In this document: positions 1 to 64,000 of the stretch, piece by piece | How the letters are laid out: every line of letters begins with the position of its first letter | Position numbering within the stretch: the stretch's first letter is position 1 | Assembly (NCBI GenBank): GCA_944324915.1 | Contig: CALUYD010000008.1 | Location: 1-64,000 of the forward strand | Direction: 5' to 3' | Length of the DNA: 64,000 bases | Source of the DNA: Candidatus Gastranaerophilales bacterium | GTDB lineage: Bacteria; Cyanobacteriota; Vampirovibrionia; Gastranaerophilales; Gastranaerophilaceae | Notes under the pieces: generated by a model | Database searches by the model: none | What the model was told of the DNA's origin: nothing | Seen by the model: the letters and a program-made list of their open reading frames with translations, nothing else | Translations under genes and position numbers: made by a program

Positions 1-2
1 GT

Positions 3-668
3 AAGAGTTGTTTATTAACAACAGGACAATGCAGTGCTTGTAATGATGGGTATGAATTGAAAAATGGAGTGTGTGAAAAGGGTGGAAGTAAAGACTTATT
101 ATATACATACACAGGAGTATTTGATGAAACCACAATGCAAGATGAAAGAAAAATGATAAGGTTTTTAACAAGTGGAACATTGAATGTAAAACAAGCGCCT
201 TCAAATACTGTTAAGATTTTTGCCGTTGGCGGTGGCGGCGGGGGATGTAGCGGCCATCAAGGAGGAAATGGCGGCGGTGGAGGCAGTCAAACTATAAATA
301 TAGCATTAGAAGAAAGATCATATGATATTGAAATCGGAAGTGGCGGACGTGGTGGATATGGAAAATCAAACGCTTTAGTATTTAATAGTGGTATAAATGG
401 CGGAAAAACAACTTTTGGTACAGATATGATAATAGTGCAAGGCGGAAAAGGAGGAGCTCATCCATCTGATGGTGAAGGAGGAAGTGAAGTAATATTTGAA
501 GAAAAAAAATATTCTGGAACCATGGGAAGAGTAACTACTTGCAATCATGGATACAATGCTCCAACAAATTCGGGTACAGGCGGTGGCGCCGGTACATCAT
601 GTTACAGTAATGTAAGTTACAATGGCGGAAAAGGTGGTTCTGGTGTCGTAATTATGATTGTAGAATAG
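3..668 (+). CDS. Glycine-rich surface-type protein, 5' end outside window
   Basis: The reading frame is open from base 3, so the gene starts to the left of the window. The first visible part is a cysteine-knot-like stretch (CLLTTGQCSACNDGYELKNG, then VC). It is followed by a beta-rich segment beginning KIFAVGGGGGGC and a long glycine-rich domain ending GGSGVVIMIVE. That tail is typical of Gly-rich domains in surface adhesins and phage-tail-tip-like proteins. A TTG at 57 could be misread as a start, but the cysteine motif continues in frame upstream of it. The role is probably extracellular or cell-surface. The substrate is unknown and the full domain architecture cannot be seen. Confidence 0.75.
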   Translation, partial: KSCLLTTGQCSACNDGYELKNGVCEKGGSKDLLYTYTGVFDETTMQDERKMIRFLTSGTLNVKQAPSNTVKIFAVGGGGGGCSGHQGGNGGGGGSQTINIALEERSYDIEIGSGGRGGYGKSNALVFNSGINGGKTTFGTDMIIVQGGKGGAHPSDGEGGSEVIFEEKKYSGTMGRVTTCNHGYNAPTNSGTGGGAGTSCYSNVSYNGGKGGSGVVIMIVE

Positions 669-696
669 TTTTCATGTTATTTTTTAAACCATACGT

Positions 697-720
697 GGGG
701 GATAAATTATCCCCCTTTTC
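697..720 (+). terminator. Intrinsic terminator of the glycine-rich gene
   Basis: GGGGGAT and ATCCCCC form a 7 bp stem around AAATT, followed by TTTT. It lies 28 nt after the stop codon. Confidence 0.75.
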
Positions 721-724
721 TTTT

Positions 725-752
725 AAAAAAAGAGCCTTTAAAGCTCTTTTTA
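725..752 (-). terminator. Intrinsic terminator downstream of glgC
   Basis: AAAAAGAGC and GCTCTTTTT flank a 7 nt loop. The T-runs occur on both strands, so it can act in both directions. It lies directly beyond the glgC stop codon. Confidence 0.75.
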
Positions 753-755
753 AAT

Positions 756-1994
756 TTAATCTAATATAGCGCCTTTTGGAACAACCGTTACTCCGCCTGC
801 TGAAACATAAAAACCACGTCTTAAATCATCTTCTTTATTGAAACCGATTTCAGTATATGGCGGTATTTCAACATTTTTATCAATAATTGCACGATTAATT
901 TGCGAATGTCTTCCAATATTAACATTTTCCATTAAAATTGAATCACAAACGCTAGAATAGCTATTAATTCTAACTTTAGGCGATAAAACACATCCTGAAA
1001 TCATACCACCGGAGATAATACAACCCTCTGAAACAAGAGAATTTTTTGCAACTCCGACACGCTCATCCTCATCCCAAATAAATTTTGCAGGAGGAAAATT
1101 ATAGTTATAAGTCCTCAAAGGCCAATCAGGTGAATATAAGTTCAATTCAGGAGAATAAGCCAATAAATCCATATTAGCTTGCCAATAACTATCTACGTTT
1201 CCAACATCTTTCCAATAGCCCTTTTCAGCTTGAGTCATCCCATGGAACTCATTATTTGAAAAATTATAAATATAAACTTTTGAGCCATTATTTAGCATAT
1301 TTGGAATAATATTTTTACCAAAATCATGGCTTGAAGTTTCATCTTTCGCATCTTTAATCAATTCATCAACAAGCTTATCAGGGTTAAAAATATAATTACC
1401 CATTGAAGCAAGACATTTTGTAGGGTCATTTGGTATATGTTTTGGAGTGTGTTTTGGTTTTTCAATAAAACCTGTTAATCTCCAATCATCATCTACTTCA
1501 ATAATTCCATATTCACCGGCAAGTTCAATAGGAATAGCAATAGCAGAAATTGTTAAATCAGCATCTTTTTCAATATGATAATTAAGCATTTGACGAACAT
1601 CCATTTTATAAATATGATCACCGCCAAAAACGCATACATGAGAAAAATGTTCATCTGTTATTTGATTTATATTTTGATAAATAGCGTCCGCCGTTCCTTT
1701 ATACCAATTACCATCGGTTCTCATTTGAGCAGGAACTAAATCAACATATTGATCAATTGATGAACATAAATTCCAACCTCTTGAAATATGTTTGTTCAAG
1801 GAATCTGATTTATATTGAGTTAAAACTTTGATTTTTTGAAATCCGGAGTTTACAAAATTATTCAAAACAAAATCAATAATTCTATATCTACCCCCAAAAG
1901 GTACCGCAGGTTTTGCTCTATCTTTTGTTAAAGGATAAAGTCTTTTTCCTTGTCCGCCTGCCAAAATCATTGCTAAAACTCTGTTATGATACAT
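756..1994 (-). CDS. glgC: Glucose-1-phosphate adenylyltransferase
   Basis: Makes ADP-glucose from glucose-1-phosphate and ATP, the committed step of bacterial glycogen synthesis in the cytosol. At 412 aa it has the usual length. The N-terminal nucleotidyltransferase signature GGQGKRLYPLTKDRAKPAVPF is present, as are FGGDHIYKMD around residue 123 and GFIEKPK near 175. A left-handed beta-helix with repeated hydrophobic hexads forms the last ~110 residues. An AGGTG Shine-Dalgarno precedes the ATG. It stands alone, with terminators on its 3' side. The GH13-like enzyme at 58.4-60.7 kb may act on the same polymer. Allosteric regulation is known for the family but cannot be read from the sequence. 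Confidence 0.96.
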   Translation of the reverse strand: MYHNRVLAMILAGGQGKRLYPLTKDRAKPAVPFGGRYRIIDFVLNNFVNSGFQKIKVLTQYKSDSLNKHISRGWNLCSSIDQYVDLVPAQMRTDGNWYKGTADAIYQNINQITDEHFSHVCVFGGDHIYKMDVRQMLNYHIEKDADLTISAIAIPIELAGEYGIIEVDDDWRLTGFIEKPKHTPKHIPNDPTKCLASMGNYIFNPDKLVDELIKDAKDETSSHDFGKNIIPNMLNNGSKVYIYNFSNNEFHGMTQAEKGYWKDVGNVDSYWQANMDLLAYSPELNLYSPDWPLRTYNYNFPPAKFIWDEDERVGVAKNSLVSEGCIISGGMISGCVLSPKVRINSYSSVCDSILMENVNIGRHSQINRAIIDKNVEIPPYTEIGFNKEDDLRRGFYVSAGGVTVVPKGAILD

Positions 1995-2118
1995 ATTTTC
2001 ACCTACTATCTACAATTATTATTTTACTTTTTATTTGAATTTTGAGCAATGGTTCAAATCGGTTATATTTTCAGTTGCAAATTATTTTTGTTTGATGTTA
2101 TATTAATATTATACCAAT

Positions 2119-2191
2119 GCGGAAGTAACTCAATTGGTAGAGTACCTGCCTTCCAAGCAGGCTGCTGCGGGTTCGAGCCCCGTCTTCCGCT
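2119..2191 (+). tRNA. tRNA-Gly (anticodon UCC)
   Basis: A full cloverleaf of 73 nt: acceptor stem GCGGAAG/CTTCCGC, D arm ACTC-AATTGGTA-GAGT, anticodon stem CCTGC/GCAGG with loop CTTCCAA (anticodon TCC), T arm GCGGG-TTCGAGC-CCCGT. The discriminator base is U, as usual for tRNA-Gly. No CCA is encoded, which fits the cca gene at 43.3 kb. The rest of the 317 nt gap between glgC and the methyltransferases is AT-rich leader plus the terminator below. Confidence 0.97.
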
Positions 2192-2195
2192 AATT

Positions 2196-2226
2196 AAAAA
2201 GGATATCAGAAATGATATCCTTTTTA
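2196..2226 (+). terminator. Terminator after tRNA-Gly
   Basis: AAAAAGGATATC and GATATCCTTTTT form a 12 bp stem with loop AGAAAT. It begins 5 nt after the tRNA. Confidence 0.85.
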
Positions 2227-2310
2227 ATTTTTTAAAGATTTGCATTTTATAAATTATATATTTTATAATGAAGAATATTAGATAGTTAAATATACGCATT
2301 AAAAATAAAA

Positions 2311-3219
2311 ATGACAGACACAATAAACATTGATAATGGTAAAAATGAACTAAAGATTCAAGAACAACGAAAAAAATCTTTTAATGGATTATGTGCTTCA
2401 GAATGGGCTTCTTTAAGTCGTAGTGTGTGGAATGATGTTTCATCCGCTAGAGCAAAAAAACACTTAAACCATGGTGCAACATATCCTGAAAAATTATGTG
2501 ATAGGGTAATATCAATGTATAGCAATCAAAAAGATGTGATATTAGATCCATTCATGGGTACGGGAACTACTATTATATCGGCGCTGAAAAACAAAAGAGA
2601 AGCGATTGGAATTGAATTAACAGATAGATTCTATAATATTTCAATTGCTTCCATAAACGAATATATGGAATCAATTAAATTTAATTTGTTTAACAAAGAT
2701 TACCCTAAAAGCAATTTAATTCAAGGTGATTGTTGCGAAGTTTTAAAAAATATAGCTAATAATAGTATACAACTAACCCTTACATCACCGCCTTATGCTG
2801 ATTTAATTCATAAGGTTGTAAAAGATAGAGCAAAAACTCACAAAAACTCTTATTTTGTTACTCAAAATAATGCTACAACAAACATATATTCTGACGATGA
2901 AAGAGACTTAGGCAATATGAGCCTAAAAAAATATCTTGAAAAAGTTGAAGAAATAATGCAAGAATTATTTCGTGTAACTCGCCCCGGAGGATACAATGCT
3001 TGGGTTGTAAAAGATTATAGAGACACAAAAAATAAAATCCCTTATGTTGATTTACATTCTAAAATTGCAAACGCGGGACAAAAAGCCGGTTTTTTGTACC
3101 ATGATTTAATAATATGGGACCAAAATCAACATAGAAAACTTGTACTACTTGGTTTTCCTTCTGTATTCTATGTAAATCAAAATCACTCATATATTGTTAT
3201 TATGAGGAAACCAAAATGA
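2311..3219 (+). CDS. DNA methyltransferase, SPPY type (first of a pair)
   Basis: An S-adenosylmethionine-dependent DNA methyltransferase of 302 aa. The cofactor motif DPFMGTGTT lies at residues 79-87 and the catalytic TSPPY at 158-162. SPPY is typical of enzymes that methylate the exocyclic amine of cytosine (N4), and sometimes of adenine. The C-terminal part is a normal methyltransferase fold ending in SYIVIMRKPK. Its stop overlaps the start of a second methyltransferase by 4 nt (ATGA), so the two are translationally coupled. A pair of methyltransferases suggests an asymmetric recognition site, one enzyme per strand. There is no clear Shine-Dalgarno. The gene starts about 120 nt after tRNA-Gly. 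Confidence 0.88.
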   Translation: MTDTINIDNGKNELKIQEQRKKSFNGLCASEWASLSRSVWNDVSSARAKKHLNHGATYPEKLCDRVISMYSNQKDVILDPFMGTGTTIISALKNKREAIGIELTDRFYNISIASINEYMESIKFNLFNKDYPKSNLIQGDCCEVLKNIANNSIQLTLTSPPYADLIHKVVKDRAKTHKNSYFVTQNNATTNIYSDDERDLGNMSLKKYLEKVEEIMQELFRVTRPGGYNAWVVKDYRDTKNKIPYVDLHSKIANAGQKAGFLYHDLIIWDQNQHRKLVLLGFPSVFYVNQNHSYIVIMRKPK

Positions 3220-4313
3220 ATTTGGAACTTTTACAGAGAATAGATAGAATACATCCCTATCCAGCAAAGTTTACAATTGATCTTGCTTTAAAATATATCT
3301 TAGAATATACAAAAGAAAAAGATGTTATATATGATCCTTTCATGGGTGCAGGAACAACGTTATTGGCATCATCTATGACAAATAGATGTGCGTTTGGTAC
3401 GGATATAAATTATATTGGGGTTTTAATAGCAAAATTTAAGTTATTAAAATTATCATCAAATGAAATCTTAAACTTAACAAAATTTATTAATGAATTTGAA
3501 AAAAACTATAATAATAAAATAAAAGAAATGGAATTATTTTTTTATCCTTCAATCAATCATTGGTTTTGTGATGAAGCTATTATGGTTTTAAGTCTTATTA
3601 AAAACATGATAAATACTTTAGCAGATGAAAAAGAAAAAATTTTCTGTAAATTAGTAACATCATCGATTATTAATGTAATATCAAATCAAGATAGTGATAC
3701 AAGATATGCTGCAATAAAAAAACCAAATTTAACAATAGAAAATATTGCAAATATTTTTATAAAAAAATTTAAAACTACTTTAAAACTTTTTATTGAATTC
3801 AATAAAGAAAATCGTCTTGATTTATTAAATCAGGCAATGCTTTTAAATTCGGCAAACTGCAAAAATATTTTAGAAAAAAATTCCGTAGATTTAATTTTAA
3901 CATCGCCGCCATACATAAACACATACGATTATTATCTGTATCATAAACACAGAATGTATTGGCTTGATTACGATGTCAAATATTCTATGGAAAATGAAAT
4001 AGGTTCAAGAAGAGAATATTCAAGCCTTAAAAAAGACAGCTCAAAGTTCAATTCTGACCTTTTTAAAATTTTTTCAAACTGTAATAATATTTTAAAAAAC
4101 AATGCTCATATAATCATAATAATAGGAGATGGACGTGTTTGCGGGAAAACCTATGACGCTAAAGAAAATATAATACAAGCATTGCATCCCCTTAATTGGA
4201 CTCTTGTAGATTATTCATATTCTTTTTTAGACCAAACATCACGCTCTTTTCAACAATCATATAGAACAAAAGGCAAAAAAGAGCATATTTTAATATTTCA
4301 AAAAAGGGCATAG
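3216..4313 (+). CDS. DNA methyltransferase, SPPY type (second of a pair)
   Basis: A second methyltransferase of 365 aa. It has an N-terminal HPYPAKF motif at residues 13-19, cofactor motif DPFMGAGTT at 40-48, and TSPPY at 229-233. A helical insertion of about 150 residues lies between the last two and could be a target-recognition region. It is clearly not a duplicate of the preceding gene, because spacing and flanking sequences differ. It probably methylates the other strand of the same asymmetric site. It is followed 4 nt later by the putative endonuclease, so all three genes form one operon. Confidence 0.87.
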   Translation: MNLELLQRIDRIHPYPAKFTIDLALKYILEYTKEKDVIYDPFMGAGTTLLASSMTNRCAFGTDINYIGVLIAKFKLLKLSSNEILNLTKFINEFEKNYNNKIKEMELFFYPSINHWFCDEAIMVLSLIKNMINTLADEKEKIFCKLVTSSIINVISNQDSDTRYAAIKKPNLTIENIANIFIKKFKTTLKLFIEFNKENRLDLLNQAMLLNSANCKNILEKNSVDLILTSPPYINTYDYYLYHKHRMYWLDYDVKYSMENEIGSRREYSSLKKDSSKFNSDLFKIFSNCNNILKNNAHIIIIIGDGRVCGKTYDAKENIIQALHPLNWTLVDYSYSFLDQTSRSFQQSYRTKGKKEHILIFQKRA

Positions 4314-4317
4314 CAAT

Positions 4318-6105
4318 ATGAAAATAAATTCCATTAGAATATATGCAGAAGTCTTGGAGCAAGGTCTCGATTTTAAAGAATATATTAAAAAAGCAGGTTT
4401 CAAAAAACAAATTAATAACATATATACAAAAAAAGCACGTGCAGAATTTTCAAAAAACGACTCCTTAATGGACAGAATAAGGAAAGTAAAAGATTTTGAC
4501 GTAATTATTTCTGCAATTTCAGACAATCAAGAATTTCCACTAGTATTAATAGAATATTCAACAGCAGTACCAACCGATGATCACAAAATGCAAAGGTCGG
4601 ATATTTATTATTGGGCAAAAGAATTTAAAATTCCCATAATAAAAATATCACCTACAACAAAAAACATAAAACAAGCCTTTGGAGGTGGCAACAAATTTAA
4701 TAATGAATTAGAGATGGCTCTTGCATATCAAAAAGGAGCAATTTTATATCCTATATGTTGGAATTGCATAAACGATAAAGATGTCTTGCAAACAAAACCA
4801 TATAATCTATCTTGTATCGAATTCTCAAAAGAAATATATGAAATAATAAAAAAAATAATTCTCACATTTGAATCTTCAAAAAATTTTCAAGAATATTATC
4901 CTAAATTATATTCAGACTACAAAGCAACCTATTCTAATATCATCAATTCATACAGTATAGAAGATATAAAATCTATGTTATGCAATTCTTCGCGTTTTGA
5001 TTGGAAGGAAGGTTCTGTAAAAATTAAAATTAATCGTTTTGGACATGCGATGGATCCAGATAGAGGAATTTTATACTTTTTAAATATGTTAGTTGGCGTA
5101 GAAAATATAACAACAGAAATACAAATAAATAGGGGGTCAAAATATGGCTCAAGAGGTGGATATAAGTCTCTTTTTGATGGTTTATCAAGAGAACCATATT
5201 TAAAAAAATATATACAAAATATAATAAAAACAAAAAACAATATTTTTTCTGCGCAAGATGCTATACATATCTTTATATATGCGCTTAATATAGAAAACTC
5301 TCTTAAAATAGAAAAATTATCAAAAAACAATTATTATATAAATAATGATAATTTAATACAATTTTTAAAAAACCACCCAAGCATGGTTGCTAAATCCATT
5401 TTTTACTTATCTTCAAAATTACAGCTAACTGATAAAGATAGAAATATAATTTGTAATATTGAATGGGATAATTCTGTAATTAAAAAATATTTGAATACAA
5501 TAAAAACAAATAATTATATGCTTATACCAATCAAAAGTCTTACATATGATGATGCAAAAGAGGATATTATAACATTTGCAAGTGTGGAATTACTAAGAAA
5601 AATCAATTGTAATATAGTAGCAGTTAGCTACCCAGGCGCCCAAGGTGATAGATGTATATTAAGCGGCAGAGGAAGAACCACATTAAGGACATATATAGAC
5701 ATAATTGCAAATAAAAATACTGATTGTGGTGAAAATATATATTTAACAGAATGCAAAGATAATTTTAAGAAATCTTCAAGTGATGTTAAAAAATTAAATT
5801 CACTATTGAAAGATAAAAACAAATATAATGATTTAATAACCTTTTTAAAAAAGACGGCAAATATTAATAAAATAAGGTCGATATTATTATCAGTTGGCGC
5901 TAAAAAAACTAATAATATCCCTAATTTTGACGTAGATTATATTTTTATGTTTGATATTAAAGAAAATAATTTGCAAACTATAATACAATATTCAATTGCA
6001 ATTATAAATACTGATATTCTAAATGACTTTCTACCCTTAGCAGAAGATAAAAAAAGATTAAAAGGAAATCTTTACTACGATAAAATATATACAATCTCAA
6101 CTTAA
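4318..6105 (+). CDS. Putative type II restriction endonuclease, family not recognised
   Basis: A 595 aa cytosolic protein that is the third gene of a tight operon with two DNA methyltransferases. That context is the main reason to call it the restriction subunit. Near the N-terminus D61 is followed by a beta strand with the sequence FPLVLIEYSTAVPTDDH at residues 73-89. This resembles the D...E-x-K core of PD-(D/E)XK nucleases, with serine (S81) in the lysine position and nearby basic residues (K90, R93). The rest is lysine- and asparagine-rich with no motif I recognise, although YPGAQGDRCILSGRGRTTLRTYIDI near residue 438 looks like a second conserved core. It could instead be another type of methyltransferase-associated protein. 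Confidence 0.6.
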   Translation: MKINSIRIYAEVLEQGLDFKEYIKKAGFKKQINNIYTKKARAEFSKNDSLMDRIRKVKDFDVIISAISDNQEFPLVLIEYSTAVPTDDHKMQRSDIYYWAKEFKIPIIKISPTTKNIKQAFGGGNKFNNELEMALAYQKGAILYPICWNCINDKDVLQTKPYNLSCIEFSKEIYEIIKKIILTFESSKNFQEYYPKLYSDYKATYSNIINSYSIEDIKSMLCNSSRFDWKEGSVKIKINRFGHAMDPDRGILYFLNMLVGVENITTEIQINRGSKYGSRGGYKSLFDGLSREPYLKKYIQNIIKTKNNIFSAQDAIHIFIYALNIENSLKIEKLSKNNYYINNDNLIQFLKNHPSMVAKSIFYLSSKLQLTDKDRNIICNIEWDNSVIKKYLNTIKTNNYMLIPIKSLTYDDAKEDIITFASVELLRKINCNIVAVSYPGAQGDRCILSGRGRTTLRTYIDIIANKNTDCGENIYLTECKDNFKKSSSDVKKLNSLLKDKNKYNDLITFLKKTANINKIRSILLSVGAKKTNNIPNFDVDYIFMFDIKENNLQTIIQYSIAIINTDILNDFLPLAEDKKRLKGNLYYDKIYTIST

Positions 6106-6115
6106 AATAAAATTT

Positions 6116-6934
6116 TTAATTTTTTAAACATTCCTTATAAATCTGATTTTTATTTAAATCGTATAATACAGCTAAAATTGACGATATTTCTTTATCTTTA
6201 AGATTTAATTTTTTCAATTTCTTTATCTTATCTGATATATCAATTTCATCTTTTTCATCGTCTTTGTATAACATAAGCGCAAGCTCACCCTTTAAAATAT
6301 TATTTTTATAATATTCAATCATATCAATAACGCTTAAAACTTTAATTTCTTCAAATTTTTTAGTCAGTTCCCTACCAAGGGCTATTTTTTTATTTGGATA
6401 ATCTTCTTTTATGATTTCTAGCGTTTCAATTAAGCGATTAGGACTTTCATAAAAAACCAGATTTTCATTTTTATTTTTTGAAATTATTTCTTTTATTTGA
6501 TTTTTAACTCTCGGCAAAAATCCGATAAATTTAAAATCCTCATCAATCCTTGGAATTGATGATAACAAAGCTAAAATTGCACAAGCTCCAACGATTGGAA
6601 TAACCTTATAGCCTTCATTTTTAACAGCTTCCACTAAAACTGCTCCAGGGTCAGATATTAAAGGTGTTCCGGCATCTGACACGAGCGCTATTGATTTTCC
6701 TTCGTTTAAATATCCCAAAAAAAGCTCAAGACGAGAATTTTCGCTATATTTATGATAACTTATCAACTTTGTTGAAATCGAATATTTTTCTAATAAAACA
6801 CTTGTGTTTCTAGTATCTTCCGCTGCAATTACATCAACGTTTTTTAAAGTATCCAATGCCCTTAATGTAATATCATCAAGGTTTCCTATGGGTGTTGCAA
6901 CAACATATAGAGCATTTTCTATATTATTTGCCAA
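6116..6934 (-). CDS. rsmI: 16S rRNA (cytidine-1402 2'-O)-methyltransferase
   Basis: Methylates the ribose of C1402 in the ribosomal P site. At 272 aa it is the usual length. The N-terminus is the tetrapyrrole-methylase-like fold (LYVVATPIGNLDDITLRALD), with the SAM-binding VSDAGTPLISDPG around residue 85 and FYESPNRL near 165. It overlaps the 3' end of cysS by 16 nt, so the two are cotranscribed with cysS first. Confidence 0.95.
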   Translation of the reverse strand: MANNIENALYVVATPIGNLDDITLRALDTLKNVDVIAAEDTRNTSVLLEKYSISTKLISYHKYSENSRLELFLGYLNEGKSIALVSDAGTPLISDPGAVLVEAVKNEGYKVIPIVGACAILALLSSIPRIDEDFKFIGFLPRVKNQIKEIISKNKNENLVFYESPNRLIETLEIIKEDYPNKKIALGRELTKKFEEIKVLSVIDMIEYYKNNILKGELALMLYKDDEKDEIDISDKIKKLKKLNLKDKEISSILAVLYDLNKNQIYKECLKN

Positions 6935-8316
6935 GTTGTACCTTCTTTAGTATCTTTTAGCTGGATTTTATGAATCAATAATTTATCTCTTATCTCGTCA
7001 GATTTAGCCCAATCTTTGTTATCTCTAGCTGTTTTTCTGATTTTAATAATTTCATCAATTATATTTTTCTTATCGATTGATTTATCAATATTAAATTCTT
7101 CATATAATGGTTCAACTATTTTTTCTAATTCTTCATCAGATACTTCTCTTTGAGATAATGAAAAATCAAAACCTAAAATTGAACCCAAGTAAGCTAGCGT
7201 ATTAGCGCTAATTTGTTTATTTTCATTTTTTCGCACTTTATCTGCTAATTTAAATAAAATTGCAAGCGCTTTTGAAGTATTTAAATCTTCATCCATAGCT
7301 TCTTCAAATTCTTTTATGGCTTCATCATCATATTCATTACCTAATTCAATTCCTGCAATGGAATTAATAAGTCTTTTAGCTCCGCTTGAAGCACCGGATA
7401 GTGCTACATCATTAAATTCAACAGGCATTCTATAATGATTAGTTAAAATAAATAGTCTTATTGCATTTGTGTCATAAGTTTTTAATACATCATCAATAGT
7501 TAGAAAATTATTCAAAGATTTTGACATTTTTTCTTTATTGATAGTAACAAAACCATTATGCATCCAATATTTTGCAAATTGACATCCGTTAGCGCATTCT
7601 GATTGAGCTCTTTCATTTTCATGATGAGGGAAAGCTAAATCAGCTCCGCCTGCGTGAATATCGATAGTGTTGCCTAAATGTTTTTTGCTCATAGCAGAAC
7701 ATTCTATATGCCAACCGGGGCGACCTGTGCCCCAAGGAGATTTATAACCATGAGCTTCATCTTTTTTCCAAAGTGCAAAATCAAGAGGGCTTTCTTTTTT
7801 ATCATTTGTTTCCACTCTTGCGCCGTTTAATAAGTCTTTTATGGGTTGGGAAGATAATTCACCGTATTTTTTATATTTTTCAACTCTAAAATAAACATCC
7901 CCGTCAATCGCATAGGCAAAACCATCTTGCTCAAGTTTTTTAACCATTGCAATCATCTCGCCTAATGTTTTAGTTGCACGAGGCTCAATATCAGGCTTTA
8001 GAACATTTAAATTGTTCATTGAATTTATAAAAGATTTATAATATCTATCAGTAATTACCGAAGGTTCAACCCCTTCATTTTCAGCTTTTTTAAGAATTTT
8101 ATCGTCAACATCGGTTACATTTCTGCAATATGTAACATCGTAACCTTTAAATTTTAAATAACGATACAATGTATCCCAAGTAATATAACATCTTGCATGA
8201 CCTAAATGCGCATTATCATAAACAGTAGGTCCGCAAACATACATTTTAACCTTGTTTTGCTCGATTGGTTCAAATTCTTCAATTTTATTTGATAAAGTAT
8301 TATAAATTTTTAACAT
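6919..8316 (-). CDS. cysS: Cysteinyl-tRNA synthetase
   Basis: Class I aminoacyl-tRNA synthetase charging tRNA-Cys. Of 465 aa, normal for the family. The zinc ligand C28 precedes the HIGH-type motif HLGH (37-40). GWHIECSAM (C206) and the HHENE motif (231-235) supply further zinc ligands, and KMSKS is at 263-267. A GAGGG Shine-Dalgarno precedes the ATG. It heads an operon with rsmI and is divergent from purA. The short intergenic region carries a perfect inverted repeat. Confidence 0.97.
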   Translation of the reverse strand: MLKIYNTLSNKIEEFEPIEQNKVKMYVCGPTVYDNAHLGHARCYITWDTLYRYLKFKGYDVTYCRNVTDVDDKILKKAENEGVEPSVITDRYYKSFINSMNNLNVLKPDIEPRATKTLGEMIAMVKKLEQDGFAYAIDGDVYFRVEKYKKYGELSSQPIKDLLNGARVETNDKKESPLDFALWKKDEAHGYKSPWGTGRPGWHIECSAMSKKHLGNTIDIHAGGADLAFPHHENERAQSECANGCQFAKYWMHNGFVTINKEKMSKSLNNFLTIDDVLKTYDTNAIRLFILTNHYRMPVEFNDVALSGASSGAKRLINSIAGIELGNEYDDEAIKEFEEAMDEDLNTSKALAILFKLADKVRKNENKQISANTLAYLGSILGFDFSLSQREVSDEELEKIVEPLYEEFNIDKSIDKKNIIDEIIKIRKTARDNKDWAKSDEIRDKLLIHKIQLKDTKEGTTWQII

Positions 8317-8334
8317 CTTTTTTCCCTCAAAAAG

Positions 8335-8364
8335 ATTTTACTATAAATAATTTCATAGTAAAAT
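8335..8364. promoter_or_regulatory. Perfect 10 bp inverted repeat between cysS and purA
   Basis: ATTTTACTAT (8335-8344) and ATAGTAAAAT (8355-8364) are exact reverse complements, separated by 10 nt. The repeat lies between divergent genes, 35 nt before the purA ATG. It could be an operator for one or both genes. No regulator is identified. Confidence 0.4.
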
Positions 8365-8398
8365 AAGTTGGTTGAATAAATTTATATGGGGCAAGGTT

Positions 8399-9691
8399 AT
8401 GAAAAATACTGTTGTAGTTGGAGCACAATTCGGAGATGAAGGAAAAGCTAAAATAACTGATTTATTAGCTTATGAAGCTGATTTTATTACTCGTTTTCAA
8501 GGAGGCTCAAACGCAGGACACACTGTTGTTGCTAATGGTAAAAAATATGCTTTTCACCTTGTTCCATCAGGAATTTTATATGAAAATAAAATCTGTATGA
8601 TAGGCGCAGGCTGCGTTATTAAGCCTGATGACCTTAAAAAAGAAATTGAAGATATTATATCTCAAGGAATAGCAAGAGAACATTTTGAAAAATGTCTTAA
8701 AATATCTCCTCTGGCTCATATTACAATGAAATATCATACAGATATTGACGGTTATAGCGAAAATTCACTTGGTAAAAATAAAATCGGAACAACAAAAAAG
8801 GGTATTGGTCCAACATACACTGATAAATATAGACGCACAGGCATCAGAGTAGAAGATTTATTTAACAAAGAAACTCTATCAAAAAAAATAGATATTATTC
8901 TTCCAACTAAAAATAAAGAACTTGAATTTGTTTATAATTTAAAACCATATACAAAAGAAGAAATTTTATCAGAATGCGAAGAATATAGAAAAATTTTAGC
9001 TCCCTATGTTGATTTTAATTGGCAAGAAAATTTATTAAACATCAAAAACAATAAATCAATTCTTTTTGAAGGCGCTCAAGGCGTTATGCTTGATGTTGAC
9101 TATGGAACATACCCTTATGTAACATCATCCAATCCTATTGCAGGCGGTGCTGGCGTTGGAGCTTCTGTTGGACCTATGAGCATTCAAAGAGCAATCGGTG
9201 TATTTAAAGCATATATGACAAGAGTTGGCGAAGGTGCTTTTATAACAGAACTTGATGATGAAACAGGCGAAAAATTACGCTCCATAGGCGGAGAATTTGG
9301 GGTTACAACAGGCAGAGCCCGCCGTTGCGGTTGGTTTGATGCAATAAGCGCTAAATATGCAGTTTTAGCAGGCGGTTTATCAGAAGTAGCCCTTACAAAA
9401 TTAGATGTATTGGACAGTTTTGATGAAATAAAAGTTGCTATTGCATACAAAAATAAAATCACGGGAAAAACAACAACTCAATACCCCACAGACGTTTTCA
9501 CACATTACGATTGGGAGCCTGTTTATGAAGTTCACAAAGGCTGGAATTGTGATATTTCAAAATGCAAAACTTATGATGAACTTCCTCAAAATGCTAAAAA
9601 TTACCTAAAACGTCTAGAAGAACTTTTAGGAATTAAAATAACCATAATAAGCGTAGGACCTGATAGAGAACAAACTATATTTATTGATTAG
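8399..9691 (+). CDS. purA: Adenylosuccinate synthetase
   Basis: Joins IMP and aspartate using GTP, the first step from IMP to AMP. The ATG at 8399 is chosen because the protein then begins MKNTVVVGAQFGDEGKAK, the normal family start with the GDEGKAK phosphate loop, and has 430 aa. An in-frame TTG at 8372 would add nine unrelated residues. Other visible motifs are the GSNAGHTVV region, GTTKKGIGPTY, FEGAQGVMLDVDYGTYPYVTSSNP and the GTP-binding TKLDVLD near the C-terminus. Its 3' end overlaps the convergent pflA by 11 bp. Confidence 0.96.
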   Translation: MKNTVVVGAQFGDEGKAKITDLLAYEADFITRFQGGSNAGHTVVANGKKYAFHLVPSGILYENKICMIGAGCVIKPDDLKKEIEDIISQGIAREHFEKCLKISPLAHITMKYHTDIDGYSENSLGKNKIGTTKKGIGPTYTDKYRRTGIRVEDLFNKETLSKKIDIILPTKNKELEFVYNLKPYTKEEILSECEEYRKILAPYVDFNWQENLLNIKNNKSILFEGAQGVMLDVDYGTYPYVTSSNPIAGGAGVGASVGPMSIQRAIGVFKAYMTRVGEGAFITELDDETGEKLRSIGGEFGVTTGRARRCGWFDAISAKYAVLAGGLSEVALTKLDVLDSFDEIKVAIAYKNKITGKTTTQYPTDVFTHYDWEPVYEVHKGWNCDISKCKTYDELPQNAKNYLKRLEELLGIKITIISVGPDREQTIFID

Positions 9692-10439
9692 AATTTTTTA
9701 ATTTACTTTGACGCATAGCATCTAAAATAATATTTCTGGCGTCAAGCGCTTGTTCTTTAGTTAAAGGCGGAATACCTTTTAGCGGATATTCTTTTCCTAA
9801 ATTTTCATATTTTGGAATAGCCAAATCATGATAAGGCAAAACATCGAGCGCTTTAATATTATCTAAAGTAGATAAAAATTCGCCTAATTTTGCTAAATAT
9901 GTTTTATTATATGTGATATTAGGAACAACAACATGTCTTATCCAAACAGGTATATTTTTAAATGATAAATATCTTGCAAAATCCAAAATATTTGTATTGT
10001 TTTGACCTGTTAATTTATGATGTTGTTCACAATCTATATGCTTAATATCAAGCATAACTAAATCAGTGTAGCGCATTAATTCATCGTATTTTTGAGGTTT
10101 TGTCTTATCAAACAAAATCCCTGATGTATCAAGTGCAGTATGAATATTTTTATCTTTAGCGCATTTAAAAAGCTCGATTAAAAAATCAATTTGCGCAGTG
10201 GGTTCTCCCCCTGTTGCAGTCAAACCGCCGTTTTTTAAGAATTCTTTAACGCCATCATATTTTTTTAAGATTTCTTCTACTGTCATTTTTTTATTTACTT
10301 TAAAATCCCAAGTGTCAGGATTATGACAGTATGCACATCTCATAGGACAGCCTTGGAAGAATACAACAAAGCGAATACCCGGGCCATCAACTGTCCCGCA
10401 AGATTCTATTGAATGTATATTTCCATAAATTTGTGCCAT
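9681..10439 (-). CDS. pflA: Pyruvate formate-lyase activating enzyme
   Basis: A radical-SAM enzyme of 252 aa that installs the glycyl radical on pyruvate formate-lyase, allowing anaerobic cleavage of pyruvate to acetyl-CoA and formate. The N-terminus reads SCGTVDGPGIRFVVFFQGC. The iron-sulfur motif is C31-x3-C35-x2-C38 and continues HNPDTW, as in classic PflA. TATGGEPTAQ and MLDIKH are also typical. A strong AGGTGAG Shine-Dalgarno precedes the ATG. The lyase itself is not next to it or elsewhere in this window, so its partner must lie elsewhere. The gene indicates anaerobic, fermentative metabolism. Confidence 0.93.
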   Translation of the reverse strand: MAQIYGNIHSIESCGTVDGPGIRFVVFFQGCPMRCAYCHNPDTWDFKVNKKMTVEEILKKYDGVKEFLKNGGLTATGGEPTAQIDFLIELFKCAKDKNIHTALDTSGILFDKTKPQKYDELMRYTDLVMLDIKHIDCEQHHKLTGQNNTNILDFARYLSFKNIPVWIRHVVVPNITYNKTYLAKLGEFLSTLDNIKALDVLPYHDLAIPKYENLGKEYPLKGIPPLTKEQALDARNIILDAMRQSKLKNSNQ

Positions 10440-10512
10440 ATCTCACCTGATTTTTATTATATAACACTGAAAAATAAATGTAAACTTTTGTAAAAAAACC
10501 AATCAAATTACT

Positions 10513-10539
10513 TAAGTTAGATGAAATCTCTGCCGTAAA
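10513..10539 (+). promoter_or_regulatory. Sigma-28-like promoter
   Basis: TTAAGT at 10512-10517 followed after 14 nt by GCCGTAAA (10532-10539). The E. coli FliA consensus is TAAAGTTT-N11-GCCGATAA. An equivalent site with the same spacing precedes the gene at 42860, and a related one precedes flagellin. Confidence 0.6.
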
Positions 10540-10571
10540 CATTAATATAAACAATGGAGGCAATGACAGTT

Positions 10572-11717
10572 ATGGGTATGGCAGCAAGCCAAGCAAGGTT
10601 TTTAGGACTAACAGCTAGAAAAAGTAACAACGAATATCAGGTTCAACAAGTAAACCAACAAAGAACATCATTGGCAAATGAAAGCGCAGGCTTATATAAC
10701 CAAATGATGGAACTTGATGTTCCAACTCCTCCATCCGTTAATTCTTTTTCTCAAACTGTTTATGTATTAGAAGATTCTAATAGTGATTATTCTGCTGAAA
10801 ACTACACTATTTCAAATATGAATAAAACATACGGTGCAAATGGCGAATATCTTGTTACTTTAACAACTAAAAAAGAACAAAGATTAGCTAAAGATTATAA
10901 TTTTGAATACAGATATAAATCAACAACCGAAACTGATGATAGTATAAGCACGCTAATCACAATGAATGCAGCAGGAAGTTTTCAAACATTCCAATTATCT
11001 TGTGTTCAAAACAAAAACGATGACGGTTCATTAAGTATTGCAACTTGCTTTGATGAAGACGGAAAATTACAAACAATCAACAATTATCAAATTTATTCAC
11101 TTCCTGATGATGAAAATTTAAGCACTCTAATTAACGGCTATAATGAATGTAAATCAATCGCAGGCGGAGAAAATATAAAATATTTCTACCAAGATAAAGA
11201 CGGCGTTAACCACTTCTTAACAGAAGATGACTTATTCGGAACAGAAAACGCAGAAGGTACAAAAACAGGCGGTCTTTTAAATAACGATGAATCAACACAA
11301 GATGATAATTTCATATCATTCTTATCAATGTATACAGTTAAAAAAGATACTTCAATTCAAGTAAAAGCAAGACTCGAACAATCTTCTAACGGCAGATTAA
11401 CATCTATTTCAATAGCTGATGAAGAAAGCTATCCTGAAGATTTAAGAAATATGACTTTTGCGCTAAGCGCAACAACAACAACAGACGAAGAAGCATACAC
11501 TCAAGCGTACAATGATTATGAATACGAAAAGGGCTTGTATGAAAAAGCAATGTCTGACTTAAACGCTCAAACAGAAGCTATACAAGCAAAAGACCAATCA
11601 TTGGAACTAAAAATTCAACAATTAGATACAGAACATAACGCAATTCAAACAGAATTAGATTCAGTTACAAAAGTAATTGAAGATAATATTGAAAAAACAT
11701 TTAACATCTTTGGTTAA
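10572..11717 (+). CDS. Unknown protein, probable flagellar-regulon member
   Basis: About 381 aa, acidic, rich in Asn, Asp and Thr, with no signal peptide or membrane segment. The first 45 residues (MGMAASQARFLGLTARKSNN and onward) form an amphipathic helix. The last 70 residues form a coiled coil (EKAMSDLNAQTEAIQAKDQS region), so helical ends flank a beta-rich middle, the general plan of exported flagellar axial proteins. Four in-frame ATGs lie close together (10554, 10563, 10572, 10578). I prefer 10572 because GGAGG at 10556-10560 is upstream of it, though 11 nt away. A sigma-28-like promoter precedes the gene. I do not recognise the family, and a flagellar or secreted role is inference. Confidence 0.7.
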   Translation: MGMAASQARFLGLTARKSNNEYQVQQVNQQRTSLANESAGLYNQMMELDVPTPPSVNSFSQTVYVLEDSNSDYSAENYTISNMNKTYGANGEYLVTLTTKKEQRLAKDYNFEYRYKSTTETDDSISTLITMNAAGSFQTFQLSCVQNKNDDGSLSIATCFDEDGKLQTINNYQIYSLPDDENLSTLINGYNECKSIAGGENIKYFYQDKDGVNHFLTEDDLFGTENAEGTKTGGLLNNDESTQDDNFISFLSMYTVKKDTSIQVKARLEQSSNGRLTSISIADEESYPEDLRNMTFALSATTTTDEEAYTQAYNDYEYEKGLYEKAMSDLNAQTEAIQAKDQSLELKIQQLDTEHNAIQTELDSVTKVIEDNIEKTFNIFG

Positions 11718-11772
11718 TCTAAAGATACCCTTGCACATAAATCAATAAACCATAATTGTTATTCCTAAATAT

Positions 11773-11800
11773 AAAGGGTTTTCCCAAAAACCCTTTTTTA
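11773..11800 (+). terminator. Intrinsic terminator
   Basis: AAAGGGTTTT and AAAACCCTTT pair around CCCA, followed by a T-run. It ends the transcript of the unknown gene at 10572. Confidence 0.85.
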
Positions 11801-11890
11801 TTGATTTTTTATTTAAAATCATTAAAAAATCAATAAAATATATTATAGAAATTACACACACTATCTAATAAACTAATACTGAGGTATATT

Positions 11891-12706
11891 ATGTCTTACA
11901 AAAATGACCATGAATTGACAATTGCAAATAGATATGGAGCAGCAAGCTCCGCAGCTAAGGCTGAATTATACGAAACCTATGACCGATTAAGAGATTTAAC
12001 TGTTGCAGGCTCAACAGGTACAGGTAGCGGTTTTGGTACAGCAGGCGGATTTTTATGGCAATTAGCTAACTTATTTTCCCCATCAAGTTTTATGCCTACA
12101 TTAGGCGGCAGCTCTATGATGAATATACCGGGGACTTCTTATTGGTCACCAAGTTACTCCTCAAAATCGTACTATGATTCAGGAACAAATTCTTTTGGTA
12201 TGTCCGGTTTATCAAGTTTTACAGGCTTTCCATCAGGTGCCGCTGGAATTTCTTTAGGATTTGGAACAGAAGGCGCTCCAACAGGCGGAGCAGCAGGTAT
12301 GGCAACAGGTTATGCTGTTTCAGCAGCAGGAATTGCAGCACTAAATACAGCTTCTTATGCCGCAGGAAGCAGTGCAGGTATGGGCTTTGGTCAAAATATA
12401 TTACTGCCTGTTGCAGGTTTAATTTCCGGTTGGGGCGGAATTTTACAAGCTCTAGCACCTTACGCAGGCTCATTTGGTCTAGGCGCAATTGTAGCAGGTA
12501 ATTTAATGCAAGGTACAGGCTCTGCTGCCTTATCAGCTTATCAAAATATTACAGGTAATATCACAAATAACGCTGATGTAATATTGGAAGATAAAGTAAG
12601 AAATATTGAAACCATCTGCAAAATGCTTGATACTCAAGCCGATATTGTCCGTCAAACTTTAAAATCTAATATGGAATCTGATTCTAAACTTATAGATGAA
12701 TTATAA
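11891..12706 (+). CDS. Unknown protein, glycine/alanine/serine-rich
   Basis: 271 aa. The first ~40 residues are helical (ANRYGAASSAAKAELYETYD region). Residues ~40-205 are low-complexity, rich in Gly, Ala, Ser and Tyr, with two or three weakly hydrophobic stretches (IAALNTASYAAGSSAGMGFG; LLPVAGLISGWGGILQALAP). The last ~55 residues form an amphipathic helix ending in LIDEL. There is no cleavable signal peptide. A GAGG Shine-Dalgarno precedes the ATG. It has its own leader and terminator. It sits next to the sigma-28-linked gene at 10572, but no sigma-28 site is visible upstream. I do not recognise a family; an exported or surface role is possible. Confidence 0.65.
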   Translation: MSYKNDHELTIANRYGAASSAAKAELYETYDRLRDLTVAGSTGTGSGFGTAGGFLWQLANLFSPSSFMPTLGGSSMMNIPGTSYWSPSYSSKSYYDSGTNSFGMSGLSSFTGFPSGAAGISLGFGTEGAPTGGAAGMATGYAVSAAGIAALNTASYAAGSSAGMGFGQNILLPVAGLISGWGGILQALAPYAGSFGLGAIVAGNLMQGTGSAALSAYQNITGNITNNADVILEDKVRNIETICKMLDTQADIVRQTLKSNMESDSKLIDEL

Positions 12707-12722
12707 TAATTAAAGACACTAA

Positions 12723-12746
12723 AAAAGCTCCTGTAAAGGAGCTTTT
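12723..12746 (+). terminator. Intrinsic terminator
   Basis: AAAAGCTCC and GGAGCTTTT form a 9 bp stem with loop TGTAAA, 17 nt after the stop codon at 12706. Confidence 0.85.
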
Positions 12747-12853
12747 AATCAAAGATTAACTAATAATCCTACATACAAGCAGTTGCAGGCATTTATCTCT
12801 ACAAACAGCATGTATGGTATTATATTAATACCCTATTTTAGAATTATCTAACA

Positions 12854-13885
12854 CTATTTTTGAAATTCTTTTAAATCTTTGACTCTTAGTGCTAAATATG
12901 GATTTTCCTTACCAGAGTCAACTAAGAACATAACGAAAGTTTTATCAAAGTCAAAGTGTCTTGCTTCAACCATATTATCAGGCATAAGCGCACACATTTT
13001 TGTCATAATCATTGCTTCTGATTTAACTTCGCCACCTTTGTTATCAAGTTCTAATTGTAGAGTCTCTATTGCATCAGAAAAATACAAATCAGTTCCTTCT
13101 ATTTGTTTATTGCATAATTCTGTGTATTTTCTTTGAGTTTTTATGCTCAAATTAGGAACTTTTAGGGTATCTTTTTTAGAAAATGCTACATCACCTTTGT
13201 AGTTTTTAGCATTTTTCATCATTTTTTTATACAATGATTTAAAATTATCATTTTTATTTGTTCTGTATAAATAAACAATATCATTATTTTTTGTATTTAA
13301 TTGAACCGCAAAATCATTTTTATTGTTATAGAATAAAACTTTTACATTTTGATCTAGCTGTTCATTTGATGAATCTTTAATACCAAAGAATTCATATTGT
13401 TCTTTTGAATTATTGAATGATAATTTATCTAATTTATCAAACTCATTTAAAAATTCAAATTTTTTCTTTAGCATTGCATAAGCATAATATTTACCTTCGC
13501 CTTTTGACCAATCCATTGAATCTAAAATATCTGATTTTTCGTTGAATTTTTCAAAAATACCTTTTTCGATTGTTTCTTTTGCTTCAGGCGATGTTTCACC
13601 ATAGCTTGTATAGTATGATGATTCATTTAACATTGATGAATTAAATTCTTCACTATTCAAACCAATTAAGTCTTTTGTTGGTTTTTCGCCAATAAATTTA
13701 ATATCTTTTTTAATGATATTATTTTTCATATCATTAAAAACTAACTGAAAAGTACCTACCCAAGCCTTATTTTGGGTATTTGATTTTGAAGAAAATAAAG
13801 TTAAAATGTCTAAATTAGCATTTGCAAAAGCAAAAAACGATGACATCATAACTCCTGTTAATAAAGTTAATAATATTTTTTTCAT
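12854..13885 (-). CDS. Secreted serpin-like protein
   Basis: 343 aa from the ATG at 13885, chosen over the upstream TTG because AAGGAG lies 6 nt before it. A signal peptide (MKKILLTLLTGVMM...FANA) predicts export. The C-terminal half follows the serpin pattern: VPNLSIKTQRKYTELCNKQI resembles the serpin strand LPKFKIxxxYDLKxxLxxLG. LQLELDNKGGEVKSEAM near residue 280 resembles the hinge of the reactive loop (VNEEGTEAAAAT). FDKTFVMFLVDSGKENPYLALRV resembles the C-terminal strand pair (F-x-DHPFLFFIRD...ILFxGRV). The N-terminal half does not look like a serpin. If it is one, it may block host or competitor proteases, but the hinge is poor in alanine, so inhibition is uncertain. It is divergent from the U32 gene. 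Confidence 0.6.
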   Translation of the reverse strand: MKKILLTLLTGVMMSSFFAFANANLDILTLFSSKSNTQNKAWVGTFQLVFNDMKNNIIKKDIKFIGEKPTKDLIGLNSEEFNSSMLNESSYYTSYGETSPEAKETIEKGIFEKFNEKSDILDSMDWSKGEGKYYAYAMLKKKFEFLNEFDKLDKLSFNNSKEQYEFFGIKDSSNEQLDQNVKVLFYNNKNDFAVQLNTKNNDIVYLYRTNKNDNFKSLYKKMMKNAKNYKGDVAFSKKDTLKVPNLSIKTQRKYTELCNKQIEGTDLYFSDAIETLQLELDNKGGEVKSEAMIMTKMCALMPDNMVEARHFDFDKTFVMFLVDSGKENPYLALRVKDLKEFQK

Positions 13886-13933
13886 ATCCAACTCCTTTTT
13901 AATTGTATTTTAACACATAATTTTTTTTCATGC

Positions 13934-13939
13934 TAAAAT
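13934..13939 (+). promoter_or_regulatory. -10 box of a probable leaderless promoter (U32 gene)
   Basis: TAAAAT, preceded by TGC (extended -10), exactly 6 nt before the ATG at 13946. There is no Shine-Dalgarno. Confidence 0.55.
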
Positions 13940-13945
13940 CAAGCT

Positions 13946-15175
13946 ATGAATGAATTATTAATGCCCGCAGGCAGTATCGAAAAGATGAAATACGCATTTG
14001 CTTATGGAGCAGATGCAGTTTATTTGGGACTTGTTGATTTTTCGCTTAGAGCGCTAAGAAAAGGTGAATTAATTGATGAGAACAATTTAAAAGACGCTGT
14101 TAATATTGCAAATTCACTAAATAAAAAAGTTTATTGCACACTAAATATTTTTGCATACGACAAAGACATTGAAAAACTTTATCAAACAATTGATATTATA
14201 AAAGAAGCAAAACCCCATGCGCTTATTATAAGCGACTTTGGCATTTTTAGAGTTATTAAAAAAGAAATTCCTGATATTGATATACATGTTTCAACGCAAA
14301 CAAATATTCTAAATTCTCAAACAGTAAAATTCTGGCAAGATTTAGGCGCTACAAGAGCGATTTTAGCAAGAGAATTATCCTATAAACAAATAGAAAAAAT
14401 AAGAAAAAATTGTCCCGATATGGAGCTTGAAATGTTTGTTCATGGCGCTCAATGTATGGGATATTCAGGTCGTTGTCTTTTATCTGATTATATGACAGAC
14501 GGTAAACGCCAAGCAAACCAAGGTAATTGCGCACAGGCTTGCCGTTGGAGCTATAAATTACTTGAAGAAACTCGCCCCAATGAATATTTTGAGATAATCC
14601 AAGATGATAAAGGCTCTCATATAATGTCCACTAAGGATTTATGCCTTGTTCATCATATTAAAAAATTATGCGATTTAGGAATTGATTCTTTTAAAATTGA
14701 AGGAAGAACAAAAAGTTTATATTATGTTTCAGCAGTAGCTAAAACATATCGCCAAGTTATAGATAATAAAATTGATACAAATTTAGCCTTTGAAGAATTA
14801 AAAAAAGTAGGTAACAGAGGATATACAGAAGGATTTTTCTTAGGAAACAACAATTCTCAAAGTTATTCTTATGATATTTCAAAAGGTCTTGCAGGAGCGG
14901 ATTTTTTAGGCATTTGCCAAAAGCAAATTGATGATAATACTTTTGAATTTTTAATTAAAAATAAAATTTTATTGAATGATGAAATTGAAATTATCACACC
15001 AAACTATGCTACATTAGCTCGTGTAGTTAAAATAAATCATTCAAAAAAAGGTGAAGTGGATTGCGCTAATACTAATGATGAAATTAATCTGACTTTTGAT
15101 TTTGATGATAACAATTGGATAAAAGAAAAAGATTATGCGCTAATTAGAACAAAAGGAATGAAGGAATTTAAATAA
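13946..15175 (+). CDS. trhP: U32 peptidase-family protein, TrhP-like tRNA hydroxylation factor
   Basis: 409 aa. The N-terminal TIM-barrel-like domain starts ELLMPAGSIEKMKYAFAYGA, and residues ~165-180 read MFVHGAQCMGYSGRCLLSDY, the U32 signature with its cysteines. GNCAQACRW follows and supplies more cysteines for a likely iron-sulfur cluster. The TrhP branch helps hydroxylate uridine-34 of tRNAs, using prephenate. RlhA and other U32 branches are similar, so the exact substrate is less sure. The stop codon overlaps the next ATG by one base, so the YqeG-type phosphatase is coupled to it. It appears to be read from a leaderless start. Confidence 0.82.
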   Translation: MNELLMPAGSIEKMKYAFAYGADAVYLGLVDFSLRALRKGELIDENNLKDAVNIANSLNKKVYCTLNIFAYDKDIEKLYQTIDIIKEAKPHALIISDFGIFRVIKKEIPDIDIHVSTQTNILNSQTVKFWQDLGATRAILARELSYKQIEKIRKNCPDMELEMFVHGAQCMGYSGRCLLSDYMTDGKRQANQGNCAQACRWSYKLLEETRPNEYFEIIQDDKGSHIMSTKDLCLVHHIKKLCDLGIDSFKIEGRTKSLYYVSAVAKTYRQVIDNKIDTNLAFEELKKVGNRGYTEGFFLGNNNSQSYSYDISKGLAGADFLGICQKQIDDNTFEFLIKNKILLNDEIEIITPNYATLARVVKINHSKKGEVDCANTNDEINLTFDFDDNNWIKEKDYALIRTKGMKEFK

Positions 15176-15654
15176 TGTTTCTTGAACCTAATTATAATAT
15201 TGAATCAATTTATGATATAGATATTGAAGAACTTAAAAATAACGGCATAAAGGCTTTATTTTTTGATCTTGATTCAACTTTAATGAAATCAAAAAGCGCA
15301 AAATTCTCTTTTAAAACAGTGCAATTTCTAAACGATTTAAAGTCAAATTTTAAACTTGCAATAGTGACAAATAATAAAAATATTGACTACATTAATAAAG
15401 CAAAATCACAAGTAGATATTCCAATTTATTCAAACGCCAAAAAGCCTAATCCAAAAGTGCTTTTATTGGCTTGCGAGGAATTAAATGTAGAACCTAAAAA
15501 CACTGCAATGATAGGGGATAGACCCTTAAGCGATATATTAGGCGGAATAAATGCTGATATGACAACTATTTTAGTTGATTCAATTTCAAAAGATGAAGAA
15601 AGTCCTATTGTACGTTTTGTAAGATTTTTAGAAAGACTTACAATTAAACGCTAA
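15175..15654 (+). CDS. yqeG: YqeG-family HAD phosphatase
   Basis: 159 aa. The HAD nucleophile motif DLDSTL starts at residue 31 (D31, D33). VTNN follows near residue 63, and the metal-binding MIGDRPLSDILGG near 113. This is the HAD IIIA type, found across bacteria and cyanobacteria. Its substrate is not established by sequence, and phosphatidylglycerophosphate phosphatases of this group are one possibility. It shares one base with the U32 gene and ends 4 bp inside the convergent helicase. Confidence 0.85.
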   Translation: MFLEPNYNIESIYDIDIEELKNNGIKALFFDLDSTLMKSKSAKFSFKTVQFLNDLKSNFKLAIVTNNKNIDYINKAKSQVDIPIYSNAKKPNPKVLLLACEELNVEPKNTAMIGDRPLSDILGGINADMTTILVDSISKDEESPIVRFVRFLERLTIKR

Positions 15655-17981
15655 TCAACATTAATAGGTTCAACATTAATTAATTTGATTGCTTCTTTTG
15701 CGTTTTGCTTAATATTTTCGCTAATATCATCCAAAATCAATAGTTGTCTTAATACATCAATAGTTCTTTTGAATGTTCTAACAACGTCACCTTGGGATGT
15801 TTGAGTGTCTTCAAACATATTTTCCCAAGTATTTATCGGATTATTTTCAGGATTTAAATTTGCCCCTATCCAATATTCAATAAAATAACAATAAAAAGGA
15901 TTGATATACATTGGATTTTCAATGTTATTATCGCGCTCAAGCAAGAATATTTTTCTTCTAATATCTTTTATTTGATTTAAGGTTTTTCGAACGTTTTTTG
16001 AACATGGTTTTGCTATTTCATCATCACTTTTTCTTGCTTCTTCAGATACTAAAGCGCAAATTACAGAGGCTAATTCAACCACATTTAAATTATCCAATAA
16101 ACCGGATAAAATAATTTCTGATAAATATAATTCATTTTCACATCTTAGCGCCATGGTAATTTTGCCTCTTTGAGTTGGATAATCGTCAGACAAATTACCT
16201 GTTTTTTCAAGGATATATTTATGAGCTAAGAATTTTTGCCAATATACGTCTTTTTGAAATTCTATTTCTTTATCAAGTTTTTTGATTTCTTTTTCATATC
16301 TTTGAGTTAATTCAATGCATTTTTTATGTTTTTTATAGATTTTACAAGTATTACAGCCAAAATTTTCAATTCTTTTTTGTAATTCTTTTGATTTTTGATA
16401 AAACTCAATAACCTCTGGAGCCGTCATCGGGTCTTTATATTTTCCTTTTGCTTGGCGTTTTAGAGTTTTATAAAGAGTTCTTGTTTGAACAAATTGATTT
16501 TTTAACTTGTTATAAGTTTCAAAATCTTCATCAGATAAATTCCATCTGCAAGTAAAATCGTGGATATTTTTAATATCTTCAAACCTTGCTTCTTTTTTCT
16601 TTAATAGCGGAGTTAATCTATCAGTTGATGAAAAATAGCCGAATGTCTTAAATATAAGCTCTCGAGCTTCTTCAAGAGAAAATCTTTGAAGCAAATTTAA
16701 AACCATTGAATATCTTGGAGAAAACTTAGATTCCAATGGGTTTGCGTCTGATTTAACTAAAGTTGCTACTTCATCAGGAGTCTGAAAAGGTGTTCCAATA
16801 ATTACAACATAGCCAATTTCATCCATACCTCTACGACCAGCTCTACCTGACATTTGCAAAAATTCATTTGCAGATAACATCCTATGACCGTCATCTGTTC
16901 TTTTAGATATTGAGCTTATTATAGTGGTTCTAGCTGGCATATTAATACCAGCTGCTAAGGTTTCAGTTGCAAAAACAACTTTTATTAAACCCATTTGAAA
17001 TAATTTTTCAACCAATGCTTTCCAAGCAGGCAACAAACCCGCATGATGAGAGGCAATTCCTGCTTTTATCAAATCAATTTGAGGATTATTTTCTAAATAT
17101 GGATTTTCTTTAATATATTCATCAACTATTTCATTAATTTTTATGATTTCATCTTTGTTTAAAAGCTCTAATTTTAAACATTTTCTAGCGTTTTCATCGC
17201 ATTTTTTTCTTGAAAAAGTAAAATATATGCAAGGGAGCATATTTTTTTCATTTAACACTTGAATAACGCTTGTTGTAGGGTTTTTTAGTTTTTCTTTTTT
17301 ATTAAAATATTTATATTTACTCTCAGGGCGAATTTTGCTGTTTAATTTACCATCCGGAGTTAACAGCGGTAATATTGTATTTGGTTTTGAGCTATCATAA
17401 TAAAAAAATCTCAAAGGAACAGGACGAAAATCGGTATAAACAAGCTCTGTTTTTGAATGAACAGTATTTATCCAATCTGTTAATTGTTGAGAATTTTTTA
17501 CTGTTGCACTTAGTGCTATTATTTGAATATTAGTTGGGCAATAAATAATGCTTTCTTCCCAAACAGTGCCTCTTGATTCATCATTCATATAATGAACTTC
17601 ATCTAAAACAACATATTTAACATTTTTGAGATTGTCCGCTAAATCACCAAATGTTGTACCATAGAGCATATTTCTAAATACTTCTGTGGTCATTACAACA
17701 ACTTGAGCATCACGATTTATAGTGGTATCACCTGTTAAAAGCCCAACATTATCAGCCCCATAAGACTTTGAAAAATCATTATATTTTTGATTAGATAAAG
17801 CCTTTAAAGGAGTTGTATAGAATATTCTTTCTCCTCGCTCGAGAGCTAAATGTATAGCGCTTTGAGCAATACAGGTTTTACCGGCGCCTGTTGGAGCACA
17901 AACTACAACGCTTTTCCCATTTTGAATGTGTTCAATTGCTTCTTTTTGAAAATCGTCAAGTTCAAAATTAAATCCGTACAT
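15651..17981 (-). CDS. SKI2/Mtr4-like DEVH RNA helicase
   Basis: A 776 aa ATP-dependent superfamily 2 helicase. Motif I is APTGAGKT (29-36), motif II DEVH (127-130), motif III SAT (158-160). Motif VI is QMSGRAGRRGMD near residue 380. A long C-terminal part resembles the DSHCT (arch/accessory) region of Mtr4- and Ski2-like enzymes. A CNTCKIYKKHKKC cysteine cluster lies near residue 545 and may bind zinc. Such proteins occur in cyanobacteria, actinobacteria and eukaryotes, and act in RNA processing. It is the last gene of the proS-amidotransferase-coaX-dut group, 26 nt after dut. Confidence 0.87.
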   Translation of the reverse strand: MYGFNFELDDFQKEAIEHIQNGKSVVVCAPTGAGKTCIAQSAIHLALERGERIFYTTPLKALSNQKYNDFSKSYGADNVGLLTGDTTINRDAQVVVMTTEVFRNMLYGTTFGDLADNLKNVKYVVLDEVHYMNDESRGTVWEESIIYCPTNIQIIALSATVKNSQQLTDWINTVHSKTELVYTDFRPVPLRFFYYDSSKPNTILPLLTPDGKLNSKIRPESKYKYFNKKEKLKNPTTSVIQVLNEKNMLPCIYFTFSRKKCDENARKCLKLELLNKDEIIKINEIVDEYIKENPYLENNPQIDLIKAGIASHHAGLLPAWKALVEKLFQMGLIKVVFATETLAAGINMPARTTIISSISKRTDDGHRMLSANEFLQMSGRAGRRGMDEIGYVVIIGTPFQTPDEVATLVKSDANPLESKFSPRYSMVLNLLQRFSLEEARELIFKTFGYFSSTDRLTPLLKKKEARFEDIKNIHDFTCRWNLSDEDFETYNKLKNQFVQTRTLYKTLKRQAKGKYKDPMTAPEVIEFYQKSKELQKRIENFGCNTCKIYKKHKKCIELTQRYEKEIKKLDKEIEFQKDVYWQKFLAHKYILEKTGNLSDDYPTQRGKITMALRCENELYLSEIILSGLLDNLNVVELASVICALVSEEARKSDDEIAKPCSKNVRKTLNQIKDIRRKIFLLERDNNIENPMYINPFYCYFIEYWIGANLNPENNPINTWENMFEDTQTSQGDVVRTFKRTIDVLRQLLILDDISENIKQNAKEAIKLINVEPINVD

Positions 17982-18007
17982 CTGTTAATTTAATTCCACA
18001 AAACAAA

Positions 18008-18454
18008 CTATTTAACGCCTGTTGAACCAAAACCGCCTGAAGCTCTTTTAGTATCAGATAAATCATCAGCAACAACAATTGATGGCTTTAAAACTTCCAT
18101 TATTGCCATTTGAGCAATTCTATCTCCTCTTGAAATTTTAAAATCAACTTTAGAATGATTAATCAAACCGACACAAATTTCGCCTCTATAATCTTCATCA
18201 ATTGTTCCGATGCCATTAACCACAGCAATCCCTGATTTTATTGCTAAACCTGAGCGAGAACGTACTTGAGCTTCTGTATTATGAGGTAATTCAATCGCAA
18301 TTCCTGTCGGTATCATTCTGATTTCACCTGATGGAATAACAATATCATCATCAATTGCAGCAACTAAATCCATAGCAGAAGCGCCTGATGTTTTATATTC
18401 TGGCATTGAGACAAAATTTTCTAATTTTTTAATTTTTAAAACAAGATTTTCCAT
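18008..18454 (-). CDS. dut: dUTP diphosphatase
   Basis: Hydrolyses dUTP to dUMP, limiting uracil in DNA and feeding dTMP synthesis. A 148 aa homotrimeric type with all five motifs: SGASAMDLVAA, RSRSGLA, GTIDEDYRGEI, RIAQM and the C-terminal phosphate-binding ASGGFGSTG. It starts 5 nt after the coaX stop. Confidence 0.97.
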   Translation of the reverse strand: MENLVLKIKKLENFVSMPEYKTSGASAMDLVAAIDDDIVIPSGEIRMIPTGIAIELPHNTEAQVRSRSGLAIKSGIAVVNGIGTIDEDYRGEICVGLINHSKVDFKISRGDRIAQMAIMEVLKPSIVVADDLSDTKRASGGFGSTGVK

Positions 18455-18459
18455 TTTTG

Positions 18460-19227
18460 TTATTCCTTATTCAAGTAATATAATTCTTTCAACCCGAACA
18501 ATGTCAGATTTTTATCGATATAGTTAATAGTATTATCTAAATCATTAAATAAAACATCTGAATATCCGCCTGTTGCAATAACTGTGGCTTTTTTGCCAAG
18601 CTCTTTTTCACATCTTCTTATCATGCCTTCAATCATCGCGCCATGACCTAATACAATACCTGATAACATAGCAGAAATTGTATCACTTCCTATTGCTTCA
18701 TTTGGAGCTTCGATTTTTAATTTTGGTAATTTTGATGTAAATTGCGATAATGATTTAGCTTGAATTTTAAGCCCGGGGGCAATAATACCGCCTATAAAAT
18801 TAGCATTTTCATCAACAATATCAAATGTTGTTGCTGTACCAAAATCAATAACTATTGCAGGCAAACTGTATTTAATAGTAGCTGCAGCAGCGTTTGCTAT
18901 TCTATCTGCACCTATTTCTTTATTATTTTTTAGATTTAATTTAATAGGTAAGATTGATTTATAAGATAAAGTAATTGCTTCAATATTTAAATATTTTTTT
19001 ATTGCACTTTTATAAATTTCACATAATTGAGGTACAACCGATGAAACTATTGCACCTTTAACCTTAGATGTTAAATTATTATGATTTAATATAGTTAAAA
19101 GCGATATACCATACTCATCATCAGTTTTTTTGATGTCTGATGAAAGAGCAAAAGTATGAATTAATTTATCCTCTTCAAAAATACCTAAAGATGTATTCGT
19201 ATTTCCAATATCAATTACTAAAAGCAT
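18460..19227 (-). CDS. coaX: Type III pantothenate kinase
   Basis: Phosphorylates pantothenate in the first step of coenzyme A synthesis. 255 aa. The ASKHA-fold phosphate motifs are visible: VIDIGNTNTSLGIF at the N-terminus, GADRIANAAAA near residue 105, and IDFGTATTFD near 127. It lies 24 nt downstream of the amidotransferase gene but has its own TAAAAT box exactly 6 nt before the ATG and no Shine-Dalgarno. It may therefore also be started as a leaderless mRNA inside the operon. Confidence 0.95.
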   Translation of the reverse strand: MLLVIDIGNTNTSLGIFEEDKLIHTFALSSDIKKTDDEYGISLLTILNHNNLTSKVKGAIVSSVVPQLCEIYKSAIKKYLNIEAITLSYKSILPIKLNLKNNKEIGADRIANAAAATIKYSLPAIVIDFGTATTFDIVDENANFIGGIIAPGLKIQAKSLSQFTSKLPKLKIEAPNEAIGSDTISAMLSGIVLGHGAMIEGMIRRCEKELGKKATVIATGGYSDVLFNDLDNTINYIDKNLTLFGLKELYYLNKE

Positions 19228-19233
19228 AGATTA

Positions 19234-19239
19234 ATTTTA
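19234..19239 (-). promoter_or_regulatory. -10 box of a probable leaderless promoter (coaX)
   Basis: On the minus strand TAAAAT is followed by TAATCT and then the coaX ATG at 19227. There is no Shine-Dalgarno. Confidence 0.5.
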
Positions 19240-19251
19240 TTTCAAACATAA

Positions 19252-19986
19252 TTATTTTGCATCTAAAATAAAGTTATGTGAATACCATTCTATATCATCA
19301 CACAATGGAGTTAGAGGTATTCTGCATTTATATTTTATTCTAAGCGCAACAGAAATTAAAAAATCACACAAATGAGGATTTTGAGCTAATATCGGGCTTG
19401 TAATATATGTCCCTATAACATTATTATATATAGCGCCTTCTGTTCTATCTCGCCCATTATTGCCTTGCCCTTTCTGCAAAGTCAAAAAAGGAGCAACGCC
19501 GCCTTTTAGATAAGACATAATACCGTGATTTTCAAAACCTGCTACTGTTTTGTTTTTTAAAAATTCACAAACGCCTGAAATATTACCCCAATGATGAACT
19601 TTTCCTGCAATAGAATCAACGTTTAATATACCCATAGCCTCAATTTGGCTTTGATTATGTAATTGATAAAAATTACCAAAAAGCAAATATCCGCAATTAA
19701 CGGCAAGCATAGGAACATTTGATTCAACTGCTGTTTTTAGCTCCATTTCATTTTGTTTTAGTTGAAATAAAGCGTCCTCAAGATTTCTTATGTTTGAGCC
19801 CCCAATATAATAAAAATCATATTTAGAAGATGAAATTCTATCATTTGTATTTATATAATGCACTTGAGTATTTATATCACGCCATTTTGCACGAGATACA
19901 AACGCTTCAACATTAGCTAAATCACAAAAGCTATGAAGAATATCAGAATATAAATATGCTATTTTTAATTTAAGAGGGTTTGACAT
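19252..19986 (-). CDS. Class I glutamine amidotransferase, CobQ/GatD-like
   Basis: 244 aa with the GATase1 fold. The nucleophile region is MLAVNCGYLLFG, with C98, and FENHG follows at 151-155. This resembles GatD, which works with MurT to amidate lipid II glutamate, and CobB/CobQ domains. The C-terminal motif that normally reads YLHGP or similar is here YITSP, so the expected catalytic histidine is absent. No MurT gene is adjacent. It overlaps the 3' end of proS by 22 nt. It may therefore not release ammonia in the standard way. Confidence is moderate for the family and low for the reaction. Confidence 0.72.
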   Translation of the reverse strand: MSNPLKLKIAYLYSDILHSFCDLANVEAFVSRAKWRDINTQVHYINTNDRISSSKYDFYYIGGSNIRNLEDALFQLKQNEMELKTAVESNVPMLAVNCGYLLFGNFYQLHNQSQIEAMGILNVDSIAGKVHHWGNISGVCEFLKNKTVAGFENHGIMSYLKGGVAPFLTLQKGQGNNGRDRTEGAIYNNVIGTYITSPILAQNPHLCDFLISVALRIKYKCRIPLTPLCDDIEWYSHNFILDAK

Positions 19987-21665
19987 TTTTTAATTGCTTC
20001 ATCCACAGAAACTTTAACCATTTCGCCATCTGCTCTTGTTTTAAATTCAACAAGACCTTCTGAAATTGTTTTACCTACTGTTATTCTGATAGGGAAACCG
20101 ATTAAATCAGCGTCTTTAAATTTTACACCGGCTCTTTCATTTCTATCATCAATCACAACTTCAATTCCAAGAGCGCATAATTTTTCATATAATTCATTTG
20201 CAACACGAGCTTGAAGTTCATCTTCAACATTTACAGGCACAATATCCACATGATATGGCGCTATTTCTTTTGGCCAAACAATACCAAAATCATCGTGGTA
20301 TTTTTCAATAGCAGCAGCCATTGTTCTTGAAACACCAATACCATAACAGCCCATAATATATGGTTTTAATTGACCGTCCACATCAGTATAGCAAGCATTC
20401 ATTGGTTTAGAATATTTTGTTCCTAATTGGAAAATATTACCTACTTCAATACCTCTTGTAACTTTAAGAGGCTTTTTGCATACAGGGCAATATTCACCTT
20501 CTTTAACTAAAGAAACATCAACAAATTCAATACCGTCTTCTAAATTTGCACCAACTATATGTTTATCTTTTTCATTTGCACCAAGAACAAAATTTTTCAT
20601 TCCTTTTGCAGTGTTATCAAATAAAACTTTTACTTTTGTTTTATCAATTCCTCGATATGAAATAAATCCTGCGCTTGAATTTAACAATTCAGAAACTTCA
20701 TTTTCTTCCATAGGTCTTATTTCAAGAGCATTAAGCGCATTCATTAATTTTGTTTCTTCAATTTCTTTATCGCCTCTAATCATTACAAGAGCAGGTTTTG
20801 AATCATAAATATAAGCTACTGCTTTTAAAATGCAATTAGGATTTACATTTAAGAATTTTGCCAAATCATCAATTGTTTTAACATTCGGAGTATCAACAAT
20901 TTCTTCTTTTGAAAATCCGCCATCAGTAACTACAGTAGGTAAAATTGAAATTGCATGATTAGAATTTGCGCTATAATCGCAACTATCGCAATAAAATACA
21001 TCGTTTTCGCCAACCATAGTATCAGTTAAAACCATATATTCATGAGAAACAGAACCGCCAATAGCACCGGAGTCAGACTGAACTGCTTTTGTTTCAAGAC
21101 CGCAACGATTAAATATTTTTGTATATGTTTTTGCCATAACTTCATATTCACGCTCTAAATCTTCTTGAGATGTGTGGAAAGAATAAGCGTCTTTCATAAT
21201 GAATTCACGACCTCTCAATAAACCAAAACGAGGTCTTATTTCATCTCTAAATTTAGATTGAATTTGATAAACATTAAGGGGAAGTTGTTTATATGAATTA
21301 ACAACATCAGATACAACGCTTGTTATAACTTCTTCATGAGTAGGAGCAAGACACATATCGTTATCGTGTCTATCTTTACATCTTAAAAGCTCTTTACCGT
21401 AAACTTGCCATCTGCCTGATTTTTGCCAAACTTCAGCAGGTTGAACAAAAGGCATTAATAACTCTTGAGCGCCTGAGGCGTTCATTTCTTCTCTTACAAT
21501 ATTAGAAATTTTTGTCAAAACCCTTTGTGCTAGAGGCATATAGGTATATATACCATTTGCAAGTTTTTTAATAAAACCGGCTCTAACCAATAATTTATGA
21601 GATATTGCTTCCGCGTCATTAGGAAATTCACGAAGCGTTTGCACAAATAATTTTGACATTTTCAT
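19965..21665 (-). CDS. proS: Prolyl-tRNA synthetase (bacterial type)
   Basis: Class II synthetase charging tRNA-Pro. At 566 aa it is the long bacterial form with an editing domain inserted between motifs 2 and 3. FRDEIRPRFGLLRGREF shows motif 2, and PTHEEVITSVV is the usual active-site flank. The editing-domain segment is around residues 240-385. The YCPVCKKPLKV cysteine pair near 400 precedes the C-terminal anticodon-binding domain. It heads the proS-GATase-coaX-dut-helicase group, and the next gene begins inside its 3' end. Confidence 0.96.
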   Translation of the reverse strand: MKMSKLFVQTLREFPNDAEAISHKLLVRAGFIKKLANGIYTYMPLAQRVLTKISNIVREEMNASGAQELLMPFVQPAEVWQKSGRWQVYGKELLRCKDRHDNDMCLAPTHEEVITSVVSDVVNSYKQLPLNVYQIQSKFRDEIRPRFGLLRGREFIMKDAYSFHTSQEDLEREYEVMAKTYTKIFNRCGLETKAVQSDSGAIGGSVSHEYMVLTDTMVGENDVFYCDSCDYSANSNHAISILPTVVTDGGFSKEEIVDTPNVKTIDDLAKFLNVNPNCILKAVAYIYDSKPALVMIRGDKEIEETKLMNALNALEIRPMEENEVSELLNSSAGFISYRGIDKTKVKVLFDNTAKGMKNFVLGANEKDKHIVGANLEDGIEFVDVSLVKEGEYCPVCKKPLKVTRGIEVGNIFQLGTKYSKPMNACYTDVDGQLKPYIMGCYGIGVSRTMAAAIEKYHDDFGIVWPKEIAPYHVDIVPVNVEDELQARVANELYEKLCALGIEVVIDDRNERAGVKFKDADLIGFPIRITVGKTISEGLVEFKTRADGEMVKVSVDEAIKKCQTLLN

Positions 21666-21760
21666 AGTTTAATCTTCTCCATTAGTTTATTAAGTATTTT
21701 AATTTTAGTTCAAAAGTATTCTAAATTAAATATTCTATTGCTAAAAACTTAAAAAATATA

Positions 21761-21766
21761 TAAGAT
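21761..21766 (+). promoter_or_regulatory. -10 box of a probable leaderless promoter (NuoL-like operon)
   Basis: TAAGAT exactly 6 nt before the ATG at 21773. No Shine-Dalgarno. Confidence 0.4.
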
Positions 21767-21772
21767 ATAACT

Positions 21773-23194
21773 ATGGATATTAGTATTTTTAATAATCTTG
21801 AGGCTTTAGGGATTTTAGCTCCGTTAATTTTCGGACTTTATCTTTTTGTTTTAAGATTTCGTCTTTCTTTTGTTAATAAGAAAATTTTAAATTGGGGCTC
21901 AAGTTTAATAAATCTAATATCTTTAGCTATTTTTCTTTTTATATATTTTCAAATTAAAAATAATATAATTACAAGCTGTAATTTAGAATTTTTATCAATA
22001 GAAAAATTTTCACTTAATTTTGGGTTTGAAATCGATAAAGAAAATATTTTATTTTTGATTTTTACATCATTTTTAGCTTTTATTATTTCAATTTATTCAA
22101 AATTTTATTTTGACAAGAAAAAACAATTTATTTTTACCAAACAAAGATTTTATATTTTTCTTAATATCTTATCTTCCTTAAGCTATGCTTTTTTAGCTTC
22201 TATTAATCTTTTTCAAGGAATATTTACATTAATTATTCAATCAGCAATAATTTTAATTTTTTCTTATTTTGATATATTTAAAACACCCGCAAATTTCAAT
22301 ATAACAAGGTTTCACACAATAAGCCACATTGGAAATATATCCCTTTTAATGGGTTGTTTAATTTTATTTAAATATTCAATTTTATCTCAAGGATATATAT
22401 CTTCAAATTCTCTAAAATATGATGAATTAAATCTTTTAATAAGCTATATGTATGGAATAAGCTCATCTGTTGAATTTAAACTTATGGCTTTATCCTTTTT
22501 AATTGGAATAATGACAAGATTGGTAGTTTTTCCTTTCAGTTGTTATTATAGTTTCTTTGCAAATTCATCAAATATTTTTTATCTTTCTACAATATCATTA
22601 GCAAATAATATTTTAGGCATATTTTTATTTTTAAAATTCATACCATTGTTAGAATTGTCAAATCATTATCTTTTATATTTTGAATTTTTCCTTGGTTTTG
22701 CAGTGTTAATTTCATTAATTCAAATACTTTTTGAAAGAAATATAAAAATAATTTTCGGTTATTTAACAAGCATAATGAACCCAATTTTTATAATTTTATT
22801 TTTAAATTTCAATTTAAAATATATTTTATTGTCTTATTTTGCCCTAAATCTTGCTTTCATTTTAATTTTAATGATTTTATTTTTCAAAGATAAAACAAAT
22901 TTCAAAAGAAGAATAATCAATAAACAGCTTGGTTTTATACTTGAAAAAAGCTATATTGTTGCTTTTGAAGTTATGCCATCTAAAATATCAAAATTATTTG
23001 AAATAATTGATGAAAAAATTATACAAAATGCTTTTGTGCCATTTATTAAGCTATTTGATTATTTATGCACAATATTTGTTAAAAAAACATCCAAGAAAAA
23101 TATTGTAAAAAGCATCAGAAGTATTTTAATAATTTTTGCAATAATAGCTCTTGTTGCTATATTTATAGCGCTTTTTGGAGGATTTAGATGTTAA
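21773..23194 (+). CDS. NuoL-like antiporter-family membrane protein, degenerate
   Basis: 473 aa and almost entirely transmembrane, about 12-14 helices. Its layout matches NuoL/MrpA-type proteins: residues ~85-105 (FTSFLAFIISIYSKFYF) mirror the NuoL segment ending in SIYSKEYM, and FKLMALSFLIGIMTRLVVFPF mirrors GAMGKSAQFPFHTW. The key lysine of that segment is not kept (TR where GK is usual) and no WELVG-type glutamate is visible. Proton translocation by the normal mechanism is therefore doubtful. First of three such genes in one operon; the next overlaps it by 7 nt. Confidence 0.7.
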   Translation: MDISIFNNLEALGILAPLIFGLYLFVLRFRLSFVNKKILNWGSSLINLISLAIFLFIYFQIKNNIITSCNLEFLSIEKFSLNFGFEIDKENILFLIFTSFLAFIISIYSKFYFDKKKQFIFTKQRFYIFLNILSSLSYAFLASINLFQGIFTLIIQSAIILIFSYFDIFKTPANFNITRFHTISHIGNISLLMGCLILFKYSILSQGYISSNSLKYDELNLLISYMYGISSSVEFKLMALSFLIGIMTRLVVFPFSCYYSFFANSSNIFYLSTISLANNILGIFLFLKFIPLLELSNHYLLYFEFFLGFAVLISLIQILFERNIKIIFGYLTSIMNPIFIILFLNFNLKYILLSYFALNLAFILILMILFFKDKTNFKRRIINKQLGFILEKSYIVAFEVMPSKISKLFEIIDEKIIQNAFVPFIKLFDYLCTIFVKKTSKKNIVKSIRSILIIFAIIALVAIFIALFGGFRC

Positions 23195-24594
23195 AAATTT
23201 ATGTAATTTTACCGTTCTTTTTTGCACTCATCCTTTCAATGAGCGTATTTTTAAAAAACCCTGTTTATATAAGAAGAATTGCAAAAACATTTTTTGTTAT
23301 TCAATTTATCATAACTTGCGCTATATTCTTTTGTTTAAAAGAAACAAGTTTTTCAATTTTAAACTTTGATTTCAATTTTACAAGACACAATCAATATTTA
23401 TTATTCTTATCAAATTTTATATTTTTCATTTTTTCAATAGTATCCAAAAGTTTTATTTTAAAATTGCACAGACTTTTTTATTCAACAAATTTTCTACTGT
23501 TAGGACTTATAAATTTATCAATTCTTTGCGACAATATTTTCTTATTTTTAATTTCATTATTTTGGATATTTATAATTGAATATTTTTTATCAATTTCTTT
23601 TTTCGAAAAAAAAGAAACAAATACAATTAATCTAAGATTAATAAACAGTTTAATTGTTTTATTTATTTCAATAGTTCTAATTATAAAAGACTTTGCAAGA
23701 TATTTTCTTTTAAACGATATAAGTTTTACTTTTTCAAACTTAGCTCAAAATATATACAGAATTGATGATTTAGCCATTTTAAGCGCATTTTTAGGATTTT
23801 TAATATTAATTTCAAGATTATTCAATTTTATTCCTTTTAATTCTAAAAATTTAATAAATCCAAAAAACATAAATCCTTTCATATTTTACACAAACACATT
23901 TTGCGCAATATTATTAGGTAGTGTCTTATTTTATAATTGCTATAACAATTTTGATTTTCTTTTCTATCAATATCAAGATTTAATTTCAGTTTATTTCTTA
24001 TTAAATTTCATAATTTTTATAATTTTAAGTTTAAGATTGAAAGATATATATAAATTTTCAAACCATTTTTTAACTGCTAATATTGCTTTTGCAACTTTTG
24101 CAATATTTTCATTTACCGATGAAGCAATAAGCGTTTTTTCTTATTTTATTTTTGTTCTTTTAATATCATATTGCCTTTGCGCTACAATTTTTATGATTTT
24201 AGCAAACAAATTCAATACATCCAATCTTGAAGAATTTAAAAAAATAAACGATAAATCAAGATTAAGCCAATTTTTCATTGCAATATCTTTGCTAAATTTA
24301 GGCAATATTCCGTTATTATCATTATTCAGCGCAGAATTAATATGTTTTATGATGATTTTTTCAACAGAATATGACGGAATTATTTTAAATATAGTACCTT
24401 ATTTTTTAATTTTGGGAATATTTTTCTTATCTTTTTGCGCTTTTTCAATTTTATACAAAATTCTTATTGCACCGATTGAAAAATCTCCCTGTACTACTTC
24501 ATTTTGCAATCATCAAATAATTGTTTGCATGATTTTAACTGTTGCGATAGTTTTACTGAGTATATGTCCGCAATATTTGCTAAATCAAATATAA
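23188..24594 (+). CDS. NuoL/NuoM-like antiporter-family membrane protein, degenerate
   Basis: 468 aa with about 14 predicted transmembrane helices. It starts at ATG 23188 after a strong GGAGG, within the 3' end of the preceding gene. The pattern of helices and the late LLNLGNIPLLSLFSAELICF segment recall the SGVPPFxGFxSK region of Nuo L/M/N proteins. The usual charged residues are largely missing. It probably lies in the inner membrane with its neighbours. Confidence 0.68.
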   Translation: MLKIYVILPFFFALILSMSVFLKNPVYIRRIAKTFFVIQFIITCAIFFCLKETSFSILNFDFNFTRHNQYLLFLSNFIFFIFSIVSKSFILKLHRLFYSTNFLLLGLINLSILCDNIFLFLISLFWIFIIEYFLSISFFEKKETNTINLRLINSLIVLFISIVLIIKDFARYFLLNDISFTFSNLAQNIYRIDDLAILSAFLGFLILISRLFNFIPFNSKNLINPKNINPFIFYTNTFCAILLGSVLFYNCYNNFDFLFYQYQDLISVYFLLNFIIFIILSLRLKDIYKFSNHFLTANIAFATFAIFSFTDEAISVFSYFIFVLLISYCLCATIFMILANKFNTSNLEEFKKINDKSRLSQFFIAISLLNLGNIPLLSLFSAELICFMMIFSTEYDGIILNIVPYFLILGIFFLSFCAFSILYKILIAPIEKSPCTTSFCNHQIIVCMILTVAIVLLSICPQYLLNQI

Positions 24595-24607
24595 TAAAGA
24601 GGAATCA

Positions 24608-26011
24608 ATGGAAAAACTTTTAGAAATTCTAACCGTAAATCAAATAGAAACACTTTCTTATTTTTCAAGCGAGCTATTTTGCTCAATAGGAATAATTATA
24701 AACTTATTTTTCTTTTTATTTTTAAGAAAAGTGAGCAATATAAAACAAATCTCAGACCTTAGCACATTTATTGCCTTATCATTAGCTACAATTAGCTCTT
24801 TTGGCATTTATTTAAAAAACAAATTTATTTTTGGAGAAATAAATTTCAGCTTATTTAGAGGAGATTTGAACTATACAAATGAAAGTTTACTTTTTAAAAC
24901 GTTAATCTATTTATTTTTTGCAATATTTATTTTGTGCACCTATAAATTAACAAAAAAAGCACGTTTTAATGCCGGTTTAATAAATTCATGCCTGCTTTTT
25001 ATTGCAATTATGTCAGGTTTATTAATCCAAATAGAAAACGGGATTTTAGCCTTTTTAATACTTGATATATGCTCATTTTTTATCTATAAATTCGCTTCAA
25101 ATATGAGATTAAGAAAATATGAAATCTATTCTCCTGATTTTGTATTAATGAGTGCAAGCGCAAGCATTTTATTTTATTCTTTTTATCTTTTGTCTTATTG
25201 GATAAAAGATGATTTACAGCTTGAAATAATTCAAGTGTGCGTAGTGTGTGCCTTATTATTTAAAGCGGGATTATTTCCAATATACAATTATAGTCTAAAT
25301 CGCTATACAAAAAATAATATTCCTTATTCAATATTACTTTTTGGATTTTTGCCATATTTAGGTGTTATAACATTTATAAAATTTATTCAAAATATTGATT
25401 TTTCAAACAAAGTATTTTTTATAACTTTGAGTATTTTTGCCCTAATTAGCGCATTAAGTTTTGCAATTAATGCTTTTAGAGCAAAAAATCTGGTTAAATT
25501 TTTTGCAAATATAACATATACAAACTGCGCATTTTATATAATTTCAGCTCTTTTTATGCAAGATAATTCATTAATATTTAATACAATATTTATGTCTATA
25601 TTTTTAACTTTTGGCTTATATTCAATGCTTGCAATTTTAAAAATAAATTTAAAACTAGAAAAAATAAATATCACATCTTTAAAAAATCTTTTTATTAAAA
25701 ATAGGGGTTTTTGTGTGTTATTTTCTATTTTAGTTTTAGTTGGTTCAAATGTAATTCCAAATAGTATTTTTATAAATAATCTTGAACTTTTAGATGGAAT
25801 TTATAAATTTGATAAAATAGGCTCTTATTTTGTTATTTCTTTTCTGTTTTTTGAATTATTAATAATTTTAAATACATTCAAAATAATAAAAGGAATTTAT
25901 AGCACACAAAAGCTCATAAAACCGCAAGATAAATTCAAAAAAAGAACAACGCCTAATTACGTTGTCCCTTTTATTGTTATATTTTTAATAACGATATTAA
26001 TTTTTCTATAA
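24608..26011 (+). CDS. NuoN-like antiporter-family membrane protein, degenerate
   Basis: 467 aa, about 13-14 transmembrane helices. VCALLFKAGLFPIYNYSLNRYTKNNIPYS around residues 215-245 matches the NuoN stretch FKLSAVPFHxWAPDVYEGAPTP, and here the lysine is retained. SGLLIQIENGILAFLILDICSFFIY recalls the discontinuous helix with its glutamate. It is the best preserved of the three. An AAGAGGA Shine-Dalgarno precedes the ATG, 13 nt after the previous stop. No other Nuo, Mrp or hydrogenase gene is adjacent. It ends 6 bp inside the convergent gene at 26006. Confidence 0.7.
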   Translation: MEKLLEILTVNQIETLSYFSSELFCSIGIIINLFFFLFLRKVSNIKQISDLSTFIALSLATISSFGIYLKNKFIFGEINFSLFRGDLNYTNESLLFKTLIYLFFAIFILCTYKLTKKARFNAGLINSCLLFIAIMSGLLIQIENGILAFLILDICSFFIYKFASNMRLRKYEIYSPDFVLMSASASILFYSFYLLSYWIKDDLQLEIIQVCVVCALLFKAGLFPIYNYSLNRYTKNNIPYSILLFGFLPYLGVITFIKFIQNIDFSNKVFFITLSIFALISALSFAINAFRAKNLVKFFANITYTNCAFYIISALFMQDNSLIFNTIFMSIFLTFGLYSMLAILKINLKLEKINITSLKNLFIKNRGFCVLFSILVLVGSNVIPNSIFINNLELLDGIYKFDKIGSYFVISFLFFELLIILNTFKIIKGIYSTQKLIKPQDKFKKRTTPNYVVPFIVIFLITILIFL

Positions 26012-26368
26012 GTTTTCAATTGGTGCATTTTCAACTTTTTGAGTTGTATAGCTTGTTTCTTCACCATCCCAAGTATTTGTGAAGTTAACTTGATGTTCGC
26101 CAAATAAATCGTCTTCTTGAGTAGGATCGACATACAATTTTAAACGATGATATGGGCTTGGTTTTTTAGCTACATTAAAACGTCTTTGATATTTACCATT
26201 TACGCCTTGATTATGATATTTAACGGTATCAATCACTCTTAGTGCACTTTCTGAATATCCTTGAGCACGAAGTGTATCAATATCGCTTGTTTTTGCTTCA
26301 TCAATTGCTGCGAAAGAAATATTTGTTATAAGAATACTTAAAGCAAATAAAACTACTGACTTTTTCAT
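26006..26368 (-). CDS. Small secreted protein of unknown function
   Basis: 120 aa with a clear signal peptide (MKKSVVLFALSILITNISFA, then AIDEA), so the mature form of about 100 aa is exported. The mature part is polar, with no cysteines. RAQGYSESALRVIDTVKYHN could be a helix and KPSPYHRLKLYVDPTQEDD an extended segment. AGGGG lies 7 nt before the ATG. No family recognised. It sits between the NuoL-like operon and ispG. Confidence 0.65.
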   Translation of the reverse strand: MKKSVVLFALSILITNISFAAIDEAKTSDIDTLRAQGYSESALRVIDTVKYHNQGVNGKYQRRFNVAKKPSPYHRLKLYVDPTQEDDLFGEHQVNFTNTWDGEETSYTTQKVENAPIENL

Positions 26369-26437
26369 AAATAACCCCTATAAATTATCCTTTAGTAACA
26401 TTATATACTATATTGATAAATTTACAAAATTCTTTAC

Positions 26438-27487
26438 TTAAATTTTTAAATCTTGTTTTATCATTTTTTCCAATTCTTCAAGCAAAATTTCTTGAGGAAC
26501 TTTTTTAATCATTTCACCTTTTTTAAAAATATAACCTTCACCAATTGCTCCTGCTATTCCATAATCAGCTCCTGCTGCTTCTTTTGGTCCATTTACAGGA
26601 CAACCCATAGTAGCAATTGTAATAGGATAATCTAAATCACAAAATCTTTCTTCAACTTTTTTAGCTAAACCTATTAAATCTATCTGAGTTCTTCCGCAAG
26701 TGGGACAAGAAATAAAATTAACTCCTTGTTTTCTTAAACCCAATGTTTTTAAAATTTCTTTAGCTAATTTTACTTCTTCAACAGGATCTTCAGTTAATGA
26801 CACTCTTATAGTGTCGCCTATTCCTTGAGCTAAAAGAGCACCTATTCCAATGGAAGATTTTACAATTCCGCCCCTTAGCGTCCCTGCTTCAGTTAATCCT
26901 ACATGTAAAGGGTATGGAATTTCATTATAAATTTTTTGATAAGCTCTAATAGTTGTCATAACATCAGACGATTTTAGAGATACTTTTATCAAATGAAAAT
27001 CTAAATCTTCAAGAATTTTAATATGTCTTTTTGCTGAAATTACCATTTTTTCTTCAAGTGACAATTCTTTATTTTCATATAAATCTTTTTCTAATGAACC
27101 AGCATTAACCCCAATTCTTATTGGTGTATTTGTGCTTTTTGCCATTTCAACAACTTTTTTAGTGTGTTCAATAGAACCAATATTACCGGGGTTAATTCTA
27201 AGAGCATCAATTCCATTATCCATAGCCATCAGAGCTAATCTATAATCAAAATGAATATCTGCAACGGTAGGAATTGGTGAATTTTTAACAATTTCTTTTA
27301 GTGCTTGAGCGCAATTTTTATTTAAAACAGCAAGTCTAATAATTTCACAACCTTCGTTTGCAAGTTTTTCTATTTGATTTAGAGTTGCTTTTATATCGTC
27401 TGTTTTAGTATTTGTCATTGATTGAATTGAAATTGGCGCACCTGCTCCTATTTCAACATTTCCGATTTTAATTTTAATTTTTTCCAT
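26438..27487 (-). CDS. ispG: (E)-4-hydroxy-3-methylbut-2-enyl-diphosphate synthase
   Basis: Penultimate enzyme of the MEP isoprenoid pathway, reducing MEcPP to HMBPP. 349 aa. The N-terminal TIM barrel begins around VEIGAGAPISIQSMTNTKTDD. The [4Fe-4S] ligands are in FISCPTCGRTQIDL and IATMGCPVNGPKEAAGADYG. An AGGA Shine-Dalgarno precedes the ATG. It is a single gene between terminator-poor AT-rich gaps. Confidence 0.96.
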   Translation of the reverse strand: MEKIKIKIGNVEIGAGAPISIQSMTNTKTDDIKATLNQIEKLANEGCEIIRLAVLNKNCAQALKEIVKNSPIPTVADIHFDYRLALMAMDNGIDALRINPGNIGSIEHTKKVVEMAKSTNTPIRIGVNAGSLEKDLYENKELSLEEKMVISAKRHIKILEDLDFHLIKVSLKSSDVMTTIRAYQKIYNEIPYPLHVGLTEAGTLRGGIVKSSIGIGALLAQGIGDTIRVSLTEDPVEEVKLAKEILKTLGLRKQGVNFISCPTCGRTQIDLIGLAKKVEERFCDLDYPITIATMGCPVNGPKEAAGADYGIAGAIGEGYIFKKGEMIKKVPQEILLEELEKMIKQDLKI

Positions 27488-27555
27488 GGCATATTCCTGT
27501 ATAAATTTATGGTAAAATCATAACATAAAATTTATTTTCAAGGGGAGAAAGCAAA

Positions 27556-28290
27556 ATGAAAATAGCCGTTATTTCAGATATACACGCAAATAAAGACGCA
27601 CTAGAAGAAGTTTTAAAAGATATTAAAATCTTCAATCCTGATATGATTTTTTGTCTTGGAGATTTAATTTTAGCAGGATACAACCCCAATTTTGTTTGCG
27701 AGAAAATTTTTGAACTTAAGAATTTATTTGGTGATAATTTTAAAATCATTCAAGGCAACACCGATAAAATGGTTGCAAATTGCAACTTGCAATTAATTGA
27801 AGACACTAAAAAGGCATTCCCTTGCATGGGCTATTCATTAGAAGAAGATGTGAAAATAACAGATAAAAAATATATTGATTTTGTTAGAAATTTACCCGAG
27901 AAAAAAAGAGTTATAGTTAACAACCTAAAAATTGATTTAGTTCATGGTTCTCCAAGAAACCAAAGCGAAAATATTTATCCGGACTTATTACCTGAAACAG
28001 TTGAAGAAATGGTAAAAGATAGCGACGCTGATTTAATCTTGTGCGGTCATACGCATATTCCTTGCGGATATAGCTTAAATTCAAACAAGACAATAATTAA
28101 CGCAGGCTCAGTAGGAAGATCAATGACATCTGATAAAAATGCGCTTTACCTTCAATTAACTATTGATAAAGAAGGAAAATTCTTCAGCGAACATCGCATA
28201 ATAAAATATAATAACGAGCTTGTTTCAAAACATATTTTAGCTCGTGGTTTTAAACATTGTGAAGATTTAGCGAGCATGTATATTGCGTAA
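27556..28290 (+). CDS. YfcE-type metallophosphoesterase
   Basis: 244 aa. All calcineurin-like metal motifs are present: SDIHAN (D8, H10), CLGDLI, GNTDK, LVHGSPRN and CGHTHIP. The family hydrolyses phosphodiesters or phosphomonoesters, and the substrate cannot be told from sequence. A GGGGAG Shine-Dalgarno precedes the ATG. The next gene starts inside its last codons. Confidence 0.88.
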   Translation: MKIAVISDIHANKDALEEVLKDIKIFNPDMIFCLGDLILAGYNPNFVCEKIFELKNLFGDNFKIIQGNTDKMVANCNLQLIEDTKKAFPCMGYSLEEDVKITDKKYIDFVRNLPEKKRVIVNNLKIDLVHGSPRNQSENIYPDLLPETVEEMVKDSDADLILCGHTHIPCGYSLNSNKTIINAGSVGRSMTSDKNALYLQLTIDKEGKFFSEHRIIKYNNELVSKHILARGFKHCEDLASMYIA

Positions 28291-30175
28291 AGTAATTTTA
28301 TTTTTAGCAATTATATCTTTTATTTTAAGTCTTATTTTTTTAAGACATCATTTTAGCGTATTTTATTTTCAAAATGATATTAATAAAATCGCAGTCAATA
28401 TTGAAATGCCTAAAAATAAAGAAATTTATGTTTGTTTTAATAAAAATTGCGATTTAATGAATTTTAAAAATGACATTTATTCTTATAAACTAAATCAAGA
28501 AAACAAATTATTTTATAAAGGAATAGTAAATGAAATAGAATTTTTATCAGACAAAAAGACACTATATGATATTAAAAAAATAGATTTATTTTTAGCAAAC
28601 GATTATAAAGAAATAAAACCAAATACAAAAAATATAATAAAAACAGATTTTTTAGATAAATATTCTCTAAAAATTGATTTGAATAACAATAAAACTTTAA
28701 TCCAAAAATTAGGAGTGTATTTTGAAGGAATATTTTATAATTGGTATTTTTATTTAATTAGCTATATTTTGATATTAATTTATCTTATTAAATATCAAAA
28801 AAGATTTGATTTTAAAATTAAACATCCGATTTTTCTTATTTTATTTTTAGCGCTATTTTTAAGATTATCCCATATTGATTTTATTCCTTTATGGAATGAT
28901 GAATTGTATGTTTTAACTTATATATCTGATTTAGGCAAAAATTTTAATTTGCAAAATATATTCCAAGACCCCGGAAATCCGCCTTTGTTTTTCATTTTAT
29001 CCAATATTTGGCTTTATTTTTTCCACAAAAGCATTTTTGCAATTAGATTTTTAACTGTCATTTTAGGGGTTTTTGAGGTTTATTTAGCTTATTTTGTTTT
29101 AAAAAAAGTTTTAGATAAAAAAATAGCACTAGTTGCTTCTTTTTTAAATGCAATTAATATTTTTATAATCTTAGAATCGAATGAAATAAGATGTTATATT
29201 TTAGCTATGATACTTACTATATTTGGTTTTTGGAGATTTCTTGAGCTAAAAAATAACTATTCAAACAAAAATTTATTTTTATATTTAATTTCTTTGATTT
29301 TGCTTTTTAACACACATTATTATTGTATTTTATATGGTTTAGCAAATTTTATTTTAGGTTTATTTATCTTCAAAAAGAAAAGTTTAAAGTTTATCTTATG
29401 TAATTTTTTGGCTTTTTTAAGTTTTATACCTTATTTATTTATAACTATTTTAAAAAAATCATTTGACCCTAATTTTAATACTTGGCTTGAAAAACCAAGT
29501 TTAGATGTCATAAATAATCACATTATTTTTTATTTTGGAAATATTATATTTTTTATATTAACTGTTATTTTTACTATTTTCATAATCAAAAAACTAAAAG
29601 ATAAACAAAAAGAAATTTTTATTTATAACATTTTAGTGATTTCAATAGTTTTTATTTTTGCTTATTTAATTTCAATATTTATTAAACCGATATTATTTGA
29701 AAGATATTTCTGCATATTTTTACCGCTTTTAATAATAAATAGCGCAATAATTTTAAATATCGATTTTAAAACAAAATATCAGCCTTTAATATTTTTAACC
29801 ATACTTTTATTTTCCATAAATATGCCAAAATATGAAAATTTTAATTTATTTTCAAATATTGATTTAATGGCAAAATATTCTTCATTTGACTATAAAAATC
29901 ATAATCTTGAGAGTTATTTTATAATACCTGATAGAAAAGATTATGTTAAATATTACCCCAAAATACCCTCTAATAAGGTTATTGTTTCAAACTTCGGTAT
30001 TAGAGAAGATATTGATTTGATAGAATTTTATTTATCTCAAACAAACAATAGAAAAAATCTTATTTTATATTTAAGCGAAATTTGTATTAATTCAAAAATA
30101 AAATATTCTGACAAATTAGATATAAAAAAGATTGATACAACAATTGTCCCGATATATAAAATTGTGATAAAATAA
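28283..30175 (+). CDS. GT39-like membrane glycosyltransferase
   Basis: 630 aa from a TTG start that overlaps the previous gene by 8 nt. The first ATG would delete the first membrane helix, so TTG is preferred. It has around 12 hydrophobic segments. After the second comes LWNDELYVL near residue 205, the acidic loop typical of GT-C enzymes that use lipid-linked sugars (PMT/ArnT family), followed by DPGNPPLFFIL. It probably transfers a sugar from a polyprenyl-phosphate donor to protein or lipid on the outer face of the inner membrane. The acceptor is unknown. Confidence 0.75.
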   Translation: MRKVILFLAIISFILSLIFLRHHFSVFYFQNDINKIAVNIEMPKNKEIYVCFNKNCDLMNFKNDIYSYKLNQENKLFYKGIVNEIEFLSDKKTLYDIKKIDLFLANDYKEIKPNTKNIIKTDFLDKYSLKIDLNNNKTLIQKLGVYFEGIFYNWYFYLISYILILIYLIKYQKRFDFKIKHPIFLILFLALFLRLSHIDFIPLWNDELYVLTYISDLGKNFNLQNIFQDPGNPPLFFILSNIWLYFFHKSIFAIRFLTVILGVFEVYLAYFVLKKVLDKKIALVASFLNAINIFIILESNEIRCYILAMILTIFGFWRFLELKNNYSNKNLFLYLISLILLFNTHYYCILYGLANFILGLFIFKKKSLKFILCNFLAFLSFIPYLFITILKKSFDPNFNTWLEKPSLDVINNHIIFYFGNIIFFILTVIFTIFIIKKLKDKQKEIFIYNILVISIVFIFAYLISIFIKPILFERYFCIFLPLLIINSAIILNIDFKTKYQPLIFLTILLFSINMPKYENFNLFSNIDLMAKYSSFDYKNHNLESYFIIPDRKDYVKYYPKIPSNKVIVSNFGIREDIDLIEFYLSQTNNRKNLILYLSEICINSKIKYSDKLDIKKIDTTIVPIYKIVIK

Positions 30176-30192
30176 ACAAAAAAAGGAAAAAT

Positions 30193-31341
30193 ATGGCTAA
30201 TTTAGAAATTTTACACCAAAAAGCAGCAACTCTATACGAAGAAAGACAATTAGAAGAAGCACTAAAAATATATGAAGAAATAATTAAATTAAATCCTGCT
30301 GATGAAGTAGCTCTTTCTTGCACTATGGATATTTATTTAGAGCTTGATGATAAATTTAATTATTATTTATCAAGAGCTAATGTTAATATTGCGCAAGGTA
30401 AAATGGAATATGCCATAAACGATACAAAAAAAGCACTCGATATTGATATGGAAAATATTGATGCAAGAAGAAAACTCGCAAGATTATACAAAGTCGACAA
30501 CAAAACCCTAAAAGCCATAGATGAATTTTTAAGATTATTGGAATACAACGAAAAAGATTATGACGCTTATTTAGAACTTGTAGATTTATATATGAAAGAA
30601 GATAGCATAGAAAGCGCCATTTCTATTGCAAAAAAAGCAAATGAAATTTTTGAAAATGACCCTACTATGAGAAATCTTTTAGCTCAACTTTATTTTAGAG
30701 CAAACGATTTTAAAATGGCTCTTGAAGTTGTTGAAGATGATTTATTAAAAATTAAAATCTTACTTCAAGATGAACAAAATGACCTTGCTAAGGAATTAAT
30801 GGATAAAATTGAATATTCAAAATTAAACGATTTTCAAAAGAAAAATTATCACGTCCTGAAAGCTCAATATCTTTATAATTTAGAAGATTACCAACAAGCA
30901 CTTAATGAAATTGATAATTATGTAAAATTTGGCACGCCTGATGCAGTTTCTTTTCAAATGAGAGCTTTAATTTATGAAGGATTAAATGATGAATTTAGCG
31001 CTTATTTAAATTGGGGCTTTTGCAAAAAATTACAAGGAAAATTTGATGAAGCTATTGTTGAATTTCATAACGCTTATCAAAAAAATCCAAATAATAAAAC
31101 AGTTTTAATTGAATTGGCAAACCTATATCAAAGAAACAAGGAACGCTTTGTTGCAATTGAATATTGGGAAAAAGTTTACGCAATAGATAAAGACGAGCAA
31201 GCTCGAGAAATCTTAGCAGAATTTTATTATTCCGAAGGAAATTTCGATAAAGCGGAACAATACGGCAAAGTCATCGAAAGAAAAGAAGAAAATTATGTCG
31301 GATTAATTGACAAGATTATGGCATTTTTTGCAAAAAAATAA
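30193..31341 (+). CDS. Tetratricopeptide-repeat protein
   Basis: 382 aa and all helical, made of about nine TPR-like units, e.g. AATLYEERQLEEALKIYEEII at the N-terminus, AKKANEIFENDPTMRNLLAQLY, and FDEAIVEFHNAYQKNPNNKTVLIELANLY. No signal peptide, so probably cytosolic and a scaffold for protein interactions. It starts 17 nt after the glycosyltransferase, with an AAGGA Shine-Dalgarno, and is likely in the same operon. Confidence 0.85.
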   Translation: MANLEILHQKAATLYEERQLEEALKIYEEIIKLNPADEVALSCTMDIYLELDDKFNYYLSRANVNIAQGKMEYAINDTKKALDIDMENIDARRKLARLYKVDNKTLKAIDEFLRLLEYNEKDYDAYLELVDLYMKEDSIESAISIAKKANEIFENDPTMRNLLAQLYFRANDFKMALEVVEDDLLKIKILLQDEQNDLAKELMDKIEYSKLNDFQKKNYHVLKAQYLYNLEDYQQALNEIDNYVKFGTPDAVSFQMRALIYEGLNDEFSAYLNWGFCKKLQGKFDEAIVEFHNAYQKNPNNKTVLIELANLYQRNKERFVAIEYWEKVYAIDKDEQAREILAEFYYSEGNFDKAEQYGKVIERKEENYVGLIDKIMAFFAKK

Positions 31342-31353
31342 TAAAATAAAATT

Positions 31354-31500
31354 ATGGATAAAAAAGATTTAAACTCTATTGAAAATAGAACTGACAAAAT
31401 GCAAGATAAAATCAATAAAATGAGAATGATTTTATGCGATAAAGAAAAATGCAAAGAAATAGCGCAAAAACTTTGCGCTTATATTTCTAAAAATTCTTAA
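31354..31500 (+). CDS. Possible small protein with three cysteines
   Basis: A 48-codon frame starting MDKKDLNSIENRTDKMQDKI and ending CAYISKNS, read from 31354. Three cysteines near the middle and end (LCDKEKCKEIAQKLC) could bind metal. It follows the TPR gene by 12 nt and ends 2 nt before the convergent gene, so it fits the gap exactly. The codon use is the same AT-rich lysine pattern as its neighbours. There is no good Shine-Dalgarno. It also carries a hairpin (GCGCAAA/TTTGCGC at 31462-31478). Confidence 0.4.
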   Translation: MDKKDLNSIENRTDKMQDKINKMRMILCDKEKCKEIAQKLCAYISKNS

Positions 31501-31502
31501 TT

Positions 31503-32429
31503 TCAACTAATTGCTTTTGCCAAATTTTTATAGACAACATTTAATTCATAAGTACCCATTTTATCGTCCGTAAAATAAGCATATTCGCCAATCGGGATAC
31601 CTGCATATTTATTATGTTTTAAATGTTTATATTTATTTGAAAATGTTGCGGTTGATAATGCTCTATTTTTGAAATTAAAACTTTGAATTTCAAAATGTTG
31701 TTTCCTGATACTTGTATCATTCAAACTACTTGAAAATGCATCAGTTGTAATACTTGGAATAAACTTGCAACTATATTTTTGCTCAATACCCGATTTAATT
31801 TTAGATAAAGTATTCAATAAAACATCATAAACATTATCGTAATTATAAAAATTATGAGATGTAAATATCAAAACATCGCTTTTTGATACTTTAGAATTTT
31901 GCTCGATATTTTGTAAAATTTGAGAAATCTTATCATACACCGCATTATTTATATGAGTTTTAACATCTTTTGAAATCGGATTTTTTATACCCTCATAATC
32001 AATAGATAAACAAATTGAATATGTTCGAATTGAATCAAAACGAGCCATATAACTTTTTTGTTCTTCTAAAATTTCTTTTCTTCTTCTTTTTTCTTCGCTC
32101 GTTTTATATTGATTTATCATAGTTTCTTCTGTTTTATCAAGAAAATATTGAAAAATCGAAATAGGAACAATAGCACCCACTAGCATCAAACTCGTATTTA
32201 AATAAATATTAGTCGATGTATCGCCTAAATTTAAAAAACTTGCCAAAGGCTCAAATACAACCTTGCCATATTCATAAAATATTTCATCTGAAATAGCACC
32301 AAGCCAGAATAAAAAATATCCCAAGCTCAACACGCTTAATAAAATTACAGCGCTAAATAAAAATCTTCTAATTTGCAAAAACCTATCTCTTACGCTTAAA
32401 TCGTAAGAATTGTAATATTCTTCTCTCAT
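31503..32429 (-). CDS. Membrane protein with a C-terminal cytosolic alpha/beta domain
   Basis: 308 aa. Two transmembrane helices (about residues 25-47 and 78-98) enclose a ~30-residue loop. A short coiled stretch follows (KTSEEKRRRKEILEEQKSYMA), then a ~190-residue soluble domain. That domain has alternating strands and helices (YSICLSIDYEGI; DVLIFTSHNFYNYDNVYDVLLNTLSKIKS; EYAYFTDDKMGTYELNVV). The layout recalls membrane-anchored signalling enzymes, but no catalytic motif can be identified. A GAGAGGATG Shine-Dalgarno precedes the ATG. Confidence 0.62.
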   Translation of the reverse strand: MREEYYNSYDLSVRDRFLQIRRFLFSAVILLSVLSLGYFLFWLGAISDEIFYEYGKVVFEPLASFLNLGDTSTNIYLNTSLMLVGAIVPISIFQYFLDKTEETMINQYKTSEEKRRRKEILEEQKSYMARFDSIRTYSICLSIDYEGIKNPISKDVKTHINNAVYDKISQILQNIEQNSKVSKSDVLIFTSHNFYNYDNVYDVLLNTLSKIKSGIEQKYSCKFIPSITTDAFSSSLNDTSIRKQHFEIQSFNFKNRALSTATFSNKYKHLKHNKYAGIPIGEYAYFTDDKMGTYELNVVYKNLAKAIS

Positions 32430-32528
32430 TTATTCATCCTCTCATTTATATAAAGTTTTTTTCTTCAAAAAAATTGCCTAAAATTTTTTATTCATTTATA
32501 CAAATGTTTTTAAAACCCCAAAAAATGT

Positions 32529-32534
32529 TAAAAT
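32529..32534 (+). promoter_or_regulatory. -10 box of a probable leaderless promoter (gene at 32541)
   Basis: TAAAAT with an upstream TG (TGT-TAAAAT) lies exactly 6 nt before the ATG at 32541. Confidence 0.5.
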
Positions 32535-32540
32535 TAGAGT

Positions 32541-32828
32541 ATGAAATTATTTATTTTAATTATTCTATCAATATTTTTTTATCAAACCTCGCAAGCTCAA
32601 GAGGCTGAATTTGGTCAATACCAATATCCTCAATATTTAGGCGTACAACAACAACTTTTAAATCAAAGAAATAACGCCATAAGAAGACAAAGAATTTATA
32701 ATCAAAGCCCCACAAGAAATATACGCTATCCAAATGCTTATAACAGATATCCGAATATTCAGCGCACACAAAATACGAGCATAACTCCAAGACAAAGATA
32801 TTCTGCTCAATATTACAGAAATTTATAA
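32541..32828 (+). CDS. Small secreted protein rich in Gln, Asn, Arg and Tyr
   Basis: 95 aa. A signal peptide (MKLFILIILSIFFYQTSQAQ) is followed by a ~75-residue mature part made of Q, N, R, Y and P with almost no hydrophobic core, e.g. YQYPQYLGVQQQLL and RYPNAYNRYPNIQRT. It is probably intrinsically disordered and very basic, so it may bind the cell envelope or nucleic acid outside the cell. No family recognised. It ends one base before the convergent ychF stop. Confidence 0.6.
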   Translation: MKLFILIILSIFFYQTSQAQEAEFGQYQYPQYLGVQQQLLNQRNNAIRRQRIYNQSPTRNIRYPNAYNRYPNIQRTQNTSITPRQRYSAQYYRNL

Positions 32829-33920
32829 TTAATTGTTAAATCTAAATAGCATTACATCGCCATCTTGAACAACATAATCTTTGCCTTCAAGACGAGCTGT
32901 ACCTTTTTCTCTGGCATTTGCCCAAGAGCCCGCCTCAACAAAATCATCATAAGAAACAACTTCTGCCTTGATAAAGCCTTTTTCAAAATCACTATGAATA
33001 ACGCCGGCTGCCGCAGGAGCTTTTGTTCCTTTTGTAATTGTCCAAGCACGAACTTCTTTTTCGCCTGCTGTAATGTATGTTCTTAAATTTAAAATATCAT
33101 AAGCGGATTTAATCATTCGCTCAATACCGGAATTTTCAATTCCTAATTCCGATAAATATTTTTTAGCTTCTTCTTCGCCAAAATCAACAAGTTCTTCTTC
33201 TAAATTAGCGCAAATTAGAACTACTTGAGCATCAGAGCCGGCAAATTCTTGAACTTTCTTTGTATATTCGTTTCCGTCTTTTAAATCCATTTCAGAAACA
33301 TTAGCGCAATATATAACAGGTTTTGCCATTAAAAGATGACAGAAATGAAGCGCTCTTTTTTCATCAGGCGTAAAGTCTGATGAATCGATAAATTTACCTT
33401 TTTCTAAATAAGGCATACATTTTTTAATAACACTATCTTGAATTAGGGCTTCCTTATCTTGCCCTTTAACTTGTTTTGCAATACGTTTTGAAATATTTTC
33501 CAAAGTAGCTAAATCAGCAAGCGCAAGCTCCATATTTATTGTTTCAATATCATCGATAGGATCAACTTTGCCGTTTACATGGATTGTATTAACATCATCA
33601 AAACATCTTACAACCTGCACAATAGCGTCAACTTCTCTGATATTATGTAAAAATTGGTTTCCTAAGCCTTCGCCTTTACTTGCACCTTTCACAAGACCTG
33701 CAATATCAACAAATTCAATTGCAGTAGGAATAACAGTATCTGTATGAACTAATTCTTTTAATTTATATAATCTTTCATCAGGTACACTTACAACCCCAAC
33801 ATTAGGCTCGATTGTACAAAAAGGATAATTTGCACTTTGAGCATTCTTAGCACTTGTTAATGCATTAAACAGGGTTGATTTTCCAACGTTTGGAAGACCT
33901 ACAATTCCAACTTTTAACAT
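32829..33920 (-). CDS. ychF: Redox-regulated ATPase YchF
   Basis: 363 aa OBG-like P-loop protein that prefers ATP over GTP and binds ribosomes. GLPNVGKSTLFNALTS is the P-loop and DIAGLVKGASKGEGLGNQFL the switch II region. The C-terminal TGS/ubiquitin-like domain shows AWTITKGTKAPAAAG and ends VMLFRFNN. It follows secG by 15 nt. Confidence 0.96.
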   Translation of the reverse strand: MLKVGIVGLPNVGKSTLFNALTSAKNAQSANYPFCTIEPNVGVVSVPDERLYKLKELVHTDTVIPTAIEFVDIAGLVKGASKGEGLGNQFLHNIREVDAIVQVVRCFDDVNTIHVNGKVDPIDDIETINMELALADLATLENISKRIAKQVKGQDKEALIQDSVIKKCMPYLEKGKFIDSSDFTPDEKRALHFCHLLMAKPVIYCANVSEMDLKDGNEYTKKVQEFAGSDAQVVLICANLEEELVDFGEEEAKKYLSELGIENSGIERMIKSAYDILNLRTYITAGEKEVRAWTITKGTKAPAAAGVIHSDFEKGFIKAEVVSYDDFVEAGSWANAREKGTARLEGKDYVVQDGDVMLFRFNN

Positions 33921-33935
33921 ATATTTTCCTTACTT

Positions 33936-34160
33936 TTATTTTAGAATAAAGCCCAATACAAAAGTTGATAAAACAAAAACACCAACAAAGAAATATGTAA
34001 CTTTATTCAAACCTTTTTCTGTTGATTTTTGAGAAGCGAATAATTGACTTGCTGCACCAATTGAAGCCATACCATCGCCTTTTGGTGAATGCAATAAAAT
34101 TAAAAATACACTCAAAATTGCTGATAAAATTTGTATTAAATAAAAAACTTTAGTTGCCAT
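33936..34160 (-). CDS. secG: Preprotein translocase subunit SecG
   Basis: About 74 aa with two transmembrane helices (YLIQILSAILSVFLILL and TYFFVGVFVLSTFVLGFI) and the SecG-type loop SPKGDGMASIGAASQLFASQ. It stimulates SecYE-mediated translocation. The ATG at 34160 is chosen because AAGGA lies 6 nt upstream, not the in-frame TTG two codons earlier. It heads a short operon with ychF. Confidence 0.92.
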   Translation of the reverse strand: MATKVFYLIQILSAILSVFLILLHSPKGDGMASIGAASQLFASQKSTEKGLNKVTYFFVGVFVLSTFVLGFILK

Positions 34161-34222
34161 TGTCAATCCTTATTTATTGTCAGAAATAAGATAACACAAA
34201 AAGATTTTTTCTTCAAATCCTA

Positions 34223-34879
34223 CTAAAATTTAACGAAAAGTTTTAATTTTCCGTCATTGCCTCTAAAGTTTATCCAGCCTGTTTTTGCTTGATTTTGAAA
34301 ATCCAAAACCTTAACCAAAAGCCAATTTCCTCGAATAAGCCAAGGAGTAATCATTTTTGGCATTTCAAGAGAGCCTATTGAATTTGTCTGTTTTGTAGGG
34401 GCTGAATATAAGACTTTATCAGGTTTTTGCAAATCTTTAAACAAATATAATCCGTACTTTTTACCGAAAATACCAAAAAAATCAGACCAATTATAAAATT
34501 TATTGTTTTCTTCTTCAACCCAACCACAAACGGGTCTTTCGCTTTGATTAAAACAAACCAAGCTCCAGCCTTCAGTCTCATCCAATGTTGTCATAAAAGC
34601 CAAGTTTTTAGATTTTGAATATGCCGCAAAAACTTCATCTATTTGACATCTGTCTTTATTTTTTTCGCAAAATGTTTCTTCTTGCTTGTAGTCAAAATTT
34701 AAAACTTCTAAAACTTCGCCTTCAACTTTTGCTTCCCTTCTCATCACAAGAGGGCTTTTAACCAAAGTATAGCCAATACCGTATCTTCTAAGCGAATTAA
34801 CATAATACGGCATAACATCAGCCATTGCAGTTAAATATAAGTTTAAAAATATAAATAATGCTATAAAAATTTTCTTCAT
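34223..34879 (-). CDS. Secreted protein with SH3-like segments
   Basis: 218 aa with a signal peptide (MKKIFIALFIFLNLYLTAMA). The mature protein is rich in Trp, Tyr and Gly. Two segments look like bacterial SH3 folds: SPLVMRREAKVEGEVLEVLNF near residue 45, and IRGNWLLVKVLDFQNQAKTGWINF near 185. Four cysteines (CEKNKDRC; SLVCFNQSERPVCGW) could form disulfides. Such domains often bind peptidoglycan or metal in the periplasm. On the minus strand TAAAAT lies 7 nt before the ATG. Confidence 0.62.
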   Translation of the reverse strand: MKKIFIALFIFLNLYLTAMADVMPYYVNSLRRYGIGYTLVKSPLVMRREAKVEGEVLEVLNFDYKQEETFCEKNKDRCQIDEVFAAYSKSKNLAFMTTLDETEGWSLVCFNQSERPVCGWVEEENNKFYNWSDFFGIFGKKYGLYLFKDLQKPDKVLYSAPTKQTNSIGSLEMPKMITPWLIRGNWLLVKVLDFQNQAKTGWINFRGNDGKLKLFVKF

Positions 34880-34922
34880 GATTACAATTTTAACCGCTTT
34901 TTTGAAAAAAATCTAAAGTTAT

Positions 34923-36164
34923 TTATTTTTCAAATTGAAATCCGTCTTCTCTCATACGTCTTATAACTTCAGCGAGTTTTTCATCAGAATCTACAACAGA
35001 TATTCTGACATATCTTTTTGCATCTTTATCAAAAGCAGTACCCGGAACTAAAACAATTCCTGATTTTTCTAACATTTCAGAAGCAAATTCCTCGCAATCT
35101 TTAAATCTTTCAGGAATTTCAAGCCACAAATAAAATGTTGCTTTAGGCATTGCAATTTTATAACCAAGAGAATTCAATCCATCAACAAATTTTTGAATTT
35201 TATTTTTAAATTTAATGTTTTGACTATCTATATATTCTTGTCCTTCTTTGCTTTCTAATAAATCTGCGCCAACATATTGAAGAACTTTAAAAATGCCTGT
35301 ATCAACCGTTGATTTAATTCTTGCTAACATACTGACTGCAAGCTCATTACCGCAAGCCCAGCCTAAACGCCAGCCTGTCATTGCGTAAGATTTTGAAAAA
35401 CTATACATTTCAATACAACAATCTTTTGCACCTTTACATTCAAGAGCCGAATGAGGTTTATATTCTTCATCATAATACATTTCACAATATGCATTATCGG
35501 AAATTAAAAGAATGCCGTGTTTATTACAAAAATCAACACAATGTTGTAAATAACTAAATTCACAAGTACAACCCAAAGGATTATTCGGATAATTTATAAC
35601 TATTGCTTTAATCTTTTTAGGGTCGTTACCTTCTTTTATGTATTCTTCTAAAACTTCATCCAAATTAGGTTGGTAATTATTTTCTTTTGTTAATTTAATT
35701 CCGTATGCTCTACCTTTTGCGATTTTAACCATTTGGGTATATGAAGCATACCCCGGAGTAGGAAGCATAATAACATCTTGTTCTTTAGGGTCATCACAAG
35801 GATTAACAAGAGCTCTTATAAGATTAGCTAAACCTTCTTTTGAACCAATCAAAGATACAACTTCGTTTTTAGGGTTTACATCAACATTAAATCTATTTTT
35901 CATATATGTTGAAACACCCTCTAAAAAGCGAACTTCTCCTTTTGGCGTTGAATAAGTATGCAAAGAATCATTTTGCATGTGCTCTGTTGTCTTTTGAATT
36001 GCAAATTCAGGAACTCTATCGACAGGAGCGCCCATAGATAATGCGATAGGGGCCCTATCTTTTGCCTTTAACATTGGTGTCAATTCTATTTGACGAGCTT
36101 TAATTTCAAACATGATATAGTTTTTCATGCCTGTAATTTCGTTGTTAAATAATGTTTTTTCCAT
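34923..36164 (-). CDS. Class I/II pyridoxal-phosphate aminotransferase
   Basis: 413 aa fold-type I aminotransferase. The PLP lysine is K258 in SFSKSYAMTGWRLGW, D223 and Y226 are in SDNAYCEMYYD, and NYPNNPLG at 191-198 is also typical. This clade includes LL-diaminopimelate, aspartate and alanine aminotransferases. I cannot fix the amino acid from the sequence. A GAGGT Shine-Dalgarno precedes the ATG. Confidence 0.85.
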   Translation of the reverse strand: MEKTLFNNEITGMKNYIMFEIKARQIELTPMLKAKDRAPIALSMGAPVDRVPEFAIQKTTEHMQNDSLHTYSTPKGEVRFLEGVSTYMKNRFNVDVNPKNEVVSLIGSKEGLANLIRALVNPCDDPKEQDVIMLPTPGYASYTQMVKIAKGRAYGIKLTKENNYQPNLDEVLEEYIKEGNDPKKIKAIVINYPNNPLGCTCEFSYLQHCVDFCNKHGILLISDNAYCEMYYDEEYKPHSALECKGAKDCCIEMYSFSKSYAMTGWRLGWACGNELAVSMLARIKSTVDTGIFKVLQYVGADLLESKEGQEYIDSQNIKFKNKIQKFVDGLNSLGYKIAMPKATFYLWLEIPERFKDCEEFASEMLEKSGIVLVPGTAFDKDAKRYVRISVVDSDEKLAEVIRRMREDGFQFEK

Positions 36165-36272
36165 ACTTACCTCAGTTTTTTGCTAACTTATTATACAATA
36201 ATTTTTAATAAAAATTAAGTAAATTAATTTAACTTTTAACATTTCGCGGTTTTAAAAAAATAAAAAATAGGG

Positions 36273-36278
36273 TATAAT
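36273..36278 (+). promoter_or_regulatory. -10 box upstream of hpf
   Basis: TATAAT, 47 nt before the hpf ATG, with a weak TTTTAA 17 nt upstream. The leader contains GGAG close to the ATG. Confidence 0.45.
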
Positions 36279-36325
36279 ATATAAATGCGAGATGGAGATT
36301 ATCTGCGCTAGAAACGGAGAAAACT

Positions 36326-36676
36326 ATGCACATTCACGTTAACGGACGTAACATTGAAATTACCGATGCAATTAAGGCTTACGTCAAAGAAAAAGCAGGC
36401 AAAGTTGCAGCACATTACGAACAAATTGATGCAATTGACGCTGTACTATCAGTTATTAAAAACCCCTCCGTTAGTGATTCTCACATAGCAGAGATTAACT
36501 GTAAAATAGGTGGTGAAACTATTCGAGTAGAAGAAAAAGCAGAAAGTATGTATGCTTCAATCGATTTAGTATGCGATAAGCTCGATAGACAAGTTAAAAA
36601 ATTCAAAGAAAAAGGATTATCAAAATCTAAAAACGAATCAATCAGAACAACGCAAATGGAAACTGTTGAAGAATAA
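36326..36676 (+). CDS. hpf: Ribosome hibernation-promoting factor (short form)
   Basis: 116 aa with the YfiA/HPF beta-alpha fold: HIHVNGRNIEITDAIKAYVK at the N-terminus and DLVCDKLDRQVKKFKEKGL. It binds the 30S decoding region and stabilises inactive ribosomes. It lacks the C-terminal dimerisation domain of long HPF. GGAG precedes the ATG. Confidence 0.92.
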   Translation: MHIHVNGRNIEITDAIKAYVKEKAGKVAAHYEQIDAIDAVLSVIKNPSVSDSHIAEINCKIGGETIRVEEKAESMYASIDLVCDKLDRQVKKFKEKGLSKSKNESIRTTQMETVEE

Positions 36677-36679
36677 ATT

Positions 36680-36706
36680 TAAAGGGGTTTTTAAAACCCC
36701 TTTTTT
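36680..36706 (+). terminator. Intrinsic terminator after hpf
   Basis: AAAGGGGTTTT and AAAACCCCTTT form a stem with a one-base spacer and a T-run. The convergent waaA gene ends directly beside it, so the terminator may serve both. Confidence 0.85.
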
Positions 36707-37976
36707 AATGCAAAATTTCTTTTAATTTTTTAACGAGAAACTCAAGCGCTCCTTGATTATTTTGAAAACATCTTTCGCAATTTTTTGAAATATCTTCCCA
36801 ATATTCATTATCGCAAACCAATCTTTCAAGCGTTCTATATAATTCCCACTCGTCATTTACAACAAAAGCTGCTTTTTCACGCTGTAAAATAGAGTAAATA
36901 TCTCTAAAGTTTTTAATGGAAGGACCTGATATAACAGGTTTAGAATAAATTGTTGCTTCAAGAGGGTTGTGTCCGCCTGTATTATTAAAGCTGCCACCAA
37001 TATATGCAATATCAGAAATAGCATACATTTTAGATAATTCTCCTAAAGTATCCAAAATAATTATACTGTTATTTTCAAAAGTATCTTTATTTGTTCTCAA
37101 ACCAAATCTTAAGCCTGCGTCTTTAATAATTTTTTTAACTTCTTCAAGACGAGTTAAATGACGAGGAGCAATAAGAAGTTTTAAATCTAAAACCCTTGTT
37201 CTTAATTGTTTATAGGCTTTTAAAATAATTTCTTCTTCATTAGGGTGGGTTGAACCTGCGATAATTAATTTAGTATCGCCTGCTTTAAGATCAACATCAC
37301 ATTCTTTTTTATCTATTTCAAATTTCAAATTCTTCATAACACAAGTTGTTTTTGAGCTTGCGCCAAGCAAAATAAATCTTTCTTTATCAAGCTCGCTTTG
37401 GCAAAAAATTCCGGAGTAATTAGCTAAAATCAACTTTAAGAAATTTCTGATTTTTATATATGAAGGATAAGATTTATCTGAAATTCTACCGTTTATTATA
37501 TATAAAGGTACATCATGTTCTTTGCAACATAGCGCAAAATTAGGCCATAATTCAGTTTCAGCTATTAAAACTACCTTAGGATTAATGCTTTCTATAAATT
37601 TTTTACATGATTCATAAACATCCAGAGGAAAATATGTAATAAAATCGGCTAATTCACCGTATTTTTTAAATGCTAATTGTTGACCTGTAACCGTTCCTGT
37701 TGTAATTACAAGTTGATAATCCGAAAATTCCTCTTTGATTTTTTTTACTAAATTTTCTAAAGATTGAACCTCGCCAACCGAAACCCCATGAAGCATAATA
37801 ACTTTATCTTCACTAAAATCAGGCATTTTCATCTCGCAAAGTTTTTCTCTTAGTGGGATTGGAGGCTTTTTGTAAATTTTTCTAACTAAATCAATAACAG
37901 GAACTATTGCTTTTATCATAGACGGTGTAATTGATTTATAAATATCAAGACAAATTTCTTCAAATGTTTTAGACAT
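36705..37976 (-). CDS. waaA: 3-deoxy-D-manno-octulosonic acid (Kdo) transferase
   Basis: Attaches Kdo to lipid A precursor at the inner membrane, so the cell builds an LPS core. The start at 37976 is preferred over an upstream one because GAGGAG lies 7 nt before it. The protein is then 423 aa, the family length, beginning MSKTFEEI. LMLHGVSVGEVQSL-type sequence, IIAGSTHPNEEEI and the sugar-nucleotide site GGSFNNTGGHNPLEATIY are the diagnostic motifs. It is divergent from the gene at 38087. Confidence 0.93.
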   Translation of the reverse strand: MSKTFEEICLDIYKSITPSMIKAIVPVIDLVRKIYKKPPIPLREKLCEMKMPDFSEDKVIMLHGVSVGEVQSLENLVKKIKEEFSDYQLVITTGTVTGQQLAFKKYGELADFITYFPLDVYESCKKFIESINPKVVLIAETELWPNFALCCKEHDVPLYIINGRISDKSYPSYIKIRNFLKLILANYSGIFCQSELDKERFILLGASSKTTCVMKNLKFEIDKKECDVDLKAGDTKLIIAGSTHPNEEEIILKAYKQLRTRVLDLKLLIAPRHLTRLEEVKKIIKDAGLRFGLRTNKDTFENNSIIILDTLGELSKMYAISDIAYIGGSFNNTGGHNPLEATIYSKPVISGPSIKNFRDIYSILQREKAAFVVNDEWELYRTLERLVCDNEYWEDISKNCERCFQNNQGALEFLVKKLKEILH

Positions 37977-38028
37977 AGCTATACTCCTCAAAAAATTATA
38001 ATAACACGACATTAGCTTATTGTCGAAT

Positions 38029-38063
38029 TTATTGAAATTATTTTTTTGGAATAATTTCAATAA
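38029..38063. promoter_or_regulatory. Perfect 14 bp inverted repeat in the waaA/38087 divergent region
   Basis: TTATTGAAATTATT (38029-38042) and AATAATTTCAATAA (38050-38063) pair exactly around TTTTTGG. It sits 24 nt before the ATG at 38087. It could be an operator or an mRNA leader hairpin. Confidence 0.45.
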
Positions 38064-38086
38064 TTTGTATCAAAGAAAGAGGAAAA

Positions 38087-39367
38087 ATGAGCATATCAGA
38101 AGCACAAGTCGAAAACATTAAATTTGAAAATTTTATAGAAACAAAAGAAAATGAAGATTTATTTGATAAAACAAAAAGGTTGGATAAAATCCTAAAAAGC
38201 GATATTTTAACAGGTTATGAGGCTCTTGGAATGTTGAGCCTTAATAAACTTTCTTCAATTGTAAAAATCAAAGAAAAAGACGGTTTTTGCCATGATGTTA
38301 TTATGCTTGGTTCTAATTCTTATCTAAACATTGCAAATCACCCAAGAGTAATTAATACAGCCAAGAAAGCTCTTGAAAAATATGGTCTTGGAATGGGTGC
38401 AGTATCTAATTATGCAGGAATTTGTGAACTTCATAAAATTCTTGAGAGGAAAATTGCGAATTTCTATAATTGCGAAGATTGCATATTGTTTCCATCAGGC
38501 TATGGTGCAAATGTAGGTATAATTTCAGCACTTTGCTCCAAAAATGATATTATAATCAATGATAGCGCAAATCATGCTTCTATTATGGATGGTTGCAGAT
38601 TATCCGGTGCACAAATTAAAATATATCCTCACAACAACATGCGCTATTTAGAAAAAATTTTAGATAATATTCCTGATTCTACAACAGGAAGATTGATTAT
38701 AACAGACGGTGTTTTTTCAATGGATGGGGACATTGCAAAACTCGATAAAATTACCGATTTAGCACAAAAATATAAATGCAAAGTTATGGTAGATGATGCT
38801 CATGGTATAGGCGTTGTAGGCAAAAGGGGGAGAGGAAGCGCCAGCTATTATGATGTTTTAGATAAAATTGATTTAAATGTAGCTATGTTATCTAAAGCCC
38901 CAGGGGGAATTGGCGGATTTTGCGCAGCCAAAAGAGAAATTGTTCAATATTTAAGAATTTATTCAAGAACATATTTTTTCTCAACAGCACTAAACGCAAG
39001 CACAACAGCAGGTTTAATAGAAGTTTTTAATCTTTTTGAAAAAGATATGGCAGGAAGAAAAGAACTTCTTAAAAAAACAAAATATCTAAAAGATAAACTT
39101 GATAAAGCAGGCTTTAACACAGGAAATCCGCAAAGCGCCATAATTCCTGTTATGATATATGATGAAGAAAAATTATTCCAACTATATCAAGAATTGAGAT
39201 ACGAAGGAGTTTATGTAAATATTGTGACTTATCCTGCAACAAGAAGAAAAGAATGCAGATTAAGATTATGCGTTATGAAAGATTTAGCATACTGCGAGCT
39301 TGATAGAGCAGCAGATATAATAATTAAAAAAGGCGTTGAATATGGAATTATAAAAAATGAGCCTTAA
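38087..39367 (+). CDS. PLP-dependent alpha-oxoamine synthase
   Basis: 426 aa. It belongs to the family that condenses an amino acid with an acyl-CoA (8-amino-7-oxononanoate synthase, 2-amino-3-ketobutyrate CoA ligase, serine palmitoyltransferase, 5-aminolevulinate synthase). The PLP lysine is K270 in AMLSKAPGGIGG, H163 is in NDSANHAS, and D236/H239 are in DDAHG. The N-terminal ~50 residues are an extra helical segment compared with BioF. No biotin or threonine genes are near, so BioF is not assumed. AGAGG precedes the ATG. Confidence 0.83.
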   Translation: MSISEAQVENIKFENFIETKENEDLFDKTKRLDKILKSDILTGYEALGMLSLNKLSSIVKIKEKDGFCHDVIMLGSNSYLNIANHPRVINTAKKALEKYGLGMGAVSNYAGICELHKILERKIANFYNCEDCILFPSGYGANVGIISALCSKNDIIINDSANHASIMDGCRLSGAQIKIYPHNNMRYLEKILDNIPDSTTGRLIITDGVFSMDGDIAKLDKITDLAQKYKCKVMVDDAHGIGVVGKRGRGSASYYDVLDKIDLNVAMLSKAPGGIGGFCAAKREIVQYLRIYSRTYFFSTALNASTTAGLIEVFNLFEKDMAGRKELLKKTKYLKDKLDKAGFNTGNPQSAIIPVMIYDEEKLFQLYQELRYEGVYVNIVTYPATRRKECRLRLCVMKDLAYCELDRAADIIIKKGVEYGIIKNEP

Positions 39368-39386
39368 TTTAGGCTCATTTTAATTT
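39355..39386 (+). terminator. Terminator overlapping the stop of the 38087 gene
   Basis: AAATGAGCCT and AGGCTCATTT form a 10 bp stem with loop TAATTT, and a T-rich tail follows. The TAA stop is inside the hairpin. Confidence 0.75.
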
Positions 39387-39846
39387 ATTTTGCATTTAAG
39401 AAAGTCTGTACGTTTGTTTGCATGCTTTCTTCTTTAATTTTCCAACCGTTATTTACCTTAGTAAAGATAAAATAAGCAGGTAATCCTGTTTTATCATTTC
39501 TTGGTATTCTTATAGTGCTTACTTTATAGTCGTTACCGATTTTTTCTATTTTTCTATTTGTATAAGCGTTTTTATAATTAACAACTTTAGCTAATTTAGC
39601 ATGACTATCCAATTCTTTTAAATATCTGTCAAAAGGAACTATAACAGTCGCTTGTCCGCCTTGTTTTTTGTTAACTACACGAACAATTTTAGCGTTTTTT
39701 ACATAATAATTAGGAATATTAACAGAATATGCGTTCGCATCTTTTACGTATTTGTCAAATGTTTCTAAAACATCTGTTTTATCATCCGCTAAAGCGCTTA
39801 GTGTCATTGTTGTTAATGCAATAAAAGCTAATAATATTTTTTTCAT
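39385..39846 (-). CDS. Secreted NTF2-like small protein
   Basis: About 153 aa from the ATG at 39846, six codons inside the longest frame and preceded by GGACGG. The signal peptide is MKKILLAFIALTTMTLSALA. The mature part is about 130 aa with a helix (DKTDVLETFDKYVKDANAY) and curved strands (YFIFTKVNNGWKIKEESM), as in the NTF2/DUF4440-like fold. It probably binds a small ligand in the periplasm; no catalytic residues stand out. Confidence 0.66.
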   Translation of the reverse strand: MKKILLAFIALTTMTLSALADDKTDVLETFDKYVKDANAYSVNIPNYYVKNAKIVRVVNKKQGGQATVIVPFDRYLKELDSHAKLAKVVNYKNAYTNRKIEKIGNDYKVSTIRIPRNDKTGLPAYFIFTKVNNGWKIKEESMQTNVQTFLNAK

Positions 39847-39871
39847 CAATCCGTCCTTTTCCATAATTATA

Positions 39872-42697
39872 CTATAAATATTTTGCCAAGTACTTACCCG
39901 TATAGCTTGTTTTTGATTTTACTATTTGCTCGGGTGTTCCTTTGAAAACCACTTCTCCACCGCCATCTCCGCCTTCTGGACCTAAATCAATTATCCAATC
40001 GGCACATTTGATTATATCCATATTATGTTCAATAATCAAAACCGTATTGCCATTATCAGCAAGTTGGTGAAGTATTTTCATTAATTTATCGACATCATAA
40101 AAATGAAGTCCCACCGAAGGCTCATCTAGAACATACAATGTTTTTCCTGTTGCTCTTTTGTTTAATTCAAGAGCCAATTTAACCCTTTGAGCTTCTCCGC
40201 CGGATAAAGTTGTAGCGCTTTGACCTAATTTTATATAATCTAAACCTACGTCATAGAGCGTTTGAAGCCTTGTTGCAATTTTTGGAACATTCTTGAAAAA
40301 TTCTAAAGCCTCGCTAACAGACATTTCTAAGACATCAGATATACTTTTTCCTTTGTATTTTACCTCCAGCGTTTCTTGATTATATCTTTTTCCTTTGCAT
40401 ACATCACATGTAACGTAAACATCAGATAAAAAGTTCATTTCAATCTTTAAAACGCCATCACCACAACATTTTTCACATCTTCCGCCTTTAACATTAAAAG
40501 AAAATCTGCCTTGTTTATAGCCTCTCATTTTTGCTTCAGGAGTCATTGCAAATAATTCGCGAATATACGTGAAAACTTCAGTATATGTTGCAGGGTTAGA
40601 CCTTGGAGTTCTTCCAATTGGAGATTGATCAACTATAACAAGTTTATCAATATTTTTAAACCCTTTTATTAAATCTACCCCTTGAGGCTTTGGTTTATTT
40701 TTCAACAATTCAAAACGAGCATATTCAGATACAATATCGCTAACTAAAGTTGATTTGCCTGAGCCTGATACTCCTGTTATTGCAACGATTTTACCTAGAG
40801 GAATATTTACATCAATATTTTTTAAATTGTTTTTATGAGCATTTTTAACTTCTAAAAACTCGCCATTTCCCTCACGTCTTTTTTTAGGAACAGGAATTTC
40901 AAGTTTATGAGATAAATATTGACCTGTTAGCGAATTAGGTGAATTTTTAATATCTTCCAGGGTTCCGGATGCCACTATATTTCCGCCTTTTACACCGGCA
41001 TAAGGACCAATATCCACTATAAAATCAGCAGCATTCATAGTATCTTCATCATGCTCAACCACGATTAAAGTATTACCCAGATTTCTTAATTTCATCAAAG
41101 TTGATATTAACATATCATTATCACGTTGATGAAGCCCAATTGAAGGCTCATCCAGAACATATAATACGCCTGATAAACCGGAGCCTATTTGAGTTGCAAG
41201 CCTAATTCTTTGAGCTTCTCCGCCTGATAAAGTTCCAGCACTTCTTGCAAGCGTTAAATATCCTAAACCTACATCAATCAAGAATTTCAGTCTTGCTCTA
41301 ATCTCATCTAAAACTTGACGAGCAATTTTTAATTTAAATTCATCCAATGTTAAATATAATTCTTGAATAAACTCATATTCTTTTAAGACTGATTTTGAGC
41401 AAAATTCAAATATATTTAAATTATTTATTTTAACGCTAAGCGCAAAAGGATTTAATCTTCCACCGCCACAAGCCTTACAAGGGTTGGTTATCATGTATTT
41501 TTCAATTTCAGCTCTGATTAAATCGCTATCTGATTCATATTTTTTAGTTAAATATGGAATTACTCCCTGATAGCTCATAACGTGCGTTCTATAATGTTTT
41601 GTGCCAAAATCGGCATAAGTTAATTTAATTTTTTCATCACCGTTTCCATATAAAATTATTCCTTTTTGAGCAGGAGATAGTGATTTAAAAGGTGCTTCAA
41701 AATCGATTTTATAATGTTCACAAACGCTTTTTAAAATATCAGAATAATATGGATTAGCTGTCTTTGCCCAAGGGTATATAGCTCCTTGTGCTAGAGATTT
41801 TTCGCTATCCGGCACAACTAAATCAGGTGAAATTTCAAAATGAGCACCAATACCATGACACACAGGACATGCGCCATAAGGATTATTAAAACTCATTAAA
41901 CGAGGAGTTAATTCTTCAAAACTTATGTTGCAATTAGGACATGCCAGATTTTGCGAAAAAATAATATCTGAATTATCATCCAATTTATTAACTATCATAA
42001 GCCCATCTGCTCGCAACAGCGCAGTTTGAGCCGAATCAAAAATGCGAGATTTAGCACTTTCTTTTACAATAATTCTATCTACAACTATCTCAATAGTATG
42101 TTTTTGAGTTTTATTTAATTCAATTTCATCTTCTTCTAAGTTATAGATTTTACCATCTATTCTAACTCTCATAAAGCCTTCAGATAAAAGAGCTGAGAGC
42201 ATTTGTTTATATTCACCTTTTTTTGCTCTTACTATTGGGGATAGTATTTGGATTTTGGTGCCTTCTTCTAAAGATAATATTCTATCTACCATTTCATCAA
42301 TTGTTTGAGGCACAATAACTCTACCGCACTTAGGGCAGTGAGGAGTTCCCACTCTTGCATATAAAAGTCTTAAATAATCGTATATTTCAGTAATTGTCCC
42401 GACTGTTGAGCGAGGATTATTTGAGGTTGATTTTTGATCGATTGAAACTGCAGGAGATAAACCGTCAATTCGCTCTACATCAGGCTTATCCATTTGACCC
42501 AAAAATTGTCTTGCATAAGCTGATAGGCTTTCAACATATCTTCTTTGACCTTCAGCAAAAATAGTGTCAAATGCTAAAGAGCTTTTACCAGACCCTGAAA
42601 CCCCTGTAAAAACAGTTAATTCACCTTTAGGGATTTTTAAATCAACCGAATTTAAATTATGCTCATTTGCTTTATAAATTTCAATAAAGTTATTCAT
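39872..42697 (-). CDS. uvrA: Excinuclease ABC subunit A
   Basis: DNA-damage recognition ATPase of nucleotide excision repair. The start at 42697 is chosen because TATAAT lies exactly 6 nt before it and the protein then begins MNNFIEIYKANEHNL, the family start (941 aa). Two ABC modules are seen, with P-loops GVSGSGKSSLAFD and GVSGSGKSTLVSD and signatures LSGGEAQRIRLA and LSGGEAQRVKLA. Zinc-binding cysteines occur at CPKCG, CPNC...CPVC and CEKCCGDG...CDVCKG. An SOS-type box is not visible. Confidence 0.96.
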   Translation of the reverse strand: MNNFIEIYKANEHNLNSVDLKIPKGELTVFTGVSGSGKSSLAFDTIFAEGQRRYVESLSAYARQFLGQMDKPDVERIDGLSPAVSIDQKSTSNNPRSTVGTITEIYDYLRLLYARVGTPHCPKCGRVIVPQTIDEMVDRILSLEEGTKIQILSPIVRAKKGEYKQMLSALLSEGFMRVRIDGKIYNLEEDEIELNKTQKHTIEIVVDRIIVKESAKSRIFDSAQTALLRADGLMIVNKLDDNSDIIFSQNLACPNCNISFEELTPRLMSFNNPYGACPVCHGIGAHFEISPDLVVPDSEKSLAQGAIYPWAKTANPYYSDILKSVCEHYKIDFEAPFKSLSPAQKGIILYGNGDEKIKLTYADFGTKHYRTHVMSYQGVIPYLTKKYESDSDLIRAEIEKYMITNPCKACGGGRLNPFALSVKINNLNIFEFCSKSVLKEYEFIQELYLTLDEFKLKIARQVLDEIRARLKFLIDVGLGYLTLARSAGTLSGGEAQRIRLATQIGSGLSGVLYVLDEPSIGLHQRDNDMLISTLMKLRNLGNTLIVVEHDEDTMNAADFIVDIGPYAGVKGGNIVASGTLEDIKNSPNSLTGQYLSHKLEIPVPKKRREGNGEFLEVKNAHKNNLKNIDVNIPLGKIVAITGVSGSGKSTLVSDIVSEYARFELLKNKPKPQGVDLIKGFKNIDKLVIVDQSPIGRTPRSNPATYTEVFTYIRELFAMTPEAKMRGYKQGRFSFNVKGGRCEKCCGDGVLKIEMNFLSDVYVTCDVCKGKRYNQETLEVKYKGKSISDVLEMSVSEALEFFKNVPKIATRLQTLYDVGLDYIKLGQSATTLSGGEAQRVKLALELNKRATGKTLYVLDEPSVGLHFYDVDKLMKILHQLADNGNTVLIIEHNMDIIKCADWIIDLGPEGGDGGGEVVFKGTPEQIVKSKTSYTGKYLAKYL

Positions 42698-42703
42698 AGT
42701 GAA

Positions 42704-42709
42704 ATTATA
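42704..42709 (-). promoter_or_regulatory. -10 box of a probable leaderless promoter (uvrA)
   Basis: On the minus strand TGC-TATAAT then TTCACT precede the uvrA ATG. There is no Shine-Dalgarno. Confidence 0.6.
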
Positions 42710-42787
42710 GCATGTCAATTTTTCAAATTTAAAAAGCAATTTTAATTAAATAAATATTAATTTTTGTTACAAAAAAGAATAAATCTC

Positions 42788-42815
42788 TAAAGTCGAATAG
42801 AAAAACTGCCGTAAA
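42788..42815 (+). promoter_or_regulatory. Sigma-28-like promoter
   Basis: TAAAGT (42788-42793) and GCCGTAAA (42808-42815) with 14 nt between them, the same spacing and -10 as the site at 10513. Confidence 0.65.
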
Positions 42816-42859
42816 TAATTACATAAGACAATAAAGCATTAAACAATAAGGAGAAGACA

Positions 42860-43246
42860 ATGGACGTTAATCAAGTAAGGTTTGGAGAATACTACATAGG
42901 AACTTCAAACAGAAGAAGTGCAAACAAAGAACGTGAAGCACAAAAAGAAGAACAAGCACCTAACATGCAAGCGCAAGCTATGCCAAGTGCCGATAGGGAA
43001 GATATTTTAAACGCATTAAATATCACAGGAACACAAAACCTTGCTTTTGTATCAAAAACAGAAGTACAAGCGCCAAATCCTGCTGATTATTTAGATGAAG
43101 CAAGAATTAGTGATATTGAAGCCATGATGGCAGAATTTGACAACGGAGTTAATCAAGTTGCAGACATTATAGAAGCGGAATTTCCAAATATGTTTGCGCC
43201 TGATGTTAAAAATTCTATGGCAGCAAGAATATTCGCTGCCGAATAA
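42860..43246 (+). CDS. Unknown protein, probable flagellar-regulon member
   Basis: 128 aa, hydrophilic. The first 17 residues (MDVNQVRFGEYYIGTSN) are a small hydrophobic/aromatic motif. A charged Q/E/K/A-rich linker follows (~18-45), then a helical part ending MFAPDVKNSMAARIFAAE. No signal peptide or cysteine. A GGAG Shine-Dalgarno is 7 nt upstream. A sigma-28-like promoter precedes it and flagellin lies 2.3 kb downstream. Function unknown; it might be a small flagellar axial, chaperone or anti-sigma type protein. Confidence 0.62.
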   Translation: MDVNQVRFGEYYIGTSNRRSANKEREAQKEEQAPNMQAQAMPSADREDILNALNITGTQNLAFVSKTEVQAPNPADYLDEARISDIEAMMAEFDNGVNQVADIIEAEFPNMFAPDVKNSMAARIFAAE

Positions 43247-43268
43247 GAGAAGTTTTCCTTATTCTCCT

Positions 43269-44618
43269 CTATTGTTTAATTTTAGTGCCGTTGAAGTCTG
43301 CTTTAACGGCTTTATTTTTTATATAAGAAATTGCTTCATCTTTTGTTTTTATTTCGCCCGTAAGTTGCAATTCTTTTAATTCTTCTATGATTTCACCAAT
43401 TATTTTTGATGGTTTCAAGTTTAAAATTTCCATAATTTCTCTGCCATCAAGCAAACTTTTTGGGCAATTTGCAATATCTTTCACTGATTCATAATATTTT
43501 TTTAATTCATCAAGATGATTAAGGGATTTTTCAACCATTTCCTTAGTTACTGCTTCACCTAACGCAGAAAGCCTGTCTGCTTTAGATAAAGCTATTACAT
43601 CAAGAGAATTTGCGCCTAATTTTCTAACAAATCTTGCAAATGCCTTTTTGTTATCAGCGGAATTTACAAGGCTTGCAGGATAAATATGATACCTAATCAT
43701 ATCCGTAATATAAGAAATTTGCTTGTTTGAAAATTTTAAATCCTCAAGCTCTTTTTTAGCAATTTGAGCTCCTTTTATATCATGACCAATAAAGCGATGT
43801 CTGCCAAGAGGTTCAATCGTCCAAGTTGCAGGTTTTCCAATGTCATGATAAAAAGCTGCTATTTTCAATAAAGGGTTATCTGTTTCAATATTTTTAACTG
43901 TTTCTATTGAATGATGAATTAAATCAAGATGATGATGAGAATTTGAAGGCACTCTTTTTATTTCTTTAACAAAAGGAAAAATAATCTCTAAAACCCCATT
44001 TTCATACATATCTAAAAGAGTTTCGCAAATGTATTTACCCTCAAACATTTTAATTATTTCATAATTTATTCGCTCTTTTGCAACATTATTAATCAAGAAA
44101 AATTTTTCTTTAGTGAATTTTTCCAATTCATTATCAATATTAAACCCCAATAAAGACTTAAACCTGTATAATCTTAAAAACCTTAAAGGGTCGTCAATAA
44201 AATTATCAAAATCGACCGTTCTTAAAATTTTATTTTCTATATCTTTAATGCCATTAAACGGGTCAATTATTTCTTTTTTATTTAAGTCATAAAATATTGA
44301 ATTTATTGTAAAATCACGCCTTTTTATATCTTCATCAAGATTATTATTAAGGGCTTTTGATATATCAAAATAATTTTTTTTATCTTCTAAAACTACTCTA
44401 TAAATTTCATTTTCACAATCAAGCTCAACAAAAGTCCCGTTTAATTTTTGAGCTATCTCTAGTGCTAGAGCTCTTGAATTATCCAAAACAACCAAATCTC
44501 TATCAGATGAAATTTCTTTATTTAAAAAGTAATTTCTTAAATATCCGCCTACAAGATAGACACTTTTTCCTTTAATTATTTCATCAATTGAATTTAAAAT
44601 TTCATCAAAAAACATCAT
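43269..44618 (-). CDS. cca: CCA-adding enzyme with HD domain
   Basis: 449 aa class II nucleotidyltransferase that builds or repairs the 3' CCA of tRNAs, consistent with the tRNA-Gly here lacking an encoded CCA. The catalytic head is VYLVGGYLRNYFLNKEISSDRDLVVL with its acidic pair. RRDFTINSIFYDL and the RFLRLYRFKSL neck follow, and the HD domain reads AAFYHDIGKPATW. It overlaps the upstream rsmE stop by 4 nt. Confidence 0.92.
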   Translation of the reverse strand: MMFFDEILNSIDEIIKGKSVYLVGGYLRNYFLNKEISSDRDLVVLDNSRALALEIAQKLNGTFVELDCENEIYRVVLEDKKNYFDISKALNNNLDEDIKRRDFTINSIFYDLNKKEIIDPFNGIKDIENKILRTVDFDNFIDDPLRFLRLYRFKSLLGFNIDNELEKFTKEKFFLINNVAKERINYEIIKMFEGKYICETLLDMYENGVLEIIFPFVKEIKRVPSNSHHHLDLIHHSIETVKNIETDNPLLKIAAFYHDIGKPATWTIEPLGRHRFIGHDIKGAQIAKKELEDLKFSNKQISYITDMIRYHIYPASLVNSADNKKAFARFVRKLGANSLDVIALSKADRLSALGEAVTKEMVEKSLNHLDELKKYYESVKDIANCPKSLLDGREIMEILNLKPSKIIGEIIEELKELQLTGEIKTKDEAISYIKNKAVKADFNGTKIKQ

Positions 44619-45340
44619 TCAATCCTCGAAATTATATTAGATATACCGGCAACTACTGCATTTGGTGCTTTATATATCATTTTTCCTAATGTAGCTAATT
44701 TATAATTTTGAGATATAAAATAATCAAATTCACTATCCGAAAAACCGCCCTCAGGACCAATAACTACAGCAATTTCAGAGTTTTTATCCAAATCAAGACA
44801 GCATTCATTTAAGGTTGTATTTTCAAATTTTTCAGCAAAAATTATAATATTTTCTTTTTTGAATTTTGATAAAACATCTTTTAGTTTTGCTATTTGCTCA
44901 ATTTCAACCATATCAGCTCTTTCGCATTGTTTGAAATTTTCAGATGCAACTTTAATCCATTTTTCAACTTTACCTTTAAGAGAACTTAAAGAAACAGAAA
45001 CATTATCAGAAATAACAGGATAAATTTTCTTAACCCCTGTTTGAGTAGCATTTGCTATTAAAAGATTTTGAGCATCTGATGCTAAAATTGATTGAATAAG
45101 GGATATATTAACCCCTAAAACCCTATCAGAAACAGTTTTTTTAATTATTTTTGCACTTAAATTTTTCTTAGAAACCTCTAAAACTTCGCATAAATATACA
45201 TTTTTTTCATTATCGATAAATTTAACTTTTTGATTAGGCTTTATTCTTAGAACTTTTGTCAGATGAAAAAAGTTCTCATTGTCGCTAAGTTCAATTATAT
45301 CGTTTTTTATTTCTTCTTTTTTAATTAAAAAATGTGGCAT
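44615..45340 (-). CDS. rsmE: 16S rRNA (uracil-1498-N3)-methyltransferase
   Basis: 241 aa SPOUT-fold enzyme. VVIGPEGGFSDSEFDYF near residue 195 and the ANATQTGVKKIYPV segment are diagnostic. It methylates U1498 of 16S rRNA. It is the first gene of the pair with cca. Confidence 0.95.
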   Translation of the reverse strand: MPHFLIKKEEIKNDIIELSDNENFFHLTKVLRIKPNQKVKFIDNEKNVYLCEVLEVSKKNLSAKIIKKTVSDRVLGVNISLIQSILASDAQNLLIANATQTGVKKIYPVISDNVSVSLSSLKGKVEKWIKVASENFKQCERADMVEIEQIAKLKDVLSKFKKENIIIFAEKFENTTLNECCLDLDKNSEIAVVIGPEGGFSDSEFDYFISQNYKLATLGKMIYKAPNAVVAGISNIISRIE

Positions 45341-45478
45341 AGTAAGTATATTTTAACATAAAATAACAAATTTCTAATACAAATAGAGGATATTTTTAAA
45401 AAACAATAAAGTGACTAAAAAACAATAATATCAATGCTTTTAATTTAATTCTATAACTAAAGTATTAGAAATTTAAAC

Positions 45479-45505
45479 TAAAGTATAAAAAATAAAAAAC
45501 GATAT
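45479..45505 (+). promoter_or_regulatory. Sigma-28-like promoter of flagellin
   Basis: TAAAGT (45479-45484), then 13 nt, then AACGATAT. The spacing matches the E. coli FliA consensus (TAAAGT-N13-GCCGATAA). The CGATA core is retained. Confidence 0.55.
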
Positions 45506-45535
45506 AGCGAATATAACTTAGATGGAGAGAAAAAA

Positions 45536-46522
45536 ATGGCTATTACTTTAGGAACAAACATCCCGTCCTATACAGCCCGAGTTAATCTAAACAGTGTTAC
45601 AGATAGTTTGACTAAAACAATGGAAAAACTATCAACAGGTTTAAAGATTAATAAAGCGGCTGATGATGCGGCAGGTCTTGTTATTTCAGAAAACATGGAG
45701 GCTTTAATTCGAGCTTCTAAACAAGCACAAGCAAACATTCAAAATGCAACCAGCTTTTTAGCAATTGCAGAAGACGGTATGGTATCAATTTCAGATCATT
45801 TCCAAAGAATTAATGATTTGTTAGTTAATATGGCAAACGACACTAACGACATTAACTCAAGAACAGCTTCCGCAAGAGAAATTATGGAACGATTAGATGA
45901 AATCGATAGACTTGCGGATAGCACAAACTTCAACGGCAAAACAATGCTGGATGGAAGTGTTGATTCAATAGTTGTTCAAATGGGTCCTGATGAAGAAACC
46001 ACTTCAATTCTTGATATATCCGCCGCTCTTAGCGATTGTCACATTGAATCATTAAAAGCAAAATTACCGGGTAATTTAAACCCTGATGCATTGGTGCTTG
46101 ATACGGGAGATATTATTATTCCAAAAGATGAAGTTCAAGCAGACGGAACCATAGAAACAAAATATTACTATGAAAAAGACGGAACAGAATACAATGGCGC
46201 TACAACAGGACTTGATTCAGCTTTTGATCCAACAAACGTTAATTGCAGAGCTTATTTAGGCACAGTACAAGATGCAATAGCAGAATTATCAACAAGACGT
46301 GGTCTTTTAGGTGCTTATGAAAACAGAATGGATAGTTCTTATGATTCTATGACAACAAGAATTGAATCTCTAGAATCAGCAAAAAGTGTATATACAGATA
46401 CAGATATTGCGCAAGAAGCAACAAATATGACAACTCAACAAATCATGCAACAATATAACGTTGCAATCCTTGCAAATGCAAATACAATACCTCAATTAGC
46501 GCTATCTTTGCTAGGCGGTTAA
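45536..46522 (+). CDS. fliC: Flagellin
   Basis: 328 aa. Flagellin N-terminus (LGTNIPSYTARVNLNSVTDS; KLSTGLKINKAADDAAGLVI) and C-terminus (TDIAQEATNMTTQQIMQQYN, ANTIPQLALSLLGG) are clear. The central variable region is short (~130-235), so the surface domain is small. GGAGAG is the ribosome site. The gene stands alone with a terminator. It shows that the organism is, or was, flagellated. No other flagellar gene is in this window. Confidence 0.95.
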   Translation: MAITLGTNIPSYTARVNLNSVTDSLTKTMEKLSTGLKINKAADDAAGLVISENMEALIRASKQAQANIQNATSFLAIAEDGMVSISDHFQRINDLLVNMANDTNDINSRTASAREIMERLDEIDRLADSTNFNGKTMLDGSVDSIVVQMGPDEETTSILDISAALSDCHIESLKAKLPGNLNPDALVLDTGDIIIPKDEVQADGTIETKYYYEKDGTEYNGATTGLDSAFDPTNVNCRAYLGTVQDAIAELSTRRGLLGAYENRMDSSYDSMTTRIESLESAKSVYTDTDIAQEATNMTTQQIMQQYNVAILANANTIPQLALSLLGG

Positions 46523-46548
46523 CAATTTAATTTTTTTCTCTCCGTAAG

Positions 46549-46577
46549 GCTCGCTCTTAAAAAAGGGCGAGTTTTTT
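46549..46577 (+). terminator. Terminator after flagellin
   Basis: CTCGCTC and GGGCGAG pair (one G-U) around a TTAA-AAAA loop, followed by TTTTTT. Confidence 0.8.
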
Positions 46578-46580
46578 GAT

Positions 46581-46609
46581 TTGCAAAAAAAAATATTTTT
46601 GCGTATTAT
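46581..46609 (+). promoter_or_regulatory. Sigma-70-type promoter of rpsT
   Basis: TTGCAA (46581-46586), 17 nt, TATTAT (46604-46609). The leader to the ATG is about 55 nt. Confidence 0.65.
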
Positions 46610-46668
46610 ATATGTACTCACTCAAACCTCGCAGATAACGTAAGTTATTTTTGTGAAAGGAAGAAAAA

Positions 46669-46938
46669 ATGGCAAATATTAAATCTGCAAAAAAAAGAGT
46701 GCTTATCGCTCAAAGAAACACTGAAAGAAACGTTGCTTTCAAAACATCTATCAAAACTGCTGTTAAAAAAGTTTTAGCTTGTGCAGCAAGCGAAGATAGA
46801 GCTGAATTAAACGCTTTACTTTCAAAAGTATATCAATTATGCGATAAAGCAGCAGGGAAAGGTATTCTTCATAAAAATACCGCTGCCAGAAAAAAATCAA
46901 GATTAACTAAAGCAGTTAACAAAATTATCGCTAAATAG
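46669..46938 (+). CDS. rpsT: 30S ribosomal protein S20
   Basis: 89 aa, lysine/arginine-rich helical protein starting MANIKSAKKRVLIAQRNTERN and ending KSRLTKAVNKIIAK. It binds 16S rRNA early in 30S assembly. AAGGAAG precedes the ATG. Confidence 0.96.
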   Translation: MANIKSAKKRVLIAQRNTERNVAFKTSIKTAVKKVLACAASEDRAELNALLSKVYQLCDKAAGKGILHKNTAARKKSRLTKAVNKIIAK

Positions 46939-46956
46939 TTAATTTTAATTTTATTT

Positions 46957-46993
46957 AAAAACCCTCTGAAATTCATTACTTCAGAGGGTTTTA
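46957..46993 (+). terminator. Bidirectional terminator between rpsT and the symporter
   Basis: AAAACCCTCTGA and TCAGAGGGTTTT form a 12 bp stem. T-runs occur on both sides. Confidence 0.85.
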
Positions 46994-47009
46994 TTTATTT
47001 TAAATTATC

Positions 47010-48512
47010 TTATGCAGATTTTTGAAAAAGATTATGTCTTTTACAATAATCGGCTAAATCCCTTTTAATTTCAGGACATAGTACATATAAAACTATAATA
47101 TTTGGAACACACATTGATATCATCATCGCATCTGTTATTTCAATAATTGATTTAACATTCATAACAGAACCTATAATGATAAATAAACAATATATTAAGT
47201 TGAACGCAATAACACGTTTTTTACCTTCACCGAATAAAAATGTCCATGCTTTTTGTCCGTAATATGCCCAAGAAATCAATGTTGACATTGCAAACATTAC
47301 TGCAATTAAAGATAAAATTACAGGGAAAAATGGAATTACAGATTGAAAAGCATTTGAAGCTAATTCGATACCTGAAATTTGCTTAGCTGCGTGCGTACAA
47401 GCTCCGGAAAATACGATAGCGAATGAAGTAAATAAGCACAAAACACCTGTTAGGAATGTTTCTAATAATGCAACAAAACCTTGAGAAACAGGTTCTTTTG
47501 TTTGAGCTGCAGCATATACAATAGCAGCGGCACCTGTTCCGGCTTCATTTGATTGAACAGAACGCCTTAAACCTATGATTATCGTACCCAATACACCGCC
47601 TGCGACAGCTGTCGGATGAAATGCTTCACGCACAATTAGCGCTAATGCACTTGGAATATGAGTGAAGTTTGCAAAAATTACAATCAAACCTGCAATTATA
47701 TACATAGCGCACATTGTAGGAGTTAAAATTGTTGTAACTCTAGCTATTCCTTTAATTCCGCCAAATACAACCAGACCAATTAAAATCGCTGCTATTAAAC
47801 CTAAAATCCAAGCATAACCATGGAAAAAGCTATTTTGTCCGCCTGTTATAAATATTATTTGATGAACGGTTTGATTAATTTGTATCATATTTCCGCCTGT
47901 GATACCGCCACCGATACACAATATTGCAAATAAAACAGATAAAAATTGACCTAGGGGGCGCATTTTCTTTCTTGTTAAACCATGTGCAATATAGTGCATA
48001 GGTCCGCCTGAAACAGAACCGTCTTCGTTAAATCTTCTATATTTAACAGCTAATGTTGCTTCAACGAATTTAATTGACATACCCAAAAGAGCGCCTGTAA
48101 AAATCCAAAAAGCAGCACCAGGACCCCCGATTGATATTGAAATTGCAACACCTGCAATACTACCTATACCGATTGTACCTGATAGAGCAGTAGCAAGAGC
48201 CTGAAAAGATGATACTTCACCACATCCATGCCCGTGTTTATCACTTGGTTTTGCAACTATATCAATAGCATGTTTAAAACCCCAAACACAAATGCCTTTA
48301 AAATAAATCGTAAAGAATATTCCGGCAATTAAAATCCAGAAAATTATCAAAGGAACTTTTGTACCGAAAAAGTTAATTTGATAGAAAATAATGCTGGCAA
48401 TAAAATCTGTAATAGGAGCTACTTTGTTATCAATAAAAGCATCGATATTCAACGCAAAAGCTCGACTTGTACACATGACTATTGCCATAAATAAGGCTAG
48501 TAATTTACTCAT
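47010..48512 (-). CDS. Sodium:alanine/glycine symporter (AGCS family)
   Basis: 500 aa with about 11-12 transmembrane segments. The family signature GGPGAAFWIFTGALLGM, NEAGTGAAAIVYAAAQTKEP and KYRRFNEDGSVSGGPMHY are clear. It uses the sodium gradient to import alanine or glycine, as is known for the family. An extra N-terminal hydrophobic stretch (LLALFMAIVMCTSRAFA) looks like a signal peptide and is uncommon. It is a single gene. Confidence 0.9.
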   Translation of the reverse strand: MSKLLALFMAIVMCTSRAFALNIDAFIDNKVAPITDFIASIIFYQINFFGTKVPLIIFWILIAGIFFTIYFKGICVWGFKHAIDIVAKPSDKHGHGCGEVSSFQALATALSGTIGIGSIAGVAISISIGGPGAAFWIFTGALLGMSIKFVEATLAVKYRRFNEDGSVSGGPMHYIAHGLTRKKMRPLGQFLSVLFAILCIGGGITGGNMIQINQTVHQIIFITGGQNSFFHGYAWILGLIAAILIGLVVFGGIKGIARVTTILTPTMCAMYIIAGLIVIFANFTHIPSALALIVREAFHPTAVAGGVLGTIIIGLRRSVQSNEAGTGAAAIVYAAAQTKEPVSQGFVALLETFLTGVLCLFTSFAIVFSGACTHAAKQISGIELASNAFQSVIPFFPVILSLIAVMFAMSTLISWAYYGQKAWTFLFGEGKKRVIAFNLIYCLFIIIGSVMNVKSIIEITDAMMISMCVPNIIVLYVLCPEIKRDLADYCKRHNLFQKSA

Positions 48513-48651
48513 AATCCATAAACCCTTTCTCGTTTTGTGGGTAGGTCAATCGTAACAAGAATATATTGAAATTACCATTTTTTAAATCAATATTTTAACA
48601 TTTTGTAAATAAACCATGGGTTTTTGAATGTTTTTATATTATCCTATTCCT

Positions 48652-49422
48652 ATGAAAATTATAAATAAATTACTGATTTTAATAGCATTATTATTAAATT
48701 TTAGCGGATTTTCAAAAGAGGTTAAATTAATTCATATTACAGATATTAATTTGACAGAAAAAAATGCATATAAGCTCCAAGATACAATTGAAGAAATCAA
48801 TATGTTCAAAGATGTTGATTTTGTTATTTTTGGAGGAAACAATATTGCAAAAGCGGACATAAATTACCTAAACACTTTTGTATATCTACTAAAAAAAGTA
48901 AATAAAAAAGCATACGTTCTTTTAGGTTCAAACGATGTCTATTCTCCAAGCGGAATAGATAAAAAATATTACCTTAAAAAAATTGCAAAAGGTGAATTTC
49001 TGCACAGCACAAAACCAAACTATACTTTCAAAAAAAATGGATATGTTTTTGTTGTGATGGATGGTTCAAAGCAATATTTTAAATCTTCAAACGGCTATTA
49101 TGGCAAAGAAGAACTCGTTTGGCTTGAAAAAACTCTTGAAAAAAATAAAAAAGAAAGAGTTATTATTCTGCAACATTTTCCTTTGTTAGAAAACTCATCA
49201 AAATGGCTTGAAACAGCAAAAACTGAAGAATACAATGAAATATTAAAAAAATATAATAATGTAAAAGTTATAATTTCAGGTCATTACGGCACAAACGAAG
49301 AAATTAAAAAAGACGGAATTTATCATATAATCACAGAAAACTATTCTAAACGAGGCGGATATAAAATCATAGAAATTGACCTCGATTATGATTATATTGG
49401 AACATATTTAGTTAGAGATTAG
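48652..49422 (+). CDS. Secreted metallophosphoesterase-like protein with altered metal ligands
   Basis: About 256 aa from the ATG at 48652, which follows TATTAT by 9 nt and starts a signal peptide (MKIINKLLILIALLLNFSGF). The calcineurin-like fold is clear, but the motifs deviate: HITDIN where D-x-H is usual, FGGNN for GD, LGSNDV for GNHD, and GHYG for GHxH; only QHFPL is normal. Catalysis is doubtful, so it may be a binding protein. It ends 4 bp inside recG. Confidence 0.75.
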   Translation: MKIINKLLILIALLLNFSGFSKEVKLIHITDINLTEKNAYKLQDTIEEINMFKDVDFVIFGGNNIAKADINYLNTFVYLLKKVNKKAYVLLGSNDVYSPSGIDKKYYLKKIAKGEFLHSTKPNYTFKKNGYVFVVMDGSKQYFKSSNGYYGKEELVWLEKTLEKNKKERVIILQHFPLLENSSKWLETAKTEEYNEILKKYNNVKVIISGHYGTNEEIKKDGIYHIITENYSKRGGYKIIEIDLDYDYIGTYLVRD

Positions 49423-51809
49423 CCTCTGAATAAATTGTTTGCTTCAACCTCATTTTTTAAATAAGGATAGTTGTTTATATCTTCTTTTTCAACAAATTCC
49501 ATAGCGCAAGCTCTGGCATGTTCTAATATTTCAGAGTCATTCACTAAATCTGCAAGTTTAAAATCAGGTAAACCCGATTGTCGAGTTCCTAAAAATTCTC
49601 CGGGGCCTCTTAATTCTAAATCTCTTTGAGAAATAATAAAACCGTCATTTGTTCGTGTCATAATTTCAAGACGCTTTTTAACTTCATTACTCATATTTTG
49701 AGCAATTAAAGCACAATATGATTGATTATCGCTTCTTCCTACGCGTCCTCTTAATTGGTGTAGTTGAGATAAACCAAAACGCTCGGCATTTTCAATAACT
49801 ATAACAGTAGCATTAGGATTATCGACCCCAACTTCAACAACAGTTGTTGAAACTAAAATATCATAAAGACCATTTTTAAAATCATTCATCACTTTATCTT
49901 TTTCATCGCTTGACATTTTGCCATGTAAAAGACCGATTTTATATTGGCTAAATTCGCCTTCTTGAAGTTTTTGAGCTTCCAAAGTCGCAGCTTTAGCGCT
50001 AATTGCTTCCGATTCTTCAATTAAAGGGTAGACAATATATGCTTGATGTTTAAAGAAAATTTCTTTTTTAATTAAATCATAGATTTTTTTTCTTTCTTGC
50101 ACCCCGCCAAGAGTTGTTATTATTGGTTTTCTGCCCTTTGGAAGCTCATCTATAATACTAACATCTAAATCACCATGCAAAGTTAAAGCTAAAGTTCTTG
50201 GAATTGGAGTTGCTGTCATATTAAGCATTTGAGGCATTTTTCCTTTATTTAGCAGAGCATTTCTTTGCTTAACGCCAAATCTATGTTGCTCATCAACTAC
50301 AACAACACCGAGGTTATTAAATTCAATTCCTTCTTGAATTAGCGCATGAGTTCCAACTGCAACGTGGATTTGACCGTTTTTAAGGTTTAAATTCATTTCT
50401 TTTTTTATTTTTGCACTGTTTTTTCCAACAAATAAACCAACGCTAAGTCCTAAGGGTAAAAGCCAAGATGAAAAATTCTTGTAATGTTGTATTGCTAAAA
50501 TTTCAGTCGGCGCCATAATAGCCCCTTGGTAACCGTTTTCAATAGCGCACAATAGCGCAACACAAGCAACTACGGTTTTTCCTGAACCTACATCACCTTG
50601 TAAAAGCCTTTGCATAGGAGAGGTTGAATTTAAATCTTTTATAATCTCATCAATTGCTTTTTTCTGCCCTTTTGTTAATTCAAAAGGAAGATTTTTTATA
50701 AATTTATCAACCAACCCGCCTTCTTTTATCTCAAGTTTAATTGACTCATTTTTATTGTTTTCTTTTCTCAAAAGAGCTAAATTCAACTGCATTGAAAACA
50801 ATTCTTCAAAAACAAGTCTTTTTCTTGCATTTTCAACTTCTTCCAAAGAATGAGGTTTATGCATATCAATAATAGCTTCTTTTTTAGAAATAAATTTAAA
50901 TTTATCAATTAAATACTTTGGCAGGGGTTCATAAATTTTATCTTGAAATTTTAAAAGCGCATTTTGTATAGCATTTGTTAAAGTTCTGGGGTTCAACCCT
51001 TCGCATAGCGTATATATAGGAACAATATTATTTTTATTAATATCAACTTCAGCGCCTTTTCCTAAAACTTGAATTGTTGCTTTATCCAGAGTTATTCTTG
51101 AATTATATTCATCAAATTTAACCTTACCTAAAGCTAAAACCATTGAATTTAGAGGATACATTTGCTTGTAGTGTTCAATAATTTTTCTGTTGTTTGTTTT
51201 AGTGAAGAAATTTATAGATAAAACCCCTGTTGAATCTTTAATATAAACATTAAAAATAGTTAGTTTTTTAGGCGTTGTATAATGATGAACACGAACAATC
51301 TCGCCATAAACGGAAACTTGCTCGCCTAATTTTAAATCTTTAATTTTATTTTGTCCTAAATAATCAAGATATTTTCTTGGATAATATTCAATCAAATCTT
51401 TTACTTTAAAAATACCAATTTTATTAAATAATTTTGCTATTTGAGGACCAACTCCTTTTACAAAATCAACATTAATTTCTTCGATTTCATCACTAAAATT
51501 TTGCTCTAATTTAGGCTCTTTTTTTTCTTTGGGTTTAATTAATTTTCTCAATCTTGCAAATGTTTCAAGAGTTTTATCTATTGTATATTTGCGATTATAA
51601 ACGCTATCTATATGATAGCTTTCAAATAAATTAATTAAATGAGCAATATTGGGCTTTTCAACTTTATTTATATTTTTTAAAACATCGTATAAAGTTTTAA
51701 TCATAAATTTTGAAAAATTGCTTTTTTTGCCGTCAAAATCTATGTATTGGTATTTTACCTCCAACGTTACAGCTTGTTTTATTTTTTCGTATATTTCATC
51801 AAAACTCAA
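49419..51809 (-). CDS. recG: ATP-dependent DNA helicase RecG
   Basis: 796 aa, longer than the ~690 aa of E. coli RecG because of an N-terminal extension of ~115 residues. It reads VTLEVKYQYIDFDGKKSNFS and resembles the extension in cyanobacterial RecG. The wedge domain begins near VKGVGPQIAKLFNKIGI. Helicase motifs: GDVGSGKTVVA near residue 406, DEQHRFG, TATPIPRTLA, and QLRGRVGRSDNQSYC. It remodels stalled forks. The cyclase gene is 9 nt upstream, so they are probably cotranscribed. Confidence 0.93.
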   Translation of the reverse strand: MSFDEIYEKIKQAVTLEVKYQYIDFDGKKSNFSKFMIKTLYDVLKNINKVEKPNIAHLINLFESYHIDSVYNRKYTIDKTLETFARLRKLIKPKEKKEPKLEQNFSDEIEEINVDFVKGVGPQIAKLFNKIGIFKVKDLIEYYPRKYLDYLGQNKIKDLKLGEQVSVYGEIVRVHHYTTPKKLTIFNVYIKDSTGVLSINFFTKTNNRKIIEHYKQMYPLNSMVLALGKVKFDEYNSRITLDKATIQVLGKGAEVDINKNNIVPIYTLCEGLNPRTLTNAIQNALLKFQDKIYEPLPKYLIDKFKFISKKEAIIDMHKPHSLEEVENARKRLVFEELFSMQLNLALLRKENNKNESIKLEIKEGGLVDKFIKNLPFELTKGQKKAIDEIIKDLNSTSPMQRLLQGDVGSGKTVVACVALLCAIENGYQGAIMAPTEILAIQHYKNFSSWLLPLGLSVGLFVGKNSAKIKKEMNLNLKNGQIHVAVGTHALIQEGIEFNNLGVVVVDEQHRFGVKQRNALLNKGKMPQMLNMTATPIPRTLALTLHGDLDVSIIDELPKGRKPIITTLGGVQERKKIYDLIKKEIFFKHQAYIVYPLIEESEAISAKAATLEAQKLQEGEFSQYKIGLLHGKMSSDEKDKVMNDFKNGLYDILVSTTVVEVGVDNPNATVIVIENAERFGLSQLHQLRGRVGRSDNQSYCALIAQNMSNEVKKRLEIMTRTNDGFIISQRDLELRGPGEFLGTRQSGLPDFKLADLVNDSEILEHARACAMEFVEKEDINNYPYLKNEVEANNLFRG

Positions 51810-51818
51810 ATATCAACC

Positions 51819-53768
51819 CTAATCAACCAGACGAATTACCTCATAAATATTCATTCTGCTCGCCTTTCCCCTTATCATAACATTATTTATGGTAATAACA
51901 TCAACATAATTTTTTACTCTTTTATATGTTTCTTCACTAATTAAAAAATTAGTTTTATATACTTTATTATAGTTTTCAATTCTGCTTGCAGTGTTCACTG
52001 TATCGCCTATAACAGTGTATTCGAGCCTATCTTGAGAACCGATGTTGCCGATAAATGCTTCGCCTGATGAAATTCCTATTCCTATTTCAATTTTAGGTTT
52101 ACCCTCATCAATCCATTTATCTTGAAGATGTTTAACTTTTTTTAGCATTTTATATGCACATTTTACACCTGCTAGTGCGTGATTATCACTTCTTTTGGGT
52201 TCACCGAATATTGCTAAAACCGCATCCCCCATAAATTTATTTAAAACACCGCCATATTCTTCAATTATGGGAACTAATGCGCTAAAATATTCATTTAAAA
52301 TCATTGTAACAGAACTTGCGTCCATTTTTTCTGATATTGAAGTAAAGTTTCTAATATCTGCAAATAATACTGTAATATCAGCTCTTTTCCCGCCAAGCTC
52401 AATATTATCAATATTTTCAACTACATTTTGCATAACTTCACGGGATAAATATTTTCCCATTGCCTTTTGAATTTTTAATTTTTTATTATCTTCAATTAAA
52501 TATCTGTATGAATAAGCACAAGCTATTGCAACAATTACAAAAAGTTCAGGCAAAATCAAACTTATTGTAATTTTGTTGTAATACATAAAAAATGCAAAAA
52601 ACAAATACAAAAACATCACGCAAACGCTTGACATTAAAGCACTTACAATAGGCATAACAGCAACAAAAATAAACACTAAAAGAAAAATAAAAACACAAGC
52701 CAATAAATTATACAAAGGGCTTGTTGCTCTAAAGAAATTGTTATTTAGCAAATTATCAAAGTTTGTTGCTTGAATATCAAGTCCTGAAAAATTTTCTGAT
52801 ATTGGAGTTCTTCCAATATCATCAAGCGCTTGAGCATTCGCATTGGCACCAATAAAAATAACCTTATTATCAAATTCTGAAGCATTTAAAATTGGTTTTT
52901 CGCCTTTTTTTATAGCTCTATATGATTTAATTACATCAGAAGCTGAATATTTTTTATGAGAATAAACACCATCTGATGTTTTATAATAAGAAATATAATT
53001 TGTAATAAAACCGCCCTTATTTTCTATTGGGACTTTTAGAGAATATTTTTCACAAAAACCATAGATAAATTTATCAGTTAAAATAAATTCATCAATTCCT
53101 GTATATTTTGAATACATATTAAATGCTAAAGACGGAAAAAATTCGCCCTTATAATCGTATAATTGACCGGCTTTTCTGATGTAACCATCGGAATCCTCCG
53201 GCATATTTACGCTACCTAGAGATTTTACATTTTCAAAATATTGTTTTTCTAACGTCGTAAAACTTTTAAATCCGCTTTGAATTTTATTTTTCTTATGACG
53301 TTTATCAATTATTTTTACATCTGTTTTTGTTCTTAATAAATTATCGTAGTAATTTTTATCAATTTCTTTATCAAAATCATTATATGAAAATGCAACTCCT
53401 GCGGTTAATTTGTCGTATTTGCCAATGTTTGAAAAAAACTTTTTATCGCTTTTGGGATGTTCTAAATCAAGAGCCATAACAAGCCCATCATAACCCATTA
53501 ATTTTGCGTTTGTATGATTTTGAAAATAATCAAAAATTTCAAGATAATATTCCCTAGACCAAGGCCATCTGCCTATTTCATGCAAAGATTTATCATCAAT
53601 AACAACCAAAACAACGTCATCTGAAGCAACTCTAGAGTTTTGAGTTAACTTATTCATAATATTATAAGATTTCATCTGCAAAAAATTATAAGTCAATGCA
53701 AAAATAGCAAAAACCATAAATGCAAAAACAAAAAACAAATATTTTGTATTTTTTTGCTTAAACTCCAT
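51819..53768 (-). CDS. CHASE2-domain adenylate cyclase
   Basis: 649 aa. An N-terminal transmembrane helix is followed by an extracytoplasmic CHASE2 sensor (VVLVVIDDKSLHEIGRWPWSRE near the start and KVIFIGANANAQALDD near 300). Three membrane helices lie at ~345-425. The class III cyclase domain starts near residue 460 with LFADIRNFTSISEK, GDAVLAIFG and EYTVIGDTVNTASRIE. The metal-binding aspartates are present, so it should make cAMP or cGMP in response to a periplasmic signal. It is upstream of recG. Confidence 0.9.
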   Translation of the reverse strand: MEFKQKNTKYLFFVFAFMVFAIFALTYNFLQMKSYNIMNKLTQNSRVASDDVVLVVIDDKSLHEIGRWPWSREYYLEIFDYFQNHTNAKLMGYDGLVMALDLEHPKSDKKFFSNIGKYDKLTAGVAFSYNDFDKEIDKNYYDNLLRTKTDVKIIDKRHKKNKIQSGFKSFTTLEKQYFENVKSLGSVNMPEDSDGYIRKAGQLYDYKGEFFPSLAFNMYSKYTGIDEFILTDKFIYGFCEKYSLKVPIENKGGFITNYISYYKTSDGVYSHKKYSASDVIKSYRAIKKGEKPILNASEFDNKVIFIGANANAQALDDIGRTPISENFSGLDIQATNFDNLLNNNFFRATSPLYNLLACVFIFLLVFIFVAVMPIVSALMSSVCVMFLYLFFAFFMYYNKITISLILPELFVIVAIACAYSYRYLIEDNKKLKIQKAMGKYLSREVMQNVVENIDNIELGGKRADITVLFADIRNFTSISEKMDASSVTMILNEYFSALVPIIEEYGGVLNKFMGDAVLAIFGEPKRSDNHALAGVKCAYKMLKKVKHLQDKWIDEGKPKIEIGIGISSGEAFIGNIGSQDRLEYTVIGDTVNTASRIENYNKVYKTNFLISEETYKRVKNYVDVITINNVMIRGKASRMNIYEVIRLVD

Positions 53769-53774
53769 AAAATT

Positions 53775-53780
53775 ATTGTA
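53775..53780 (-). promoter_or_regulatory. -10 box of a probable leaderless promoter (cyclase-recG)
   Basis: On the minus strand TACAAT is followed by AATTTT and then the ATG at 53768. Confidence 0.4.
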
Positions 53781-53824
53781 TAATATTTCTTTTGAAATAA
53801 AAAGAGAATTTAAAATTTTTATAT

Positions 53825-53830
53825 TATAAT
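53825..53830 (+). promoter_or_regulatory. -10 box of a probable leaderless promoter (der)
   Basis: TATAAT exactly 6 nt before the ATG at 53837. No Shine-Dalgarno. Confidence 0.6.
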
Positions 53831-53836
53831 CAATTT

Positions 53837-55162
53837 ATGAATGAAAAAGTTATTGCAATAATCGGACGTCCTAACGTCGGAAAATCCACATTAGTTAACA
53901 GAATAGCAGGTCGCAGATTTTCTATTGTTGATGATAAACCAAATATCACAAGAGATAGAATTTATATTGATGCGACTTGGCAAAATAAAAATTTTGTCTT
54001 AATTGATACAGGCGGTATCGTTGAGGGAAATGATGATGAATTTGTAAAAAATATCAATGCACAAGTTAATTTAGCAATCGAAGAAGCCGATACAATTTTA
54101 TTTGTTGTGGACGCTAAATCAGGCTTAAATCCTTATGATTATGATATTGCAAATAAATTAAGACAAATCGATAAAGAAGTTTTATTGGTTGTAAATAAAG
54201 TTGATTCTAGAGCTCAGGTTGATTTAGCAAGCGAATTTTGGGCATTAGGCTTTGAAAATATGCACCTTTTATCAGCACTCCACGGCGATGGTGGCGTTGG
54301 TGATTTATTGGATGTCATTACAAAAGATATAGAACAAAAAGAAGAAAATAAAGAAGACGATGACATTGAAAAACCTATAAAAATTGCCATTGTAGGAAAA
54401 CCAAACGCAGGCAAAAGCTCAATATTAAATAATCTTTTAAAAAGACAAAGAGCTATTGTAAGCAATGTTTCAGGTACAACAAGAGATTCAATCGATGAAG
54501 AAGTAATCTTTGAAGATAAAGTTTATAGACTTGTTGATACAGCAGGCATTCGCAAAAAATCAAAAGTTGATTATGGTGTTGAAATGTTTGCAGTGGATAG
54601 AGCAATAAGAGCAATAAGAGAGTGCGATGTAGCATTATTAGTTATTGACGCATCAGAAGGCGTATCAGATCAAGATAAAAAAATTGCCTCAATATGCGAA
54701 GAAGCAGGCTGTGGTTTAATTGTTGCTTTCAATAAATGGGATTTAATTAAGAACGTTCAAACACATAAATTTGAAGAAGAATTTGAAAGAGAAGTTCCGT
54801 TTTTAAATTATGCTCATAAAATTTTTATTTCTGCAAAAACAGGTCAAAGGCTTGATTCTATCTTTAAAATGGCTCAAGAAACACAAAAAGAACGTGAAAA
54901 AAGAGTTTCAACAGGCTTATTGAACAAAGTTATTAATGAAGCATATAATCTAAATCCGCCAAGTTCAATCAAAGGCAAGTTATTGAGGATTTATTATTCT
55001 ACTCAAGCAAAAAATAATCCTCCGACTTTTGTTATCTTCATTAATAACAAAGATTTAATTCAAGACCATTATAAAAGATATTTATTGAAAAAATTACGTG
55101 AGAATTTTGGCTTTAAGGGAACGCCGATTGTGGTTTCTTATAGGCAAAAGGGGGATAAATGA
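53837..55162 (+). CDS. der: Ribosome assembly GTPase Der (EngA)
   Basis: 441 aa with two tandem GTPase domains: G1 motifs GRPNVGKSTLVNR and GKPNAGKSSILNN, G3 DTGG and DTAG, G4 NKVD and NKWD. The C-terminal KH-like domain follows. Needed for late 50S assembly. Its stop overlaps the plsY start by 4 nt. Confidence 0.96.
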   Translation: MNEKVIAIIGRPNVGKSTLVNRIAGRRFSIVDDKPNITRDRIYIDATWQNKNFVLIDTGGIVEGNDDEFVKNINAQVNLAIEEADTILFVVDAKSGLNPYDYDIANKLRQIDKEVLLVVNKVDSRAQVDLASEFWALGFENMHLLSALHGDGGVGDLLDVITKDIEQKEENKEDDDIEKPIKIAIVGKPNAGKSSILNNLLKRQRAIVSNVSGTTRDSIDEEVIFEDKVYRLVDTAGIRKKSKVDYGVEMFAVDRAIRAIRECDVALLVIDASEGVSDQDKKIASICEEAGCGLIVAFNKWDLIKNVQTHKFEEEFEREVPFLNYAHKIFISAKTGQRLDSIFKMAQETQKEREKRVSTGLLNKVINEAYNLNPPSSIKGKLLRIYYSTQAKNNPPTFVIFINNKDLIQDHYKRYLLKKLRENFGFKGTPIVVSYRQKGDK

Positions 55163-55755
55163 TTTATTTAATCGGATTAATAACAGCTATTGTTGCATAT
55201 TTAATAGGTTCAATTCCAACAGGATATTTAATTGTAAAAGCAAAAACAAACCAAGACATCAGAACAATAGGCTCAGGTTCAACAGGTGCAACTAATGTTA
55301 AAAGAGTTTTAGGCAAAAAATGGTTCTTTATTGTTATGATATTAGACGCTATTAAAGGCGCACTACCTGTTGTTTTAGCTAAATATTTAACAGATGATAT
55401 TTATGGAATATACGCGGTAATTGCAGCCATTTTTGTTATTATTGGTCATTCAAAACCTATTTTTCTTCAATTTAAAGGCGGAAAATCAGTAGCATCCGGT
55501 GTCGGCACAATTTTAGCGCTTAATCCTTTGGTTGGGCTTTGCATTGCCGTTATTTGGAGCGTTATAACATATATTTCAAAATATGTTTCTTTAGGCTCTA
55601 TTATTGCTCTGATTATTTCACCTTTTTTGATGTATTTTTTCAAAAATCCGATAGGATATATTGTATATTGCGCAATTGCAGCAATTTATATCGTTTATCT
55701 TCATAGGGAAAATATTTCAAGATTATTAAAAGGCACCGAAAACAAAGTGCGCTAG
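55159..55755 (+). CDS. plsY: Glycerol-3-phosphate acyltransferase PlsY
   Basis: 198 aa inner-membrane enzyme using acyl-phosphate to make lysophosphatidic acid. Motifs GSIPTGYLI, GSGSTGATNVKR and GHSKPIFLQFKGGKSVASG are conserved. Its last codons (NKVR, stop) lie inside the first box of the repeat array that follows, so the repeat supplies its stop codon. Confidence 0.94.
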   Translation: MIYLIGLITAIVAYLIGSIPTGYLIVKAKTNQDIRTIGSGSTGATNVKRVLGKKWFFIVMILDAIKGALPVVLAKYLTDDIYGIYAVIAAIFVIIGHSKPIFLQFKGGKSVASGVGTILALNPLVGLCIAVIWSVITYISKYVSLGSIIALIISPFLMYFFKNPIGYIVYCAIAAIYIVYLHRENISRLLKGTENKVR

Positions 55756-55802
55756 CCGTGTGTGAAGCCGTGAAAATGGCAAGGCGTTGAGCCTTGGCAT
55801 TT
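55755..55802 (+). repeat. 48 bp direct repeat, copy 1
   Basis: Matches 56101-56148 at 47 of 48 positions (G versus A in the stem). Begins GCCGTGTGTGAAGCCGTG and contains the GTTGA hairpin of the first module. Confidence 0.85.
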
Positions 55803-56100
55803 TAGGCGTAACCGTTCGATTGCGACGTGGAAATCTTCGATTTCCTCAGGAGCAAAGTGCGATAGCATGCGCAAGCCGGTGTTCCCAAGCGGTTTGCGTT
55901 GAGCAAAGCGCTGGAACATAACGATAGCGACGTTTCAAATTCTTGCCGTAGGCGAATTTGACAGGAGCATGCGATAGCCGGTGCGATAACGAGCTTTCGT
56001 TGAGAAAGCGAGTTAAGCACTACGACGGCGACGTAGGATAATCGAGGCTATTTGGCGACTTAGCCAAATTGAGCCGAGATACCCACAGGAGCATGCGATA

Positions 56101-56148
56101 GCCGTGTGTGAAGCCGTGAAAATGACAAGGCGTTGAGCCTTGGCATTT
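56101..56148 (+). repeat. 48 bp direct repeat, copy 2
   Basis: Second copy of the 55755-55802 segment, in the fourth module; it closes the array. Confidence 0.85.
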
Positions 56149-56151
56149 ATC

Positions 56152-56177
56152 GTCATGCTGAACCTGTTTCAGCATCT
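56152..56177. repeat. Palindromic element, uninterrupted copy
   Basis: GTCATGCTGAACCTGTTTC then AGCATCT. The arms ATGCTGAA and TTCAGCAT pair. It is the first member of a palindrome family that fills the region up to about 56815. Confidence 0.8.
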
Positions 56178-56186
56178 AATACTTGA

Positions 56187-56321
56187 TAAGACCCTGAAAC
56201 AAGTTCAGGGTGACAGGATTAAATTCAGGATGACAGGTTTTATTATGTTTTGTCATGCTGAACTAGCTAGAAAATAGCGCAAGCGTAATTTTCTGTTCTC
56301 TTTGAGCGTTTCAATATCTAT
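56187..56321 (+). repeat. 142 bp-unit repeat, divergent first copy
   Basis: Same order of parts as the tandem copies below: CCTGAAACAAGTTCAGG, GGATGACAGG, then TGTCATGCTGAACTAG with the 42 bp insert at 56267-56308. It ends TTTCAATATCT, where the other copies have TTTCAGCATCT. Confidence 0.8.
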
Positions 56322-56348
56322 TGTCATGCTGAACTAGTTTCAGCATCT
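56322..56348. repeat. Palindromic element, uninterrupted reference copy
   Basis: TGTCATGCTGAACTAG joined directly to TTTCAGCATCT, without the 42 bp insert seen in the neighbouring copies. Confidence 0.85.
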
Positions 56349-56378
56349 TGTTAATTTTATGTATGTACTTTTAACCTT

Positions 56379-56520
56379 TAAGACCCTGAAACAAGTTCAG
56401 GGTGACAGGATTAAATTCAGGATGACAGGTTTTATTATGTTTTGTCATGCTGAACTAGCTAGAAAATAGCGCAAGCGTAATTTTCTGTTCTCTTTGAGCG
56501 TTTCAGCATCTAATACTTGA
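56379..56520 (+). repeat. 142 bp tandem repeat, unit 1
   Basis: Begins TAAGACCCTGAAACAAGTTC and ends CATCTAATACTTGA. Contains the 42 bp insert at 56459-56500. Differs from unit 2 at one position that I can see. Confidence 0.9.
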
Positions 56521-56662
56521 TAAGACCCTGAAACAAGTTCAGGGTGACAGGATTAAATTCAGGATGACAGGTTTTATTATGTTTTGTCATGCTGAACTAG
56601 CTAGAAAATAGCGCAAGCGTAATTTTCTGTTCTCTTTGAGCGTTTCAGCATCCAATACTTGA
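56521..56662 (+). repeat. 142 bp tandem repeat, unit 2
   Basis: Directly follows unit 1; insert at 56601-56642. A further partial unit starts at 56663 and another palindrome at 56732, after which the copies decay (to about 56815). Confidence 0.9.
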
Positions 56663-56815
56663 TAAGACCCTGAAACAAGTTCTGGGTGACAGATTGGTAT
56701 CTTATTGGCTTTATTTGTGCATTTATAATTTTAAGACCCTGAAATAAATTCAGTGTGACAATGTGAGTTCAGGGTGACAAAATTAAGTTCAAGGTGACGG
56801 GCTTCGTTAAAAATG
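56663..56815 (+). repeat. Decayed partial copies of the palindrome family
   Basis: TAAGACCCTGAAACAAGTTC at 56663 and TAAGACCCTGAAATAAATTC at 56732, then GTTCAGGGTGACA and GTTCAAGGTGACG fragments. No reading frame here is credible. Confidence 0.7.
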
Positions 56816-56862
56816 ACAGTGTTTAGTTCACATCAACCAAAACAAATTATCTTAAACTCCAA

Positions 56863-57936
56863 TCACCTAATAGACTTAACAAATTCTAATTTTTCTTTAA
56901 ACTTTTCATACAAGTCTTTATAAATATTGTCGGGTTTTTCTCTATACAAGCGCAATCTAATCTCTTCAAGTGCCATATCAATACATAAATTATTTTTGAA
57001 ATTTGACTTTCTACACACAAAAGCAAGTAGTAATCTATACATTTTTCGCTTTAATATTTTTAGAAAATTAAAAGAAAAACGACCTGCCCTTAATTTAACA
57101 TGCGAAAACACAATTATATCCGAGGGCATTTTATCATAGTTTTTATACTGTCTTTTAATATATTCTTCCGGTTTGTTTGCAATAGTAATTTCAATATCTT
57201 CAAATTTTACCTTTTTAAGCGGAAAAATAATATCATCAGAAAAGAAATCAGTATGAGGCAAAATATAATTATCGATATTATCTAAACCGTAATATATTTT
57301 TGAACTGTTCTTATCATAAATTGGATTTTCTTTTCTTTCTTTATCAATATATTCAATAGCTTTTTGATGATTATCAAGAATAAATTGTCTATATTCAGAA
57401 TGTTTTATATATTTTCTAAAATCATCAATGCTCAAATCCTCACTATATCTGTCATGCGGAAAAATATCAATATTTACACAATCATTTAAACTTTTACCGT
57501 AAATTATCTGAATATGACGAGGGGTTCTTGCAAATATAACCCTATTTGGAAATTTACGCAAATATTTATCCCAAACTCTTGAGCGATTATCTAAAGAAAA
57601 TGAAAATTTTTTAGATGGCATCTCAATATAATTTTTCTTACAAAACTCTAAAAATGTTTCATAATCTTCTCTCAACATTCCAATATCAAAATCATCATCC
57701 CAAGGCACAAAACCCTTATGTCTTATAGCGCCGATTAGAGTTCCGCCTATGGGAAAATATTTTAAATTCAATTCATCAATCTGCGATAAGATTTTTTTAC
57801 AAAAAACCAAAGTTTTTAATTGATATTTTCTTAATTCACCGCAAGATGGCTTTATAGAATTAACATCCAATGTTTTATAGATGTCATCATATTCTTTCAA
57901 AATTTCCTTATATAATTTCTTATAATCTTTTTTCAT
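56863..57936 (-). CDS. LicD-family phosphotransferase
   Basis: 357 aa. The LicD signature is complete: YFPIGGTLIGAIRHKGFVPWDDDFDIG near residues 60-85. LicD proteins transfer phosphocholine or similar groups onto surface glycans (LPS, teichoic acid), in the cytosol. The substrate here is unknown. The upstream gene ends 11 nt before it, and the repeat region lies just past its 3' end. Confidence 0.88.
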   Translation of the reverse strand: MKKDYKKLYKEILKEYDDIYKTLDVNSIKPSCGELRKYQLKTLVFCKKILSQIDELNLKYFPIGGTLIGAIRHKGFVPWDDDFDIGMLREDYETFLEFCKKNYIEMPSKKFSFSLDNRSRVWDKYLRKFPNRVIFARTPRHIQIIYGKSLNDCVNIDIFPHDRYSEDLSIDDFRKYIKHSEYRQFILDNHQKAIEYIDKERKENPIYDKNSSKIYYGLDNIDNYILPHTDFFSDDIIFPLKKVKFEDIEITIANKPEEYIKRQYKNYDKMPSDIIVFSHVKLRAGRFSFNFLKILKRKMYRLLLAFVCRKSNFKNNLCIDMALEEIRLRLYREKPDNIYKDLYEKFKEKLEFVKSIR

Positions 57937-57947
57937 AATAAACTTTT

Positions 57948-58352
57948 CTAAAATAATATTTCTCTAATCAAAAAAGATAGCGGAAATTTAAACAAAGTCT
58001 CAACTATGGCATTTTCATTTTTTGTATTTATCAATTTTCTATATTTTAAATCATTGCTCACATTATATGATTTTCTTAAATTAACAAGTACAACATCAAA
58101 ATCAAGCTCTTTCAATTTTTCTTGCGAAAAAGCAGGATAAGAGAAAAAATTCTGATTTGTGTCTTGTTTATATTTTGAATCACATACACCTATTATCTGA
58201 AGTTTCGATAAATCAAAATTTTCAAATAACTCACAAGACATCTGCCCAGCGCCATAAATCAAAATCCTTTTATTTTGATATTTTTTTGCCAGAATATCAA
58301 TTTGTTTTTGGATATTTATTTTCTTATAAAAATCTAGATACGTATTTTCCAT
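57948..58352 (-). CDS. Small Rossmann-fold protein linked to LicD
   Basis: 134 aa. A coiled N-terminus is followed by RILIYGAGQMSCELFENFDL, a GxGxxxxxL nucleotide-binding loop, and LQIIGVCDSKYKQ, as in the small sugar-modification helpers beside LicD or glycosyltransferases. It could sense or bind a nucleotide-sugar. Far too short to be a full epimerase. It lies between the GH13-like gene and licD, 17 and 11 nt away, in one operon. Confidence 0.7.
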   Translation of the reverse strand: MENTYLDFYKKINIQKQIDILAKKYQNKRILIYGAGQMSCELFENFDLSKLQIIGVCDSKYKQDTNQNFFSYPAFSQEKLKELDFDVVLVNLRKSYNVSNDLKYRKLINTKNENAIVETLFKFPLSFLIREILF

Positions 58353-58369
58353 TTTTTACAAATTCTACA

Positions 58370-60697
58370 CTAAATCATCTTATAAACTTTAAATTCTCCG
58401 GGGCGAAGTTCTCTAAATGTTATTTCTTTTTTAATATCGTTTTCAAGAGGTTTTTCAACAAATAGACATTTGCTCATTTCATCAAGTTCAAAATCAAAGT
58501 ATGAAACAAGTTTTTTGCCTCTTTTTAATTTAACTGTGTTATCTTTTGTGATTGTACCTCTAACATTTTTCTTTTCGCAGTGACCTTTTTCATCTTGCAC
58601 TTCTTTTATTTCAGAAGGTGAAAAATAATTAGCAACAATTAAATATGTAGGCTGTTTTTCGCCTTTTTTAGGCTTAATATCAGAATCAGGAACAACTTCC
58701 CAACATACAAAGCCATTGCTTTCTTGATTGTGCAAGATTGCTTTTCCTTGATTTAACAATTTATCATGTTGAGCAAAATAGTTTAGCGCATTAAATTTTT
58801 CAAAGAAATCCCAATCAAAATTTCTTACCATAGAAGTTTCTTTTGAAATAACTCGCTCTATACCTACTTTTGTAAAACTTTCATCGCCATCTACCAATAA
58901 AGTTGGTCTTGAAGCAAATTTTCCTCCGGGGATAAATTTCATCTTAAACCATTTGAATAATGCTCCTTGAGCACCCAATTGACCCGGGTATTGGTTAATA
59001 TCTCTAAATTCACCGTCTTGGTTGTTATATCCTTTTAAAATTGACAGTGGATTTGTCTTTGCTTGTTTTTGATTATATGTTGATAATCTTAAATTATCAT
59101 TAATTATTTGTTCAGGAGTCTTAATGCTTTGAGCAACAATATCATCACCCCACAATAAATCAAATTTCATATCTTTATGATATTCCTTGAAATATCCATC
59201 CCACAACATATATTCTGCTAAAGTTGCAAAATAAGGGATTTTCTTTTTAAGATTTGAATTAACTTTTCCTAAAACCTTAGCAGGTATTCTATAACTTAAA
59301 GGCTGACCTTTTTTATTTTGACTTACTTCATCTACAATGTGGTCTATATGATCAACTCTAAAACCGTCAAAGTTATATTCTTTTTGAAGTTTTTGAGTGT
59401 AATCAACATAAAAATCAACAACATCTCCATTATATTTATTTAATTCAAAATGATAGAAATAATAAGGAGTTTGACAATCTAAATTAGCAAAATGAGTTAC
59501 ATCTTCGCCTTTGTAATTGTAATGTTTAAAGATTGGATATTGTCTTCCTTTGCTCATCATATCAAACACAGGAACACCCGCTGAACACCAAGCGCCACCA
59601 GGCATAGTCCAAAGACCTGCTTTAATTAATTCATTTATTATTTCATCTTGATTAACAATATCACTTTCTTCTTTTGGATGATGTTTATTTACTCTATTTA
59701 TAATCTCTTGAGCTTTCTTTTGAAGTTCATCTTGTTTTTGAGCAAAACTCATTTTGTATGAAACTAAAATTTTATATTCTTTTAATTCAGCTTCAATCTC
59801 ATCAATAATTTTTTGCTCTTTAGAATTATATTTCTTATGATTTCCTTTAAGATTTTCAATATATATTTTTTGAGCACTTAAAACATCTTCATCTTTATAA
59901 ATTCTTTTTTGCATTAATTGAGCACAAAGCGCATTTAAATATCCGATTATGCTCATAGTTAATTCATTTACATCAATCCATCTTGCAACATAAGGTTTTG
60001 CTAAGACAATTTTTGAAAATCTTGCTGTTTGAGGCAAAATATCATAAATAACAGGGTGTCCTGCTAATTGAGCAAGTTCAATAAATAATTTTACTTGTTC
60101 ATCCACTTCAAGACCTAAAAATTTCATTAAATTATCATCTTGTAATTTTTCTGAAACTTCAGAAGATTTTGGTAAATACGCACAATCAAATTCACGTTTG
60201 AAAAATGGTATTAAATATAATGTTGCAGGTAAAATTCCCAATTCTTCATTACCACAATCAAGAGTAATAAGACATTTTAGCCAATCCATAAAATGTCCTG
60301 CTGAATCTTGAGCGTTACCGTCGCCTAAACCGCTTAGAGATAAAAGTTTTATATTATGACCTTCTTTTTTAAACCAATTTGAATTTTTAATATTTTTTCT
60401 AGCTAAAACAGAAGGATTTTCAAAATCAACAAATTTATCTACAACAAAAGTTCCAGCTTTCATTAATATTTCAATAAGGCAATATATAGTCTCGGCATTT
60501 GTTAATTCTTGCAAAACTTTATATTGAGGATATGGTAAATAACCATATTTTCTAATTGTATTAGAAAGATATTCTTTTCTATCTGGATTAATTTCATCAA
60601 TTCTATAAATTTGAGCTATTTTTGCAAGTAAAATATCAAGCTCTTTTGGTTTAAAATTAGCTTTGCATTTGTCTTTTTTTGTTAACAACTTCAACAT
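58370..60697 (-). CDS. GH13-like alpha-glucan-acting enzyme
   Basis: 775 aa. Alpha-amylase family regions are visible: DILPQTARF near residue 220 (I), GFRVDHIDH near 443 with the nucleophile D (II), FATLAEYML near 490 with the acid/base E (III), YFAQHD near 640 (IV). Between I and II lies a long helical insertion (~277-343, e.g. EIEAELKEYKILVSYKMSFA). It probably acts on glycogen or maltodextrins, hydrolysing or transferring glucan. It is not a classic MalQ. An AAGGATG Shine-Dalgarno precedes the ATG. It is first in the operon with the licD pair. Confidence 0.78.
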   Translation of the reverse strand: MLKLLTKKDKCKANFKPKELDILLAKIAQIYRIDEINPDRKEYLSNTIRKYGYLPYPQYKVLQELTNAETIYCLIEILMKAGTFVVDKFVDFENPSVLARKNIKNSNWFKKEGHNIKLLSLSGLGDGNAQDSAGHFMDWLKCLITLDCGNEELGILPATLYLIPFFKREFDCAYLPKSSEVSEKLQDDNLMKFLGLEVDEQVKLFIELAQLAGHPVIYDILPQTARFSKIVLAKPYVARWIDVNELTMSIIGYLNALCAQLMQKRIYKDEDVLSAQKIYIENLKGNHKKYNSKEQKIIDEIEAELKEYKILVSYKMSFAQKQDELQKKAQEIINRVNKHHPKEESDIVNQDEIINELIKAGLWTMPGGAWCSAGVPVFDMMSKGRQYPIFKHYNYKGEDVTHFANLDCQTPYYFYHFELNKYNGDVVDFYVDYTQKLQKEYNFDGFRVDHIDHIVDEVSQNKKGQPLSYRIPAKVLGKVNSNLKKKIPYFATLAEYMLWDGYFKEYHKDMKFDLLWGDDIVAQSIKTPEQIINDNLRLSTYNQKQAKTNPLSILKGYNNQDGEFRDINQYPGQLGAQGALFKWFKMKFIPGGKFASRPTLLVDGDESFTKVGIERVISKETSMVRNFDWDFFEKFNALNYFAQHDKLLNQGKAILHNQESNGFVCWEVVPDSDIKPKKGEKQPTYLIVANYFSPSEIKEVQDEKGHCEKKNVRGTITKDNTVKLKRGKKLVSYFDFELDEMSKCLFVEKPLENDIKKEITFRELRPGEFKVYKMI

Positions 60698-60779
60698 ATA
60701 AACATCCTTCTATCCTAATAAATTTATTCTATCAGAAAAACATATATTAAATTCAAGTTTGAAACAATATTTTACATCA

Positions 60780-61538
60780 TTAATCTTTTTTTCTGATGAA
60801 ATCTAAAACAGCATTTATAAATGTCAAAGGATGAGTTGGACACCCAGGGATATATAAATCAATCTTATATTTTTCTATAAATTCACGATTTAATTCGGTA
60901 GAATTTTGAAAAACACCACCGCTTATAGCGCAAGCTCCGCATAGAATAACCACTTTAGGATTTGGAGTTGATTTATAGCAATCTTCAAGAGCGTATGCCA
61001 TATTTTTTGTAATAGGACCTGTTATTACAATACCATCTGCATGACGAGGCGAAGCAACAAAATCAATTCCATAACGCCCCATATCAAAATTAGCATTAGA
61101 ACAAGCGTTAAGCTCCATCTCGCAACCATTACAACCGCCTGCTGAAACTTGTCTAAATTTAATAGAACGATTAAAAATTGAATATATTTCTTTTCTTATT
61201 TCGATTGCTCTTTTTTTATAAATTTCAGGGGTAATTTCTTGAGTAACTATAAGTTTATCAAGGCTATCAGTACCTAATTTATAATAATTTGTAAAATCTA
61301 TTGCACCCTTGCAAATATTTTTACAAGCACCGCACAATGTGCATTTAGCTAAATCAATCTTTAATGGGTTAATGCTAAGCGCACCTGTCGGACAAATATT
61401 TTTACAAGCCATGCAATTATCACATTTTTCATTGCATAACTTTGGTAAACCTCTAAATTCATCTTTTATTTTGGCATTTCTAATATCCGGTATATATTGA
61501 TTTTTTTGCCATAATTTCATTTTTAGCGTTTCAAACAT
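60780..61538 (-). CDS. Ehr-type ferredoxin plus small-subunit fusion (HyfH/HyfI-like)
   Basis: 252 aa. Residues ~35-80 bind two [4Fe-4S] clusters (C39, C42, C45, C49 and C66, C69, C72, C76), as in NuoI/HycF. Residues ~125-250 are the small-subunit fold, with C136/C139 (GGCNGCEME), C203 (CGAC) and C233 (PGCPTHP) keeping the proximal cluster. These two parts are usually separate genes. It follows the large subunit by 17 nt, with AAGGA before the ATG. Confidence 0.87.
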   Translation of the reverse strand: MFETLKMKLWQKNQYIPDIRNAKIKDEFRGLPKLCNEKCDNCMACKNICPTGALSINPLKIDLAKCTLCGACKNICKGAIDFTNYYKLGTDSLDKLIVTQEITPEIYKKRAIEIRKEIYSIFNRSIKFRQVSAGGCNGCEMELNACSNANFDMGRYGIDFVASPRHADGIVITGPITKNMAYALEDCYKSTPNPKVVILCGACAISGGVFQNSTELNREFIEKYKIDLYIPGCPTHPLTFINAVLDFIRKKD

Positions 61539-61555
61539 TTTTTTATCCTTAATTT

Positions 61556-63007
61556 TTATAAATCAAAACCGCAATATGATAAATCAAAACCCTTATTGCA
61601 CAATGGAAAATCAGATATAACATTATTTCTTAATGCCATAGATAAACCCCACCAATTATTAAAAGAAGGGTCTTTTATTTTATATCTTGATAATCTGCCT
61701 TCCCCGTCAACCGTTGCAGTATGGACTAATTCACCTCTCCATGCTTCAACAATACTTAGCGCAAAGCTATTTGCAATTAATTGATTAGGTTCAACATATA
61801 AATCTTCATTTTGAAATTTCTTCAATTCATCCAAGAAAAATTTAACTATTTTAATTGAGTCTTTTATTTCTTTATATCTTATTTTAAAGCGAGAATAAGC
61901 ATCATTTGTAGCATTGAAAGGTTTTCTTTCGATATTTGAATAAAATTCATTTTTAAAATCAAAACGACTATCCAAATCAAGAGCGCAACTTCTTGCCATT
62001 AAACCAACCATATTTAATTCTTGGGCAGTTTTTTTGCTTACATAACCTGTTTTTTCAAGTCTTGATATAACAGTTGAAGAATTAAGCGCCGCATAAGTCA
62101 TTTTATCTGTTGTCTTTTCAACATAATTTAAAGTATCAATTATTTTTTTAATCATTTTATCTGAAATATCAAAATTAACTCCGCCAAATTTTATTAAACC
62201 TCTTATAAACCTGCTTCCTGTAATTTCAAGCATAGTGTTAATTACAAGAGTTCTTGTTGTTGCAAAGGTTTCTTTTCCCATTAAATATGCAATATCGCCT
62301 AAAATTGCCCCCATATCACCTATATGAATTGCAATTCTCTCCATTTCAAGAGCAAAAAGACGAATTAACTTCGCTTTATTTGTAATTTTTGTATTGCTTA
62401 GAGCTTCCATTACCTCGCTATATGCAATAGAATAAGCCGCAGTACTATCTGCGCAAACTGATTCAATTAATTGATTAGAAGGATTTTTAATAATTAAATC
62501 TTCCACACCTCGATGTTGATAGCCAAGCATTATTTCAAGATTATAAACTTTTTCACCCTGACACATAAACCTAAAATGCCCAGGCTCAATTACTCCTGCA
62601 TGAATTGGACCTACTGCTACTTGGTGCGTTTCTTCACCTTCAATTTCAAAAAATTCATAGCTATCTTGATTTTTTCTAACAGGTTTAAGCCAAGGGTGAT
62701 TTAGCGGTTTTATATTAAATTGTTCATAAAATTCACGCTCAAACATGTGATATTGAGGATTTTGAGCAGTAATTGAATTATATTCTTTTTGAGATTTATT
62801 AATCAATGCTGATGAGGTTAATATTTCACCTTTTTCATCATCAGCTAACGACACAAAAAGTTTAATATTTTCGCCCCAATCCGCACCAAAAAAAGCAATA
62901 GGGCGAAGATTAGTTATCGATAATTGAGATACAAGACTATCAAAATCAATAGTAGGAATATCCAAAAGATTAATTCTTTGAGAGTTTTTCATTGTGTAAT
63001 AATTCAT
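61556..63007 (-). CDS. Energy-converting hydrogenase-related large subunit without NiFe ligands
   Basis: 483 aa, a NuoC-like N-terminus (~1-110) fused to a NuoD/HycE-like large subunit starting AVGPIHAGVIEPGHF. In NiFe enzymes the first CxxC lies where this protein has C185-A-D-S188. The last motif, normally D-P-C-x-x-C, is D475-L-S-Y-C479-G. Only stray cysteines remain, and there is no C-terminal processing tail. The complex probably does not bind NiFe and belongs to the Ehr group. AGGGGA precedes the ATG. Confidence 0.87.
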   Translation of the reverse strand: MNYYTMKNSQRINLLDIPTIDFDSLVSQLSITNLRPIAFFGADWGENIKLFVSLADDEKGEILTSSALINKSQKEYNSITAQNPQYHMFEREFYEQFNIKPLNHPWLKPVRKNQDSYEFFEIEGEETHQVAVGPIHAGVIEPGHFRFMCQGEKVYNLEIMLGYQHRGVEDLIIKNPSNQLIESVCADSTAAYSIAYSEVMEALSNTKITNKAKLIRLFALEMERIAIHIGDMGAILGDIAYLMGKETFATTRTLVINTMLEITGSRFIRGLIKFGGVNFDISDKMIKKIIDTLNYVEKTTDKMTYAALNSSTVISRLEKTGYVSKKTAQELNMVGLMARSCALDLDSRFDFKNEFYSNIERKPFNATNDAYSRFKIRYKEIKDSIKIVKFFLDELKKFQNEDLYVEPNQLIANSFALSIVEAWRGELVHTATVDGEGRLSRYKIKDPSFNNWWGLSMALRNNVISDFPLCNKGFDLSYCGFDL

Positions 63008-63017
63008 CTTATATCCC

Positions 63018-63999
63018 CTATCCGATTATTGTACTCATTATTGTTAAATCTATAACTTTTGGAATATATACCCCCAAAACAAAAGCTAAAACAAGCATTA
63101 GCGCTTGAGGAATATACATTAAATAATTTATTTTAGATAAATTTGATTGTGCAATTTCAAATTTTTCTTGCGACTTTTCACCATAAACCATTTTTAGAAC
63201 TACTTTTGCCATAGCATATAAAATAATGGTTAACAAAAATAAGAATAACGCACATAAAATATAATGTTTTTGAATTAAAAATGTTTTTACAATCAAAAAT
63301 TCACTGATAAATAAAATGCTTGGAGGAAAAGCGCAAATTCCTAAAAAAGACCCTATCCAAAGCCAAGAAGTTTTTTTATCAATTAAAATAAGCGATTTTA
63401 CAGATTTTATTCTTTTTGTTTCAAATAATTCCAAAATATTTCCGCCGGTTAGAAAGAAACTTGCCTTAATTAAAGAATGTCCTATCAAATGAATTATTAA
63501 AGCATAATAAGCAACACCGCCCAATGAGGTTGCTATTGCTAAAATACCCATATTCTCAATTGAAGAATATGCAAGCATTCTTTTGTAATTTTTTGAATGG
63601 AACAAAAATACGCTTGCAACAAACAAAGATAAAAATCCCATTACTAAAAGCAAGGTCCTAGCGTATGCAAGACAATTTGCACTAATCATAACTTTATAAA
63701 CATTTAAAATAACCAAAAATGCACAATTTAATAAAGTTGCAGATAACAAGGCAGATATCGGACTTGGAGCTTCCGCATGAGCATCAGGCAACCAAAAATG
63801 AACAGGTGCAAGACCCATTTTTGTACCAATTCCGACTAATATAAATACAAATGAAACATTTAACCAAAAACGATTAAATAAAGAAGCATTTTCAATTAAA
63901 TCAGCATAATTTAGCGAATTAACCGTTTCTGTTGCAATGGTTAAAAGAATAATTCCAACAAAAGCTAAAGCAATACCGATTGAACAAATAAAAACATAC
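63018..63999 (-). CDS. HyfF/NuoL-type antiporter-like membrane subunit, 5' end outside window
   Basis: The frame stays open to the right edge, so the start is beyond 64000; about 327 residues are seen. GIGTKMGLAPVHFWLPDAHA with EAPSPISALLSATLLNCAFL is the HyfF/HycC signature; the lysine and the histidine needed for ion movement are kept. KNYKRMLAYSSIENMGILAIA and HLIGHSLIKASFFLTGGNI are also typical. It is in line with the two cytosolic subunits and ends 10 nt before the large subunit, so it is the membrane arm of the same complex. Confidence 0.9.
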   Translation of the reverse strand, partial: YVFICSIGIALAFVGIILLTIATETVNSLNYADLIENASLFNRFWLNVSFVFILVGIGTKMGLAPVHFWLPDAHAEAPSPISALLSATLLNCAFLVILNVYKVMISANCLAYARTLLLVMGFLSLFVASVFLFHSKNYKRMLAYSSIENMGILAIATSLGGVAYYALIIHLIGHSLIKASFFLTGGNILELFETKRIKSVKSLILIDKKTSWLWIGSFLGICAFPPSILFISEFLIVKTFLIQKHYILCALFLFLLTIILYAMAKVVLKMVYGEKSQEKFEIAQSNLSKINYLMYIPQALMLVLAFVLGVYIPKVIDLTIMSTIIG

Positions 64000-64000
64000 T

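Follow-up and report, generated by a model that had tools for sequence, protein, structure and literature searches.

The array that follows plsY in the window (the whole analysed stretch of 64,000 nucleotides from a Candidatus Gastranaerophilales bacterium) consists of small mobile DNA cassettes of a previously undescribed family, present in gut relatives of cyanobacteria and in some of their phages. Judging from their sequences, these cassettes, here called element E, probably fold into hairpins as messenger RNA. Comparison of copies between loci establishes their mobility, structure and position, and an effect on translation would follow from the AGGAG motif in one arm of their second main hairpin.

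Organization of the array in the window

The first mini-hairpin of the array contains the stop codon of plsY (TAG, 55753-55755), where the array starts, and the far end of the array abuts an unrelated repeat array (Table 1). All units of E share one plan of 90-170 nt with two main hairpins and one mini-hairpin: a mini-hairpin GCG(N)NAGC is followed by a hairpin H1 with a GNNNA loop (mostly GTTGA or GATGA) and by a hairpin H2 closed by GCGAC/GGAGC, which in the window pair through tandem G-A. At the position of the left 14-nt box, at the end of plsY, relatives read CAAAGTTCGCTAA.

Table 1. Features of the array and its surroundings, in window coordinates.
Feature	Position	Strand	Support
plsY (glycerol-3-phosphate acyltransferase)	55159-55755	+	Pfam PF02660, E 1.6e-53
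14-nt box CAAAGTGCGCTAGC, left copy, overlapping the plsY end; contains mini-hairpin GCGCTAGC (55749-55756)	55743-55756	+	near-identical copy at 55853-55866
Unit 1: mini-hairpin, H1 (GTTGA loop 55786-55790), H2 (GCGAC 55822-55826 / GGAGC 55849-55853)	55749-55853	+	covariance model match, E 2.4e-5; RNA fold
14-nt box, second copy CAAAGTGCGATAGC, between units 1 and 2	55853-55866	+	13/14 identical to 55743-55756
Unit 2: mini-hairpin GCGCAAGC (55869-55876), H1 (GTTGA loop 55898-55902), H2 (55927-55968)	55869-55968	+	covariance model match, E 6e-14
Unit 3: mini-hairpin GCGATAGC (55971-55978), H1 with tandem GA/GA (GTTGA loop 55999-56003), H2 (56028-56092)	55971-56092	+	covariance model match, E 1.6e-15
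Unit 4: 3'-truncated copy of unit 1, stopping inside H1; mini-hairpin GCGATAGC (56095-56102), GTTGA loop 56132-56136	56095-56148	+	96% identical to 55748-55802; partial covariance model match 56117-56149
Adjoining array whose repeats form an unrelated family (GTCATGCTGAAC.../AGTTCAGGGTGACA...), outside element E	56150-56810		142-nt tandem period

The preliminary description had reported a four-unit array with GTTGA loops, and every element that it described is present in the sequence: the GTTGA loop in all four units, the CGAnnGCGACGT box in three copies, one in each of the first three units, with GCGACGT at 55822, 55927 and 56028 (0.72 occurrences would be expected in the window, and 3 are present), and the symmetric GA/GA mismatches in the stem of unit 3. 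AGGAGCA precedes the last three TGCGMTAGC boxes (55858-55866, 55970-55978 and 56094-56102), the first (55748-55756) lacking AGGAG because the sequence there is the end of plsY. Two points need refinement. The fourth unit is a truncated copy of unit 1, to which it is 96% identical over 55 nt, and the boxes are no separate motifs: GCGAC and GGAGC are the two arms of H2, and TGCGMTAGC holds the mini-hairpin GC-GNNA-GC.

The intergenic repeat of the adjoining array (GTCATGCTGAACTAGTTTCAGCATCT / AAGACCCTGAAACAAGTTCAGGGTGACAGG) also lies next to E at three other loci (L004, L019, L026).

Structure, covariation and strand preference

A covariance model was built from 35 units, including units 2 and 3 of the window array, the remainder coming from other loci. 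On the window it matched unit 2 (E 6e-14), unit 3 (E 2e-15) and unit 1, which was outside the model (E 2e-5); these E-values are rough, and the sequences used to build the model match by construction. The window array is far above chance level. RNAalifold, applied to the 35 units, independently returned the same 9-pair structure as the hand-drawn one. Across these units, standard pairing was found in 97.5% of cells, against 74.5% after shuffling and 23-48% after sliding, and 69 cells were changed on both sides of a pair, against 23 in the control. In H1, pairs 2-5 and 9 from the loop were standard in 45-48 of 50 non-redundant windows, a few of them not true units, compared with 20-30 after shuffling.

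The base of H2 reads GCGAC/GGAGC, CCGCC/GGCGG, CTGGC/GCCAG, GCGGC/GCCGC or CCGGC/GCCGG, the mini-hairpin reads GCGAAGC (28), GCGTAAGC (24), GCGCAAGC (20), GCGTGAGC (12) or one of several rarer forms, and GATGA, GTCGA and GTTCA are found beside GTTGA as H1 loops. GNNNA loops, GC-GNNA-GC and GGAGC are kept across genera. The stems thus covary between copies, and the earlier argument that varying arms with fixed loops and boxes imply selection on structure holds against both the shuffle and the slide controls: the arms vary and the loops and boxes persist because the structure is under selection.

The mismatches are biased between the strands, with 33 G·U against 8 A·C and 39 G·A against 7 C·T on the + strand, which also has the lower (more stable) folding energy in 86 of 90 units. 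This bias points to selection on one single strand, either RNA or single-stranded DNA. The preliminary description had proposed a structured RNA or a single-stranded DNA substrate of a transposase. Selection on a single strand is compatible with either. A role as RNA is favoured by the strand bias and, as described below, by codirectional orientation and the tie to stop codons; target repeats and empty sites show that E is mobile as well. A coding reading of the array was rejected, since the open reading frames are short and differ between copies. No Rfam family accounts for the array: only one tRNA scored above the gathering threshold over the whole window, and nothing credible appeared at a relaxed E-value. 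The features of BOX, REP and attC were never found complete.

Distribution

In the window's genome, BLAST found 18 places at E <= 1e-3 and the covariance model 10 copies of E. The possibility, raised beforehand, that the boxes occur nowhere else did not hold, for they recur in the genome and in relatives. BLAST matches were obtained in most genomes of the genus; by the covariance model, E is present in 27 of the 28 genus genomes. Of 289 genomes from the class, 74 have it, and all of these except one belong to the same family, across which its copy number is low. These genomes are mostly metagenome assemblies, and arrays frequently lie at contig ends. A 24-mer from one H1, compared with named genomes, matched Candidatus Gastranaerophilales and uncultured bacteria only. 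We found no literature on repeats of this kind in Gastranaerophilales.

Mobility and growth of arrays

The plsY gene is present in 27 of 28 genus genomes, and its inspectable orthologous 3' ends lack the array, reading AAAGTTCGCTAA or similar. As the second repeat array adjoins, plsY offers no clean two-sided empty site, and a triosephosphate-isomerase-like (tpiA-like) gene, a LuxR-type regulator gene (both names assigned by eye) and phage sites were used instead. No E is present at the 3' end of the tpiA-like gene in the sister genome G008; G000 has two insertions there, and three copies of the target CTTTCGCAGTTTGAATTGT (repeat 19-23 nt). The 3' end of the regulator gene is empty in G003, G007, G009 and G040 and filled in G000, G008, G012 and G020, with H1/H2 modules that differ among these four. 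In the genes for tRNA-Arg, tRNA-Leu and tmRNA, only the first nucleotides of the gene precede E, an intact gene lies downstream, and direct repeats of 12-42 nt are present. Of 118 element sites, 19 have direct repeats of at least 12 nt, as do 4 of 266 control positions; roughly one-third of these 19 represent duplicated units within an array, which leaves about a dozen target repeats. Sites of E are species-specific and mostly empty in relatives. Compared at sequence level, target repeats and empty sites show that E, besides being structured, is mobile.

Within an array the mini-hairpin is the same in 29 of 40 cases, against 18% between arrays, and mini-hairpin and spacer are common to the units even where H1 differs, which suggests that the target being repeated is the flank with the mini-hairpin, and that H1-H2 is what inserts. 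Flank and mini-hairpin are repeated between units, terminal units are 3'-truncated, and one truncated unit is joined to the tpiA target at a CTTTCG microhomology. Because repeat length varies and 3' ends are truncated, copying with template switching seems likelier than a transposase of fixed stagger.

Other repeats were seen at or near E. A second tRNA-Arg insertion (L149:770-840) lies between the same 37-nt target repeats and holds two short hairpins that are not clearly E, perhaps a decayed copy. In two species, E arrays at loci other than groEL contain the final bases of that gene (TGGGAATGATGTAA) together with the sequence after them (L004:1620-1660, L042), and a third repeat (CACTTTTCTTCTTTTTTCTCTCAAACGGCGAAATGAAAAAGAAGAAAAGTG) is interrupted by E at L045, L054 and L137. 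A second module type, K, consists of GAGCGAAGCGAAACGTAGTGCGACTGCACACGTTGAGCAAAGCGAG followed by GGTGTGYGAAGC...GTTGA...CCGTACC, with GC steps and tandem G-A (L003:1105-1400, L014, L021, L022, L050), and is often joined to E.

No mobilising enzyme was found among Y1 transposases, reverse transcriptases and serine recombinases. Y1_Tnp (PF01797) had no match in the window's genome, where positive controls were detected, and matched in 1 of 28 genus genomes, and a Y1/HUH transposase was thus rejected as the partner; a reverse transcriptase (PF00078) was likewise absent from the window's genome and present in 12 of 28 genus genomes. A serine recombinase gene adjoins E in phage L227 and in L211. E follows it in only 2 of 29 related chromosomal loci, and among the matches listed no genus genome has one, so this gene is another insertion site and no dedicated partner. 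At L246, L248 and L227:1303-1445 a serine recombinase gene runs in frame into E, which encodes its C-terminal tail; a tyrosine integrase gene comes next in L246 and L248, and a phage tail gene in L227.

Position at stop codons and in phage operons

Among 113 unit starts, 28 had an open reading frame of at least 65 codons ending at most 60 nt upstream, of which five in unrelated viral contigs and one inside an array were removed by hand. Stop codons lie between -6 and +3 nt from the GCG of the unit in 20 of the 22 curated sites, a count that takes in the minority of sites with a callable reading frame within 60 nt and depends on the analyst's filters. In the -6 cases the stop codon is within the mini-hairpin (GCG-TAA-GCC, GCG-TGA-GCC), and plsY in the window is a further case of this kind. 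In a separate count, the upstream reading frame was codirectional with E in 47 cases and antisense in 21. The insertions in tRNA and tmRNA genes have no stop codon, and translation cannot therefore account for every target.

In other genera, E occurs as single copies between phage genes: between tail gene X and gpD (L207-L209) and between the terminase large subunit gene and a head gene (L203). In L227, E is present at three junctions. At the X-gpD junction, L226/L228 have no E and read TAATG, and L207-L209 carry it; at the U-X junction, the genes overlap by ATGA in L207/L230/L231, where E is missing, and L224/L227 carry it, the stop codon there now lying within the mini-hairpin, followed by CAGGAGCAAAAAATG. 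Filled junctions read stop, E, CAGGAGCAAA, ATG, with E exactly between stop and start codons and AGGAG ahead of the next ATG. Comparison of empty and filled junctions shows that E can insert between genes that are probably translationally coupled, supplying a Shine-Dalgarno sequence. No clear target duplication was found at the phage insertions. The phage copies were retrieved through the tail gene and one H2 pattern, and three direct scans of viral contigs, run with patterns that had different types of H1 or H2, returned nothing. In some lineages the Shine-Dalgarno is gone (CAGGCGG, CAGCCAG), so it is not the universal function of E, and most host arrays have no start codon directly after them.

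Proposed mechanism and alternatives

Our confidence is evenly balanced on the reading we prefer, that E is a mobile, modular intercistronic or 3'-UTR cassette that works at the RNA level where translation terminates and re-initiates. E starts where a codirectional gene has its stop codon, or in a tRNA or tmRNA gene of which an intact version is regenerated downstream. It would work in the mRNA, where the ribosome would terminate at or within the mini-hairpin, H1 and H2 would form a structured spacer, and the Shine-Dalgarno would sit in the weak, GA-mismatched base of H2, so that re-initiation would depend on the opening of H2. Insertion at the stop codon would be tolerated because the reading frame and the ribosome-binding site are kept. 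Host arrays, that of the window included, would mostly be selfish or neutral accumulations in 3' UTRs, possibly serving as terminators or mRNA ends. More tentatively, E might represent a class of mobile elements with the stop/start junction as its niche, moving between phages and hosts by a possibly RNA-templated copying that duplicates 12-42 nt of the target; bounded by a stop codon on one side and by a Shine-Dalgarno on the other, it could then enter phage and host operons without breaking them.

The mobility, codirectional insertion, arrays and truncations would also be expected of a purely selfish DNA repeat of the REP/BIME or MITE type, the + strand hairpins of which would be the single-stranded DNA substrate of an HUH or other trans-acting transposase, and the stop-codon position of which would come from the target sequence (T|AA) and from selection against gene damage. 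The phage insertions without clear target duplication fit such a repeat, as do the strand-specific hairpins with G-A pairs and GNA/GNNA mini-loops, since d(GCGAAGC)-type hairpins with these mini-loops are very stable in DNA too. We nevertheless consider it rather unlikely: Y1_Tnp is missing from the window's genome and nearly so from the genus, terminal inverted repeats are absent, direct repeats of up to 42 nt elsewhere misfit HUH transposition, and the exact placement at native stop codons is left without explanation.

The strongly conserved structure in spite of varying sequence, the placement in 3' UTRs, and some H1 stems flanked by A-runs and T-runs, resembling bidirectional terminators, would agree with an RNA at gene 3' ends that serves the host by terminating transcription, stabilising the mRNA or offering a processing site to an endonuclease such as RNase III, and that recombination spreads and selection retains. 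That explanation is improbable given the species-specific sites, the truncated and nested copies, the insertions in tRNA and tmRNA genes and the copies among co-transcribed phage tail genes, where termination would be harmful. Least probable to us is that E has no function, its hairpin-prone sequence being copied when replication switches template at microhomologies, with arm-templated correction keeping the stems complementary. The variable repeat length, the CTTTCG junction and the modules exchanged at one site speak for it, but such correction should erase mismatches, yet the tandem G-A and the strand bias (G-U over A-C, G-A over C-T) persist, and GNNNA, GC-GNNA-GC and GGAGC are conserved across genera.

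Comparison with known systems

In behaviour, the closest kin of E are BOX, REP/BIME and ESAS. The streptococcal repeat BOX (boxA-boxB-boxC) of Streptococcus pneumoniae has terminal inverted repeats, is modular and size-variable, forms nested clusters, duplicates its target and in 36 cases encodes the stop codon of the upstream gene (PMC3049150). E shares the modularity, variable size, nested clusters, target duplications and stop codons at gene ends. It differs in that each unit is a complete hairpin set with freely varying stems, the target repeats measure 12-42 nt, where BOX and MITEs have a duplication of fixed length, and it is found in phage operons with a Shine-Dalgarno; the start GCG(N)NAGCCGG and the end CAGGAGCA of E are not complementary, whereas BOX and MITEs carry terminal inverted repeats.

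REP/BIME repeats, which go with RAYT transposases, are short hairpins outside genes that form mosaic arrays and frequently lie close to the 3' ends of genes (PMC2817692, PMC3733652), the REP itself being a 20-40 nt palindrome with an unpaired GTAG or CGTC tag (PMC3733652). Hairpins with mismatches, mosaic arrays and a frequent location near gene 3' ends are common to both, but E is no single GTAG/CGTC-tagged palindrome, its units beginning with GCG(N)NAGCC and ending with CAGGAGCA, and the RAYT/TnpA_REP (Y1_Tnp) gene is absent from the window's genome.

In cluster K mycobacteriophages, SAS is a conserved 13-bp sequence, GGGATAGGAGCCC, with AGGAG beside start codons, half of the sites having imperfect inverted repeats upstream (ESAS); it is confined to non-structural genes of these phages, and arrays in hosts are unreported (PMC3203893). 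At phage start codons E resembles ESAS, with AGGAG at ribosome-binding distance and an upstream inverted repeat in L203, L207-L209, L224 and L227. Unlike SAS/ESAS, it occurs in structural operons and has its start at the stop codon of the gene upstream, and the 13-bp SAS sequence was not found in E, which ends in CAGGAGCA with H2 upstream. Since sequence and host differ, E would work like SAS/ESAS without being a member.

The PeSL of T4-type phages (Arbiol et al. 2010) are reportedly mobile regulatory cassettes made of a promoter and a stem-loop. They would resemble E in being small cassettes with a stem-loop that are shuffled among the genes of phages; the window array has no promoter that could be found within it or beside it. 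An integron attC site is bounded at both ends by paired RYYYAAC and GTTRRRY boxes. This assignment was rejected for E, where GTTGAGC is confined to the H1 loop and never forms an outer box, and where this loop also reads GATGA, GTCGA or GTTCA.

Small hairpin repeats are common in bacteria, and their function and means of spread are seldom clear. For E, the covariation, the strand bias, the orthologous empty sites, the phage copies and the stop-codon position make both the mover and the translational effect directly testable. Overall, repeats that break the assemblies of uncultured gut bacteria can be one defined element, common to their phages too.
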